Below, in pieces: positions 1 to 38,246 of a DNA stretch of 38,246 nt. How positions within the stretch are numbered: position 1 is the first letter of the stretch; each line of letters begins with the position of its first letter. The translations under genes and the position numbers were made by a program. Where the stretch lies: positions 1 to 38,246 of the forward strand of contig JAISWF010000169.1 in assembly GCA_031271165.1 (NCBI GenBank). Direction: 5' to 3'. This stretch comes from Deltaproteobacteria bacterium (lineage in GTDB: Bacteria; Desulfobacterota; Desulfarculia; Adiutricales; Adiutricaceae). The notes below the pieces were generated by a model. The model was given only the letters and a program-made list of their open reading frames with translations, ran no database searches and was not told the origin of the DNA.

Positions 1-645
1 GCCGTCATCCCGTCGGGAGCCGATACGGATTCGTATCCGGTCGATCCGTTCCTCGTCGCCGCGAAGCTGACGCCGGATTCGGTGTTGTCGCACCATACGG
101 CGCTGGAGTTTCACGGAAAAGCTTACTCGGTTTATACACACATCACGTACTCGGCATCCCGCCCGCTCGGACCTCTGACGTTCCGCTCCCATGTTTTCCG
201 GGGGACGAGGTTTTCACACACTCTCCTCCGTGCGGGAAAAGTCCACGTCGGCGTTTCGACCCTAGAGTGTGCCGGTATGGAGCTGCGGGTCGCAAGCCTG
301 GAGCGGACCTTGGTGGACGTGCTGGATCGTCCGGACCTTTCTGGAAGCTGGGAGGAAATCTGGCGGTCGCTGGAGTCGGTCGAGTTCTTCGACCTCGACA
401 AGGTCGTGGAGTATGCGCTCCTGCTCAGAAACGCGACCACCGGGGCGAAGGTGGGGTTCTTTCTCGAACAGCACCGCGAACCGTTGATGGTGGAGGACCG
501 TCACCTCAAGGCGCTTCATGATCTGCGGCCCCGGCAACCGCATTATCTGGACCGTGCCAAGCGGACATCCGGTCGCCTCTTGTCGGAATGGAACCTGGTG
601 GTTCCAAGGGAAGTGCTCGAACGGGCGTGGGGGGAGGTACTATGA
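1..645 (+). CDS. AbiEi-like antitoxin of a type IV toxin-antitoxin pair (5' truncated by window edge)
   Basis: The reading frame is open from base 1, so the true start lies outside the window; a GTG at 82 is internal. The visible protein begins with residues like VDPFLVAAKLTPDSVLSHHT, typical of the region after the winged-helix DNA-binding domain in AbiEi antitoxins, and continues with AGMELRVASLERTLVDVLDRP, characteristic of the AbiEi C-terminal half. In this family AbiEi represses its own operon and counteracts the nucleotidyltransferase toxin AbiEii. The stop overlaps the start of the next gene (ATGA at 642-645), the usual translational coupling of abiE pairs. The block is GC-richer than the rest of the window, suggesting transfer. 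The family call is solid; the missing N-terminus cannot be assessed. Confidence 0.82.
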   Translation, partial: AVIPSGADTDSYPVDPFLVAAKLTPDSVLSHHTALEFHGKAYSVYTHITYSASRPLGPLTFRSHVFRGTRFSHTLLRAGKVHVGVSTLECAGMELRVASLERTLVDVLDRPDLSGSWEEIWRSLESVEFFDLDKVVEYALLLRNATTGAKVGFFLEQHREPLMVEDRHLKALHDLRPRQPHYLDRAKRTSGRLLSEWNLVVPREVLERAWGEVL

Positions 646-1614
646 AAATCTCCCCAGAGAAGCTGGCCGCCGAAGCGCAGGCAACGGACTTCAGACCAGA
701 TGTGCTCGAAAAGGTCGCTCACCTGCTTGGGCTGCTCAATGTCATACGAAGCCACCCTTTCCTCAAAGGGAAGTTGGTCCTCAAGGGCGGAACGGCCTTG
801 AATCTTTTCGTCTTCGATGTTCCCCGGCTCTCCGTCGACATCGATCTGAACTACGTTGGAGCCGAAGATCGTGACGGCATGCTCGCCGAGCGTCCCAAGG
901 TCGAGCAGGCTGTTCAAGCGGTCTTCGCTCGTGAGGGCTTCACAGTCAGGCGAATGCCTGAAGAACACGCCGGAGGCAAGTGGTCATTGCGGTATGAAAA
1001 CGCCCCCGGCCGGAGAGGTAACCTCGAAGTTGACATCAACTTCATGTTCCGTGTCCCGCTGTGGCCGGTGAAGACCCGCGACTCTCATCCCATCGGGATT
1101 TGGCGGACCACGGACATTCCCGTGCTGGATCACCATGAACTGGCAGCCGGGAAGCTCGCGGCGTTATTGGCGCGCAGACAGGCGCGGGACCTGTTCGACA
1201 GCCATCGGATTCTCCGAATGGGACAACCTTGATTCCCACCGCCTTCGCATCGGGTTCGTGGTCTACGGCGCGATGAACAGGAAGGATTGGAGGACGGTCT
1301 CCTCGGACGATGTGGACTTCGACGCCATGGATTTGGCCAGACAGTTGGTCCCTACGCTGCGCGTCAATGCGGCCGAGGTCCAAGCAGAATCAGCCGAATA
1401 CGGGATGCGTCTTGTAAGGGAATGCGGTGAAGGTCTATCCGCAGTGCTGCCCTTTACGGACTCCGAGCGTGAGTTCTTGGACCTGCTGCTGGACCGAGGG
1501 GTGATCGACCCCACGCTTTTGAGCGCCGACGAATCTCTTCAGCGGCGCATTCAATGCCAGCCGCTTCTCGAATGGAAGGAGCTCAACGTACGAAAGCACA
1601 AAGGATTGTCTTGA
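642..1614 (+). pseudogene. AbiEii nucleotidyltransferase toxin, frameshifted
   Basis: Starts at ATG 642, overlapping the abiEi stop and preceded by a GGGGAGG ribosome site. The first part encodes the AbiEii nucleotidyltransferase core: KGGTALNLF followed by LSVDIDLNYVG (the GG-S/T and DxD-type metal-binding elements), then EVDINFMFR. The frame hits a stop at 1230-1232 just after RDLFDSHRILRMG. The rest of the family domain (DSHRLRIGFVVYGAM through the end at 1614) continues in the +1 frame, so one extra base near 1226-1229, in a CC run, explains the break. Either the toxin is inactivated or there is a sequencing error. Family members are about 300 residues; the two frames together give about 324 codons. 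A dead toxin beside an intact antitoxin is the common decay route. Confidence 0.8.
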
Positions 1615-1648
1615 TGAAACCCGCGTCCATCAAGCCGCAGTTTCCTGT

Positions 1649-2017
1649 TTAGATAAACACCGGGTCGGTCGTCAGGGGCACCAGGGAGACGGTTTCCACG
1701 CCCACTTGGTTGAGGACGGACTGCTCCCGCGCCAACATGGCGCAGCGCAAGGCGTCGATGACATGGTCGTTGCCCTTTGAGTAGACGATGCGCCCGTTGT
1801 GCAGCGTGTAGGTGTGGGTGGCGAACTGGGCCTCGATATCCAGGTCCTCGATAGGGAACACGAGCAGAAGTCGCTGGAGCGCCCCGGCGATAATGCTGGT
1901 CATGAATTCCTTGATCCGCTTACTGACCTCGTGGCCGTCGCGCACGGCCAGGGTGGTCATGCTCCCGAAGTCGTAACTGCGTAGCCGCCCCTGGAGAGCC
2001 AGGTCCTTCGCCCGCCA
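1649..2017 (-). pseudogene. C-terminal fragment of a phage terminase large subunit-like protein
   Basis: A minus-strand frame is open from just after a stop at 2018-2020 to the stop at 1649; the only ATG is internal (1960). The translation has features of terminase large-subunit C-terminal nuclease regions: a WRAKDLALQGRLRSYDFGSM segment, then IVYSKGNDHVIDALRCAMLARE, where the D in HVIDALR matches the last acidic residue of the RNase H-like nuclease. No ATPase half lies upstream, so this is a truncated relic. Its GC-rich composition matches the abiE block and it sits between abiE and tRNA-Asn, as expected for a decayed prophage or island. The family assignment is by motif resemblance only. 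Confidence 0.55.
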
Positions 2018-2077
2018 TCAAAAACCTTGTATGGTTTCGCCGCAGGATTGGGACTCCTTAGCTTGCAGTCAGTCAAA

Positions 2078-2120
2078 GGTAAGATTTGTTTTATGTCAGC
2101 CTCCGCATGTTAATCTTACC
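2078..2120. repeat. Inverted repeat in the gap between terminase relic and tRNA-Asn
   Basis: GGTAAGATT at 2078-2086 and AATCTTACC at 2112-2120 form perfect 9-bp arms around about 25 bases. The function is unknown. It lies at the composition change between the GC-rich relic block and the AT-richer DNA around the tRNA, so it could be a recombination scar or a weak transcript end. Confidence 0.4.
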
Positions 2121-2162
2121 TTAAAAACTTGCAATTGAAAATTCTTAACTTGGCTTATGGCA

Positions 2163-2205
2163 CAAAGAAAAACCGCAAACCCCTTGATTTTGCTAGGTTT
2201 GCGGT
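2163..2205 (-). terminator. Rho-independent terminator of tRNA-Asn
   Basis: ACCGCAAACC (2172-2181) pairs with GGTTTGCGGT (2196-2205) in a 10-bp stem with a 14-base loop. Read on the minus strand, the stem is followed by TTTTTC, and it lies about 40 bases downstream of the tRNA 3' end. Confidence 0.75.
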
Positions 2206-2243
2206 GTTTATTAGTTGCTATGAAAATTTTAAGAATTAGCTTT

Positions 2244-2319
<76 letters not shown>

Positions 2320-2959
2320 ATAAAATTTCGTAAGCCTGTTTTACGTGATTGCAGGCTCAATAATTTCAAGATTATACGTTTTTCGTCTCTAAAAAGTCAA
2401 GAAATTTTTTGAGAACATTGGCCAACAAGATCATCACAGTCAACGATGGTAAGGTCGGCGTTGTCGCCAGTGATGACCTCATCCGATAGAGATGACAATT
2501 GAGCTCCAGTTGTTTCAAATGGAATTCTGGCCGAAAGCTCGGGTGAAGTTAACTGAAAAAACCTTAAGTCCAATAAGCACTTTATTGGTTGACGGCTCGT
2601 TCGCATCAATACTGGTGCCGTCTTGGACCTCTTAGGTTTTCTACCTCAGTATCTATATTTCCCTGGTTTTCATTTAATTCATCAGTTAATCCTTTTTTAC
2701 TTAAAAAATCATGTCGGCCACTTGAGCTTCCAGTGTCAGTTTGAACTACTTGGCTAACTGCCGAACAGCTAAAACCATTTCCTTTGGAAAATTTGCTCAG
2801 GGCTTCCAACAAATCCTCTTTGTAGAGTTTATTTTGATACTTTATTTTATTTAAAGACTTAATTAAGTTGCAAGAATTATTTGTAATAAATCAAATGAAG
2901 GACATCGACCACCAAAAAGCAGTTGGCTTACAAAATTGGCTTGAAAGAGGGTCCGGCGG
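2320..2959. other. Low-coding stretch with two short, unrecognised minus-strand frames
   Basis: Between tRNA-Asn and the phosphotransferase gene there is about 640 bases with no gene I can support. Two short overlapping minus-strand frames (2606-2812, extendable upstream to about 2899 without an ATG, and 2397-2609 from a TTG in a TTGA overlap) encode about 70 residues each. They match no family I know and may be the decayed halves of one old gene. DNA from 2820 to 2900 is strongly AT-rich. Confidence 0.3.
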
Positions 2960-4162
2960 TCAGACCAAACCAGCTAGAGTGCTTGAATTTGCCTTTAGCC
3001 AGTTAAGACCACGGATAAAGTGATCGAGATAACTAATAGCTTCGTAATTGTTGATGCCGTCGATATCAAGATAGTACCACAGCTCGGTGAGCCAGTAAAT
3101 CAGATAGAAAAAGCCTCCCGACAACATCCGGACGAAAACCTTCTTTTCAACGTCAGTAAAAGGTGGAAATTTGTGCCCATTAAGACCGGCCTCGTAACCA
3201 TCTAAGAAGTTGCGGCAATCGTCCAGACGAAGCTGCCCGTCAGTTTCCATTTTCCAGGAAGCGCAGCAGTATACCAGGCCCAGACAGACGTCAAAGAGCC
3301 TGACGTCAACCTTGGACCAATCAAAGTCATAGAGGCCGACGGTAGCCTCACCGTCAAACTTGACGTTTCCGGCGTGATAGTCGCCGTGGATCGGACACTG
3401 GGGCAGAGCTGCGTATTCGGCCGGAGTTATGACCTGTTCATCTAAATGTTTAAAAATTATTGGCAAGGCCTGGGTGAAATAGGAATGGAAATGGGTGTCA
3501 ATGGGCTGAGCGGACCGCTCACCGAACATCCGTTTAAAATCCGGGATAAGGACCGGGATTTTGGGTTCGGTTTTTCTTTGACTGCTGTCGGGCTCAAAAC
3601 CATAACCTGAGCTGTGGAAACGAGCCAAAAGGGAACCCAGATTTCTAAATTCCTCAGCGGTGCTATGATTATCGATCCAGGTGTATTTATCTGCTCCGGG
3701 CAGGAACCGGTAAATGGCAAAGACCCGGCTGATTGATTTTCCGCGCTTGAGTTCGTCTAACCTCACGAAACTACGGTCGTCGGTAGTCCTAAAAAGGCCG
3801 GCTGCTTCCTGAAAGCCGTTTTTGATAACAAACTCAATTAGACCATGCTCCATCAAAACATCAGTATCGGTGGCCTCGGCCTTGTATTTGCGGATAAAAT
3901 ATTCTTTTTCCACCCCGTCTTTGACAGCGATGACCCCAAAGCTACGGTTGGTGTAACCTCCAAAGACTTCGTAAATCTCTTTGATGGTTCCTAGATCATA
4001 GTACCCTTCAAAAAGCCGTTGGAGTTGATTATAGAGTACCTGAGACTCGACCGCCGAGTAGACGGCATTGAAGTTACGCTGAGATTTGTTTAAATAGTCC
4101 CGATAGGCTTCCAATTGCTCTGGGGGGATGGCGGCTATTAGTTTCATTTTACTGGTTTCCAT
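2960..4162 (-). CDS. APH/choline-kinase-fold phosphotransferase (copy 1)
   Basis: A 400-residue protein starting at METSKM (ATG 4160-4162) with GGAGG eight bases upstream; the longer open frame to 4309 lacks a ribosome site. The kinase fold is clear: an N-lobe with EVFGGYTNRSFGV (about 66-78) and YFIRKYK carrying the ATP-site lysine, a catalytic loop IHGDYHAGN (HGD 259-261, Asn 266), and the metal-binding DFD (279-281) in VGLYDFDWSKVD. These motifs define the family that phosphorylates small hydroxyl compounds (choline, ethanolamine, homoserine, methylthioribose, aminoglycosides). The substrate is not readable from sequence. It lies at the distal end of the minus-strand methyltransferase cluster, downstream of a possible hairpin at 4505-4544. 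A paralogue sits at 7815-9059. Its position beside amine methyltransferases and an ethanolamine operon favours an amino-alcohol substrate over antibiotic resistance (inference). Confidence 0.8.
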   Translation of the reverse strand: METSKMKLIAAIPPEQLEAYRDYLNKSQRNFNAVYSAVESQVLYNQLQRLFEGYYDLGTIKEIYEVFGGYTNRSFGVIAVKDGVEKEYFIRKYKAEATDTDVLMEHGLIEFVIKNGFQEAAGLFRTTDDRSFVRLDELKRGKSISRVFAIYRFLPGADKYTWIDNHSTAEEFRNLGSLLARFHSSGYGFEPDSSQRKTEPKIPVLIPDFKRMFGERSAQPIDTHFHSYFTQALPIIFKHLDEQVITPAEYAALPQCPIHGDYHAGNVKFDGEATVGLYDFDWSKVDVRLFDVCLGLVYCCASWKMETDGQLRLDDCRNFLDGYEAGLNGHKFPPFTDVEKKVFVRMLSGGFFYLIYWLTELWYYLDIDGINNYEAISYLDHFIRGLNWLKANSSTLAGLV

Positions 4163-4504
4163 CTTGGCAACCTCCAAATGGCAACGGGTCTGAGACCATT
4201 TAAAAATACACCTTTGGCGCCGGTCACCGAAGCAGTCCGCTGACCAAAGCCAAAGGCCCATCAATAGATCTGGGCCCGGTTGAAACGGGTGAGGGCGCAC
4301 TTTTCCCACCCGTATGAGCCAGATTGGCCGCTCCTTTTAGGCCGGCTAATCCGGACTATCTACTACCTCCCGATCCGACGTTGGGTCGCCGGTTCATTGG
4401 CGCATTTGGTCTGCAGCCGTTTTAATCCTAATTAGGGCCGCAGCTCTCCCGGGCCGAAAAATGGGTCAGAATCGGCCCCAAAGAGACTTCAAAGATTTAT
4501 CGCC

Positions 4505-4544
4505 GGCGACCAAAAGCGGGTTACCCGTTTTTGGTCGCCTTTTT
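4505..4544 (+). terminator. Strong hairpin after the MttB-family gene
   Basis: GGCGACCAAAA (4505-4515) pairs with TTTTGGTCGCC (4529-4539), extended inward by CGGG/CCCG, giving a near-perfect stem of about 15-16 bp. The T5 run (4540-4544) lies on the plus-strand side. On the minus strand, the coding direction of its neighbours, the stem lacks a U tract, so there it may act as a 3' stabiliser or weak terminator. Confidence 0.5.
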
Positions 4545-4549
4545 GGCAT

Positions 4550-5986
4550 TTATTCGTACCAGGACGCATCGCCCGGAGGGAGTCCCGGGATATGTTCGCG
4601 GACTTTGCGGTCGATGTCGGCCGCTAGCACGTTGGGGTTGGGCTTGGAAAGAATTTTCTTGGCCAGAGCCGCCGCTTGAGAGGCGGCGTTGGGTTTGCCG
4701 TCGTTGATCCACTTGCTTCTGAAACCTCTGACCCCGATAGTCGGATAATGGGTGACTTTCCTGAGGTTTTTGGCCGTATGGGGCAAAACCATGTAGTTGC
4801 CGCCGGGACCAGTCTTGTGAATCAAGTCCAAGCAAAGATCATTGGGATCAAAAACGATGCCTTTTTTGAGGTGTTTGAGGTTTAAGGCTATCTCGTTGTC
4901 GATCACCGCTTTGGCAAAATCAAAGGCCATCAGGCCGCCTAAAAGCCCGCCCATGTTAAACAGATCAGAGCCGGCCAAAAGGGCGGCGGTTGTGTTGAGG
5001 CTGGTCTCATAGCCGTTTTGAACGTCATTGGACTGGGAGTTGGTAAGGCCAATATAGCCGCCGGAGGGGACGTTATAATAACGGGCCATCTCCGAATGAC
5101 CCATCTGAAGGATGCCCGTCTCCATGGCCCCGGGGGCGTAGTCGCCGTTTCTCATATCGCCAACGGTGGAGAGGACCGCATAAATAACCCCGGAACCCTC
5201 GCAGATGGCCTGCATCAAAAAGCTCAATGACAAAAATTCAGCATTGCCCATGGTCAGCGTGGCCAGCAAGCTCATCGGCGAAGTCATGCCGGCATTAGGA
5301 ACGATCGTCCCATAGACTGGCAACCCCAATTTAGCCAGATGAATAACCGAAGCCGTCGACTCCACGTCATAGGTCAGCGGGGAAATAACCGGACAATAAT
5401 GGTGATTAATAAAAGGACGCTTAAAGTAAGCTTCTTTACTTCCGGCAATGGTATAGCCCAGATCAAGGACCTTTTCTAAATCCGGGATGGAAGGCGTGTT
5501 GGAGCGAACGGGTTTCTTGCAGTTCTTTAGGGCCGGGTAAAACCGATAAAGCGAACGCATGTCGGCCGGGGCATCGTCGGCCAAAATGGAAATGGAAAAG
5601 ACGTCAAAACCTTTGAGCTCATTAATCAAAAAAGCGATGTTGGCCACGTCCCGGCTGGTGCCGCGGCGCTCTTCCCCAGTGACCGGATCGACTACGTTAG
5701 GAGCCGACGAGCCGGTGACCACTACCGGACGATCGCCCGGAAGCGTTACGTCAAATTCGGGATCCTGGGCGGTAAAGGTGTAGGTCGGCGGGACGGAAGT
5801 CATTTTCTGCTCAACCGTTTTTCTGGGAAAATACACCCGATCACCGTCAAGCTTGCAGCCGTGTTTCAGAAAAATCTCAACAGCTTCCTTGTTTTTCACC
5901 ACCATCCCGGTTTCCTCAAGGATGGTCAGAGAAGCCTCGTGGATTTTCTTTTTTTGTTCGTCATCAAAGAAATTATAAAAATTCAT
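4550..5986 (-). CDS. MttB-superfamily (trimethylamine/quaternary amine) methyltransferase without pyrrolysine
   Basis: A 478-residue protein from ATG 5984-5986 (MNFYNFFDDEQKKKIHEASL), with GGAAGG close upstream; earlier in-frame starts to 6082 have poor family fit. It shows the MttB TIM-barrel pattern: IHEASLTILEETGMVVKN at the start, DPVTGEERRGTSRDVA, GSGVIYA, and a late GPGGNYMVLPHT. Family members move a methyl group from a methylated amine to a cognate corrinoid protein. Where true MttB has pyrrolysine (residue 328 of the gene at 10277-11791) this protein reads through NSQSND without a stop, as in the non-Pyl branch that includes glycine betaine methyltransferase MtgB. A quaternary amine such as choline or a betaine is therefore more likely than trimethylamine (inference). 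No corrinoid-protein gene is in the window. Confidence 0.82.
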   Translation of the reverse strand: MNFYNFFDDEQKKKIHEASLTILEETGMVVKNKEAVEIFLKHGCKLDGDRVYFPRKTVEQKMTSVPPTYTFTAQDPEFDVTLPGDRPVVVTGSSAPNVVDPVTGEERRGTSRDVANIAFLINELKGFDVFSISILADDAPADMRSLYRFYPALKNCKKPVRSNTPSIPDLEKVLDLGYTIAGSKEAYFKRPFINHHYCPVISPLTYDVESTASVIHLAKLGLPVYGTIVPNAGMTSPMSLLATLTMGNAEFLSLSFLMQAICEGSGVIYAVLSTVGDMRNGDYAPGAMETGILQMGHSEMARYYNVPSGGYIGLTNSQSNDVQNGYETSLNTTAALLAGSDLFNMGGLLGGLMAFDFAKAVIDNEIALNLKHLKKGIVFDPNDLCLDLIHKTGPGGNYMVLPHTAKNLRKVTHYPTIGVRGFRSKWINDGKPNAASQAAALAKKILSKPNPNVLAADIDRKVREHIPGLPPGDASWYE

Positions 5987-6165
5987 TGCCTTCCGCGAAA
6001 CCGCTGCCACTATTGGGCCATGCGGCCTTGCGGCCTCCTTTCCTAGGCTGGAAGTTCGCAAATAACCATTGGTCAACCGCAACTTTTAAATCCGACCAGG
6101 TCGGTTTACAACAAGATCGGCGACCAACAAAAATGTAACCAACGGAGAAGTGTCAAACACAAACT

Positions 6166-6183
6166 TGAGTCAAAACTGACTCA
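6166..6183. promoter_or_regulatory. Inverted repeat, candidate operator for the MttB-family gene
   Basis: TGAGTCA-AAAC-TGACTCA is a perfect 7-bp inverted repeat with a 4-base spacer. It lies just downstream of the promoter at 6212-6240, where a bound repressor would block transcription toward the gene at 4550-5986. Confidence 0.4.
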
Positions 6184-6211
6184 AAATTTAGTTATTAACA
6201 CGTTAACCTGT

Positions 6212-6240
6212 ATTTTACGTAATCAAAAAGAATTTGTCAA
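6212..6240 (-). promoter_or_regulatory. Sigma-70 type promoter, minus strand
   Basis: On the minus strand, TTGACA (6240-6235) is followed after 17 bases by TAAAAT (6217-6212), close to consensus. The implied transcript starts near 6205 and leaves a 5' leader of about 220 bases before the MttB-family start at 5986. It suggests that this gene and the phosphotransferase behind it are separate from the upstream transporter genes. Confidence 0.55.
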
Positions 6241-6345
6241 GTCACTTTGCTTAGTTAATAATCTTGTCAAAGGCCACTGTATTATTTTATTTTAATTATC
6301 CATGATTAAGTTTATCATTAAATATTTCAATTGCATATGAAACCT

Positions 6346-6378
6346 CCGCCGCCGTCGCCCGGAGGGTGACGGCGGCGG
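6346..6378 (-). terminator. GC-rich hairpin after the small minus-strand gene
   Basis: CCGCCGCCGTC (6346-6356) pairs perfectly with GACGGCGGCGG (6368-6378), an 11-bp all-GC-rich stem with an 11-base loop, ten bases after the stop of the gene at 6388-6669. On the minus strand it is followed by AGGTTTC, so the U tract is weak. It still probably ends that transcript. Confidence 0.5.
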
Positions 6379-6387
6379 TCCAAAGGG

Positions 6388-6669
6388 TTAGAGTTCAACA
6401 GGCAAGTACTTAGTCCGGGCTTTGCCAGTCTCGGTGATGATGTACTGGTAGCGCGCCTCACCGGAATTGTCGAAATAGGGCTCAACGGCGTCGATGAGAC
6501 CGACCGCCTTGATGCTCATCAGATGGCTTTCCATGAGTTCAAGGCTAAACTGGCCTTCACCGGAGTATTCATCATAGAGCTCTTTGTAGATCTCCTCGGT
6601 CTTCAGAGGCTTGCCACTGGCCTTGTTGACGAGATGGAGGATACGAAAGCGCAAAGGTAAAACGGCCAT
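6388..6669 (-). CDS. Small protein, possible winged-helix regulator
   Basis: A 93-residue protein with GGAGG eight bases before its ATG. It is 12 bases downstream of the transporter gene, so almost certainly co-transcribed with it. The sequence RFRILHLVNKASGKPLKTEEIYKEL, then MESHLMSIKAVGLIDAVEP and a C-terminal YQYIITETGKARTKYL, has the spacing of a PadR/MarR-like winged helix (helix, recognition helix, beta-wing with an LT..G-like ending). I do not recognise a named family. It might sense the transported compound and regulate the cluster, but this rests only on secondary-structure pattern and context. Confidence 0.55.
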   Translation of the reverse strand: MAVLPLRFRILHLVNKASGKPLKTEEIYKELYDEYSGEGQFSLELMESHLMSIKAVGLIDAVEPYFDNSGEARYQYIITETGKARTKYLPVEL

Positions 6670-6681
6670 GGACCACCTCCA

Positions 6682-7740
6682 TTAGTTGGTTTCGCGAAGC
6701 TTAAAGAGCTCGCGTGGGTTGGCCGAGACCAAGATGGCCCCGACGGCGATAAAGCCGGCCCCCAGAAAGAGCTGCTTGGTCGGCTCAAAGGACGTAAACA
6801 GGGCCCCGAAAATAACTCCCCACAGAGCGTAGGTGACGTTAAGAGCCATGGCTCGGGCGACACCGGTCATGTTGAGAGCCCGGTACCAATATACGTAGGA
6901 AAAGCCGCCCAAAAAGCCGCCGAAGGCGTAAACTACCAGGGCTGAAGACCTGCTAACTTGAACCACCAGTTCCCAGATAGGCGCAGGTCCAAAATTAGGA
7001 AGCATGAAAAGGGTAACTACCGGTACAACGAATATAAAGTAGGCCAAGGCGCTGACACCTTCCCGAATGCCCAAGGCAATATCAGGATCCAGCATGTCCA
7101 TACCGTAAGTCGACAATAAACCTTCAGTCGCCCAACCCAGACAGGCCAGGGTGGTCAAAATCATACCAACGGTAAAAAATACGCCCTTTTCGCCCTCCAA
7201 GGGGGCGTAATAAACGACGAAAGAGCCGGCAATACACAATAACACTCCGGCCCAAACGCGGAGGGGGTTGCGCTCTTTAAAAAATATAGTGGCCAAAACA
7301 GCGGCCACGGCCGGGTAAGCGGCGGTGATGGGGAGAGCAAAAGCGGGGTTGACGAAAGTTATACCTAAAAGGTAGCCGCTCATGCCGATAGGACCGCCTA
7401 AAATAGCCCCGATGCAAACCATCTTGCCGGGCTTGGTCCTCAGAGTCCGTCCATATTCTTTGAATTTGCCGGCCCGGATGTTGTGGACGCCAACCCACAA
7501 GGCCGCAAAGGTGTCGTGGAGCAAGGCGCCGCAAAGAGCCATGGCCACTAGCAGCGAAAGGGCAGCATTATCGCCAGCGGAAGTGTCAAGACTGGAGAAG
7601 GGTTCAAACCCCAAAGCGGCCCCTAAGACTGTGCCTGAGGCGCCCCAAAGGACGCCAGACAAAACCCCAGCCAAAATACCTTTCTTGGCGTGCCGGAGTT
7701 GCTTTGCGTCCAGGATTGCCTGTGGTGATTTGTCAGCCAT
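6682..7740 (-). CDS. EamA/DMT-superfamily transporter
   Basis: A 352-residue integral membrane protein with AGGAGG upstream of ATG 7740. Hydrophobic segments alternate along its whole length, starting with GILAGVLSGVLWGASGTVLGAAL, the hallmark first helix of EamA domains, and repeating as LTTLACLGWATEGLLSTYG in the second half. This gives the two five-helix repeats of drug/metabolite transporters. The family moves small organic solutes across the inner membrane; direction and substrate cannot be read from sequence. It stands between a phosphotransferase (7815-9059) and the small possible regulator. Because the eut operon has no eutH permease, this protein is a reasonable candidate for entry of ethanolamine or a methylated amine (inference). 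Confidence 0.85.
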   Translation of the reverse strand: MADKSPQAILDAKQLRHAKKGILAGVLSGVLWGASGTVLGAALGFEPFSSLDTSAGDNAALSLLVAMALCGALLHDTFAALWVGVHNIRAGKFKEYGRTLRTKPGKMVCIGAILGGPIGMSGYLLGITFVNPAFALPITAAYPAVAAVLATIFFKERNPLRVWAGVLLCIAGSFVVYYAPLEGEKGVFFTVGMILTTLACLGWATEGLLSTYGMDMLDPDIALGIREGVSALAYFIFVVPVVTLFMLPNFGPAPIWELVVQVSRSSALVVYAFGGFLGGFSYVYWYRALNMTGVARAMALNVTYALWGVIFGALFTSFEPTKQLFLGAGFIAVGAILVSANPRELFKLRETN

Positions 7741-7814
7741 GCATTACCTCCTTTTCGGTAGCGCGGAAGGCAGAACAAGGAAGAGGCTTTCGACTCCAAA
7801 GCCTCCGGCGAAAT

Positions 7815-9059
7815 TTATATACTCTCAACAACCTTGGCCAGGTCAGCTTTGTGAGCCTCGATCCAATCCATTAACCGGGTGATGTGAAGCAAGTAGTAAA
7901 GGGCTTCATAATCGTTGACCAAAGTCGGGTCCTCGTAGAAATAAAGAGTGGTGCACCAGTTAATCAGGTACTGGCAACCGGCGGCCATCATCTGGGGGAA
8001 GTACTTTTTCTCAGTCTCATTTAAGGGTTCCAAGCCTTTAAGCTGTTTAAGCTGGTTGTTGTAGCCTTCCAAGAAGTAACGGCAATCGTCGAGCCTGAGA
8101 ATGCCGTCGGTTTCTGGACGCCAGGAGGAACAGCAATAAATAAGGGCGAAAGCGATGTCAAAAAGGCGGACTTCGATTTTCGACCAGTCAAAATCAAAGA
8201 TTCCAGTGCATTGCTCGCCAACCCATTTGACGTTTCCAGCGTGGAGGTCACTGTGAATGGGGGCTTCTGGCATTTTGGCGAAGGCTTCATCGGGGATCTG
8301 GTTTTTCTTGATGGTTTCGATAATGGCGGGCAGTTTGGAATTAAAAGTGGCATGAAAGATCGAATCCGGGACGTTTCGAGCGGCCAAGCTACTGAAAAGT
8401 TTGACAAAAGATGGCAAAAGGAACTGAATTTTTGGCTCGGCCTTAGCTAGATTACCGGGTTTAAAGTCGCGGCCGAAAAGGTGGAATCTGGCCTGCAGGG
8501 CCCCGATGTTCTTAAACTCGGTCGGGCTGTTTTCGTTGTTGACCCAGGTCCACTTGTCTTCACCGGCCAGATAATCATAAACCGCAAAATAGCGCTTCAG
8601 ATCTTTACCGTTCTCATCTTGATCGATCAAGCTAACCATGGTTGAGCCATTTTTGGACTGATAAACCCTGGCCGCTTCTTTGAGGCCATTTTCCAGACAA
8701 AAATTGATGAGGTTATGTTCATATAAAATATCGTCGGGATTAGCCTCGGAGTTAAACTTGGCTTTATACTTGCGGACAAAATAGTCCTCATTTTTGCCGT
8801 CTTTCCGACAGATGACCCCGAAGCTCCGGTTGACGTACCCGCCGAAAATCTCGTAAACCTCCAAAACTTCTCCGAGGTCATAATTTTGTTCGACGACTTC
8901 TTTGATCTGAGCCCGAATAAAGTCGCCGTCGGCGGCTTCGTAGTTTGATTTAGCAAATTTGTACAGCTTGGAGGCAGTGATGTACAGATTATTGGCTTTT
9001 GCGGCATCGGTAGCGGGAAAATGGAGCATCTTGGAGGTGTCCATCTTTGAGGTTCCCAT
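7815..9059 (-). CDS. APH/choline-kinase-fold phosphotransferase (copy 2)
   Basis: A 414-residue paralogue of the protein at 2960-4162, with AAGGAG seven bases before ATG 9059. It shares the N-lobe EIFGGYVNRSFGV (about 70-82) and YFVRKYK, the catalytic loop IHSDLHAGN (HSD 269-271, Asn 276), and the metal-binding DFD (289-291) within GIFDFDWSKIEVRLFD. The catalytic loop has Ser where copy 1 has Gly, a normal variation in choline-kinase-like enzymes. Its N-terminus MGTSKMDTSKM repeats the TSKM element seen in copy 1 (METSKM). The gene is 74 bases upstream of the EamA transporter and in the same direction, so uptake and phosphorylation may be linked. The substrate is unknown; a hydroxyl-bearing amine is an inference from neighbours. 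Confidence 0.8.
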   Translation of the reverse strand: MGTSKMDTSKMLHFPATDAAKANNLYITASKLYKFAKSNYEAADGDFIRAQIKEVVEQNYDLGEVLEVYEIFGGYVNRSFGVICRKDGKNEDYFVRKYKAKFNSEANPDDILYEHNLINFCLENGLKEAARVYQSKNGSTMVSLIDQDENGKDLKRYFAVYDYLAGEDKWTWVNNENSPTEFKNIGALQARFHLFGRDFKPGNLAKAEPKIQFLLPSFVKLFSSLAARNVPDSIFHATFNSKLPAIIETIKKNQIPDEAFAKMPEAPIHSDLHAGNVKWVGEQCTGIFDFDWSKIEVRLFDIAFALIYCCSSWRPETDGILRLDDCRYFLEGYNNQLKQLKGLEPLNETEKKYFPQMMAAGCQYLINWCTTLYFYEDPTLVNDYEALYYLLHITRLMDWIEAHKADLAKVVESI

Positions 9060-9299
9060 AAAAAAACTCCTTGGGTAAAACCCGATTGAGGTTGAAAATA
9101 ATCTTGTTTAAAGGCTGTCCCAAAGGGGGCCTGATGTTGATGATAAAATATCGGCGTCAGGGATTTTAATCCCGGCTCTAAGCTACGCCTATTAATAAAA
9201 TTTATACGAAATTAATTTATTTTGATCGTTTTTTAGACCGGAATGGTTTTCTTGCCCAATCCAGGAGGCGACGTTCCCCCTGGACCGTTATGGACCGTT

Positions 9300-9941
9300 T
9301 TAAAAACAATCTAAAACCTCTATTAGTTTTTCGCCTGTTCGCCAAGCCCCGAGTTGGGTCAATTCCTCCCGGCCGTGACCACCGGTGGTCATGGCCAAAG
9401 TCCGGACCTTAGCCGCCTTAGCGGCGGTCAGATCGCCTACGGCGTCGCAAACATAAAGGGTTTCTTCAGGGCCCGCCCCCAAAAGTTCCATGGCTTTTAA
9501 AATCATGTCTGGAGCTGGTTTGACCCTTTGAACGTCAAACTGGCCAACCACAGCTTTAAAAAAATGCTCAATACCCAGCCGACTGAGGATTTTAATGGGA
9601 TGATCGCGGTTAGAAGCCACTCCTAGCCCGATGTTTTTGGCGCTTAGGGCTTCCAGAGTTTGGCGGCCGCCCTCAAAAAGTTCCATGGCTTCATATTCCG
9701 GTTCGGTCAGGTGGTCAGCATAAGCTTCGTACCAAGCCGGATCATAGCGCTTCCAAAGGCCCTCCCAGAGTTTTTCAAAAGTACAGTTGGGCACCGAAAT
9801 TTCAGCCTGGTAGACCTGCTCGTAAGTGACTGGCGGCAGACCAAATTCCTTGGCCAAAAGATTGGCGCTGGTCATGAGGGGTTTGATGGAATCGACCAGA
9901 GTCATGTCAAAGTCGAATATGGCAAATTTTAGATCTGACAA
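9300..9941 (-). CDS. HAD-superfamily phosphatase (phosphoglycolate-phosphatase-like)
   Basis: A 213-residue protein from a TTG (9939-9941) preceded by GGCGAG. All four HAD motifs are present: DFDMT (10-14, nucleophile and acid aspartates), VASNRD (motif II), RVKPAPD (motif III lysine) and VCDAVGDLTAAKAA (motif IV acidic pair). The cap between motifs I and II is helical, as in subclass IA. The enzyme hydrolyses a small phosphate ester. In a cluster with two APH-fold kinases, it might remove phosphate from an imported or mis-phosphorylated amino alcohol, but no substrate can be assigned. It lies between mttB and the phosphotransferase gene, with gaps of 335 and 240 bases that could hold internal promoters. 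Confidence 0.83.
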   Translation of the reverse strand: MSDLKFAIFDFDMTLVDSIKPLMTSANLLAKEFGLPPVTYEQVYQAEISVPNCTFEKLWEGLWKRYDPAWYEAYADHLTEPEYEAMELFEGGRQTLEALSAKNIGLGVASNRDHPIKILSRLGIEHFFKAVVGQFDVQRVKPAPDMILKAMELLGAGPEETLYVCDAVGDLTAAKAAKVRTLAMTTGGHGREELTQLGAWRTGEKLIEVLDCF

Positions 9942-10276
9942 TTTTAATATCTCGCCTTTGAGGCTATCCCGGCTTGAAACTGGCTGCCAGCCTGGATTTA
10001 GCGAAAGCCCCTGTCAAGGAAACCGGAGTTCGGTCTTAAGCAAAAAATACCTATTTATTGCGCTGCCAAGCCCTGCGGAGGCGATCACAAGATCGGTCCG
10101 CAGAGGCGCCCGGAGGACAGCGGATAGGGTTACAAAGGGAGGCCGGGGCCGAGAAGGTGCCCGAAACCATTCAGCCTCGGTAGTCCTATATAAAGAGCCA
10201 AAAATACCTCAGATTTCCGAGCCGAACCCAAGGTCAGGCGCTTGATGGTCCGAAAGCCTTAGCTAAGAGCTGAGCT
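9942..10276. other. 335-base noncoding gap between HAD gene and mttB
   Basis: I find no supportable gene; the long plus-strand frame over it (to 10245) shows no family resemblance and antisenses the HAD gene. It holds GAGCTGA-GCT-TCAGCTC (10267-10283), a 7-bp hairpin overlapping the mttB stop. I looked for cobalamin-riboswitch landmarks on both strands and saw none. Confidence 0.4.
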
Positions 10277-11791
10277 TCAGCTCAAGCTACCCTTGGTGGG
10301 GTCGTAGTCGGGGTTCTTGCTGGGAACCCCAAGTTCTTTTTCAGCTTCAACGATGAATCGCCGGATGTCGTCGGCGACCGAAGCGGAAATGGGTTCTACC
10401 TGGTGGGTAACCAAGAGATCCTTGGCTTTGTTTAAGGCAACCTGGTAGCAGTCGGGGCTGCCGATCTTCTTCCAAGCTTCCATATTCATGCGATCAAAGA
10501 ACTTCGGACGGCTTTGGGCCCTCATGAATTTTCTGGTGAGTTTACTCATCATATAATTGCCGTGTGGACCGATCTCGTGAATCTCCTCTAAGTCCAGATT
10601 CTCTTCAGTCACTTCTTCTCCTCGAAGAAGGAACAAAACCATCTGAAGCATGTCGGAATCCAAAAGCAGCTGCCCGTAATCGACCGTCATTCCGCACTCA
10701 AGCATGCCTGCCCCGTAGATGACGTTGGACCCTGCCAACCCCGCCAATAAGGCTGTGAGTGTTTTTTCGTGGCCGGCTTGGGCGCCGCCGGGAATCTTGC
10801 TGTCAGTCTACGTCCCACCGGTCCACGAGGGGACCCCGTGGAACTGGGCTATCTGAGCATTCATGGCCGCCATCATGGCCATTTCTGGCGAACCGACCGA
10901 GGCATCGCCTTTTTTCATGTCCAGCTGAGTCGAGGTTCCGCTGCGGAATATGGGAGCGCCCTTGTTGACCGCCTGGCTGAGAGTAGCGCAGGCCATAAAC
11001 TCGGCGTTCTGGACAGCCATGGTCCCAACCATGGTAATGGGGCTGGTGCTGCCCGAAAGGGCCATCGTCGTAAAGCGGACCGGAATCCGGTGACGGGCCC
11101 CATGGATGGCTATTTCGCAACACTCACTGACCAATCTCAGGGGGCTGACCGGACAGGTGCTGATGACCATCAGCGGTTCAAGGTTTAATGAATCTTTGTC
11201 GCCCCGAACCATGGCCGCCAGCTGTATCATCTTGTCGACCAGATAACCGTTGCCCCCGCCCAAGGAAATGGGCTTGGTTGTGTTGTGGATCATGGCCTCA
11301 AAATTGTGGAGCGGATATGACTCCGGATGGACATCCTGGGAAGCCACGGCCCGATGAATAATGTCAAACTCATCGATCCAGTCGGACAGGCGGGTGATAG
11401 CCGCCAGATCCTTTTTGGTCGAATCACGCTGCTCACCGGTGTAGGGGTCGTTAACCCGGACACCCTCACCGAAAGGCGTAAAACTAACCCTCTTGCCACC
11501 GATCCTCAGGGCCCTTTCCGGGTCGCGTCCCCGCACGATGAACTGGGAGGGAGCGCTGTTTAACGCAGCCTCAACCAGATGGGCGGGAATACGGACCCGT
11601 TTGATACTTTTGTCGACCACACAGCCGATGGAGTGAAAAATCTCCAAGGCTTCATCGGAGTCAACAAACACGCCCGTCTTGGCCAAAATCTCCAAGCCAG
11701 CGTAATGGGTCTCCTTAACCTCGTCCGGCGTAAGTAAGGTCAGCCCGCAGCCTTTCTGCAAAAGCATTCCTGTTTGCACGGCTCTCTTCAT
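10277..11791 (-). CDS. mttB: Trimethylamine methyltransferase MttB with in-frame UAG (pyrrolysine)
   Basis: Starts at ATG 11789-11791 with AAGGAG eight bases upstream. The frame is interrupted by TAG at 10808-10810 and continues in the same frame, still MttB-like, to TGA at 10277. Upstream of the amber are GVFVDSDEALEIF, DPYTGEQRDSTKKDLA and the flank PSWTGGT; downstream are TDSKIP, QAGHEKTLTALLAGLAG and GPHGNYMMSKLTRK. The amber is codon 328 of 505; in Methanosarcina MttB pyrrolysine is near residue 334 of about 495. This is the known signature of a pyrrolysine-containing trimethylamine:corrinoid methyltransferase, which transfers one methyl group to the corrinoid protein MttC. The pyl genes and mttC are not in this window. 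A gene caller will split it into two ORFs. A pseudogene with a random nonsense mutation is unlikely given the exact position and conserved flanks. Confidence 0.9.
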
Positions 11792-12017
11792 TAACAATTC
11801 TCCTTTGGGGGAAGCGGAATAAAATTCAAAAAAATCCCGGCGGACATCTTTTTGGGAGCAGCGACCTTTTTGCCTCCAGTCGCCCGATTTGCCAATCCAG
11901 CGCCGCAAATGGCTCCGGACCCTCGGCTGCGTCCCGGCGACACCCTGTCCCGGGCTGTAAAAAAGTGATCTAGATTCCAGTCATCTATACGACTTTTTCT
12001 TTTCGTTAAAGTTTTGT

Positions 12018-12047
12018 ATTATAACTTTAGGTCAGTTTACCTGTCGT
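12018..12047 (-). promoter_or_regulatory. Promoter candidate for mttB
   Basis: On the minus strand a perfect TATAAT (12023-12018) has ACGACA 18 bases upstream (4 of 6 to consensus). The implied leader before the mttB start is about 220 bases, similar to that of the MttB-family gene at 4550-5986. Confidence 0.4.
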
Positions 12048-12257
12048 CCTTGAACAAGTCAAGATAAAAATACGTTTTCTGGCCCAATAATTTTTCCCCT
12101 GTTGTTTTCTGCGGTTAGCTTTTAGGCAATTTCGACAATTACGGGGCCCGGAACGGGTTTGTCAGTTTCTAATCAACATTTTACTCCAACGAGAAGCGTT
12201 TTAAAAGCCTAAAAATTTCACCGTTTATAAAACTCGCTCCGACGCCTGGCCTATTTT

Positions 12258-12316
12258 TGTCAATAAATTCTTGACACCTTGACTTTTTGTCATAAAATTT
12301 GCGACAATTTGTCAGC
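12258..12316. promoter_or_regulatory. Cluster of TGTCA/TGACA inverted repeats
   Basis: Three inverted elements follow one another: TGTCAA-N7-TTGACA (12258-12276), TTGAC-TTTTT-GTCA (about 12279-12292) and GACAATTTGTC (about 12303-12313). They flank and overlap the eut promoter, so they are candidate operators for a dimeric regulator. The regulator is not identified. Confidence 0.45.
12271..12298 (+). promoter_or_regulatory. Sigma-70 promoter candidate for eutS
   Basis: TTGACA (12271-12276), 16-base spacer, TAAAAT (12293-12298). It lies about 165 bases upstream of the eutS start and is embedded in the TGTCA element cluster. Confidence 0.55.
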
Positions 12317-12463
12317 TCACCCCCATTGAAGGTCAAAACAAGGTTTGCCAAATAACCAAAAATAGTTTAAGCTGTGCTCACGGGGTAAATTCAAAACTGG
12401 TTCCCCACTCGGTCCAAATTTGGACCGGGAGGCGGCCTGAAAAAGAAAGTCAAGCAGCGTCAT

Positions 12464-12802
12464 TTGACTGAAAAACCGAGACAAATTCACGAATACGTGC
12501 CAGGCAAACAGGTAACCCTGGCCCACATAATCGCCCATCCGAGTTCGGAACTTTGCCGCCAAATCGGCGTCGAGGACCAAGGAGCCATCGGCTTGATGAC
12601 CATTACGCCTGGTGAAGGGGCCATTATCGCCGCCGATGCCGCCGACAAAAACGGTGATATTGTTTTGGAATTTGTCGATCGCTTTACGGGCTGCCTGGTT
12701 TTCACCGGCGATGTCGCATCGGTTGAAAGTGCGCTTAAGGCTTCCGTCCAGGCCCTGACCGATATTTTAGGATTTGCGCCCTCGGCCCTGACCAGATCAT
12801 GA
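12464..12802 (+). CDS. eutS: EutS microcompartment shell protein
   Basis: A 112-residue single-domain BMC hexamer protein, almost the length of Salmonella EutS (111). It shares EYVPGKQVTLAHIIAHP, GAIGLMTITPGEGAIIAAD and VDRFTGCLVFTGDVASVE, the circularly permuted BMC fold of EutS/PduU. It is probably a bent-hexamer shell component. The start is a TTG at 12464; no strong ribosome site precedes it, but alignment with the family N-terminus supports it. It is the first gene of the eut block and its stop overlaps eutP (ATGA). Confidence 0.92.
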   Translation: MTEKPRQIHEYVPGKQVTLAHIIAHPSSELCRQIGVEDQGAIGLMTITPGEGAIIAADAADKNGDIVLEFVDRFTGCLVFTGDVASVESALKASVQALTDILGFAPSALTRS

Positions 12803-13299
12803 GCCAGGCCGCCAAAGACTCGGCCCGTTCCGGACCGCTTATGATTATTGGTCCGGTGTCTTCGGGGAAAAGCTCTCTTCTGGCCGCCCTGTCCATGGGA
12901 CCGTCGGAGGTGCGCAAAACTGAATCAATGACCTATAACGAGGCCAAAAGCATTGATACTCCCGGTGAGATGCTGGCCATACCAAGGCTTTACAACGCCT
13001 TGATTCTCAATTCCGCCCGGGCTTCGGTCGTCTTGATGGTCATGCCCGGGGATCGGCCGATACTGCTTCCGGCCAAAATCTCTTTGGCCCTCAAAGCTCC
13101 GGTTTTGGGAGTGATTACCAAAATGGATTTGGCTGATGCTGCCACTGCTGGCAAGGCCGCCCGGTCCCTGAGTCTGGCCGGGGTCAAAAAAATTTTTAGT
13201 ATCAGCTTGGTCACCGGTCAGGGTCTGACTGAGCTCCGGGATTATCTGTCGGTTACAACCTTACCGCCGCCCTCTCCAGCCGGCGGAGACGCCGAATAA
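12799..13299 (+). CDS. eutP: EutP/PduV-like small GTPase
   Basis: A 166-residue P-loop protein with Walker A GPVSSGKSS near residues 18-26, a SIDTPGE G3 region, and the G4 motif TKMD. This is the EutP/PduV family, which associates with the microcompartment shell and has been linked to compartment positioning and, in some species, acetate-kinase-like activity. Its ATG overlaps the eutS stop by four bases, so the two are translationally coupled. After it comes a 400-base gap with a terminator and a new promoter candidate, so eutSP may be a separately controlled unit. Confidence 0.9.
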   Translation: MSQAAKDSARSGPLMIIGPVSSGKSSLLAALSMGPSEVRKTESMTYNEAKSIDTPGEMLAIPRLYNALILNSARASVVLMVMPGDRPILLPAKISLALKAPVLGVITKMDLADAATAGKAARSLSLAGVKKIFSISLVTGQGLTELRDYLSVTTLPPPSPAGGDAE

Positions 13300-13397
13300 G
13301 CCCGCTGCCAGGCGAAGAAAAAATTCTGGACCAAAAAAAGCCCGAGGTTATTTTTTTAGTTATTTTTTAATTGATTCAAAGGTTTGGCGGCCAGGAG

Positions 13398-13418
13398 CCC
13401 GAAGTTCGGGATTTTTTT
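13398..13418 (+). terminator. Terminator or attenuator between eutP and eutB
   Basis: CCCGAAGTTCGGG (13398-13410) is a perfect inverted repeat followed immediately by ATTTTTTT on the plus strand. The stem is short (5 bp plus a 3-base loop), so leaky termination is likely. Confidence 0.55.
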
Positions 13419-13430
13419 AGGGCCAAAAAT

Positions 13431-13448
13431 AAGTCATATATATGACTT
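13431..13448. promoter_or_regulatory. 18-bp perfect palindrome, candidate operator
   Basis: AAGTCATATATATGACTT is a perfect palindrome with no loop, better suited to a dimeric DNA-binding protein than to an RNA hairpin. It lies between the terminator at 13398 and the promoter candidate at 13615. Confidence 0.5.
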
Positions 13449-13582
13449 AAGCTAATAAGGCCGGAGCCCGAACCACCCACCCGCCATTTAGTGACCAGAC
13501 CCTTCCGGGCTTACGGCCGGGCCCGGTCCCTTGGCGGCCGAGTTTTATGATTCTGAGCTTTATGCTGCTGAGTTTTTTTTGC

Positions 13583-13642
13583 CAGGGGAGCTCCCCAAAA
13601 GAGCCCCTGACCGCTTGGGGTTTCGATTAGATTCTTTATAAT
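13583..13642 (+). promoter_or_regulatory. Hairpin pair and promoter candidate upstream of eutB
   Basis: GGGGAGCTCCCC (13585-13596) is a perfect palindrome that competes with a larger pairing of CAGGGG (13583-13588) with CCCCTG (13604-13609). Just after it, TTGGGG (13615-13620), a 16-base spacer and a perfect TATAAT (13637-13642) form a promoter candidate about 50 bases before eutB. The alternative pairings could matter for readthrough from eutP. Confidence 0.4.
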
Positions 13643-13699
13643 TTTCTGCCCTTAAGATTTTGTTTCGTTTGCAATTTCCGCATCTGTTTGGAGGTAGCC

Positions 13700-15064
13700 G
13701 TGATATTAAAAACCAAGCTGGCCGGTCAGGTTTATGCTTTTAAGAGCCTGACCGACGTCATGGCCAAGGCTAATGACGAAAAATCCGGGGACGTGCTGCT
13801 CGACCGGGCCGCCAGGACCGTTACCGAGCGCACCGCTGCTAAGGTGGTGCTGTCAAGGATCACCTTGGAGGACATTTACGAGAACCCGCTTTTAGCCCCG
13901 GAAAAAGACGAGGTCTCCCGGGTTCTCAAAGAGGACTTGGGTCTGGGCATCTATGAGCACATTAAAAAATGGACCGTTGGCGAGCTTCGCAATTGGCTTT
14001 TGTCCCACGAAACCAGTGGGGAAGACATTTTGCGTATTTCTCGGGGGATTGAGGCTGAAGCCGCCGCCGCAGTCGCCAAGATTATGACGGCCATGGATTT
14101 GGTGACCGCCGCCGCCAAAATTTCCGTTCCCTCCACCTGCGCCACGACCATTGGCTTGCCGGGGACGCTGTCCTACCGCAATCAACCCAATCATCCCTCA
14201 GACGATCTTGAGGGCATCAAAGCTTCCTTGGCCGAGGGACTTTCTTACGGCGCCGGGGACGCTGTTTTTGGGGTCAACCCGGTTGAGGACACCGTTGAAA
14301 ACACCTTGGCTATCTTGAACCTTCTGTGGGATTTCATGCAGAAATTCAAGGTTCCCACCCAGAACTGCGTTCTGGCCCACGTCACCACCCAGATGAAGGC
14401 GGTGGAAAAGGGAGCCTACGCCTGCTGCCTCTTCCAGAGCCTGGCCGGCACTCAACTGGCCAACGACGGATTCGGGGTGACCGCCTCAATGCTCCACGAA
14501 GCCTATGACTGCATTCACAAACTGGGTCAGGCCCCTGGTCCGAACCTTCTTTATTTCGAAACCGGTCAGGGCTCCGAGCAGTCAATTGATGCCGACGGAG
14601 GGGTAGATCTGATGACCCTTGAGGCCCGGTGTTACGGTTTGGCCAGAATTTACAAACCCTTTATGCTTAATAATGTTTCCGGCTTCATCGGCCCGGAGAC
14701 TCTTTACGACGGCCGGCAAATCATCCGGGCCACCCTGGAAGACCATTTTATGGGTAAACTCCTGGGCATTCCCATGGGCATGGCCCCCTGTTACACCAAC
14801 CACACCAAGATCAACCAAGATGACCAGGAGATTGCCACGATGTTGGCGGCCTTGGCCGGCGCCAACTATTATATGGGCGTCCCAGTGGGTGACGATGTCA
14901 TGCTGGCCTATCAGGACACCAGTTACCACGACGACGCTACCTTAAGGGAGCTCTTGGGCCGGACCCCGGCTCCGGAATTCTTTGAGTGGATGAAGAAAAA
15001 TGAACTTATGGATGAAAAGGGACGCTTGACCGCCAAAGCCGGCGACGCCTCGATCTTCTACTGA
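13700..15064 (+). CDS. eutB: Ethanolamine ammonia-lyase large subunit EutB
   Basis: A 454-residue protein (Salmonella EutB is 453) from GTG 13700 with GGAGG five bases upstream; a TTG at 13688 lies within the ribosome site region and is rejected. Conserved stretches include NQPNHPSDDLEGIKASLAEG, VFGVNPVEDTVEN, LAHVTTQMKAVEKGA, YFETGQGSEQS and LEDHFMGKLLGIPMG, covering the TIM-barrel active site that binds ethanolamine and the adenosylcobalamin face. With EutC it converts ethanolamine to acetaldehyde and ammonia by radical chemistry inside the microcompartment. A hairpin follows directly after the stop. Confidence 0.97.
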   Translation: MILKTKLAGQVYAFKSLTDVMAKANDEKSGDVLLDRAARTVTERTAAKVVLSRITLEDIYENPLLAPEKDEVSRVLKEDLGLGIYEHIKKWTVGELRNWLLSHETSGEDILRISRGIEAEAAAAVAKIMTAMDLVTAAAKISVPSTCATTIGLPGTLSYRNQPNHPSDDLEGIKASLAEGLSYGAGDAVFGVNPVEDTVENTLAILNLLWDFMQKFKVPTQNCVLAHVTTQMKAVEKGAYACCLFQSLAGTQLANDGFGVTASMLHEAYDCIHKLGQAPGPNLLYFETGQGSEQSIDADGGVDLMTLEARCYGLARIYKPFMLNNVSGFIGPETLYDGRQIIRATLEDHFMGKLLGIPMGMAPCYTNHTKINQDDQEIATMLAALAGANYYMGVPVGDDVMLAYQDTSYHDDATLRELLGRTPAPEFFEWMKKNELMDEKGRLTAKAGDASIFY

Positions 15065-15085
15065 GCCTCTGACCAGGTTAGAGGC
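15065..15085 (+). other. Intercistronic hairpin directly after eutB stop
   Basis: GCCTCT and ACC pair with GGT and AGAGGC around a single A (or short loop), starting at the base after the eutB TGA. There is no U tract, so it is more likely a 3' stability element than a terminator. Confidence 0.45.
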
Positions 15086-15220
15086 GGCGTAAGTTTTGGC
15101 CGCTGAAGCGATTATCAATTACCGGACGGCCCCATTAAGGTGTCAGGCCTTAGGTCGAGCCGCTAAAGAGCCAACCACAGAATTAGCAATCCATGAAGTT
15201 CTGTTCCAGGGGGTTTTATA

Positions 15221-16105
15221 ATGATTTCAGAAAATGATATAAGAAAGTATGTGACCGAGATACTTAAGGACATGGCTGCCGAGGGCACTTCATCTCCGCC
15301 GCCTGCCGCTCGCCGGTCAGCCGCCAGTTCGGTCGTCTCCGACGATATCCTCCCTGATATCGTCGAAAAGGATCTTTCTGACGAGATAAACGTACCCAAT
15401 CCACACAATCTGGAGGCCCTTAAGGCTATCAAAAAGAAAACTCCGGCCCGTATCGGCGTTTGGCGGACCGGCACCAGGTATCTGACCGACACCATGCTCA
15501 GGTTCAGGGCCGACCATGCGGTGGCCATGGATGCGGTTTTCACCGAGGTCCCTGAGGAGTGGACGGCCCGCCACAACCTCCCTAAGTTCCGGACCCGCTG
15601 TGAAAACAAGGACATTTTCCTGACCCGCCCGGATTTGGGCCGCCGTTTTGATCCTCAGGAAGCGGCGAAAATCAAGTCTTTGGTCGGCCAAAATAACCGG
15701 GTGGTGGTCTTTGTCGCTGACGGTCTGTCGACGACGGCCATTACCACCAACTCCATGGACACCCTTAAAAGCCTCAATGATGGTCTTTCGTCTTCGGGAA
15801 TCAAGACCTCGCCTCCGTTTTTCGTTCAATACGGCCGGGTCGGTTCAGAAGACTCCATCAGCGAGATTACCGGAGCCGAAGTGGTGGTCTGCCTGATCGG
15901 CGAAAGACCTGGTCTGATCACCAGCGAGAGCATGTCGGCCTATCTTTGTTACAAAGCCTATCTCGACATCCCGGAAGCCAAAAGGACGGTGGTCTCCAAC
16001 ATCCACCGCGGCGGCACCCCGGCGGTCGAAGCCGGCAGTTACATTTCAGATCTGGTAAAACTGATGCTTGAAAAAAAGGCCAGCGGGCTCGATTTAAAGC
16101 TCTAG
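15221..16105 (+). CDS. eutC: Ethanolamine ammonia-lyase small subunit EutC
   Basis: A 294-residue protein, normal for EutC, with GGGGG seven bases before ATG. The core begins near residue 65 (TPARIGVWRTGTRYLTDTMLRFRADHAVAMDAVF) and includes VVVFVADGLSTTAI and NIHRGGTPAVEAG, the B12-binding Rossmann region. The first 20 residues (MISENDIRKYVTEILKDM) form an amphipathic helix followed by a Pro/Ser/Ala linker, the form of a microcompartment-encapsulation peptide. It ends with TAG, showing that amber is also used as an ordinary stop in this genome. Confidence 0.96.
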   Translation: MISENDIRKYVTEILKDMAAEGTSSPPPAARRSAASSVVSDDILPDIVEKDLSDEINVPNPHNLEALKAIKKKTPARIGVWRTGTRYLTDTMLRFRADHAVAMDAVFTEVPEEWTARHNLPKFRTRCENKDIFLTRPDLGRRFDPQEAAKIKSLVGQNNRVVVFVADGLSTTAITTNSMDTLKSLNDGLSSSGIKTSPPFFVQYGRVGSEDSISEITGAEVVVCLIGERPGLITSESMSAYLCYKAYLDIPEAKRTVVSNIHRGGTPAVEAGSYISDLVKLMLEKKASGLDLKL

Positions 16106-16128
16106 TTTTGGCCGTTGGAATATACTCT

Positions 16129-16144
16129 GCGCCTTTTTTGGCGC
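16129..16144 (+). other. Hairpin between eutC and eutL
   Basis: GCGCC-TTTTTT-GGCGC makes a 5-bp GC stem with a 6-base loop in the 77-base gap. It is not followed by a T run. Confidence 0.4.
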
Positions 16145-16182
16145 CTCAACTCTTTATTCTAGTTACAGGAAGGGCCTAAACA

Positions 16183-16839
16183 ATGGCGAAAAACGATCCC
16201 CTCAAGACCAGTATTTTGGCCGCCAAAATCATACCCAACGTCAGCATTGACCTGGCCAAAGATCTGGGCCTTAAGCCAGGCGTCAAAAGTCTTGGTCTGG
16301 TGACTACCGACTGCGACGATGTCACTTACACCGCCTTAGACGAGGCCACCAAAATGGCCGATGTCGAGGTAATCTATGCCAAGAGCTTTTATGGTGGCGC
16401 GGCTAACGCCAACACCAAGCTGGCCGGTGAAATCTTAGGCGTTCTCGGCGGTCCAAACCCGGCCGAAATCAGGAGCGGTTTAAACGCCCTGAAGGCCTTC
16501 ATTGAAAATGATGCCTGGTTTGTTTCGGCCAACGATGACAACACCATTATTTACTACGCCCACACTATATCCCGGACCGGAAGCTACCTGTCAAAAATCG
16601 CCGGGGTCCGGGAAGGCGAATCTCTGGCTTACCTGATCGCCCCGCCGCTTGAGGCGGTCTATGCCATTGATATGGCCCTGAAAGCCGCCGACGTCCGCAT
16701 GGCGGCTTTCTACGGCCCGCCCTCGGAAACCAACTTCGGTGGCGGTCTTTTAACCGGCAGTCAGTCGGCCTGCAAGGCCGCCTGCGAGGCCTTTGGTACT
16801 GCGGTGCAGTACGTAGCCGATAACCCCATCGCTTACTGA
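16183..16839 (+). CDS. eutL: EutL trimeric microcompartment shell protein
   Basis: A 218-residue protein (Salmonella EutL is 219) with AGGAAGGG before its ATG. EutL hallmarks include LGLVTTDCDDVTYTALDEATKMADVEV, SFYGGAANANTKLAGE, SANDDNTIIYYAHTISRTGSYLSK and ATPase-free tandem BMC halves ending ACEAFGTAVQ. Pseudohexameric EutL trimers form the large gated pores of the shell. It sits between the lyase subunits and the aldehyde dehydrogenase, the usual eut order. Confidence 0.96.
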   Translation: MAKNDPLKTSILAAKIIPNVSIDLAKDLGLKPGVKSLGLVTTDCDDVTYTALDEATKMADVEVIYAKSFYGGAANANTKLAGEILGVLGGPNPAEIRSGLNALKAFIENDAWFVSANDDNTIIYYAHTISRTGSYLSKIAGVREGESLAYLIAPPLEAVYAIDMALKAADVRMAAFYGPPSETNFGGGLLTGSQSACKAACEAFGTAVQYVADNPIAY

Positions 16840-16864
16840 CCACCACCCCCAGGGGGACCGCTAT

Positions 16865-18343
16865 ATGACCGTGGAAGTATTCGACCGGGATCTGCTCTCC
16901 ATTCAGGAGGCCAGGAACCTGGTCCAACGGGCTTCGGCCGCCCATGAGATCTACCGGGCCTTGGAGCAATCTGAGGTCGATCGAGCTGTTGCGGCGGTGG
17001 CTGCGGCCTGCGAGGCTGAAGCTGTGAGGCTGGCCAAAATGGCCAATGAGGAGACTGGGTTCGGCCGCTGGCCGGACAAGGTCCTTAAAAACCTTTTCGC
17101 CTCACGTCACGTTTATAATCACATCAAAGATATGAAAACCGTTGGTATCATCCGCGAGGACAAAGTCCAACGCTTTTTTGAGGTCGGAGTCCCGGTGGGT
17201 CTGGTTACAGCCTTAATTCCTTCTACCAACCCCACCTCGACCACTATTTTTAAGGCTCTGATCTCCCTTAAGGCCGGTTGTGCCGTCATCTTCTCCCCCC
17301 ATCCAGGGGCCCGCAACTGTATTTTGGAGACTGTTGCCATTATCCGGGGGGTTTTAAACGGGCTGGGACTGCCGGCCGACTTGGTGACCTCCCTGACTAA
17401 CCCGACCAAGGAAGGGACCGATACCCTCATGCGCCATCCGCGCATGAATTTAATACTGGCTACTGGCGGCAATGCTATGGTCCATGCGGCTTACAGTTCC
17501 GGGACGCCGGCTATCGGGGTGGGACCGGGCAACGGCCCAGCCTACATTGAAAAAAGTGCTGACATCCCCTTGGCCGTCAAACGGATCATGGATTCCAAAA
17601 CCTTTGACAACGGCACCATTTGCGCCTCTGAGCAGTCCATTGTCACCGAGACCTCCATCCGCAAAGAAGTTATGGACGAAGTCGGACGGCAGGGCGGCTA
17701 TTTCCTCCCGCCCGGAGACAGCGAGCGCTTGGAGCGTATTCTAATGGGTCCGGGCGGCACCATGAATGCCCGCTTGGTGGGCCGGACGGCCGACTATATT
17801 GCCAAGGCCGCCGGTATAACCATCCCCGCTGGAACCAGGGTCATTTTGGGGCAGGAAACCCGAGTCGGCGAAAAATTCCCTTATTCGAGGGAAAAACTCA
17901 TGCCGGTCCTGGGTTTCTATGTAGAAGATAACTGGGAAAAGGCCTGCCTCAAATGCATTGAGATTTTATCCCTTGAGGGAGCCGGCCACACGATGACCAT
18001 CCACTCGCAGGATGAAAAGGTGATCCGGGAATTCGGCCTTAAAAAACCGGTCTCCCGGCTCATTGTCAACGCTCCGGCTGCCTTGGCCGCCATTGGGGCG
18101 GCTTCCGCCCTGGCTCCCTCTCTGACTCTGGGCTGCGGGGCCATCGGCCACAACTCGACCTCCGATAACGTTGGTCCCCTCAATCTTATCAACATCCGCC
18201 GGGTCGCCTACGGCCTTAAGGAGCTAGATGAGCTTAAAGCCGGCCTCCCCGACGAAAACGTTTCCGCTGCCTCTAACCCCGCCATCTCTGGGGATGCTTT
18301 TGATCTTTTAGTCCGCAAGGTCATGGAACGTTTGGGTTATTGA
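16865..18343 (+). CDS. eutE: CoA-acylating acetaldehyde dehydrogenase EutE
   Basis: A 492-residue aldehyde dehydrogenase-superfamily protein with GGGGG upstream of its ATG. The acylating branch is indicated by ALIPSTNPTSTTIFKAL near residues 117-133 and by the active-site cysteine in FDNGTICASEQS. GVGPGNGPAYIE marks the nucleotide pocket. It oxidises the acetaldehyde made by EutBC to acetyl-CoA with NAD inside the compartment. It is somewhat longer than enterobacterial EutE (about 467), mainly at the N-terminus, where a helical segment could be a targeting peptide. PduP is the nearest alternative name; the operon context makes EutE the better call. Confidence 0.94.
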   Translation: MTVEVFDRDLLSIQEARNLVQRASAAHEIYRALEQSEVDRAVAAVAAACEAEAVRLAKMANEETGFGRWPDKVLKNLFASRHVYNHIKDMKTVGIIREDKVQRFFEVGVPVGLVTALIPSTNPTSTTIFKALISLKAGCAVIFSPHPGARNCILETVAIIRGVLNGLGLPADLVTSLTNPTKEGTDTLMRHPRMNLILATGGNAMVHAAYSSGTPAIGVGPGNGPAYIEKSADIPLAVKRIMDSKTFDNGTICASEQSIVTETSIRKEVMDEVGRQGGYFLPPGDSERLERILMGPGGTMNARLVGRTADYIAKAAGITIPAGTRVILGQETRVGEKFPYSREKLMPVLGFYVEDNWEKACLKCIEILSLEGAGHTMTIHSQDEKVIREFGLKKPVSRLIVNAPAALAAIGAASALAPSLTLGCGAIGHNSTSDNVGPLNLINIRRVAYGLKELDELKAGLPDENVSAASNPAISGDAFDLLVRKVMERLGY

Positions 18344-18357
18344 GGTCATGACCTCAA
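18340..18357 (+). other. 18-bp palindrome overlapping eutE stop
   Basis: TTGAGGTCATGACCTCAA is a perfect palindrome that contains the eutE TGA; as RNA it gives a 7-bp stem and 4-base loop. It lies upstream of the two highly expressed-type shell genes and could stabilise or process the transcript. Confidence 0.5.
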
Positions 18358-18566
18358 AAAGCTATTATTATCTTTTTGTTCGCCTGACCAGGCCGCAAAA
18401 GCCCTAAGGCGTCCAACTGCTCGGCTCTGATAATTGTTCCGGCTCAGCCGGAGAAATACTTTCCGCCGGTCACGGATCTTGAAAACCAACCGGCCAATAA
18501 CACGTTAAACACTGCGCCGCTACTCGCCGCTAAAGACCGGCCGGCGGCCTGATGGAGGATTCTAAA

Positions 18567-18881
18567 ATGGCTACAGCCAATCAACAAGCTCTGGGCTTAA
18601 TCGAAACCAAAGGTCTGGTGGGGGCCATTGAGGCGGCCGACGCCATGGTCAAGGCGGCTAACGTCACCCTCATCGGCAAAGTCCTGGTGGGCGGAGGTCT
18701 GGTAACTGTCATGGTCCGGGGCGACGTTGGAGCCGTCAAAGCGGCTACTGACGCCGGAGCCGCTGCGGCTGGCCGGGTTGGGGAACTCAAAAGCGTTCAT
18801 GTCATTCCCAGGCCTCACCAAGAAGTGGAATTTATCCTGCCGACTCTGGAAAGCAGTTCGCCGGCTCCAGCTAAAAGCTAA
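18567..18881 (+). CDS. eutM: EutM/PduA-type BMC shell hexamer (copy 1)
   Basis: A 104-residue single BMC domain from ATG 18567, with GGAGG eight bases upstream (an ATG at 18552 overlaps that site and is not used). [55 protein letters not shown] and [13 protein letters not shown] are the canonical EutM sequence. The central pore loop follows the GGG. It is probably a major facet tile of the shell. It is a close paralogue of the next gene, with a slightly longer C-terminal tail (SSSPAPAKS). Confidence 0.96.
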
Positions 18882-18913
18882 CCGCGTGGAGCGACCATAT
18901 TTTTTATTTTATT

Positions 18914-18945
18914 GATAACCACCAAAATCTTTTTGGTTGGCTATC
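18914..18945 (+). other. Hairpin between the two eutM genes
   Basis: GATAACCACCAAAA pairs imperfectly with TTTTGGTTGGCTATC across a short loop. There is no following T tract. It belongs to the set of hairpins between eut genes. Confidence 0.4.
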
Positions 18946-19036
18946 ACAAGGCTCATAATTTACCCCTGGCTTCAGGGAGTTCTAGGCTTTTTAGCCCTTT
19001 ATTTTGGAAAAAATGAAAAAGAAGAGGACACTCATT

Positions 19037-19327
19037 ATGGCCGCAGATGCTCGGGCACTGGGTTTAATTGAGACCAAGGGTCTGGTCGGAGCCGTTGAGG
19101 CGGCCGACGCCATGGTCAAAGCCGCCAACGTCACTTTGATCGGACGGGTCATGGTCGGCGGAGGGCTAGTCACCGTTATGGTTCGCGGAGACGTTGGGGC
19201 GGTTAAAGCCGCTACCGATGCCGGGGCGGCCGCTGCCGGACGGGTGGGAGAACTTTTAAGCGTCCACGTCATCCCCAGACCTCACCCTGAGGTGGAGTTT
19301 ATCCTCCCCAAGCTCACGACCGCCTGA
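19037..19327 (+). CDS. eutM: EutM/PduA-type BMC shell hexamer (copy 2)
   Basis: A 96-residue BMC domain from ATG 19037, with AGAGGA upstream; in-frame residues before this have no family counterpart. It is nearly identical to copy 1 through the BMC core ([40 protein letters not shown]) and differs mainly in the pore-flanking [17 protein letters not shown] and in lacking the tail. This indicates a tandem duplication that allows mixed hexamers or facets. The codons differ more than the residues, so the duplication is not recent. Confidence 0.96.
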
Positions 19328-19347
19328 GGGCTTGACCAAGGGTATTG

Positions 19348-20325
19348 ATGACCAATAAGCCGCTCACTAAGGCCGAACCGCCAGAGCCTTCAGAACCGGA
19401 TAGGCCGCCGGGGGTTGGAATTTTTTTTCCAAAGCCGTCAGTTCAAACTGAGATCGATCCAGAGCATATTTTTGAGTTACCTAAAACCCAAAATAAAAAC
19501 GATCGCCTCTATCTGGACCAATTGGCTTGGAGCGAAAAACACTCCACTTCCATAGTCCCCGGAACCCCCATCCGGGTGGGCCTGGACTTGGGGACCGCCT
19601 CGGTGGTTCTGGTGGTGCTTGACAGCCGCAGCGAGCCTCTGGCCATGGCCAGGCAAAAGGCCAGCGTGGTCAGAGACGGGCTGGTGGTTGATTTTGCCGG
19701 CGCCCTCGCTATTGGCCGATTTTTACGGCAAACGACTGAAGAAGCCCTGGGCGTAAAACTTACCCGGGCCGCAATTGCCGTGCCGCCCGGCACCGGGGAG
19801 CGGGATGCGGCCACTCACTGCTACGTCTGTGAGGGAGCCGGTCTTGAAGTTGACCAAATTTTTGAGGAACCCACAGCGGCCAATTTTTTCTTGGGACTCA
19901 AAAATGGGGCGATTGCCGATTTGGGCGGCGGGACCACCGGAGCTGCGGTGTTAAGTGACCGTAAGCTTATCGCCTCCTTTGACGAACCCACCGGCGGGCA
20001 CCACCTGAGCCTGGTTCTGGCCGGCCATTTCAAATACTCACTGGAGCGAGCCGAAAATTTTAAGCTCGACCCGGTCAACCGCGACACCATCGCCCCGGTT
20101 GTAGCTCCGGTGCTTAGCAAAATGGGCCGGATCCTCAAAGACGGCTTGGCTGGCCATGACGTCCCCCTCCTATGTCTGGTGGGCGGCTCGGCTGCTGCCC
20201 CGGGGGCCGGTCCCATCATCGCCCAGGAAACGGGCCTACCGGTACAAGTGTTTTACCAGCCGGAGCTGATCACGCCGCTGGGTATCGCCATGGGCTGTAA
20301 TGAATACCCGGCTGAAAAACTTTAA
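19348..20325 (+). CDS. eutJ: EutJ, Hsp70/actin-fold chaperone-like protein
   Basis: About 325 residues from ATG 19348 (AAGGG upstream), longer than Salmonella EutJ (about 280) because of a proline-rich N-terminal extension of roughly 70 residues. The actin/Hsp70-like ATPase motifs are GLDLGTASVVLVVL (phosphate 1), IADLGGGTTGAAVL (phosphate 2) and CLVGGSAAAPGAGPII (adenosine). EutJ is a predicted chaperone for microcompartment enzymes; its exact client is not established. It follows eutM with 20 bases between. A palindromic hairpin follows its stop. Confidence 0.9.
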   Translation: MTNKPLTKAEPPEPSEPDRPPGVGIFFPKPSVQTEIDPEHIFELPKTQNKNDRLYLDQLAWSEKHSTSIVPGTPIRVGLDLGTASVVLVVLDSRSEPLAMARQKASVVRDGLVVDFAGALAIGRFLRQTTEEALGVKLTRAAIAVPPGTGERDAATHCYVCEGAGLEVDQIFEEPTAANFFLGLKNGAIADLGGGTTGAAVLSDRKLIASFDEPTGGHHLSLVLAGHFKYSLERAENFKLDPVNRDTIAPVVAPVLSKMGRILKDGLAGHDVPLLCLVGGSAAAPGAGPIIAQETGLPVQVFYQPELITPLGIAMGCNEYPAEKL

Positions 20326-20331
20326 AAAAAA

Positions 20332-20349
20332 CTCTAAATAAATTTAGAG
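20332..20349. other. Hairpin after eutJ
   Basis: CTCTAAAT-AA-ATTTAGAG is a perfect 8-bp inverted repeat seven bases after the eutJ stop. A T-rich run lies only on the minus-strand side, so it is not a plus-strand terminator. Confidence 0.4.
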
Positions 20350-20410
20350 GCCCTAAGATAACATCCTGATGGCCGAATTCCATTTATCTCGGCCGAAAGG
20401 GGCAAGCCAA

Positions 20411-21181
20411 GTGACTGTTAACGAGGAACTGGTTACTAAAATTACTGAGGAAATCTTCCGAAGGCTTTCGGCCGTCAGCTCTCCTCAAAAGGCTGGCCAG
20501 GCCAAAATTCCCGTCAGCACCGAACTTTTGGTCGTCGGACCGTTAGAAGTGCTCCCGACCGGTGTTGTTCAGGCCTTAAAGGACAATTTCCAGATTACCG
20601 TCATCGACTCCTTTGACCAGCCTGACGTTCCGGGGGCCCAGCTCCTAATGACCTCGCTGGGACTCCAGCCTCTGGTCCGAGTTCCTTACGGCGATGAGGG
20701 CTGCACCATCGAAGGCCGGGCTCTTCTGCGGGCTCTGCTTGAAGGCCGCCAGGCCGTAGTCTGGGACGGAGGTATTCAGTGGCGGCGCTACCAATGCACC
20801 GCCCCCAAGCTTTTAATCTCCGGGTACCTGGCCTCCGAGGCTGCCCTTAAGGGGGCTGGAGTCAGAATCGTTTCTGACTCAGCTATTTTAACCGCCCTTT
20901 CCAGTCCACCTTGCTGCCGGCCTAGTCAGGCGGGCATCAGTGGGGAAACTGGTCATCGCTCTGGGCCTGAGCTCCCGGCTTGGTCGGGGGCCGGCCAAAA
21001 AGACTTGGGCCAGGCCGCTCCGGCTGCGCCCTGCGGCGGCGGACGAGTCTTAACTGAGGCCAAGATTAAGCAGCTTTGCCCGACCGGTCCCGGCGTATTT
21101 ACTCTGGCTCCAGGCGACGTGCTGACCCCGCTGGCCCTTGATTATCTTTCGGCCAGCAAAATTGTAGTCAGAAAACCGTAA
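20411..21181 (+). CDS. Ethanolamine-operon conserved protein (TIGR02536-like)
   Basis: A protein of about 256 residues from GTG 20411 (VTVNEELVTKITEEIFRRL), with AGGGG upstream; an ATG at 20369 would add 14 residues but has no ribosome site. The N-terminal helix resembles an encapsulation peptide. The middle (LLVVGPLEVLPTGVVQALKDNF and VVWDGGIQWRRYQCTAPKLL) resembles uncharacterised proteins of eut microcompartment operons, often given as an ethanolamine utilization family without function. The C-terminus (GDVLTPLALDYLSASKIVV) resembles the N-terminal segment of EutT in this operon. Residues about 185-225 are a low-complexity linker rich in Pro, Gly and Ser. The function is unknown. Confidence 0.7.
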   Translation: MTVNEELVTKITEEIFRRLSAVSSPQKAGQAKIPVSTELLVVGPLEVLPTGVVQALKDNFQITVIDSFDQPDVPGAQLLMTSLGLQPLVRVPYGDEGCTIEGRALLRALLEGRQAVVWDGGIQWRRYQCTAPKLLISGYLASEAALKGAGVRIVSDSAILTALSSPPCCRPSQAGISGETGHRSGPELPAWSGAGQKDLGQAAPAAPCGGGRVLTEAKIKQLCPTGPGVFTLAPGDVLTPLALDYLSASKIVVRKP

Positions 21182-21190
21182 GGATTTAAT

Positions 21191-21463
21191 ATGATTATCG
21201 GCAAAGTACTGGGTAATGTCTGGGCCACCAAAAAAGATCCCAAATTAAACGGCCGCAAACTGTTGGTCATCAGAACTACCGGCACCGCAGGGGCGGAAAC
21301 GATTGTCGCTGTCGATACTATCGGGGCCGGTATCGGCGAGGACGTGCTGGTGACCAAAGGGAGTGTGGCCAGAAATTCCTTAGGCGACCGCGATAGTCCC
21401 ATTGATGCGGTGGTTATCGGCATCATCGACAGCCTGGAGGTCGACGAAAACCTCCTTAAGTAG
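21191..21463 (+). CDS. eutN: EutN/CcmL-type BMC vertex protein
   Basis: A 90-residue protein starting MIIGKVLGNVWATKKDPKLNG, the signature of pentameric BMC vertex proteins, with AAGGA upstream. GIGEDVLVTKGSVARN and PIDAVVIGIIDSLEV complete the beta-barrel fold. Pentamers close the corners of the polyhedral shell. The start is nine bases after the preceding stop. The gene ends in TAG, another amber used as ordinary stop. Confidence 0.95.
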   Translation: MIIGKVLGNVWATKKDPKLNGRKLLVIRTTGTAGAETIVAVDTIGAGIGEDVLVTKGSVARNSLGDRDSPIDAVVIGIIDSLEVDENLLK

Positions 21464-21541
21464 AATTTTGTCTGGCTTGGACGAGCCTCTCCCAGAACCA
21501 AAAACGGGAGCCTTTAGATCAAGGCTCTGGAGGACATAATA

Positions 21542-21997
21542 GTGATTGACAAAAAAGAATTGGAAGCCGTGGTCCGCAAAGTGCTTGAGGAGATGCGCTC
21601 TGAGGGAACCAAACCCTCAGCCGTTCCCGGCTGGAAAAAAATTGACCCCAGCGGCATCATGGGTATAAAGCTGCCGGAAGTCCATCCCGAGCCCTTTGAC
21701 ACCGGCAAAGCCGGCGACCGGGTCTTTTTAAAAGACGTCTCCGAACTCACCGAAAGTCCGCGTCTGGGCTTTGGGGTTATGGAAATGGACCGATCGGTAT
21801 TTAAGTGGACTCTCAATTATGACGAGGTCGACTACATAATTGAAGGGACCCTGGAAATACTCATTGACGGCCGGAAAGTTACCGGTAAAGCTGGGGAGGT
21901 TATTTTTATCCCGGCCCACTCGACCATTGAATTTTCCTCCCCGGGTTTTACCAGGTTTTTCTACGTGGTCTACCCGGCCAACTGGTATGAGCAGTAA
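21542..21997 (+). CDS. eutQ: EutQ-like cupin
   Basis: A 151-residue protein from GTG 21542, with GGAGG eight bases upstream. The first 20 residues (MIDKKELEAVVRKVLEEM) make an amphipathic helix like other encapsulation peptides. The cupin is seen in VDYIIEGTLEILIDGRKVTGKAGEVIFIPAHSTIEF, matching the EutQ barrel. It is shorter than Salmonella EutQ (229), lacking most of the region before the cupin. EutQ has been linked to acetate-kinase-like activity and compartment assembly in Salmonella; whether this short form does either is unknown. Confidence 0.85.
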   Translation: MIDKKELEAVVRKVLEEMRSEGTKPSAVPGWKKIDPSGIMGIKLPEVHPEPFDTGKAGDRVFLKDVSELTESPRLGFGVMEMDRSVFKWTLNYDEVDYIIEGTLEILIDGRKVTGKAGEVIFIPAHSTIEFSSPGFTRFFYVVYPANWYEQ

Positions 21998-22027
21998 AAA
22001 GAAATCTCCGACAAAGGCCGGTATACC

Positions 22028-22783
22028 ATGAAGGTACTTACGGAAACCGAACTTAGACGAATCCTGATGGACCGGACCGTTCCGGCTTGGACCGTACCAC
22101 CGGGCACGGTCCTGACCCCGGCAGCGGTGGATTTTCTTAAAGAACGCGGCATCCGCATCGTCTGCCAGGAGCCGGGCTCGGGAGTCCTTGATGCCAAATT
22201 TCAGCCGCTACCGCCGGGTTCCTTTATCGGTCCTGACGGTGAGGTTTACGATCACAAACCTGAGGCCATGACCCATCTGACCGGCCGGCGGCTGGTCGCT
22301 AAAAACCATCCGGTCATCATTTGGCGCGGCAGGCTCGACAGCTTATGCGCCTCCATAATTAATGCCCAGCTGACCGGAATTGACTGCGGACGTGAGGATT
22401 TTGTCTCCGATCTCGAAGAGATCTTGGAATTTGTTAGGGCTCTTCTGCCGGCCGAGCTCCGGGGGAAGCCGGTACCGCAGTTTTTACTGGCTGGTCTTGA
22501 TGCCCAAGCCGTCCGCGAAAGAAGCCACAATCCTCAAAAATTTTTCGGGCATTCCCACATGAAATCCACTTGCCGGATGGGCCCGCTGCCGGTAGCCTTA
22601 AACCTGCTGCGAACCATGGTCCGGGAGACGGAACTGGCCGCTGCCACCGCCTTCATTGATTCTGACGGGCACTGCTCCCGTGAGGACATTGTCATGGCTT
22701 TAAACCGGCTGTCGAGCCTATTTTACGTTCTGATGTTCAAATATTTACCGGCTGGGTTTACCCCAGAAAGTTCGGGGATCTAA
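22028..22783 (+). CDS. eutT: EutT-type cob(I)alamin adenosyltransferase
   Basis: A 251-residue protein with a weak ribosome site. The N-terminus (LTETELRRILMDR, then PPGTVLTPAAVDFLKERGIRIV) and the C-terminal helical part (LLRTMVRETELAAATAFI, then ALNRLSSLFYVLMFKYL) match EutT, which makes adenosylcobalamin for EutBC from cob(I)alamin and ATP. The HX11CCX2C metal-binding motif of Salmonella EutT is absent: residues 50-85 contain no CC pair. It is therefore probably of the metal-independent type (inference). It is followed by eutA and pduS, which complete a cofactor-maintenance set. Confidence 0.9.
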   Translation: MKVLTETELRRILMDRTVPAWTVPPGTVLTPAAVDFLKERGIRIVCQEPGSGVLDAKFQPLPPGSFIGPDGEVYDHKPEAMTHLTGRRLVAKNHPVIIWRGRLDSLCASIINAQLTGIDCGREDFVSDLEEILEFVRALLPAELRGKPVPQFLLAGLDAQAVRERSHNPQKFFGHSHMKSTCRMGPLPVALNLLRTMVRETELAAATAFIDSDGHCSREDIVMALNRLSSLFYVLMFKYLPAGFTPESSGI

Positions 22784-22813
22784 CTTAACCAGCCATATAG
22801 GGGAAAACCGACT

Positions 22814-24262
22814 TTGACCGAGTCCATCGTCAGCGTGGGTATTGACCTGGGCACCACTACCACCCAGGTTATTTTCAGCCGCCTCACCGTCGAAAACATC
22901 GCTGGAGCGGCTAGCGTCCCTCGCATCCAAATTGTGGACAAAAAAATTATCCACCAAGGCCAGATCCGTTTCACTCCGCTTCTGGACCGCTCGGTCATTG
23001 ATGCCGAGGGAGTTTTGGCCATTGTCAACGAAGAATATGCCGCCGCCGGCTTTACCCCGGCTGACGTTTCAGCCGGGGCGGTTATCATCACCGGGGAGAC
23101 GGCCAAAAAGCAAAACAGCGAAAAAGTATTGAGTACCTTAAGCGGTCTGGCCGGGGATTTTGTGGTGGCCACGGCCGGAAGTGATTTGGAATCGGTTTTG
23201 GCCGGACGCGGAGCCGGGACGGCCGAGCTGAGCCGGCAAAACCCAGGCCGACCCCTGGCCAACCTCGACATCGGAGGCGGGACCACCAACACGGCCATTT
23301 TTTTGGATGGTCAGCCCATGGACACCTCGTGCCTGGACATCGGGGGCCGGCAAATCATTGTCGATCCTCAAAGCCGGCGCCTGACCTTTGTCTCCCCGAA
23401 AGTGGCCGCCTTGGCCGCTAAAAGAGGATTTACATTAACCCAAGGGGCTCAGGCTGATCTAGCCGTCTTAAATCAAGTTTGCGACTCTCTAGCTTCCGTC
23501 ATGGCTCAGTCCCTGGGTTTAGCCGACGGTGCCCCGGAAGATCTTGAACTGTTTCTAACCGCCCACCCGCTCAGAAAAAGCTGGCAGCTTGGCGGACTGA
23601 CCTTTTCCGGAGGGGTGGCCGATTTTATTTACGGTTCTGAAGAAAACCCTGAACCCTTCCGTTACGGCGATATTGGCCCTCTTTTGGGTCTGGCGGTCTT
23701 AAGGTCCAAGGATTTTTCCGCCGTTAAAATTCTGACCCCTAAAGAGACCATCCGGGCCACCGTCGTCGGGGCCGGCTCCAACGCTTTGGAGCTCAGCGGC
23801 TCAACCGTTACCATCACTGACCCAGGTGTTTTGCCGCTTAAAAATCTCCCGATTTTAAAGCTTACAACCGATGACGAGGCTGATGATTATAAATATTTTA
23901 GTTCCCGCCTGGCGGCCAAGCTCTCTTGGTACCGCGAAGTTGAAAGCGGAAGCTACCAACCCCTGGCCGTAGCTTTTAAGGGCATCAAAAACCCCTCTTA
24001 CGAGCAGGTGCTTGAACTGCGCAGCGCCCTAATAGAGGGCCTTGATTATTACCTTTCCAAAAACGATCTGCTGGTGGTGATCATTGAGGAAGACATGGCC
24101 AAGAGCTTGGGCCAAGCCCTCCGAACGAGTCTTCCCCGCAAGACCATCATCTCCCTTGATTCGGTCAAGGTGGAAAACGGCGATTACATCGACATCGGCC
24201 TACCGGTAGCTGCCGGACGTGTGGTCCCGGTGATCGTCAAAACCCTGGTCTTTGGCCGCTGA
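22814..24262 (+). CDS. eutA: EutA, reactivating factor for ethanolamine ammonia-lyase
   Basis: A 482-residue protein from TTG 22814 (GGGGAAA upstream). The N-terminal ATPase motif GIDLGTTTTQVIFS and the second phosphate motif LDIGGGTTNTAIF place it in the actin/Hsp70-like EutA family. GVADFIYGSE and the ETIRATVVGAGS region are also EutA-like. It releases damaged cobalamin from EutBC at the cost of ATP so the lyase can bind fresh adenosylcobalamin. It ends 38 bases before the pduS start. Confidence 0.94.
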   Translation: MTESIVSVGIDLGTTTTQVIFSRLTVENIAGAASVPRIQIVDKKIIHQGQIRFTPLLDRSVIDAEGVLAIVNEEYAAAGFTPADVSAGAVIITGETAKKQNSEKVLSTLSGLAGDFVVATAGSDLESVLAGRGAGTAELSRQNPGRPLANLDIGGGTTNTAIFLDGQPMDTSCLDIGGRQIIVDPQSRRLTFVSPKVAALAAKRGFTLTQGAQADLAVLNQVCDSLASVMAQSLGLADGAPEDLELFLTAHPLRKSWQLGGLTFSGGVADFIYGSEENPEPFRYGDIGPLLGLAVLRSKDFSAVKILTPKETIRATVVGAGSNALELSGSTVTITDPGVLPLKNLPILKLTTDDEADDYKYFSSRLAAKLSWYREVESGSYQPLAVAFKGIKNPSYEQVLELRSALIEGLDYYLSKNDLLVVIIEEDMAKSLGQALRTSLPRKTIISLDSVKVENGDYIDIGLPVAAGRVVPVIVKTLVFGR

Positions 24263-24299
24263 CCCGGTCACTCCTCGAAAAGAGAACGCTCAAGTGCCC

Positions 24300-25637
24300 A
24301 TGGACAAAAATCAACTCATAGCCGCTGTAGCCGAAGCCGGGGTGGTTGGTGCCGGCGGTGCCGGATTTCCGGCCGCCGTCAAGCTCAATTCTGCTCCCAG
24401 CCACGTCATCGTCAATGGAGCTGAATGTGAGCCGCTTCTAAAAGTCGATCAACAGCTGGCTTTGGCCAATGCCTCAGAGCTGGCCGCCGCCCTCGATCTG
24501 GTGGTTAGCGCTCTGGGAGCCGAGGCTGGGATATTGGCCTTAAAAGAAAAATACCACCAGGCGGCCGCAGCTCTGAGCCAGCAAATAACTGACAAACCAA
24601 AATTAAGCCTCAAAACTCTCGGCAACTACTACCCCATGGGTGACGAGCAGGTCCTGGTCTTTGAGGTCCTCGGCCGCATCGTCCCCGAAGGTGGGCTGCC
24701 CCTGGCCTGCGGGGCCTTGGTCATCAACGTCGAGAGCCTTTTAAATATTTACCGAGCCGCAACCAAAGGGCAAGCTGTTACTGAAAAATACCTCACCGTA
24801 ACCGGACAAGTGGCCTCACCAGCCACCTTCAAAGTCCCGGTCGGGATAACACTAGCTGAGGTCATTAATGCGGCCGGAGGCCCAACCACTGCCAATCCAG
24901 TAGTCATAAACGGCGGCCCCATGATGGGCAAACTTGAAGAGGACTTTGGGGCTCCGGTTACCAAAACCACCAAGGGCCTGATCGTCTTGGACCGCTCCCA
25001 CCCCCAGGCTGAGGCCAAAAAAAGATCCATTGGCGCCATGATGCGTATTGCCAGGACGGCCTGTTGCCACTGTATGTTCTGCACCGATCTTTGCCCCAGA
25101 TACCTTTTGGGACACCGCCTCCACCCCGACCGGGTCATGCGCCTGGCCTCATATGGCCACACTGGCGAACCTCCAGACAAAGCCGGGGAAGTTTTTTTAT
25201 GCTGCGAATGCGGGCTTTGCGAGCAGGCCTGCGTCATGGGCCTTCAGCCCTGGCGCCTCAACCGCGAGCTTAAAGGTCGCCTTGGTCCCCAGGTAGCCAA
25301 GGCGCTTATTAAAGTCACCCCGGAATCGGTCAACCGCTTTCGGGAATTTCGCCGCTACCCTATCCCCAAATTAGTCCAGAAACTGGGGCTGAGTCCATAC
25401 GATCGCCTCAAAGCCCCGCTGACCCCCTTCCCCGGGAAGCCGGACAGGGTCAGGCTCCTTTTAAAACAGCACCTGGGCGCTCCGTCGGTCCCGATAGTTA
25501 AGCCCGGCGATGCGGTCCAAGCCGGGGCCAAAGTTGCTGGACCGGCCCAAGGAGCCTTAGGGGCCGCAGTCCACGCCAGCCTCTCCGGCCGAGTGGTCAA
25601 AGTCGACCCCGATTCGGTCACCATCGCCAGAGAGTAA
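24300..25637 (+). CDS. pduS: PduS-type cobalamin reductase (RnfC-like flavoprotein with two 4Fe-4S sites)
   Basis: A 445-residue protein (PduS about 451) from ATG 24300; a GTG six bases earlier is an alternative. The N-terminal GVVGAGGAGFPAAVKL glycine-rich motif and NGAECEPLL are shared with RnfC/NuoF-type flavin and NADH-binding domains. YPMGDEQVLV and a SLBB-like domain (GITLAEVINAAGG) follow. Two ferredoxin motifs are intact: CCHCMFCTDLCP and CCECGLCEQAC. The C-terminus is a biotinyl-like hammerhead. It reduces cob(III)alamin for the adenosyltransferase. The gene is typical of pdu operons; its presence beside eutT and eutA marks a hybrid cofactor-recycling module. Confidence 0.92.
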   Translation: MDKNQLIAAVAEAGVVGAGGAGFPAAVKLNSAPSHVIVNGAECEPLLKVDQQLALANASELAAALDLVVSALGAEAGILALKEKYHQAAAALSQQITDKPKLSLKTLGNYYPMGDEQVLVFEVLGRIVPEGGLPLACGALVINVESLLNIYRAATKGQAVTEKYLTVTGQVASPATFKVPVGITLAEVINAAGGPTTANPVVINGGPMMGKLEEDFGAPVTKTTKGLIVLDRSHPQAEAKKRSIGAMMRIARTACCHCMFCTDLCPRYLLGHRLHPDRVMRLASYGHTGEPPDKAGEVFLCCECGLCEQACVMGLQPWRLNRELKGRLGPQVAKALIKVTPESVNRFREFRRYPIPKLVQKLGLSPYDRLKAPLTPFPGKPDRVRLLLKQHLGAPSVPIVKPGDAVQAGAKVAGPAQGALGAAVHASLSGRVVKVDPDSVTIARE

Positions 25638-25695
25638 ATTATTTTTGAGGATAGGCTTTCGAGCCAATACTCCCTTTGATGCCAGGATTCCAGTT

Positions 25696-26244
25696 ATGAG
25701 TACCGCCTTAGGATTAGTCGAATTTAAAACTGTTCCGGTGGCCGTCGAAGCCACCGACGAGATGCTTAAGGCTTCCGAAGTTGAGCTTTTACTGGCGTGT
25801 CCTGTTTGCCCCGGTAAATTTGTGACTATCGTTTCTGGACAAGTCGCTAACGTGACCACCTCAGTCACCAAAGCTATTGAGGCCGCCGGCATTTTCTTAG
25901 TCGAATCCCACGTTTTAACTAACTGCTCTCCGGACGTAAGACCGGCCATCAGCGGGACCACCAACGTCGAAAAGCTCGAAGCTTTGGGAATCATCGAAAC
26001 CTTTGCGGCCATCAGCTCGGTCAGAGCCGGGGATACTATCGCTAAAGCGGCCAATGTCACTTTAATTGAAATCCGGCTAGCCCGGGGATTAGGCGGCAAA
26101 GGTGAGGTCTTCTTTACTGGAGAACTGGGACAAGTGCAGGCGGCTAGCCAGGCCGTCGAAGACCGCCTGGGCCGCGACGGCGGAATCGTAAGCTCAGTCG
26201 TTATCGCCAGACCCCACCCGGCTTTGTGGCCGGCCCTGGCCTAA
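25696..26244 (+). CDS. pduT: PduT-like tandem-BMC shell protein with Fe-S site
   Basis: A 182-residue protein (PduT 184) from ATG 25696 (CAGGA upstream), with two BMC halves: ALGLVEFKTVPVAVEATDEMLKA and ALGIIETFAAISSVRAGDTIAKAANV. Tandem BMC proteins form trimers; PduT carries a 4Fe-4S cluster in the central pore and is thought to conduct electrons across the shell. Cys77 in TNCSPDVRP is the likely ligand, with a second pair, C35 and C38 (CPVCPG), near the first pore loop. Pairing with pduS suggests that PduT supplies electrons to PduS. It is the last gene of the eut run. Confidence 0.88.
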   Translation: MSTALGLVEFKTVPVAVEATDEMLKASEVELLLACPVCPGKFVTIVSGQVANVTTSVTKAIEAAGIFLVESHVLTNCSPDVRPAISGTTNVEKLEALGIIETFAAISSVRAGDTIAKAANVTLIEIRLARGLGGKGEVFFTGELGQVQAASQAVEDRLGRDGGIVSSVVIARPHPALWPALA

Positions 26245-26342
26245 AGCTTAAGCCCAAATCCCATTTTTTCTTGTCAGTGCCTTCTGACCCCTCGCTGAAG
26301 TTCTTGCGTTTTCACTGCGGTTTCTCCTTTTCATCAGCCCCC

Positions 26343-26371
26343 TTGACAGTTCTATTGAATTGGGGTATTTT
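26343..26371 (+). promoter_or_regulatory. Sigma-70 promoter candidate for the cas operon
   Basis: TTGACA (26343-26348), 17-base spacer, TATTTT (26366-26371), about 100 bases before the first cas gene. The stretch 26245-26478 holds no gene; a weak stem (GGCCTAA/TTAAGCC) just after pduT followed by a T run near 26264 may end the eut transcript. Confidence 0.5.
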
Positions 26372-26478
26372 TTTAAAAATTGTCCGGCTTTCCTTTAGCT
26401 CCCAGCTCATTGCCCCTGAAAATTCCTAAAATCCAGCATTTGAATGACAAAAAAATCAAATGCTATGGAGAATTTTAC

Positions 26479-27918
26479 ATGAAGAAATTAAGCCCAGATA
26501 TTATTGTAGAAATTATAGCTAATTCTCCAAATATACCAAAAGATAAGCAATATAATCTGCTTGTTAGCATGGCTGGAAATAGTGCCCAGACAACTGCCCA
26601 ATCTTTTCTGGTTTTGCGTCCGCAAAATTTACATATAATTACTTCAGAGGAGTGCCAAGATGAAATCATTTTAATTAAACAGGAAATAGCCTTTGGCAAA
26701 GGACGTGACGAAATTGATCCTGCTGATGAGAGCATAATAACTTATAGTATTTGCGATCCAACCAATCCTGTAGATATATATAAAACTATTAAAGATAAAA
26801 TATATTCAATTCAGACAAATGATCTAGCAAAGCTCAAGATCGTTATTGATATTACAGGTGGAAAAAAAGTAATGAGTGCTGCGGCTGCGTTAGCAGCCTG
26901 GCAATTAGATATGGACATTGTCTACAGTGAAAAAAGCAAATATTACAATGATGCTCGTTTTCCAGATGGTCATGATAAAATACAAATTATCAAATTAGAT
27001 AATCCTATTACTATTTTTGGTGATCAAGAAATTTCTAAAATAGATGAATTATTCAATAATGGACTATTTAAAGCTGCAAGTAATGCTTATGAATCTTTAA
27101 TCAATAGACTAGATGATAAATACTCCAAAAAGCAAATTGCAAAATTAAAATTTAAATTATTAATTTCAAACTTTTATGAATCATGGTGTGATCTGAATAG
27201 AGTTAGTCTACATAAATGCACTGATCAGATGATTAAACATAAAAAGTCGATTACTAATAATTTAAATACATCTAATTTAAAAAAAATAAATTCTCAAATA
27301 GAATTTGCTAACAACTTAAAAGACAAAAATGTTCCTAAATTTATTAATATTATTAATTTCTTTCATTTAGGGCTTCATTACATGAAAAATAGATTGGATT
27401 TTTCAGCCTTACTTTTTTATCGATGCATGGAAGGTATTTTAAGTTCGAGAATAGAGCAGGAGCATGACCCTTTTAAGGTAGGCAAACCTGATTATAAATT
27501 ATTATTAAACAAAGATATACATTGCATAGAAACATTAAAAAATAATTACATAAAAGCAAGTGCAGATTTATTAAAGTGGGATACAGCTGAACTGCCAAAT
27601 AAACTGGCTTTTATGAATTCAGTTATTTTATTGGTGGTCCTTAAAGATAAGTTTATCGAATATTGTTTGCCAAAAAATATTGAATCATTATCTGATTTTT
27701 GTAAACATCTTCAAAATCTAGGAAACACACGTAATAATAGCATTTTAGCTCACGGAGGCAACTATGTAAAATCTAAAGATTGCGAAAGCTTAAAAGAGCA
27801 AGCTAAAACAATGTTAAAAACATATTTAAGTTATTATAGCCTAACAAAATTTGGTATAACGTATTATTCAGAAGATTTAGAAAGCTATCTGTCTGATTTA
27901 TCTTTTATTAATTTTTAA
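26479..27918 (+). CDS. CARF-HEPN CRISPR ancillary nuclease (Cas02710/Csm6-like)
   Basis: A 479-residue protein from ATG 26479 (GGAG eight bases upstream). The N-terminal CARF domain carries the ligand-site motif DITGGKK at 124-130 in a Rossmann-like context, typical of proteins that bind cyclic oligoadenylate made by Cas10. The C-terminal part is helical and ends with RNNSILAH (R418 to H425), the Rx4-6H motif of HEPN ribonucleases. The architecture and DxTGGKK fit the TIGR02710 (Cas02710) group, related to Csm6. It should cut RNA when activated, as the effector arm of the type III response. The gene is markedly AT-rich compared with cas6-csm4 downstream. Confidence 0.85.
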   Translation: MKKLSPDIIVEIIANSPNIPKDKQYNLLVSMAGNSAQTTAQSFLVLRPQNLHIITSEECQDEIILIKQEIAFGKGRDEIDPADESIITYSICDPTNPVDIYKTIKDKIYSIQTNDLAKLKIVIDITGGKKVMSAAAALAAWQLDMDIVYSEKSKYYNDARFPDGHDKIQIIKLDNPITIFGDQEISKIDELFNNGLFKAASNAYESLINRLDDKYSKKQIAKLKFKLLISNFYESWCDLNRVSLHKCTDQMIKHKKSITNNLNTSNLKKINSQIEFANNLKDKNVPKFINIINFFHLGLHYMKNRLDFSALLFYRCMEGILSSRIEQEHDPFKVGKPDYKLLLNKDIHCIETLKNNYIKASADLLKWDTAELPNKLAFMNSVILLVVLKDKFIEYCLPKNIESLSDFCKHLQNLGNTRNNSILAHGGNYVKSKDCESLKEQAKTMLKTYLSYYSLTKFGITYYSEDLESYLSDLSFINF

Positions 27919-27926
27919 CGTGGTAA

Positions 27927-28904
27927 ATGTCTCCATTATCAGACACATTATCAGGCACTGCATTACCTGATTGTCCGCTTCCTCTCGCTCGTCTGACTTG
28001 TCGAATTGAGTTTCTGAGCGGCGGCAGCGTTTCCCAGCGTTGGGGTCAAACCTTAAGAGGCGGATTGGGGTATGCCTTGCGGGATCTGTTTTGCGCTAAG
28101 GGACGGTTAGAGTGCGGAAAATGCAACCTAAACACTGCTTGTCCCTATTGTTACCTATTTGAATCTCCAGTCCCGCCTCAAACCGAGGTGATGCGTCTTT
28201 ACACCCATACCCCCCACCCTTTAATTATTGAAGCCCATCCCAAAATTCCGACCCAGGCAGTACCCGGAGACTCTTTAGATTTCTCCATCGTCCTCATTGG
28301 CCAAGCCTTGGCCTATTTTCCCTTTGTGGCCAGAGCCATTGAGGAACTTGGGCGGCAGGGTTTAGGTCGCGATCAGGTACGGTTTACCCTTTGGCACATA
28401 ACCGATGAGTTCGGTCATAAATGCTGGACGGCTAATGGGCGGGTTTTGACCCCGACCCCAGTGTGTTTGCCTATCTCAGCTGGAAAATCCCGCTCTGGAG
28501 TTTTTTTAATAAATTTTTTCACTCCTTTGCGTCTTAAGGTAGGTGGAGGTCTTTGCAAGCAGCCCAGCTTATCTGATTTGGTTCTTTCCCTGACCCGGCG
28601 CTTATTTCTTTTACGGTATTTTCATGGCGACGGCTCCAAGGAAGATTTAAACTCCATGTTTGGACCAGCCGCTCAGGCTGCTGTCTTGACAAAGCAGCAA
28701 CTTATGTGGCATGATTACTCACGCTTTAGTACCCGAAAAAATGTCGAAATTCCTATCGGCGGCCTAACTGGTTGGCTATGTTTTGAAGGCAATTTTGGAA
28801 TCCTTGAGCCTCTCTTGCGCCTTGGAGAATATATTCATGTTGGTAAAAATGTTATTTTTGGTTTAGGCCAAATAACCGCTGAAGAACAGAGAGAGGTCGC
28901 TTAG
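27927..28904 (+). CDS. cas6: Cas6 pre-crRNA endoribonuclease
   Basis: A 325-residue RAMP protein beginning eight bases after the previous stop. It has a cysteine cluster near residues 55-75 (CGKCN, ACPYC) seen in one Cas6 branch and the C-terminal glycine-rich signature GGLTGWLCFEGNFGILEPLLRLGEYIHVGKNVIFGLGQI-like (in order GGLTG, EYIHVGKN, FGLGQ). It cuts each repeat transcript, leaving an eight-base handle on the crRNA; with the downstream repeats that handle would be ATTGAGAC. A catalytic His cannot be named with confidence. It was also considered as Csm5, but the FGLG C-terminus fits Cas6. Confidence 0.88.
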   Translation: MSPLSDTLSGTALPDCPLPLARLTCRIEFLSGGSVSQRWGQTLRGGLGYALRDLFCAKGRLECGKCNLNTACPYCYLFESPVPPQTEVMRLYTHTPHPLIIEAHPKIPTQAVPGDSLDFSIVLIGQALAYFPFVARAIEELGRQGLGRDQVRFTLWHITDEFGHKCWTANGRVLTPTPVCLPISAGKSRSGVFLINFFTPLRLKVGGGLCKQPSLSDLVLSLTRRLFLLRYFHGDGSKEDLNSMFGPAAQAAVLTKQQLMWHDYSRFSTRKNVEIPIGGLTGWLCFEGNFGILEPLLRLGEYIHVGKNVIFGLGQITAEEQREVA

Positions 28905-28961
28905 GAAGCTAAAAAATATTTTTTTGCCATATTTAAATATGAATTTATAAAAAAGGAATAA

Positions 28962-31379
28962 ATGTCAATATTCGGAAAAAATAGCCCTAAAAAAAAGTAC
29001 ATTGAAGCTTCAGAACTAGCTCTAGGGGCCTTGACCCATGATCTGGGGAAGTTTCTGGAACGGACTCAGCCAGCCGGTCAAGGTTTGAGCCAACTGAGCC
29101 AGAACCTTCAATCAAGCGTCTGTCCGCTATTTAAGGGACATTATTCCCGTAATCATGTTCTGTACACCAATGAGTTCTTCCTGATTAATCACTTCTGGCC
29201 GCCTGAGTTAGACTCGGATCGAATTGCTAACCTAGCCATATACCATCATTTTTCGACCAATGAGGAACAACAATTAATCTCTGAAGCTGATCGCTTATCC
29301 TCAGGCCATGAGCGACGCGGTGAGGAGCTTTCAGCCAGAACCCGTTTAACCAAGCTGCTTTCGCCTTTGAGTACAGTTTTTCTTGACTCGCCCGACGACT
29401 GGAAGTCCAAGGGACGTTTGCCCCTGGCTCCCTTTTCAATGGACTCCGCCTTTCCGCTAACTGATAGCCAAGAGGAGATTCTCTGTCCTCAGTATAAAGC
29501 TTTGTGGGAACAATTCTTAGTCGCCTGGCAAGCCAACAACTGCTCTAAGCCCTTAGATTTTGTCAACAGAGCACTGGCCATTTTGGAACATTTTACCTGG
29601 TGCATACCCTCGGCCGTAAATGCCAGGCCTGATATATCTCTTTTCGATCACTTGAAAACGACGGCTGCCTTGGCCTTGGCTAAAGCTTGGTCTGAAGATG
29701 CGGACCGTCCATACCTTTTGCTCGTGGGCAGCCTTAACGGAATCCAAAAACACATTTTTAAAGTTAAAGCCGGCCAAGGTGGGTTGGCCAAGCGGATGAG
29801 GGCAAGGTCTTTTCAAGTGGCGGTCTATGCTGAGTCGGTCATGCTTGAGATATTGGGCCAGTTGTCCCTACCGTTGACCCAATGTTTGACCCTGGCTGGT
29901 GGAAAATTCCAGTTGCTTCTGCCCAATAGTCAAGAAACCAAAGAAGTAATTGAATCTGTTTTATTAATGACATCTGACTGGCTTTATCAACAGTCAGGAG
30001 CCGAACTAAGCATTAACTTGGCGAATAAAACTGCCACTGATGAAGAAATAAAAAAAGAATTCCCTCAATTGGCTGACGAGGCTTTAGAATTATTGCGACA
30101 GGAACGTAACCGCGAGGGTTCGCCTATTGTCCAGACCCAAGATGGTTGGTCAGAAGAACGATTCGTTTTGGCCAATCTCATGCCAGAGGCAGGGCAAGGC
30201 CTCTGTCCAGGATGCGGCCAAAGACCGGAGGCAGATGGCGATCTTTGTCCTTCTTGCCAAGACGAAAAAAAGCTGGGTACTGAACTGACCAAAGCTGAAC
30301 GGGTAATTTTTTTCAGGGAAAAGTCGCCATCGCCGGACAAATATTCCACTCCCGTAGGCACATTTTCACTGCTTAAAGAAAAGTCTACTCCTGCCGAGGT
30401 CAATTTAGTTGCCTCCTTGGGCCCTTATTGTCCCCAGTTTGCTCCCAAGCAACCGCTGGTCTCCAGACCCCGGGCAAGACACGTTCCTTTGGAAGATGGG
30501 CAACCCATGGAGTTTTCACAATTGGCCCAAAAGGCTCTTGGTCAGCCAGCGTTAGGTTATCTAAAGCTTGATGTTGACAGACTCGGATATGCTTTCTCCG
30601 ATGGTTTTGGTGAGGACCGTTCAATTTCTAGGACTGCGGCCTTATCCCGGTCACTGGAAGCCTTCTTTAGCCTTCAGGTCGAGGATTTATGTAAAAAATA
30701 CAGTGTTTATATTGTTTACTCCGGTGGTGATGACGTGGCTGCCATTGGACCTTGGGATCAAATTTTTGAATTAGCTCTAACGCTTAGAGAAAAATTTCTG
30801 ACCTATTGCGACAATAACCCGCGTCTGACCTTGTCGGCTGGAGTAGCCATAGCACCACCCAAACTACCTGTCACGGCCGGACTTGAGGAGGCCGAGAAAC
30901 TCTTGTCTATATCTAAAAACATTCCTGGGCCAGGGGTGCTTCCTTGGGCCTATGTTTCTACCGCCAGCGACGAAACTACCACTTCTGCCACCAAGGACCG
31001 AATAAGCGCTTTTTCCGTATCCCTGCCGTGGGCTAAATTTTCTTCAACTATGTGTGATGCCAAACAACTGTCCGATTGGTTGTCTAAAGGATTCGTTTCA
31101 ACTGGTCAAGTTCGACGGCTGCTTAATTACGCTCAAATGTACCAAAATTACCACATCACAAGGAAGACGCACTTTTTTGAATACGCTCCACTTTTGGCTA
31201 GAGATGTGTCTCGCAATTGGACTGTTAAGCACAACGATGCCCCTGAGAAATCACAAGCCAGGGATTGGGCAGCCAGTTTAGCCCTTCCTCATTCGTCCAA
31301 AATGGCGGAACTGGGCTTTGTCTGTCGCTATGCCTTGACCGCCAACCGTCATTTCGAAGAGCGGCAACAAAATAATTAG
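28962..31379 (+). CDS. cas10: Cas10/Csm1, large subunit of the type III-A complex
   Basis: An 805-residue protein with AAGGAA upstream. The N-terminal HD nuclease motif is THDLGKF (H26, D27). A zinc finger has CPGC (C415, C418) and CPSC (C429, C432). The cyclase palm carries an intact GGDD at 588-591 (YSGGDDV), so synthesis of cyclic oligoadenylates is expected. HD would cut single-stranded DNA. The C-terminal D4 domain is helical. Overall it fits Csm1 rather than Cmr2. A gap of 57 bases precedes it; csm2 follows 12 bases later. The gene ends in TAG. Confidence 0.95.
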   Translation: MSIFGKNSPKKKYIEASELALGALTHDLGKFLERTQPAGQGLSQLSQNLQSSVCPLFKGHYSRNHVLYTNEFFLINHFWPPELDSDRIANLAIYHHFSTNEEQQLISEADRLSSGHERRGEELSARTRLTKLLSPLSTVFLDSPDDWKSKGRLPLAPFSMDSAFPLTDSQEEILCPQYKALWEQFLVAWQANNCSKPLDFVNRALAILEHFTWCIPSAVNARPDISLFDHLKTTAALALAKAWSEDADRPYLLLVGSLNGIQKHIFKVKAGQGGLAKRMRARSFQVAVYAESVMLEILGQLSLPLTQCLTLAGGKFQLLLPNSQETKEVIESVLLMTSDWLYQQSGAELSINLANKTATDEEIKKEFPQLADEALELLRQERNREGSPIVQTQDGWSEERFVLANLMPEAGQGLCPGCGQRPEADGDLCPSCQDEKKLGTELTKAERVIFFREKSPSPDKYSTPVGTFSLLKEKSTPAEVNLVASLGPYCPQFAPKQPLVSRPRARHVPLEDGQPMEFSQLAQKALGQPALGYLKLDVDRLGYAFSDGFGEDRSISRTAALSRSLEAFFSLQVEDLCKKYSVYIVYSGGDDVAAIGPWDQIFELALTLREKFLTYCDNNPRLTLSAGVAIAPPKLPVTAGLEEAEKLLSISKNIPGPGVLPWAYVSTASDETTTSATKDRISAFSVSLPWAKFSSTMCDAKQLSDWLSKGFVSTGQVRRLLNYAQMYQNYHITRKTHFFEYAPLLARDVSRNWTVKHNDAPEKSQARDWAASLALPHSSKMAELGFVCRYALTANRHFEERQQNN

Positions 31380-31391
31380 GAAAGGCAGAAA

Positions 31392-32051
31392 ATGGCAACT
31401 GAAAAAGGTAAAATTACTAGCATAAAGCAAGATAAAGGCTTTGGATTTATCAAGTGTGCCTCTGGAGTTGATGCTTCTTTTAATTTTGGTGATGTGGAAG
31501 ATAAATTGACCATTAAAGAAGGTGCTGAGGTGGAATTTCAGCTACAAGAAAATATCACCGGTAACCCGATAGCCATAGCCAAACACATCAAAGTCCTTGG
31601 CTCTCACCGTTCCCCTTATCACACCAATCAGGGAAGGACCTTCTCGCCCGCGGTGCCGGTTAATTTACCTAACGGTACGGTATTTACCACCTTTTATGGT
31701 GATGATGGACAACTTTGCCCGAGTTTGTTTTTCGAAGCCGCCCAGAAAATATCCAATGCTTTTGACCAAGCCAACCTCAAACCGACTCAATATCGGCAGA
31801 TATATCAGCAATTTCTTAGTTTAATCATACCTCTTCGCAAAAATGAGGACTACTTTCCTCAGGCTAAGGAAAAATTTGCCATCCTTTACACTGAAAGAAT
31901 TGTACGAGCTCATAAACGTGGAGTTTTACCAACGATAGTTAAAAATTTTTTTGACTTACACCTAAAGCAGGCATTGTCAACTCCAAAAGAGATGCTCGGT
32001 TTTTTTCGTTATATAACTAGTATTCTTTGTTATTTGGACAAATCTAAATAA
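31392..32051 (+). CDS. csm2: Csm2 small subunit fused to an N-terminal cold-shock domain
   Basis: A 219-residue protein; ordinary Csm2 is about 120-150. Residues 1-70 form a cold-shock/S1-like fold: GKITSIKQDKGFGFIKC contains RNP1 (KGFGFI), and DASFNF occupies RNP2, followed by IKEGAEVEFQL and a final PIAIAKHIKVL strand. A linker (about 71-95) leads to a helical Csm2 body: LFFEAAQKISNAFDQANLKPTQ, YRQIYQQFLSLIIPL, YTERIVRAHKRGV and FFRYITSILCYL. In type III-A complexes Csm2 lines the crRNA-target duplex. The extra domain should bind single-stranded RNA and could grip the target RNA or the crRNA. Its position between cas10 and csm3 supports the Csm2 call. AGGAAAGG precedes the ATG. Confidence 0.86.
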   Translation: MATEKGKITSIKQDKGFGFIKCASGVDASFNFGDVEDKLTIKEGAEVEFQLQENITGNPIAIAKHIKVLGSHRSPYHTNQGRTFSPAVPVNLPNGTVFTTFYGDDGQLCPSLFFEAAQKISNAFDQANLKPTQYRQIYQQFLSLIIPLRKNEDYFPQAKEKFAILYTERIVRAHKRGVLPTIVKNFFDLHLKQALSTPKEMLGFFRYITSILCYLDKSK

Positions 32052-32075
32052 TAGCACCCGCCGAAAGGAGTTTTT

Positions 32076-32753
32076 ATGGGCGTTAAACTTAAAGGCATTG
32101 AAGAAATCAAAGGGACCCTAAAGGTTTTGGAGTCGGGATTACGTATTGGCGGCTCCAAAGATAATATTGGTATCGGGGAAACCGACAATCCTATTATTCG
32201 TCATCCAATCACCAAATTGCCTTATGTCCCGGGCTCCTCGGTCAAGGGGAAGCTACGTTCTCTGCTGGAATTGCGGGATTGCCCTACAACTCAAAACAAT
32301 GGCAACCCATGCTCTTGTGGCAATTGTAAAGTTTGCGATTTGTTTGGGCCACACGATAGCAAAAAAGTTAAGTCTCCTACCCGGCTACTTTTTCGTGACT
32401 GTCAACCCAAGCCGGAAACAGCCAAAGAATGGGAGTCGGCTGGAGTCAATTCAGATCTCAAACAGGAAGTCTTAATTGACCGCAAGACCAATACCGCCAG
32501 CGGTCGGATCGGACCACGCACAACTGAGCGTATCCCTGCTGGTGGTGAATTTGACTTCTCTTTAGTCATACGGTCTTTTGAGGGTGACAACGTGGCAGGT
32601 TTTTATCAGTACCTGGCCGAGGGTTTTGAACTCCTGGGCAAAGATTATCTGGGCGGTTCTGGTTCCAGAGGATACGGGCATGTGGCTTTCGTGGCCGAAG
32701 ATGGAACACCGTTGGCGGACTACCTCCGCAAAAGGACTGAGGGTTCAAAATGA
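32076..32753 (+). CDS. csm3: Csm3, RNase backbone subunit
   Basis: A 225-residue RAMP (RRM-fold) protein with AAAGGAG upstream. LRIGGSKDNIGIGETDNPIIRHPITKLPYVPGSSVKGKLR is the Csm3 signature (key parts: GIGETDNPI, PGSSVKGK). Asp37 in ETD matches the catalytic aspartate that cuts target RNA at 6-base steps. A CSCGNCKVCDLFG cysteine cluster (zinc site) and the C-terminal GGSGSRGYG loop are present. Several copies form the backbone of the complex. It overlaps csm4 by ATGA. Confidence 0.95.
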   Translation: MGVKLKGIEEIKGTLKVLESGLRIGGSKDNIGIGETDNPIIRHPITKLPYVPGSSVKGKLRSLLELRDCPTTQNNGNPCSCGNCKVCDLFGPHDSKKVKSPTRLLFRDCQPKPETAKEWESAGVNSDLKQEVLIDRKTNTASGRIGPRTTERIPAGGEFDFSLVIRSFEGDNVAGFYQYLAEGFELLGKDYLGGSGSRGYGHVAFVAEDGTPLADYLRKRTEGSK

Positions 32754-33724
32754 CCCCGGGCTACGACTGGAGTCTTTGGACGGACTGGCGTTTCAGGCTA
32801 GAGTTGGAGGCTCCCTTGGCTACCCCTCTCCAGTCTGACACTCTCTTTGGGCACTTGTGTTGGCAAGTGGCCCTGGACCAAGGCCCCCAAAATTTGGCAA
32901 CTTGGCTTTTACCTTTTTTAAATGGTGAGCCTCCTTTTGTTTTGTCTGACGGTTTTCCAGCCGGTTTGCTGCCAAAGCCTTTGTTTCCACGCTCTCGAAG
33001 GTCTCTTTCAGCTGGTATTGACACTCGCGAGCTTAAGGAAAAAAAGTACGATTCATATAAAAAACAGGAAAAGGCGCCTTTTCAGACAATCGAAGAATTT
33101 CGCAGCACTTGCGCTTCACCAGAAAAGCCTCCCACAGTTGCCTTCAGTCCTTGGGTAACAACCCACACTCCTCATGCGACCATTGATCGGATGACAATGA
33201 CTACAGGAGGTGAAGGGTCAGCCGGTAACCTTTACGAGACCACGGAAAAGCACCTGCCCCATAAGGATGTGGACGTCTATTTGCGTTCACTGGCCGGCCA
33301 GGAAGCTATGGTTGAAAAAAATCTCGAACAAATAGGCCGTTGTGGCTTTGGCAAAGACAAATCTGTTGGGTTGGGGAGATTTACGGTAAAAAACGTTGAA
33401 AAAACAACAGATCTCAGAGAAGTTGAAACTGTTGAAGGCTTCATTAACCTATCAAGCTTTGTTCCGGCAGCAAATGATCCTAAAGACGGTTACTGGCGAC
33501 TGCGGGTGAAGTATGGTCGACTCGGAGAGAATGCTGGAGAGGGGAACCCTTTCAAAAAACCTCTTCTGCAGATAGAACCTGGAGCAGTTTTCAAAAATAC
33601 GAGACCTTATCTAAAACCTTGGTACGGTCGGATGGTAGAGTCTCTTTCTGCTTCCTTTCCTCAGGCTGTCCAAAATTGTTATACGCTTACTTGTCGTTGT
33701 CGCTGGCCTGAAAAAGCCGTCTAA
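32750..33724 (+). CDS. csm4: Csm4, crRNA 5'-handle-binding subunit
   Basis: A 324-residue RAMP protein, coupled to csm3 through ATGA. The start FRLELEAPLATPLQSDTLFGHLCW is typical of Csm4, and the C-terminal half contains GFGKDKSVGLGRF, the glycine-rich RAMP loop. Csm4 binds the crRNA 5' handle and anchors Cas10. The next gene starts four bases after its stop, so csm5, which normally follows, is absent. The C-terminus (about 250-324) does not look like a second RAMP domain. Confidence 0.9.
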   Translation: MTPGYDWSLWTDWRFRLELEAPLATPLQSDTLFGHLCWQVALDQGPQNLATWLLPFLNGEPPFVLSDGFPAGLLPKPLFPRSRRSLSAGIDTRELKEKKYDSYKKQEKAPFQTIEEFRSTCASPEKPPTVAFSPWVTTHTPHATIDRMTMTTGGEGSAGNLYETTEKHLPHKDVDVYLRSLAGQEAMVEKNLEQIGRCGFGKDKSVGLGRFTVKNVEKTTDLREVETVEGFINLSSFVPAANDPKDGYWRLRVKYGRLGENAGEGNPFKKPLLQIEPGAVFKNTRPYLKPWYGRMVESLSASFPQAVQNCYTLTCRCRWPEKAV

Positions 33725-33728
33725 ACAC

Positions 33729-35435
33729 ATGTGCGATAATTTAAATTCTGATAACTTTCTATCAGCCAGAAATGTTGCAGAATATGCTTATTGCCCACGT
33801 CTTTTTTATTTAATGCAAGCAGAAAATCAATTTATCCCAAGTGTTGACACAGAAATTGGGAAAATTTTTCATAAAGATGTTGATAAGCCTAGTATAATCT
33901 CGCCACAAGCTGAAAAAAATGACTACGATAAGCCTGTCACAGTATCTGGTTTGGTTTTAAGTAGCCAAAAACTTGGAGTAATTGCTGTTTTAGACTTGGC
34001 TGAACTGGATGGACTCAAAGCTGTTCCAATAGAATATCGCAAAGGTCGCCCCAAAAAATGCCGAATGGAAAGCGGAGGCCAAATCGAAAACACCATTCAG
34101 CCTTGGCCAGTTGATCTCATTCAAGTGGGACTTCAGGTCATTGTTCTTGAAGAAGCAGGTTATATAGTCTCAGAAGCTGCGCTATATTACGGGGAAGAAA
34201 ACATAAAGTTAACAATTCCTGTTGATTGCAATTTAAAAACAGAAGCTTTGAAAATTCTTGATGACGCCAAAAAATGTCTTGAAGGGTCACGCCCTTTGCC
34301 TCTTGTCAATGACACTAGATGTCCACGTTGTTCTTTATATCAAATTTGCTTACCATATGAGGTAAATTTTAATCAAAATACTGATTCAAGCAGTAGCCAA
34401 CCAACAAAAAAATTATGGCCCCTTCGCGAAGATGGTATCCATGTTGTGAGCCAAAATGAAGGTTTTAAAATTGGCATTTCTGGTTTAGAATTAAAAATCA
34501 GTGACAAAGACGGAAAAGTCACTAAAAAAATTCCTATAATTAACATAGATAGTTTAACAATTGTAGGGATGGTTCAAATAAGCACTCAAGCAATTCAAGT
34601 TTTGACAGAAAAACAGATACCAATAACATTTATTTCTTCTGCTGGCAGGTTATTGGCTGTTATATCTCCGCAATATGCTATAAGTTCCTTGGTTCGACGC
34701 TCTCAAGTTCTCCAATTTAACCAACCAGATAAATGTTTAGAGCTGGCAAAAGCGTTAATTTATGCAAAAATATTGAATCAGCGCACTATACTCATGCGTA
34801 ATTCAAAAAATGTGTCCGAAAATATATTTAATGAGCTTTTAATGGTTTCAAAAAAGTCCAAAGATGCAAGTTCTATAAATGAGCTTCGTGGTTTTGAGGG
34901 ATACGCTGCTTCCATATACTTTAAATATTTTCCTGATATAATACATTCTAAGTCACTAGCAACGCAATTTTTAGATAATGGCAGGAAACGTAGGCCACCA
35001 CCGGATCCGGTTAATGCGGCACTTTCTCTAGCTTACTCTGTTTTGACACGAGAATGCATTTCTGCATTACTTTTAGCAAGTCTTGAACCAACTATTGGCA
35101 GTTATCATGTCTCAACGCCTGGAAGACCAGCTTTAGCACTAGATTTAATGGAACCATTTAGGCCTTTAATTTCAGATTCAGTGGTTATTACTTGTTTTAA
35201 CAAAAATGAATTAACCGAAGGTCATTTTTTAAAAACATCTGCAGGATATACAATGACTAAATATGGCCTAAAAGCTTTTTTCTCAGCTTTACATAGACGA
35301 ATGGAAACAGAAATTAGCCATAATGTTTTCAATTATAAACTAAGCTATCGCAGAATGTTAATCTTGCATGCAAAAATGGTAGCTGCCTGGCTCGTTGGCG
35401 ACATAAAAGACTTATCTTTTCTTATAACAAGATAG
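33729..35435 (+). CDS. cas4-cas1: Cas4-Cas1 fusion (CRISPR adaptation)
   Basis: A 568-residue fusion. Residues 1-215 are Cas4: a first cysteine in AYCPRLFY, later cysteines in RCPRCSLYQIC (4Fe-4S ligands), and a RecB-like core with GKIFHKDV (His), AVLDLAEL (Asp) and PIEYRKG. In the last, Arg occupies the Lys position of the usual E-x-K. Residues 230-568 are Cas1 with ELRGFEG, SYHVSTPGRPALALDLMEPFRPLISD, carrying the Glu, His and Asp of the integrase active site. The protein trims and integrates new spacers with Cas2. The gene is AT-rich relative to csm genes. Such fusions are best known from type I-G systems and occur in some type III loci. Confidence 0.93.
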   Translation: MCDNLNSDNFLSARNVAEYAYCPRLFYLMQAENQFIPSVDTEIGKIFHKDVDKPSIISPQAEKNDYDKPVTVSGLVLSSQKLGVIAVLDLAELDGLKAVPIEYRKGRPKKCRMESGGQIENTIQPWPVDLIQVGLQVIVLEEAGYIVSEAALYYGEENIKLTIPVDCNLKTEALKILDDAKKCLEGSRPLPLVNDTRCPRCSLYQICLPYEVNFNQNTDSSSSQPTKKLWPLREDGIHVVSQNEGFKIGISGLELKISDKDGKVTKKIPIINIDSLTIVGMVQISTQAIQVLTEKQIPITFISSAGRLLAVISPQYAISSLVRRSQVLQFNQPDKCLELAKALIYAKILNQRTILMRNSKNVSENIFNELLMVSKKSKDASSINELRGFEGYAASIYFKYFPDIIHSKSLATQFLDNGRKRRPPPDPVNAALSLAYSVLTRECISALLLASLEPTIGSYHVSTPGRPALALDLMEPFRPLISDSVVITCFNKNELTEGHFLKTSAGYTMTKYGLKAFFSALHRRMETEISHNVFNYKLSYRRMLILHAKMVAAWLVGDIKDLSFLITR

Positions 35436-35449
35436 ACGAGAGGTGCTCT

Positions 35450-35740
35450 ATTACTAGATGCTACTTAGTGCTATATGATATTTCTGACCCTAAAAGGCTA
35501 TATAAAATAAATAAAATCGTTAAAGGCTACGGTATCACATGGCAGCTATCAGTTTTTTTGTGTATTTTACGAAATATTGACAGAGTTCGTCTTGAAAATG
35601 ACATCAAAGAAATTATTAACATAAAAGACGATCAAGTACTTATATTAGATTTAGGCCATGACATTGACAAACTATTATCGTCAATCTCGGTTATTGGTCT
35701 TCCTTTACCGCAAGGCGATGATAAAGTAATTTTTGTTTGA
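35450..35740 (+). CDS. cas2: Cas2 (possible ATT start codon)
   Basis: A ferredoxin-fold protein of about 96 residues: YLVLYDISDPKRLYKINKIVKGYGITWQLSVF is typical Cas2. The only usual start in frame is GTG 35468, which begins at LYDIS and would cut the first beta strand. Upstream, ATT (35450) has GAGAGG six bases before it and gives the full N-terminus I/M-TRCYLVLYDIS. The 14-base gap after cas4-cas1 also fits. If ATT is not used, the protein starts at 35468. Cas2 dimers bridge two Cas1 dimers during spacer integration. Confidence 0.9.
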   Translation: MTRCYLVLYDISDPKRLYKINKIVKGYGITWQLSVFLCILRNIDRVRLENDIKEIINIKDDQVLILDLGHDIDKLLSSISVIGLPLPQGDDKVIFV

Positions 35741-36061
35741 ATAACTTTTTTTGCTAGTGGAAATTTTAAATATTTTAACTTATTTTTTTATGAAATCACC
35801 AGAACAAAGGAGTCCAAATATAAATTTGATTTTATTAATTCTCTGCAAATTGGGATCTGATTCAGTTTTCTTTCCATCAATATGAGTATCTTGCGAGCGT
35901 GAGGTTGATATGGTTGGGGTCAGGGGACGCTCGCAAGCACGTAACTGCAAGGTTTCAACTTGCGCATACGGTACAGTCATGGCATTTTTTGTGACAAAAT
36001 TTTGGGACGCTCGCAAGACACACTTGAAAGCCAACATTTATGCTAGGTCCAGAGGCACTGC
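35741..36061 (+). promoter_or_regulatory. CRISPR leader
   Basis: A 321-base gene-free stretch between cas2 and the first repeat; AT-rich to about 35870 as usual for leaders. It contains GGGACGCTCGCAAG twice (35924-35937 and 36004-36017, 80 bases apart) and the inverted form CTTGCGAGCGT at 35890-35900. At the junction, AGAGGCA-C-TGCCTCT (36051-36065) is a palindrome that includes the first bases of repeat 1. Orientation agrees with cas genes upstream and with the ATTGAGAC repeat end. Confidence 0.75.
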
Positions 36062-38245
36062 CTCTGACCTGCTCCCTGATGAATAAGGGATTGAGACATC
36101 TCCAGTTGCCAGACTGTTGAATCGTTGAAAACCTCTGACCTGCTCCCTGATGAATAAGGGATTGAGACATACGGGCGCCTGCAATGATAGTCATGGGACT
36201 TTTCTCTCTGACCTGCTCCCTGATGAATAAGGGATTGAGACTGAATGGTGCGCTTCGTCAGGCGCTAGATGAGTATACTCTGACCTGCTCCCTGATGAAT
36301 AAGGGATTGAGACTTAAGACGTCGTCAAATCGCATAAGGGCCCTCAAACTCTGACCTGCTCCCTGATGAATAAGGGATTGAGACTAATGTGAGCGACATA
36401 AAGTCCATCGCATCTTGCGCTCTGACCTGCTCCCTGATGAATAAGGGATTGAGACTTTATACTCTATTGTTCCCAGATGGGTGGTTATTTCTCTGACCTG
36501 CTCCCTGATGAATAAGGGATTGAGACACCCCTGGAGAAGATTAGACTTTTCCTGTATAGTATTCTCTGACCTGCTCCCTGATGAATAAGGGATTGAGACT
36601 CCCGGCCTCGGTTGAGGACGTTGAGGATGCGGTTCTCTGACCTGCTCCCTGATGAATAAGGGATTGAGACAGGATCGTCCACGTCTTTCTGAGTCAGGTA
36701 GTCCTCTGACCTGCTCCCTGATGAATAAGGGATTGAGACGGTTCGGCGGTACTCAGCGTGGCGTTGGAGTAGTTCTCTGACCTGCTCCCTGATGAATAAG
36801 GGATTGAGACCCACTCTAACGTCGGTAAATCTAATAGATACGCACTCTGACCTGCTCCCTGATGAATAAGGGATTGAGACGCGAAATCGCAATCGACAAA
36901 CCAGCTGCCGGTAAACTCTGACCTGCTCCCTGATGAATAAGGGATTGAGACCCCGCTCTGTAATTTTCCAGAATCCCGAGGGACTCCTCTGACCTGCTCC
37001 CTGATGAATAAGGGATTGAGACAAGTTTTTTACAATCCGCGCCCACTCAGCCCGCTCATCTCTGACCTGCTCCCTGATGAATAAGGGATTGAGACTTTAT
37101 TTTTCAAAGAACAGGGGCGGCTTAAAAGCCTCTGACCTGCTCCCTGATGAATAAGGGATTGAGACCCCTGAGTGCGTTCGTATTCGTTGTGGCGTCGGAC
37201 TCTGACCTGCTCCCTGATGAATAAGGGATTGAGACGCCGCCAGATTTAAGGCTTTCGCCTCAGACCAAGGTCTCTGACCTGCTCCCTGATGAATAAGGGA
37301 TTGAGACAATGCGTTGCCTTTGTACAGCTTTGGATGCACAAAGCTCTGACCTGCTCCCTGATGAATAAGGGATTGAGACCCCTCTTTGACAGGCAGGAGG
37401 GCATGAAGGTAGTTGGCTCTGACCTGCTCCCTGATGAATAAGGGATTGAGACAGAGTCAGGCCATCGATAAGGTCTGAGGCATCAACTTCTCTGACCTGC
37501 TCCCTGATGAATAAGGGATTGAGACTCCAGCGCGGCATTTATGTCAGTCCGGACCGTCGCACTCTGACCTGCTCCCTGATGAATAAGGGATTGAGACTAA
37601 TTGTAGCGCTATACTCCAGCTCTTTCCGAGGCTCTGACCTGCTCCCTGATGAATAAGGGATTGAGACATCGACAAACCAGCTCCCTGCCAAAAAGGCTTC
37701 ATCGCTCTGACCTGCTCCCTGATGAATAAGGGATTGAGACAGTCAAAGTCCATTAATGATAATCTCCCCACTCCCGTCTCTGACCTGCTCCCTGATGAAT
37801 AAGGGATTGAGACTGTAAAATGTTATTGAAATAACAATAGCCCGCTATACTCTGACCTGCTCCCTGATGAATAAGGGATTGAGACCCTTTGCGGCTCCTG
37901 ATGGTGCCGCAAAGGGGGTTACTCTGACCTGCTCCCTGATGAATAAGGGATTGAGACGAATGTAAGGACTCACAAACATTGCTCTCTCCTTTTCTCTGAC
38001 CTGCTCCCTGATGAATAAGGGATTGAGACACCAAGTGGCCTCATCAAACTTCTTGGCCAGGTCGTACTCTGACCTGCTCCCTGATGAATAAGGGATTGAG
38101 ACATATAAGCCGTTATGCTTATCCATGATTTTTATAACTCTGACCTGCTCCCTGATGAATAAGGGATTGAGACGCGCACGGACAGATGCTAATTCAGCCG
38201 CCGATATTACTCTGACCTGCTCCCTGATGAATAAGGGATTGAGAC
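36062..38245 (+). CRISPR. CRISPR array, 31 identical repeats of 36 bp, continuing past the window
   Basis: The repeat starts CTCTGACCTGCTCCCTG and ends AAGGGATTGAGAC; I located 31 copies at 36062, 36133, 36206, 36278, 36349, 36420, 36491, 36564, 36635, 36704, 36775, 36845, 36916, 36987, 37060, 37130, 37200, 37272, 37344, 37417, 37490, 37562, 37632, 37705, 37778, 37850, 37922, 37994, 38067, 38138 and 38210, with 30 full spacers of 33-37 bases. All copies look the same; no degenerate end is seen, and the last base (38246) already begins the next spacer. TCCCT and AGGGA form a short stem in the repeat, and the 3' ATTGAGAC resembles the type III 5' tag ATTGAAAC. The transcript should run on the plus strand from the leader at left. 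Confidence 0.98.
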
Positions 38246-38246
38246 G

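Follow-up and report, generated by a model that had tools for sequence, protein, structure and literature searches.

A cold-shock domain on the Csm2 small subunit of a type III-A CRISPR variant without csm5

The locus described here raises the question of what a cold-shock domain (CSD) is doing on Csm2, the small subunit of type III-A complexes, in an operon from which csm5 is missing. The locus lies in what we refer to as the window, i.e., the whole stretch of 38,246 nucleotides that was analysed (contig JAISWF010000169.1 of a Deltaproteobacteria bacterium, family Adiutricaceae). The gene in question, csd-csm2, and its parts are as follows, with the supporting evidence in brackets.

31392..32051, + strand: csd-csm2 gene, 219 aa (open frame, Pfam, PADLOC)
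31392..31604, + strand: cold-shock (OB-fold) domain, residues 1-71 (PF00313, AlphaFold2 strands, Foldseek to cold-shock proteins)
31434..31451, + strand: RNP1 motif KGFGFI, residues 15-20 (alignment with CspB and homologues)
31470..31490, + strand: degraded RNP2 region DASFNFG, residues 27-33 (alignment with CspB)
31605..31676, + strand: linker, residues 72-95, predicted to be disordered (pLDDT <50, alignment with homologues)
31677..32048, + strand: Csm2 small-subunit domain, residues 96-219 (PF03750, hhalign, AlphaFold2, Foldseek)

The gene is a single open frame from an ATG at 31392 to a stop codon at 32049-32051, and the sequence AGGAAAGG upstream of the ATG is Shine-Dalgarno-like, which makes it a plausible ribosome-binding site. 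In a Pfam search, the N-terminal part matches PF00313 over residues 5-59 (E=3.3e-6, 27.3 bits, cut-off 27); it also passes the cut-off in a PF00313 scan of the window genome, with 29.8 bits, and is matched by the PADLOC model CSD_V at 2.9e-9. Pfam, NCBIfam, and PADLOC all place the cold-shock domain within residues 1-62. An AlphaFold2 model of the protein, built on a three-row alignment, folds the N-terminal half as a five-stranded barrel (strands 3-12, 17-22, 27-31, 46-52, and 61-68), and a Foldseek search of this half against the PDB retrieved cold-shock proteins, the best with TM values of 0.7-0.85 by target length. The Csm2 match, placed at residues 112-214 by Pfam and PADLOC, is weak: PF03750 gives E=2.8e-4 and 22.1 bits, under its cut-off of 24.8, and PADLOC gives 9.5e-5. 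Nevertheless, because profile-profile comparison using hhalign yields matches of 95-98.6% (98.6%, 9.5e-16, to the zinc-ribbon Csm2 proteins discussed below and 95.2%, 2.5e-8, to plain Csm2), we regard this part as a divergent member of PF03750 despite its score. Modelled alone, it has five main helices (pLDDT 87), and seven of its first eight Foldseek matches are chains of Csm complexes, the top chains (7uzz_I, 9g9h_C, 7uzy_I, and 6iqw_B) having weak E values of about 0.9-2.3 and TM of about 0.5. A profile of the three CSD-fused Csm2 domains alone found no solved Csm2 by sequence, and the zinc-ribbon Csm2 profile matched solved Csm2 weakly (9zs4_B, E=8e-4; 6mur_B, 0.0033). The window protein is a real fusion of a cold-shock domain, a flexible linker, and a Csm2 small subunit. 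This is what the initial annotation had read from the letters of the sequence, and Pfam, PADLOC, AlphaFold2, Foldseek, and hhalign bear it out; the structure prediction it had proposed as a check returned an N-terminal OB fold and a helical, Csm2-like C-terminal part, while the proposed HMM search succeeded for the CSD and fell short of the cut-off for Csm2.

The gene sits between cas10/csm1 and csm3, the usual position of csm2, in the following surroundings.

26479..27918, + strand: CARF-HEPN (Csx1/Csm6-like) effector (PADLOC CARF_HEPN, 9e-94)
27927..28904, + strand: cas6 (PF10040, 1.1e-14)
28962..31379, + strand: cas10/csm1 with intact HD (THDLGKF) and GGDD motifs (TIGR02578, 1.7e-152)
32076..32753, + strand: csm3, in which the putative catalytic Asp is present (ETDNP; TIGR02582, 8.6e-58)
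32750..33724, + strand: csm4 (TIGR01903, 1.8e-26)
33729..35435, + strand: cas4-cas1 fusion of the cas4g/cas1g kind (NF049935, 2.2e-171, 571 bits, cut-off 560)
35468..35740, + strand: cas2 (PF09827, 3.4e-13)
36062..38246, no strand: CRISPR array with about 31 copies of the 36-nt repeat CTCTGACCTGCTCCCTGATGAATAAGGGATTGAGAC (reaches the window end)

The type III-A models over their cut-offs in the window are Csm1, Csm3, and Csm4. Directly after csm4 comes the cas4-cas1 fusion, with no csm5 between them, and a csm5 search of the whole window genome assembly (81.6% complete) found none, so that the absence of csm5 remarked on in the initial annotation holds for the assembly as well as for the operon. 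With Csm5 not found, the system is therefore filed as a variant of III-A: it is a type III-A system without csm5. As separate observations, this type III-A operon has cas4 and cas1 fused in the cas4g/cas1g manner, with NF049935 over its cut-off, and third-position GC across 26479-35435 is 0.21 in csx1, 0.24 in cas1, 0.32 in the CSD and Csm2 parts, and 0.43-0.47 in cas10, csm3, csm4, and cas6; these differences suggest a mosaic origin.

Among 98 relatives, the same fusion was found at two further type III loci, in G004 (locus L049; 225 aa, 53% identity) and in G010 (locus L050; 276 aa with a long linker, 39% identity), which represent two other genera of the window's family. The PF00313 scores of the CSDs in these two homologues are 27.0 and 34.9 bits. 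An assembly chimera of two genes, which the initial annotation had named as a possible source of error, is ruled out because the architecture recurs in these two genera. Among the 63 genomes of the class, CSD-Csm2 is present in just three, i.e., the window genome, G004, and G010. A scan for the Csm2 domain returned the two known relatives and no others, plasmids gave no match, and a pattern scan of genome contigs for the protein found nothing; the contig scans used a few degenerate patterns that distant cases could escape, and other phyla were covered by these pattern scans alone. Two viral matches (L042 and L043) were rejected as stand-alone small cold-shock ORFs that are not Csm2 fusions. 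Of the CSD-bearing long frames of the class (G049, G050, G054, and G060), the one read was G049, in which the CSD lies at the C-terminus of a larger protein that looks NYN-like by eye; no cas gene adjoins it, and it was likewise set aside.

We aligned the three CSDs with the sequence of CspB. RNP1 is kept in all three copies, and its GFI core is invariant over the three genera at 39-53% overall identity. RNP2 has lost half of its surface in the window copy, where S stands for F27 and N for H29 in CspB numbering (S29 and N31 of the protein), with the last aromatic residue of the motif kept; the corresponding region is eroded in G004 (DLYFLL) and fully canonical in G010 (DLFFHY), making G010 the one copy of the three in which both RNP motifs are complete. 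The window CSD is slightly acidic (pI 5.7). As judged from these residues, with RNP1 kept and RNP2 partly lost in the window, nucleic-acid binding is therefore plausible for the CSD-Csm2 family and uncertain for the window copy. In the window genome (G000, at the completeness given above), the Csm2-fused CSD is the sole PF00313 match over threshold.

The erosion of RNP2 in the window and G004 copies and the acidity of the window CSD could also mean that the domain is a remnant of little function that was carried along after the fusion, and the absence of catalytic motifs elsewhere in the G010 operon fits such a history. We nevertheless consider a remnant very unlikely, given the invariant GFI core of RNP1 across three genera, the open state of all frames, and the intact motifs of Cas10 and Csm3 in the window. 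In the G010 operon (L050:4989-11482), the HD and GGDD motifs of Cas10 are gone (the corresponding stretches read TCAIGKF and SSGAS), as is the Asp of Csm3 (VENP), and the complex may therefore be decaying; the cas frames nonetheless remain open, and among the three CSDs that of G010 departs least from the canonical form. This operon also carries a 675-aa ORF, unlike cas genes, between csd-csm2 and csm3.

A wider survey covered 395 genomes of the phylum, 86 of which have Csm2 by PF03750, with G183 added by profiles A2 and A4. In exactly six genomes of the survey (G283, G413, G117, G178, G099, and G183), a zinc-ribbon profile aligns from the N-terminal end, as Csm2, the ribbon pattern being CxxC or CxC, a spacer of at least 11 residues, and then CxxC; viral sequences gave no match to zinc-ribbon Csm2. 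csm5 is missing in 7/7 module genomes, counting these six and the window genome, and the sole csm5-profile match among them, in G099, was discarded because it lies inside csm3. The region past csm4 is visible and without csm5 in the window, G010, G117, G413, G099, and G283, and a contig end truncates the loci of G178, G183, and G004. In contrast, csm5 is present in 77 of the 80 genomes with plain Csm2 (for G329, G307, and G346, on the strength of a match that falls short of the curated cut-off). In each of the three exceptions (G138, G324, and G369), no more than about 2 kb separates csm2 from the end of its contig. Set against each other, 7/7 module and 3/80 plain genomes without csm5 give a Fisher value of 2e-8, a figure that ignores shared descent. 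Csm2 was called plain using frame lengths and the zinc-ribbon profile, together with a direct reading of about twenty frames; the long frames of G118, G436, G307, G161, G078, G143, G329, and G219 proved to be overlaps with the cas10 end or short unstructured tails and contain no module. In these genomes, an N-terminal module on Csm2, be it a CSD or a zinc ribbon, goes with the absence of csm5.

We would like to note some other features of the zinc-ribbon loci. The Csm3 of G099 (L071:3261-4106) has Glu for the usual catalytic Asp (TTENP). In G117 (L053:2961-5244), a transposase-like ORF, so judged by eye, borders cas10, and a C-terminal 336-aa piece of Cas10 alone remains beside csm2. Card1/Can2-like genes (DUF1887-like by eye) follow csm4 at two zinc-ribbon loci (L070:7480-8640 and L071:5014-5895).

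Trees were made of 20 Cas10 (403 columns) and 16 Csm3 (222 columns) sequences. The module loci form one side of a branch in both, with supports of 94/92 (Cas10) and 87/93 (Csm3) that are moderate and under the tool's star threshold. Within them, the CSD lineage nests among zinc-ribbon loci as sister to G117 (99/97 for Cas10, 90/91 for Csm3). In the simplest history suggested by these trees, the csm5-less module state arose once and a CSD replaced a zinc ribbon once, so that two changes of state suffice. A single origin also means that the link with csm5 is one evolutionary event, and it could be a coincidence in one ancestor. The initial annotation had offered replacement of a missing subunit as one possible role, and this now has partial and indirect backing: the module is found only where csm5 is missing, within one clade. 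The RNA binding, raised target affinity, and melting of target structure that it also proposed stay conjectural.

If the link with csm5 merely reflects shared ancestry, the module could be a general RNA or ssDNA tether, or an autoregulator acting, e.g., on the mRNA of its own operon. The grouping of the module loci as one origin, which makes the association one event, agrees with this, as do the CSDs fused to other defence proteins in CoCoNuT systems (PMC11090510) and the match of a retron Se72 effector model to the window CSD (5.3e-9, under cut-off). We think this unlikely, however, because Csm2 retained a module at the same position even when the fold of that module switched to a CSD from a zinc ribbon, a sign that its role was maintained.

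As to what that role may be, the Csm5 capping domain contacts target RNA and Csm2, and its structure varies between species (PMC10289348). The restriction of the Csm2 module to loci where Csm5 is missing fits the transfer of one Csm5 job, and suggests that the extra Csm2 domain may have taken over the work of the lost Csm5. We give about an even chance to the proposal that, in csm5-less III-A systems, a zinc ribbon and later a CSD on Csm2 supplies Csm5's contact with the target, and perhaps its end-capping. Each Csm2 of the filament would display its module beside the target-RNA channel, where the module would bind single-stranded target RNA, or else the 3' portion of the crRNA. It would thereby make contact with the target, and perhaps cap the filament end, as the Csm5 capping domain of ordinary Csm complexes does. 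Under this proposal, a single loss of csm5 would have gone together with a zinc ribbon on Csm2, and in the window lineage the ribbon would later have been exchanged for a CSD, because a different small fold that binds nucleic acid would have been able to serve in its place. The broader proposal, of a distinct csm5-less III-A branch in which a swappable small-subunit module takes over both the target contact and the capping of the head subunit, we put forward tentatively, as possible rather than probable.

A different Csm5 job may have been transferred. In S. epidermidis, Csm5 brings in PNPase and RNase R for crRNA trimming and stimulates both (PMC9762709), and with csm5 missing in all module genomes, the module could act in maturation of the crRNA 3' end, by recruiting or guiding these nucleases or by shielding the 3' tail. 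A zinc ribbon and a CSD, however, share nucleic-acid binding more obviously than they would share a protein partner, and we hold a role in maturation to be improbable. Target contact or capping is accordingly ranked first among the jobs that may have passed to Csm2, with nuclease recruitment second.

If the swappable-module reading is true, every belly subunit of the filament would grip RNA by a module of its own. The fusion alone is of modest novelty; it is the exclusivity of module and csm5 that makes an experiment worthwhile, a natural csm5-less branch with an interchangeable Csm2 module being a ready-made test of module function. Such a branch bears on how target RNA is held at the head end of type III complexes and on the variability of the Csm5 capping domain, and it suggests that the small subunit can take on extra modules and still assemble, a property that would be useful for type III RNA-targeting tools. 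Searches of the open-access literature yielded no description of a CSD with Csm2, Cmr6, or Cas proteins, nor of zinc-ribbon Csm2. The initial annotation's view of the fusion as undescribed thus stands for CSD-Csm2 as far as that literature was searched, but the pairing of a CSD with a type III subunit has a precedent: the structure of a CSD-Cmr6 has already been solved (PDB 9arw).

Several known systems can be set beside the window system. The Csm2 of III-A complexes (PF03750; 7uzz, 6iqw, and 9g9h) shares with it the helical fold, the position between cas10 and csm3, and profile homology; the window Csm2 differs in adding an N-terminal CSD and linker, in a system without csm5. CSD-Cmr6 (PDB 9arw, 9z7q, 9z7v, and 9z7x) likewise has an N-terminal CSD on a type III effector subunit, and is the nearest solved sequence to the window CSD (33.3 bits, E=4e-7). 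There, however, the partner is Cmr6, which caps the head of the III-B filament, and not a repeated small subunit. Cmr6 is the III-B homologue of Csm5 (PMC10289348), and by analogy this CSD is a hint that CSDs may be able to serve at the Csm5 end of type III complexes. The zinc-ribbon Csm2 loci resemble the window in their cas10-csm2-csm3-csm4 order where the contig allows, in genomes without csm5, in a module at the same N-terminal place, and in their grouping by Cas10 and Csm3, and differ in that a CxxC or CxC ... CxxC ribbon replaces the CSD. Finally, CoCoNuT restriction systems (PMC11090510) also carry CSD and zinc-ribbon modules, attached to defence proteins whose predicted target is RNA, but they are built on a McrBC-type GTPase/nuclease and have no CRISPR complex.
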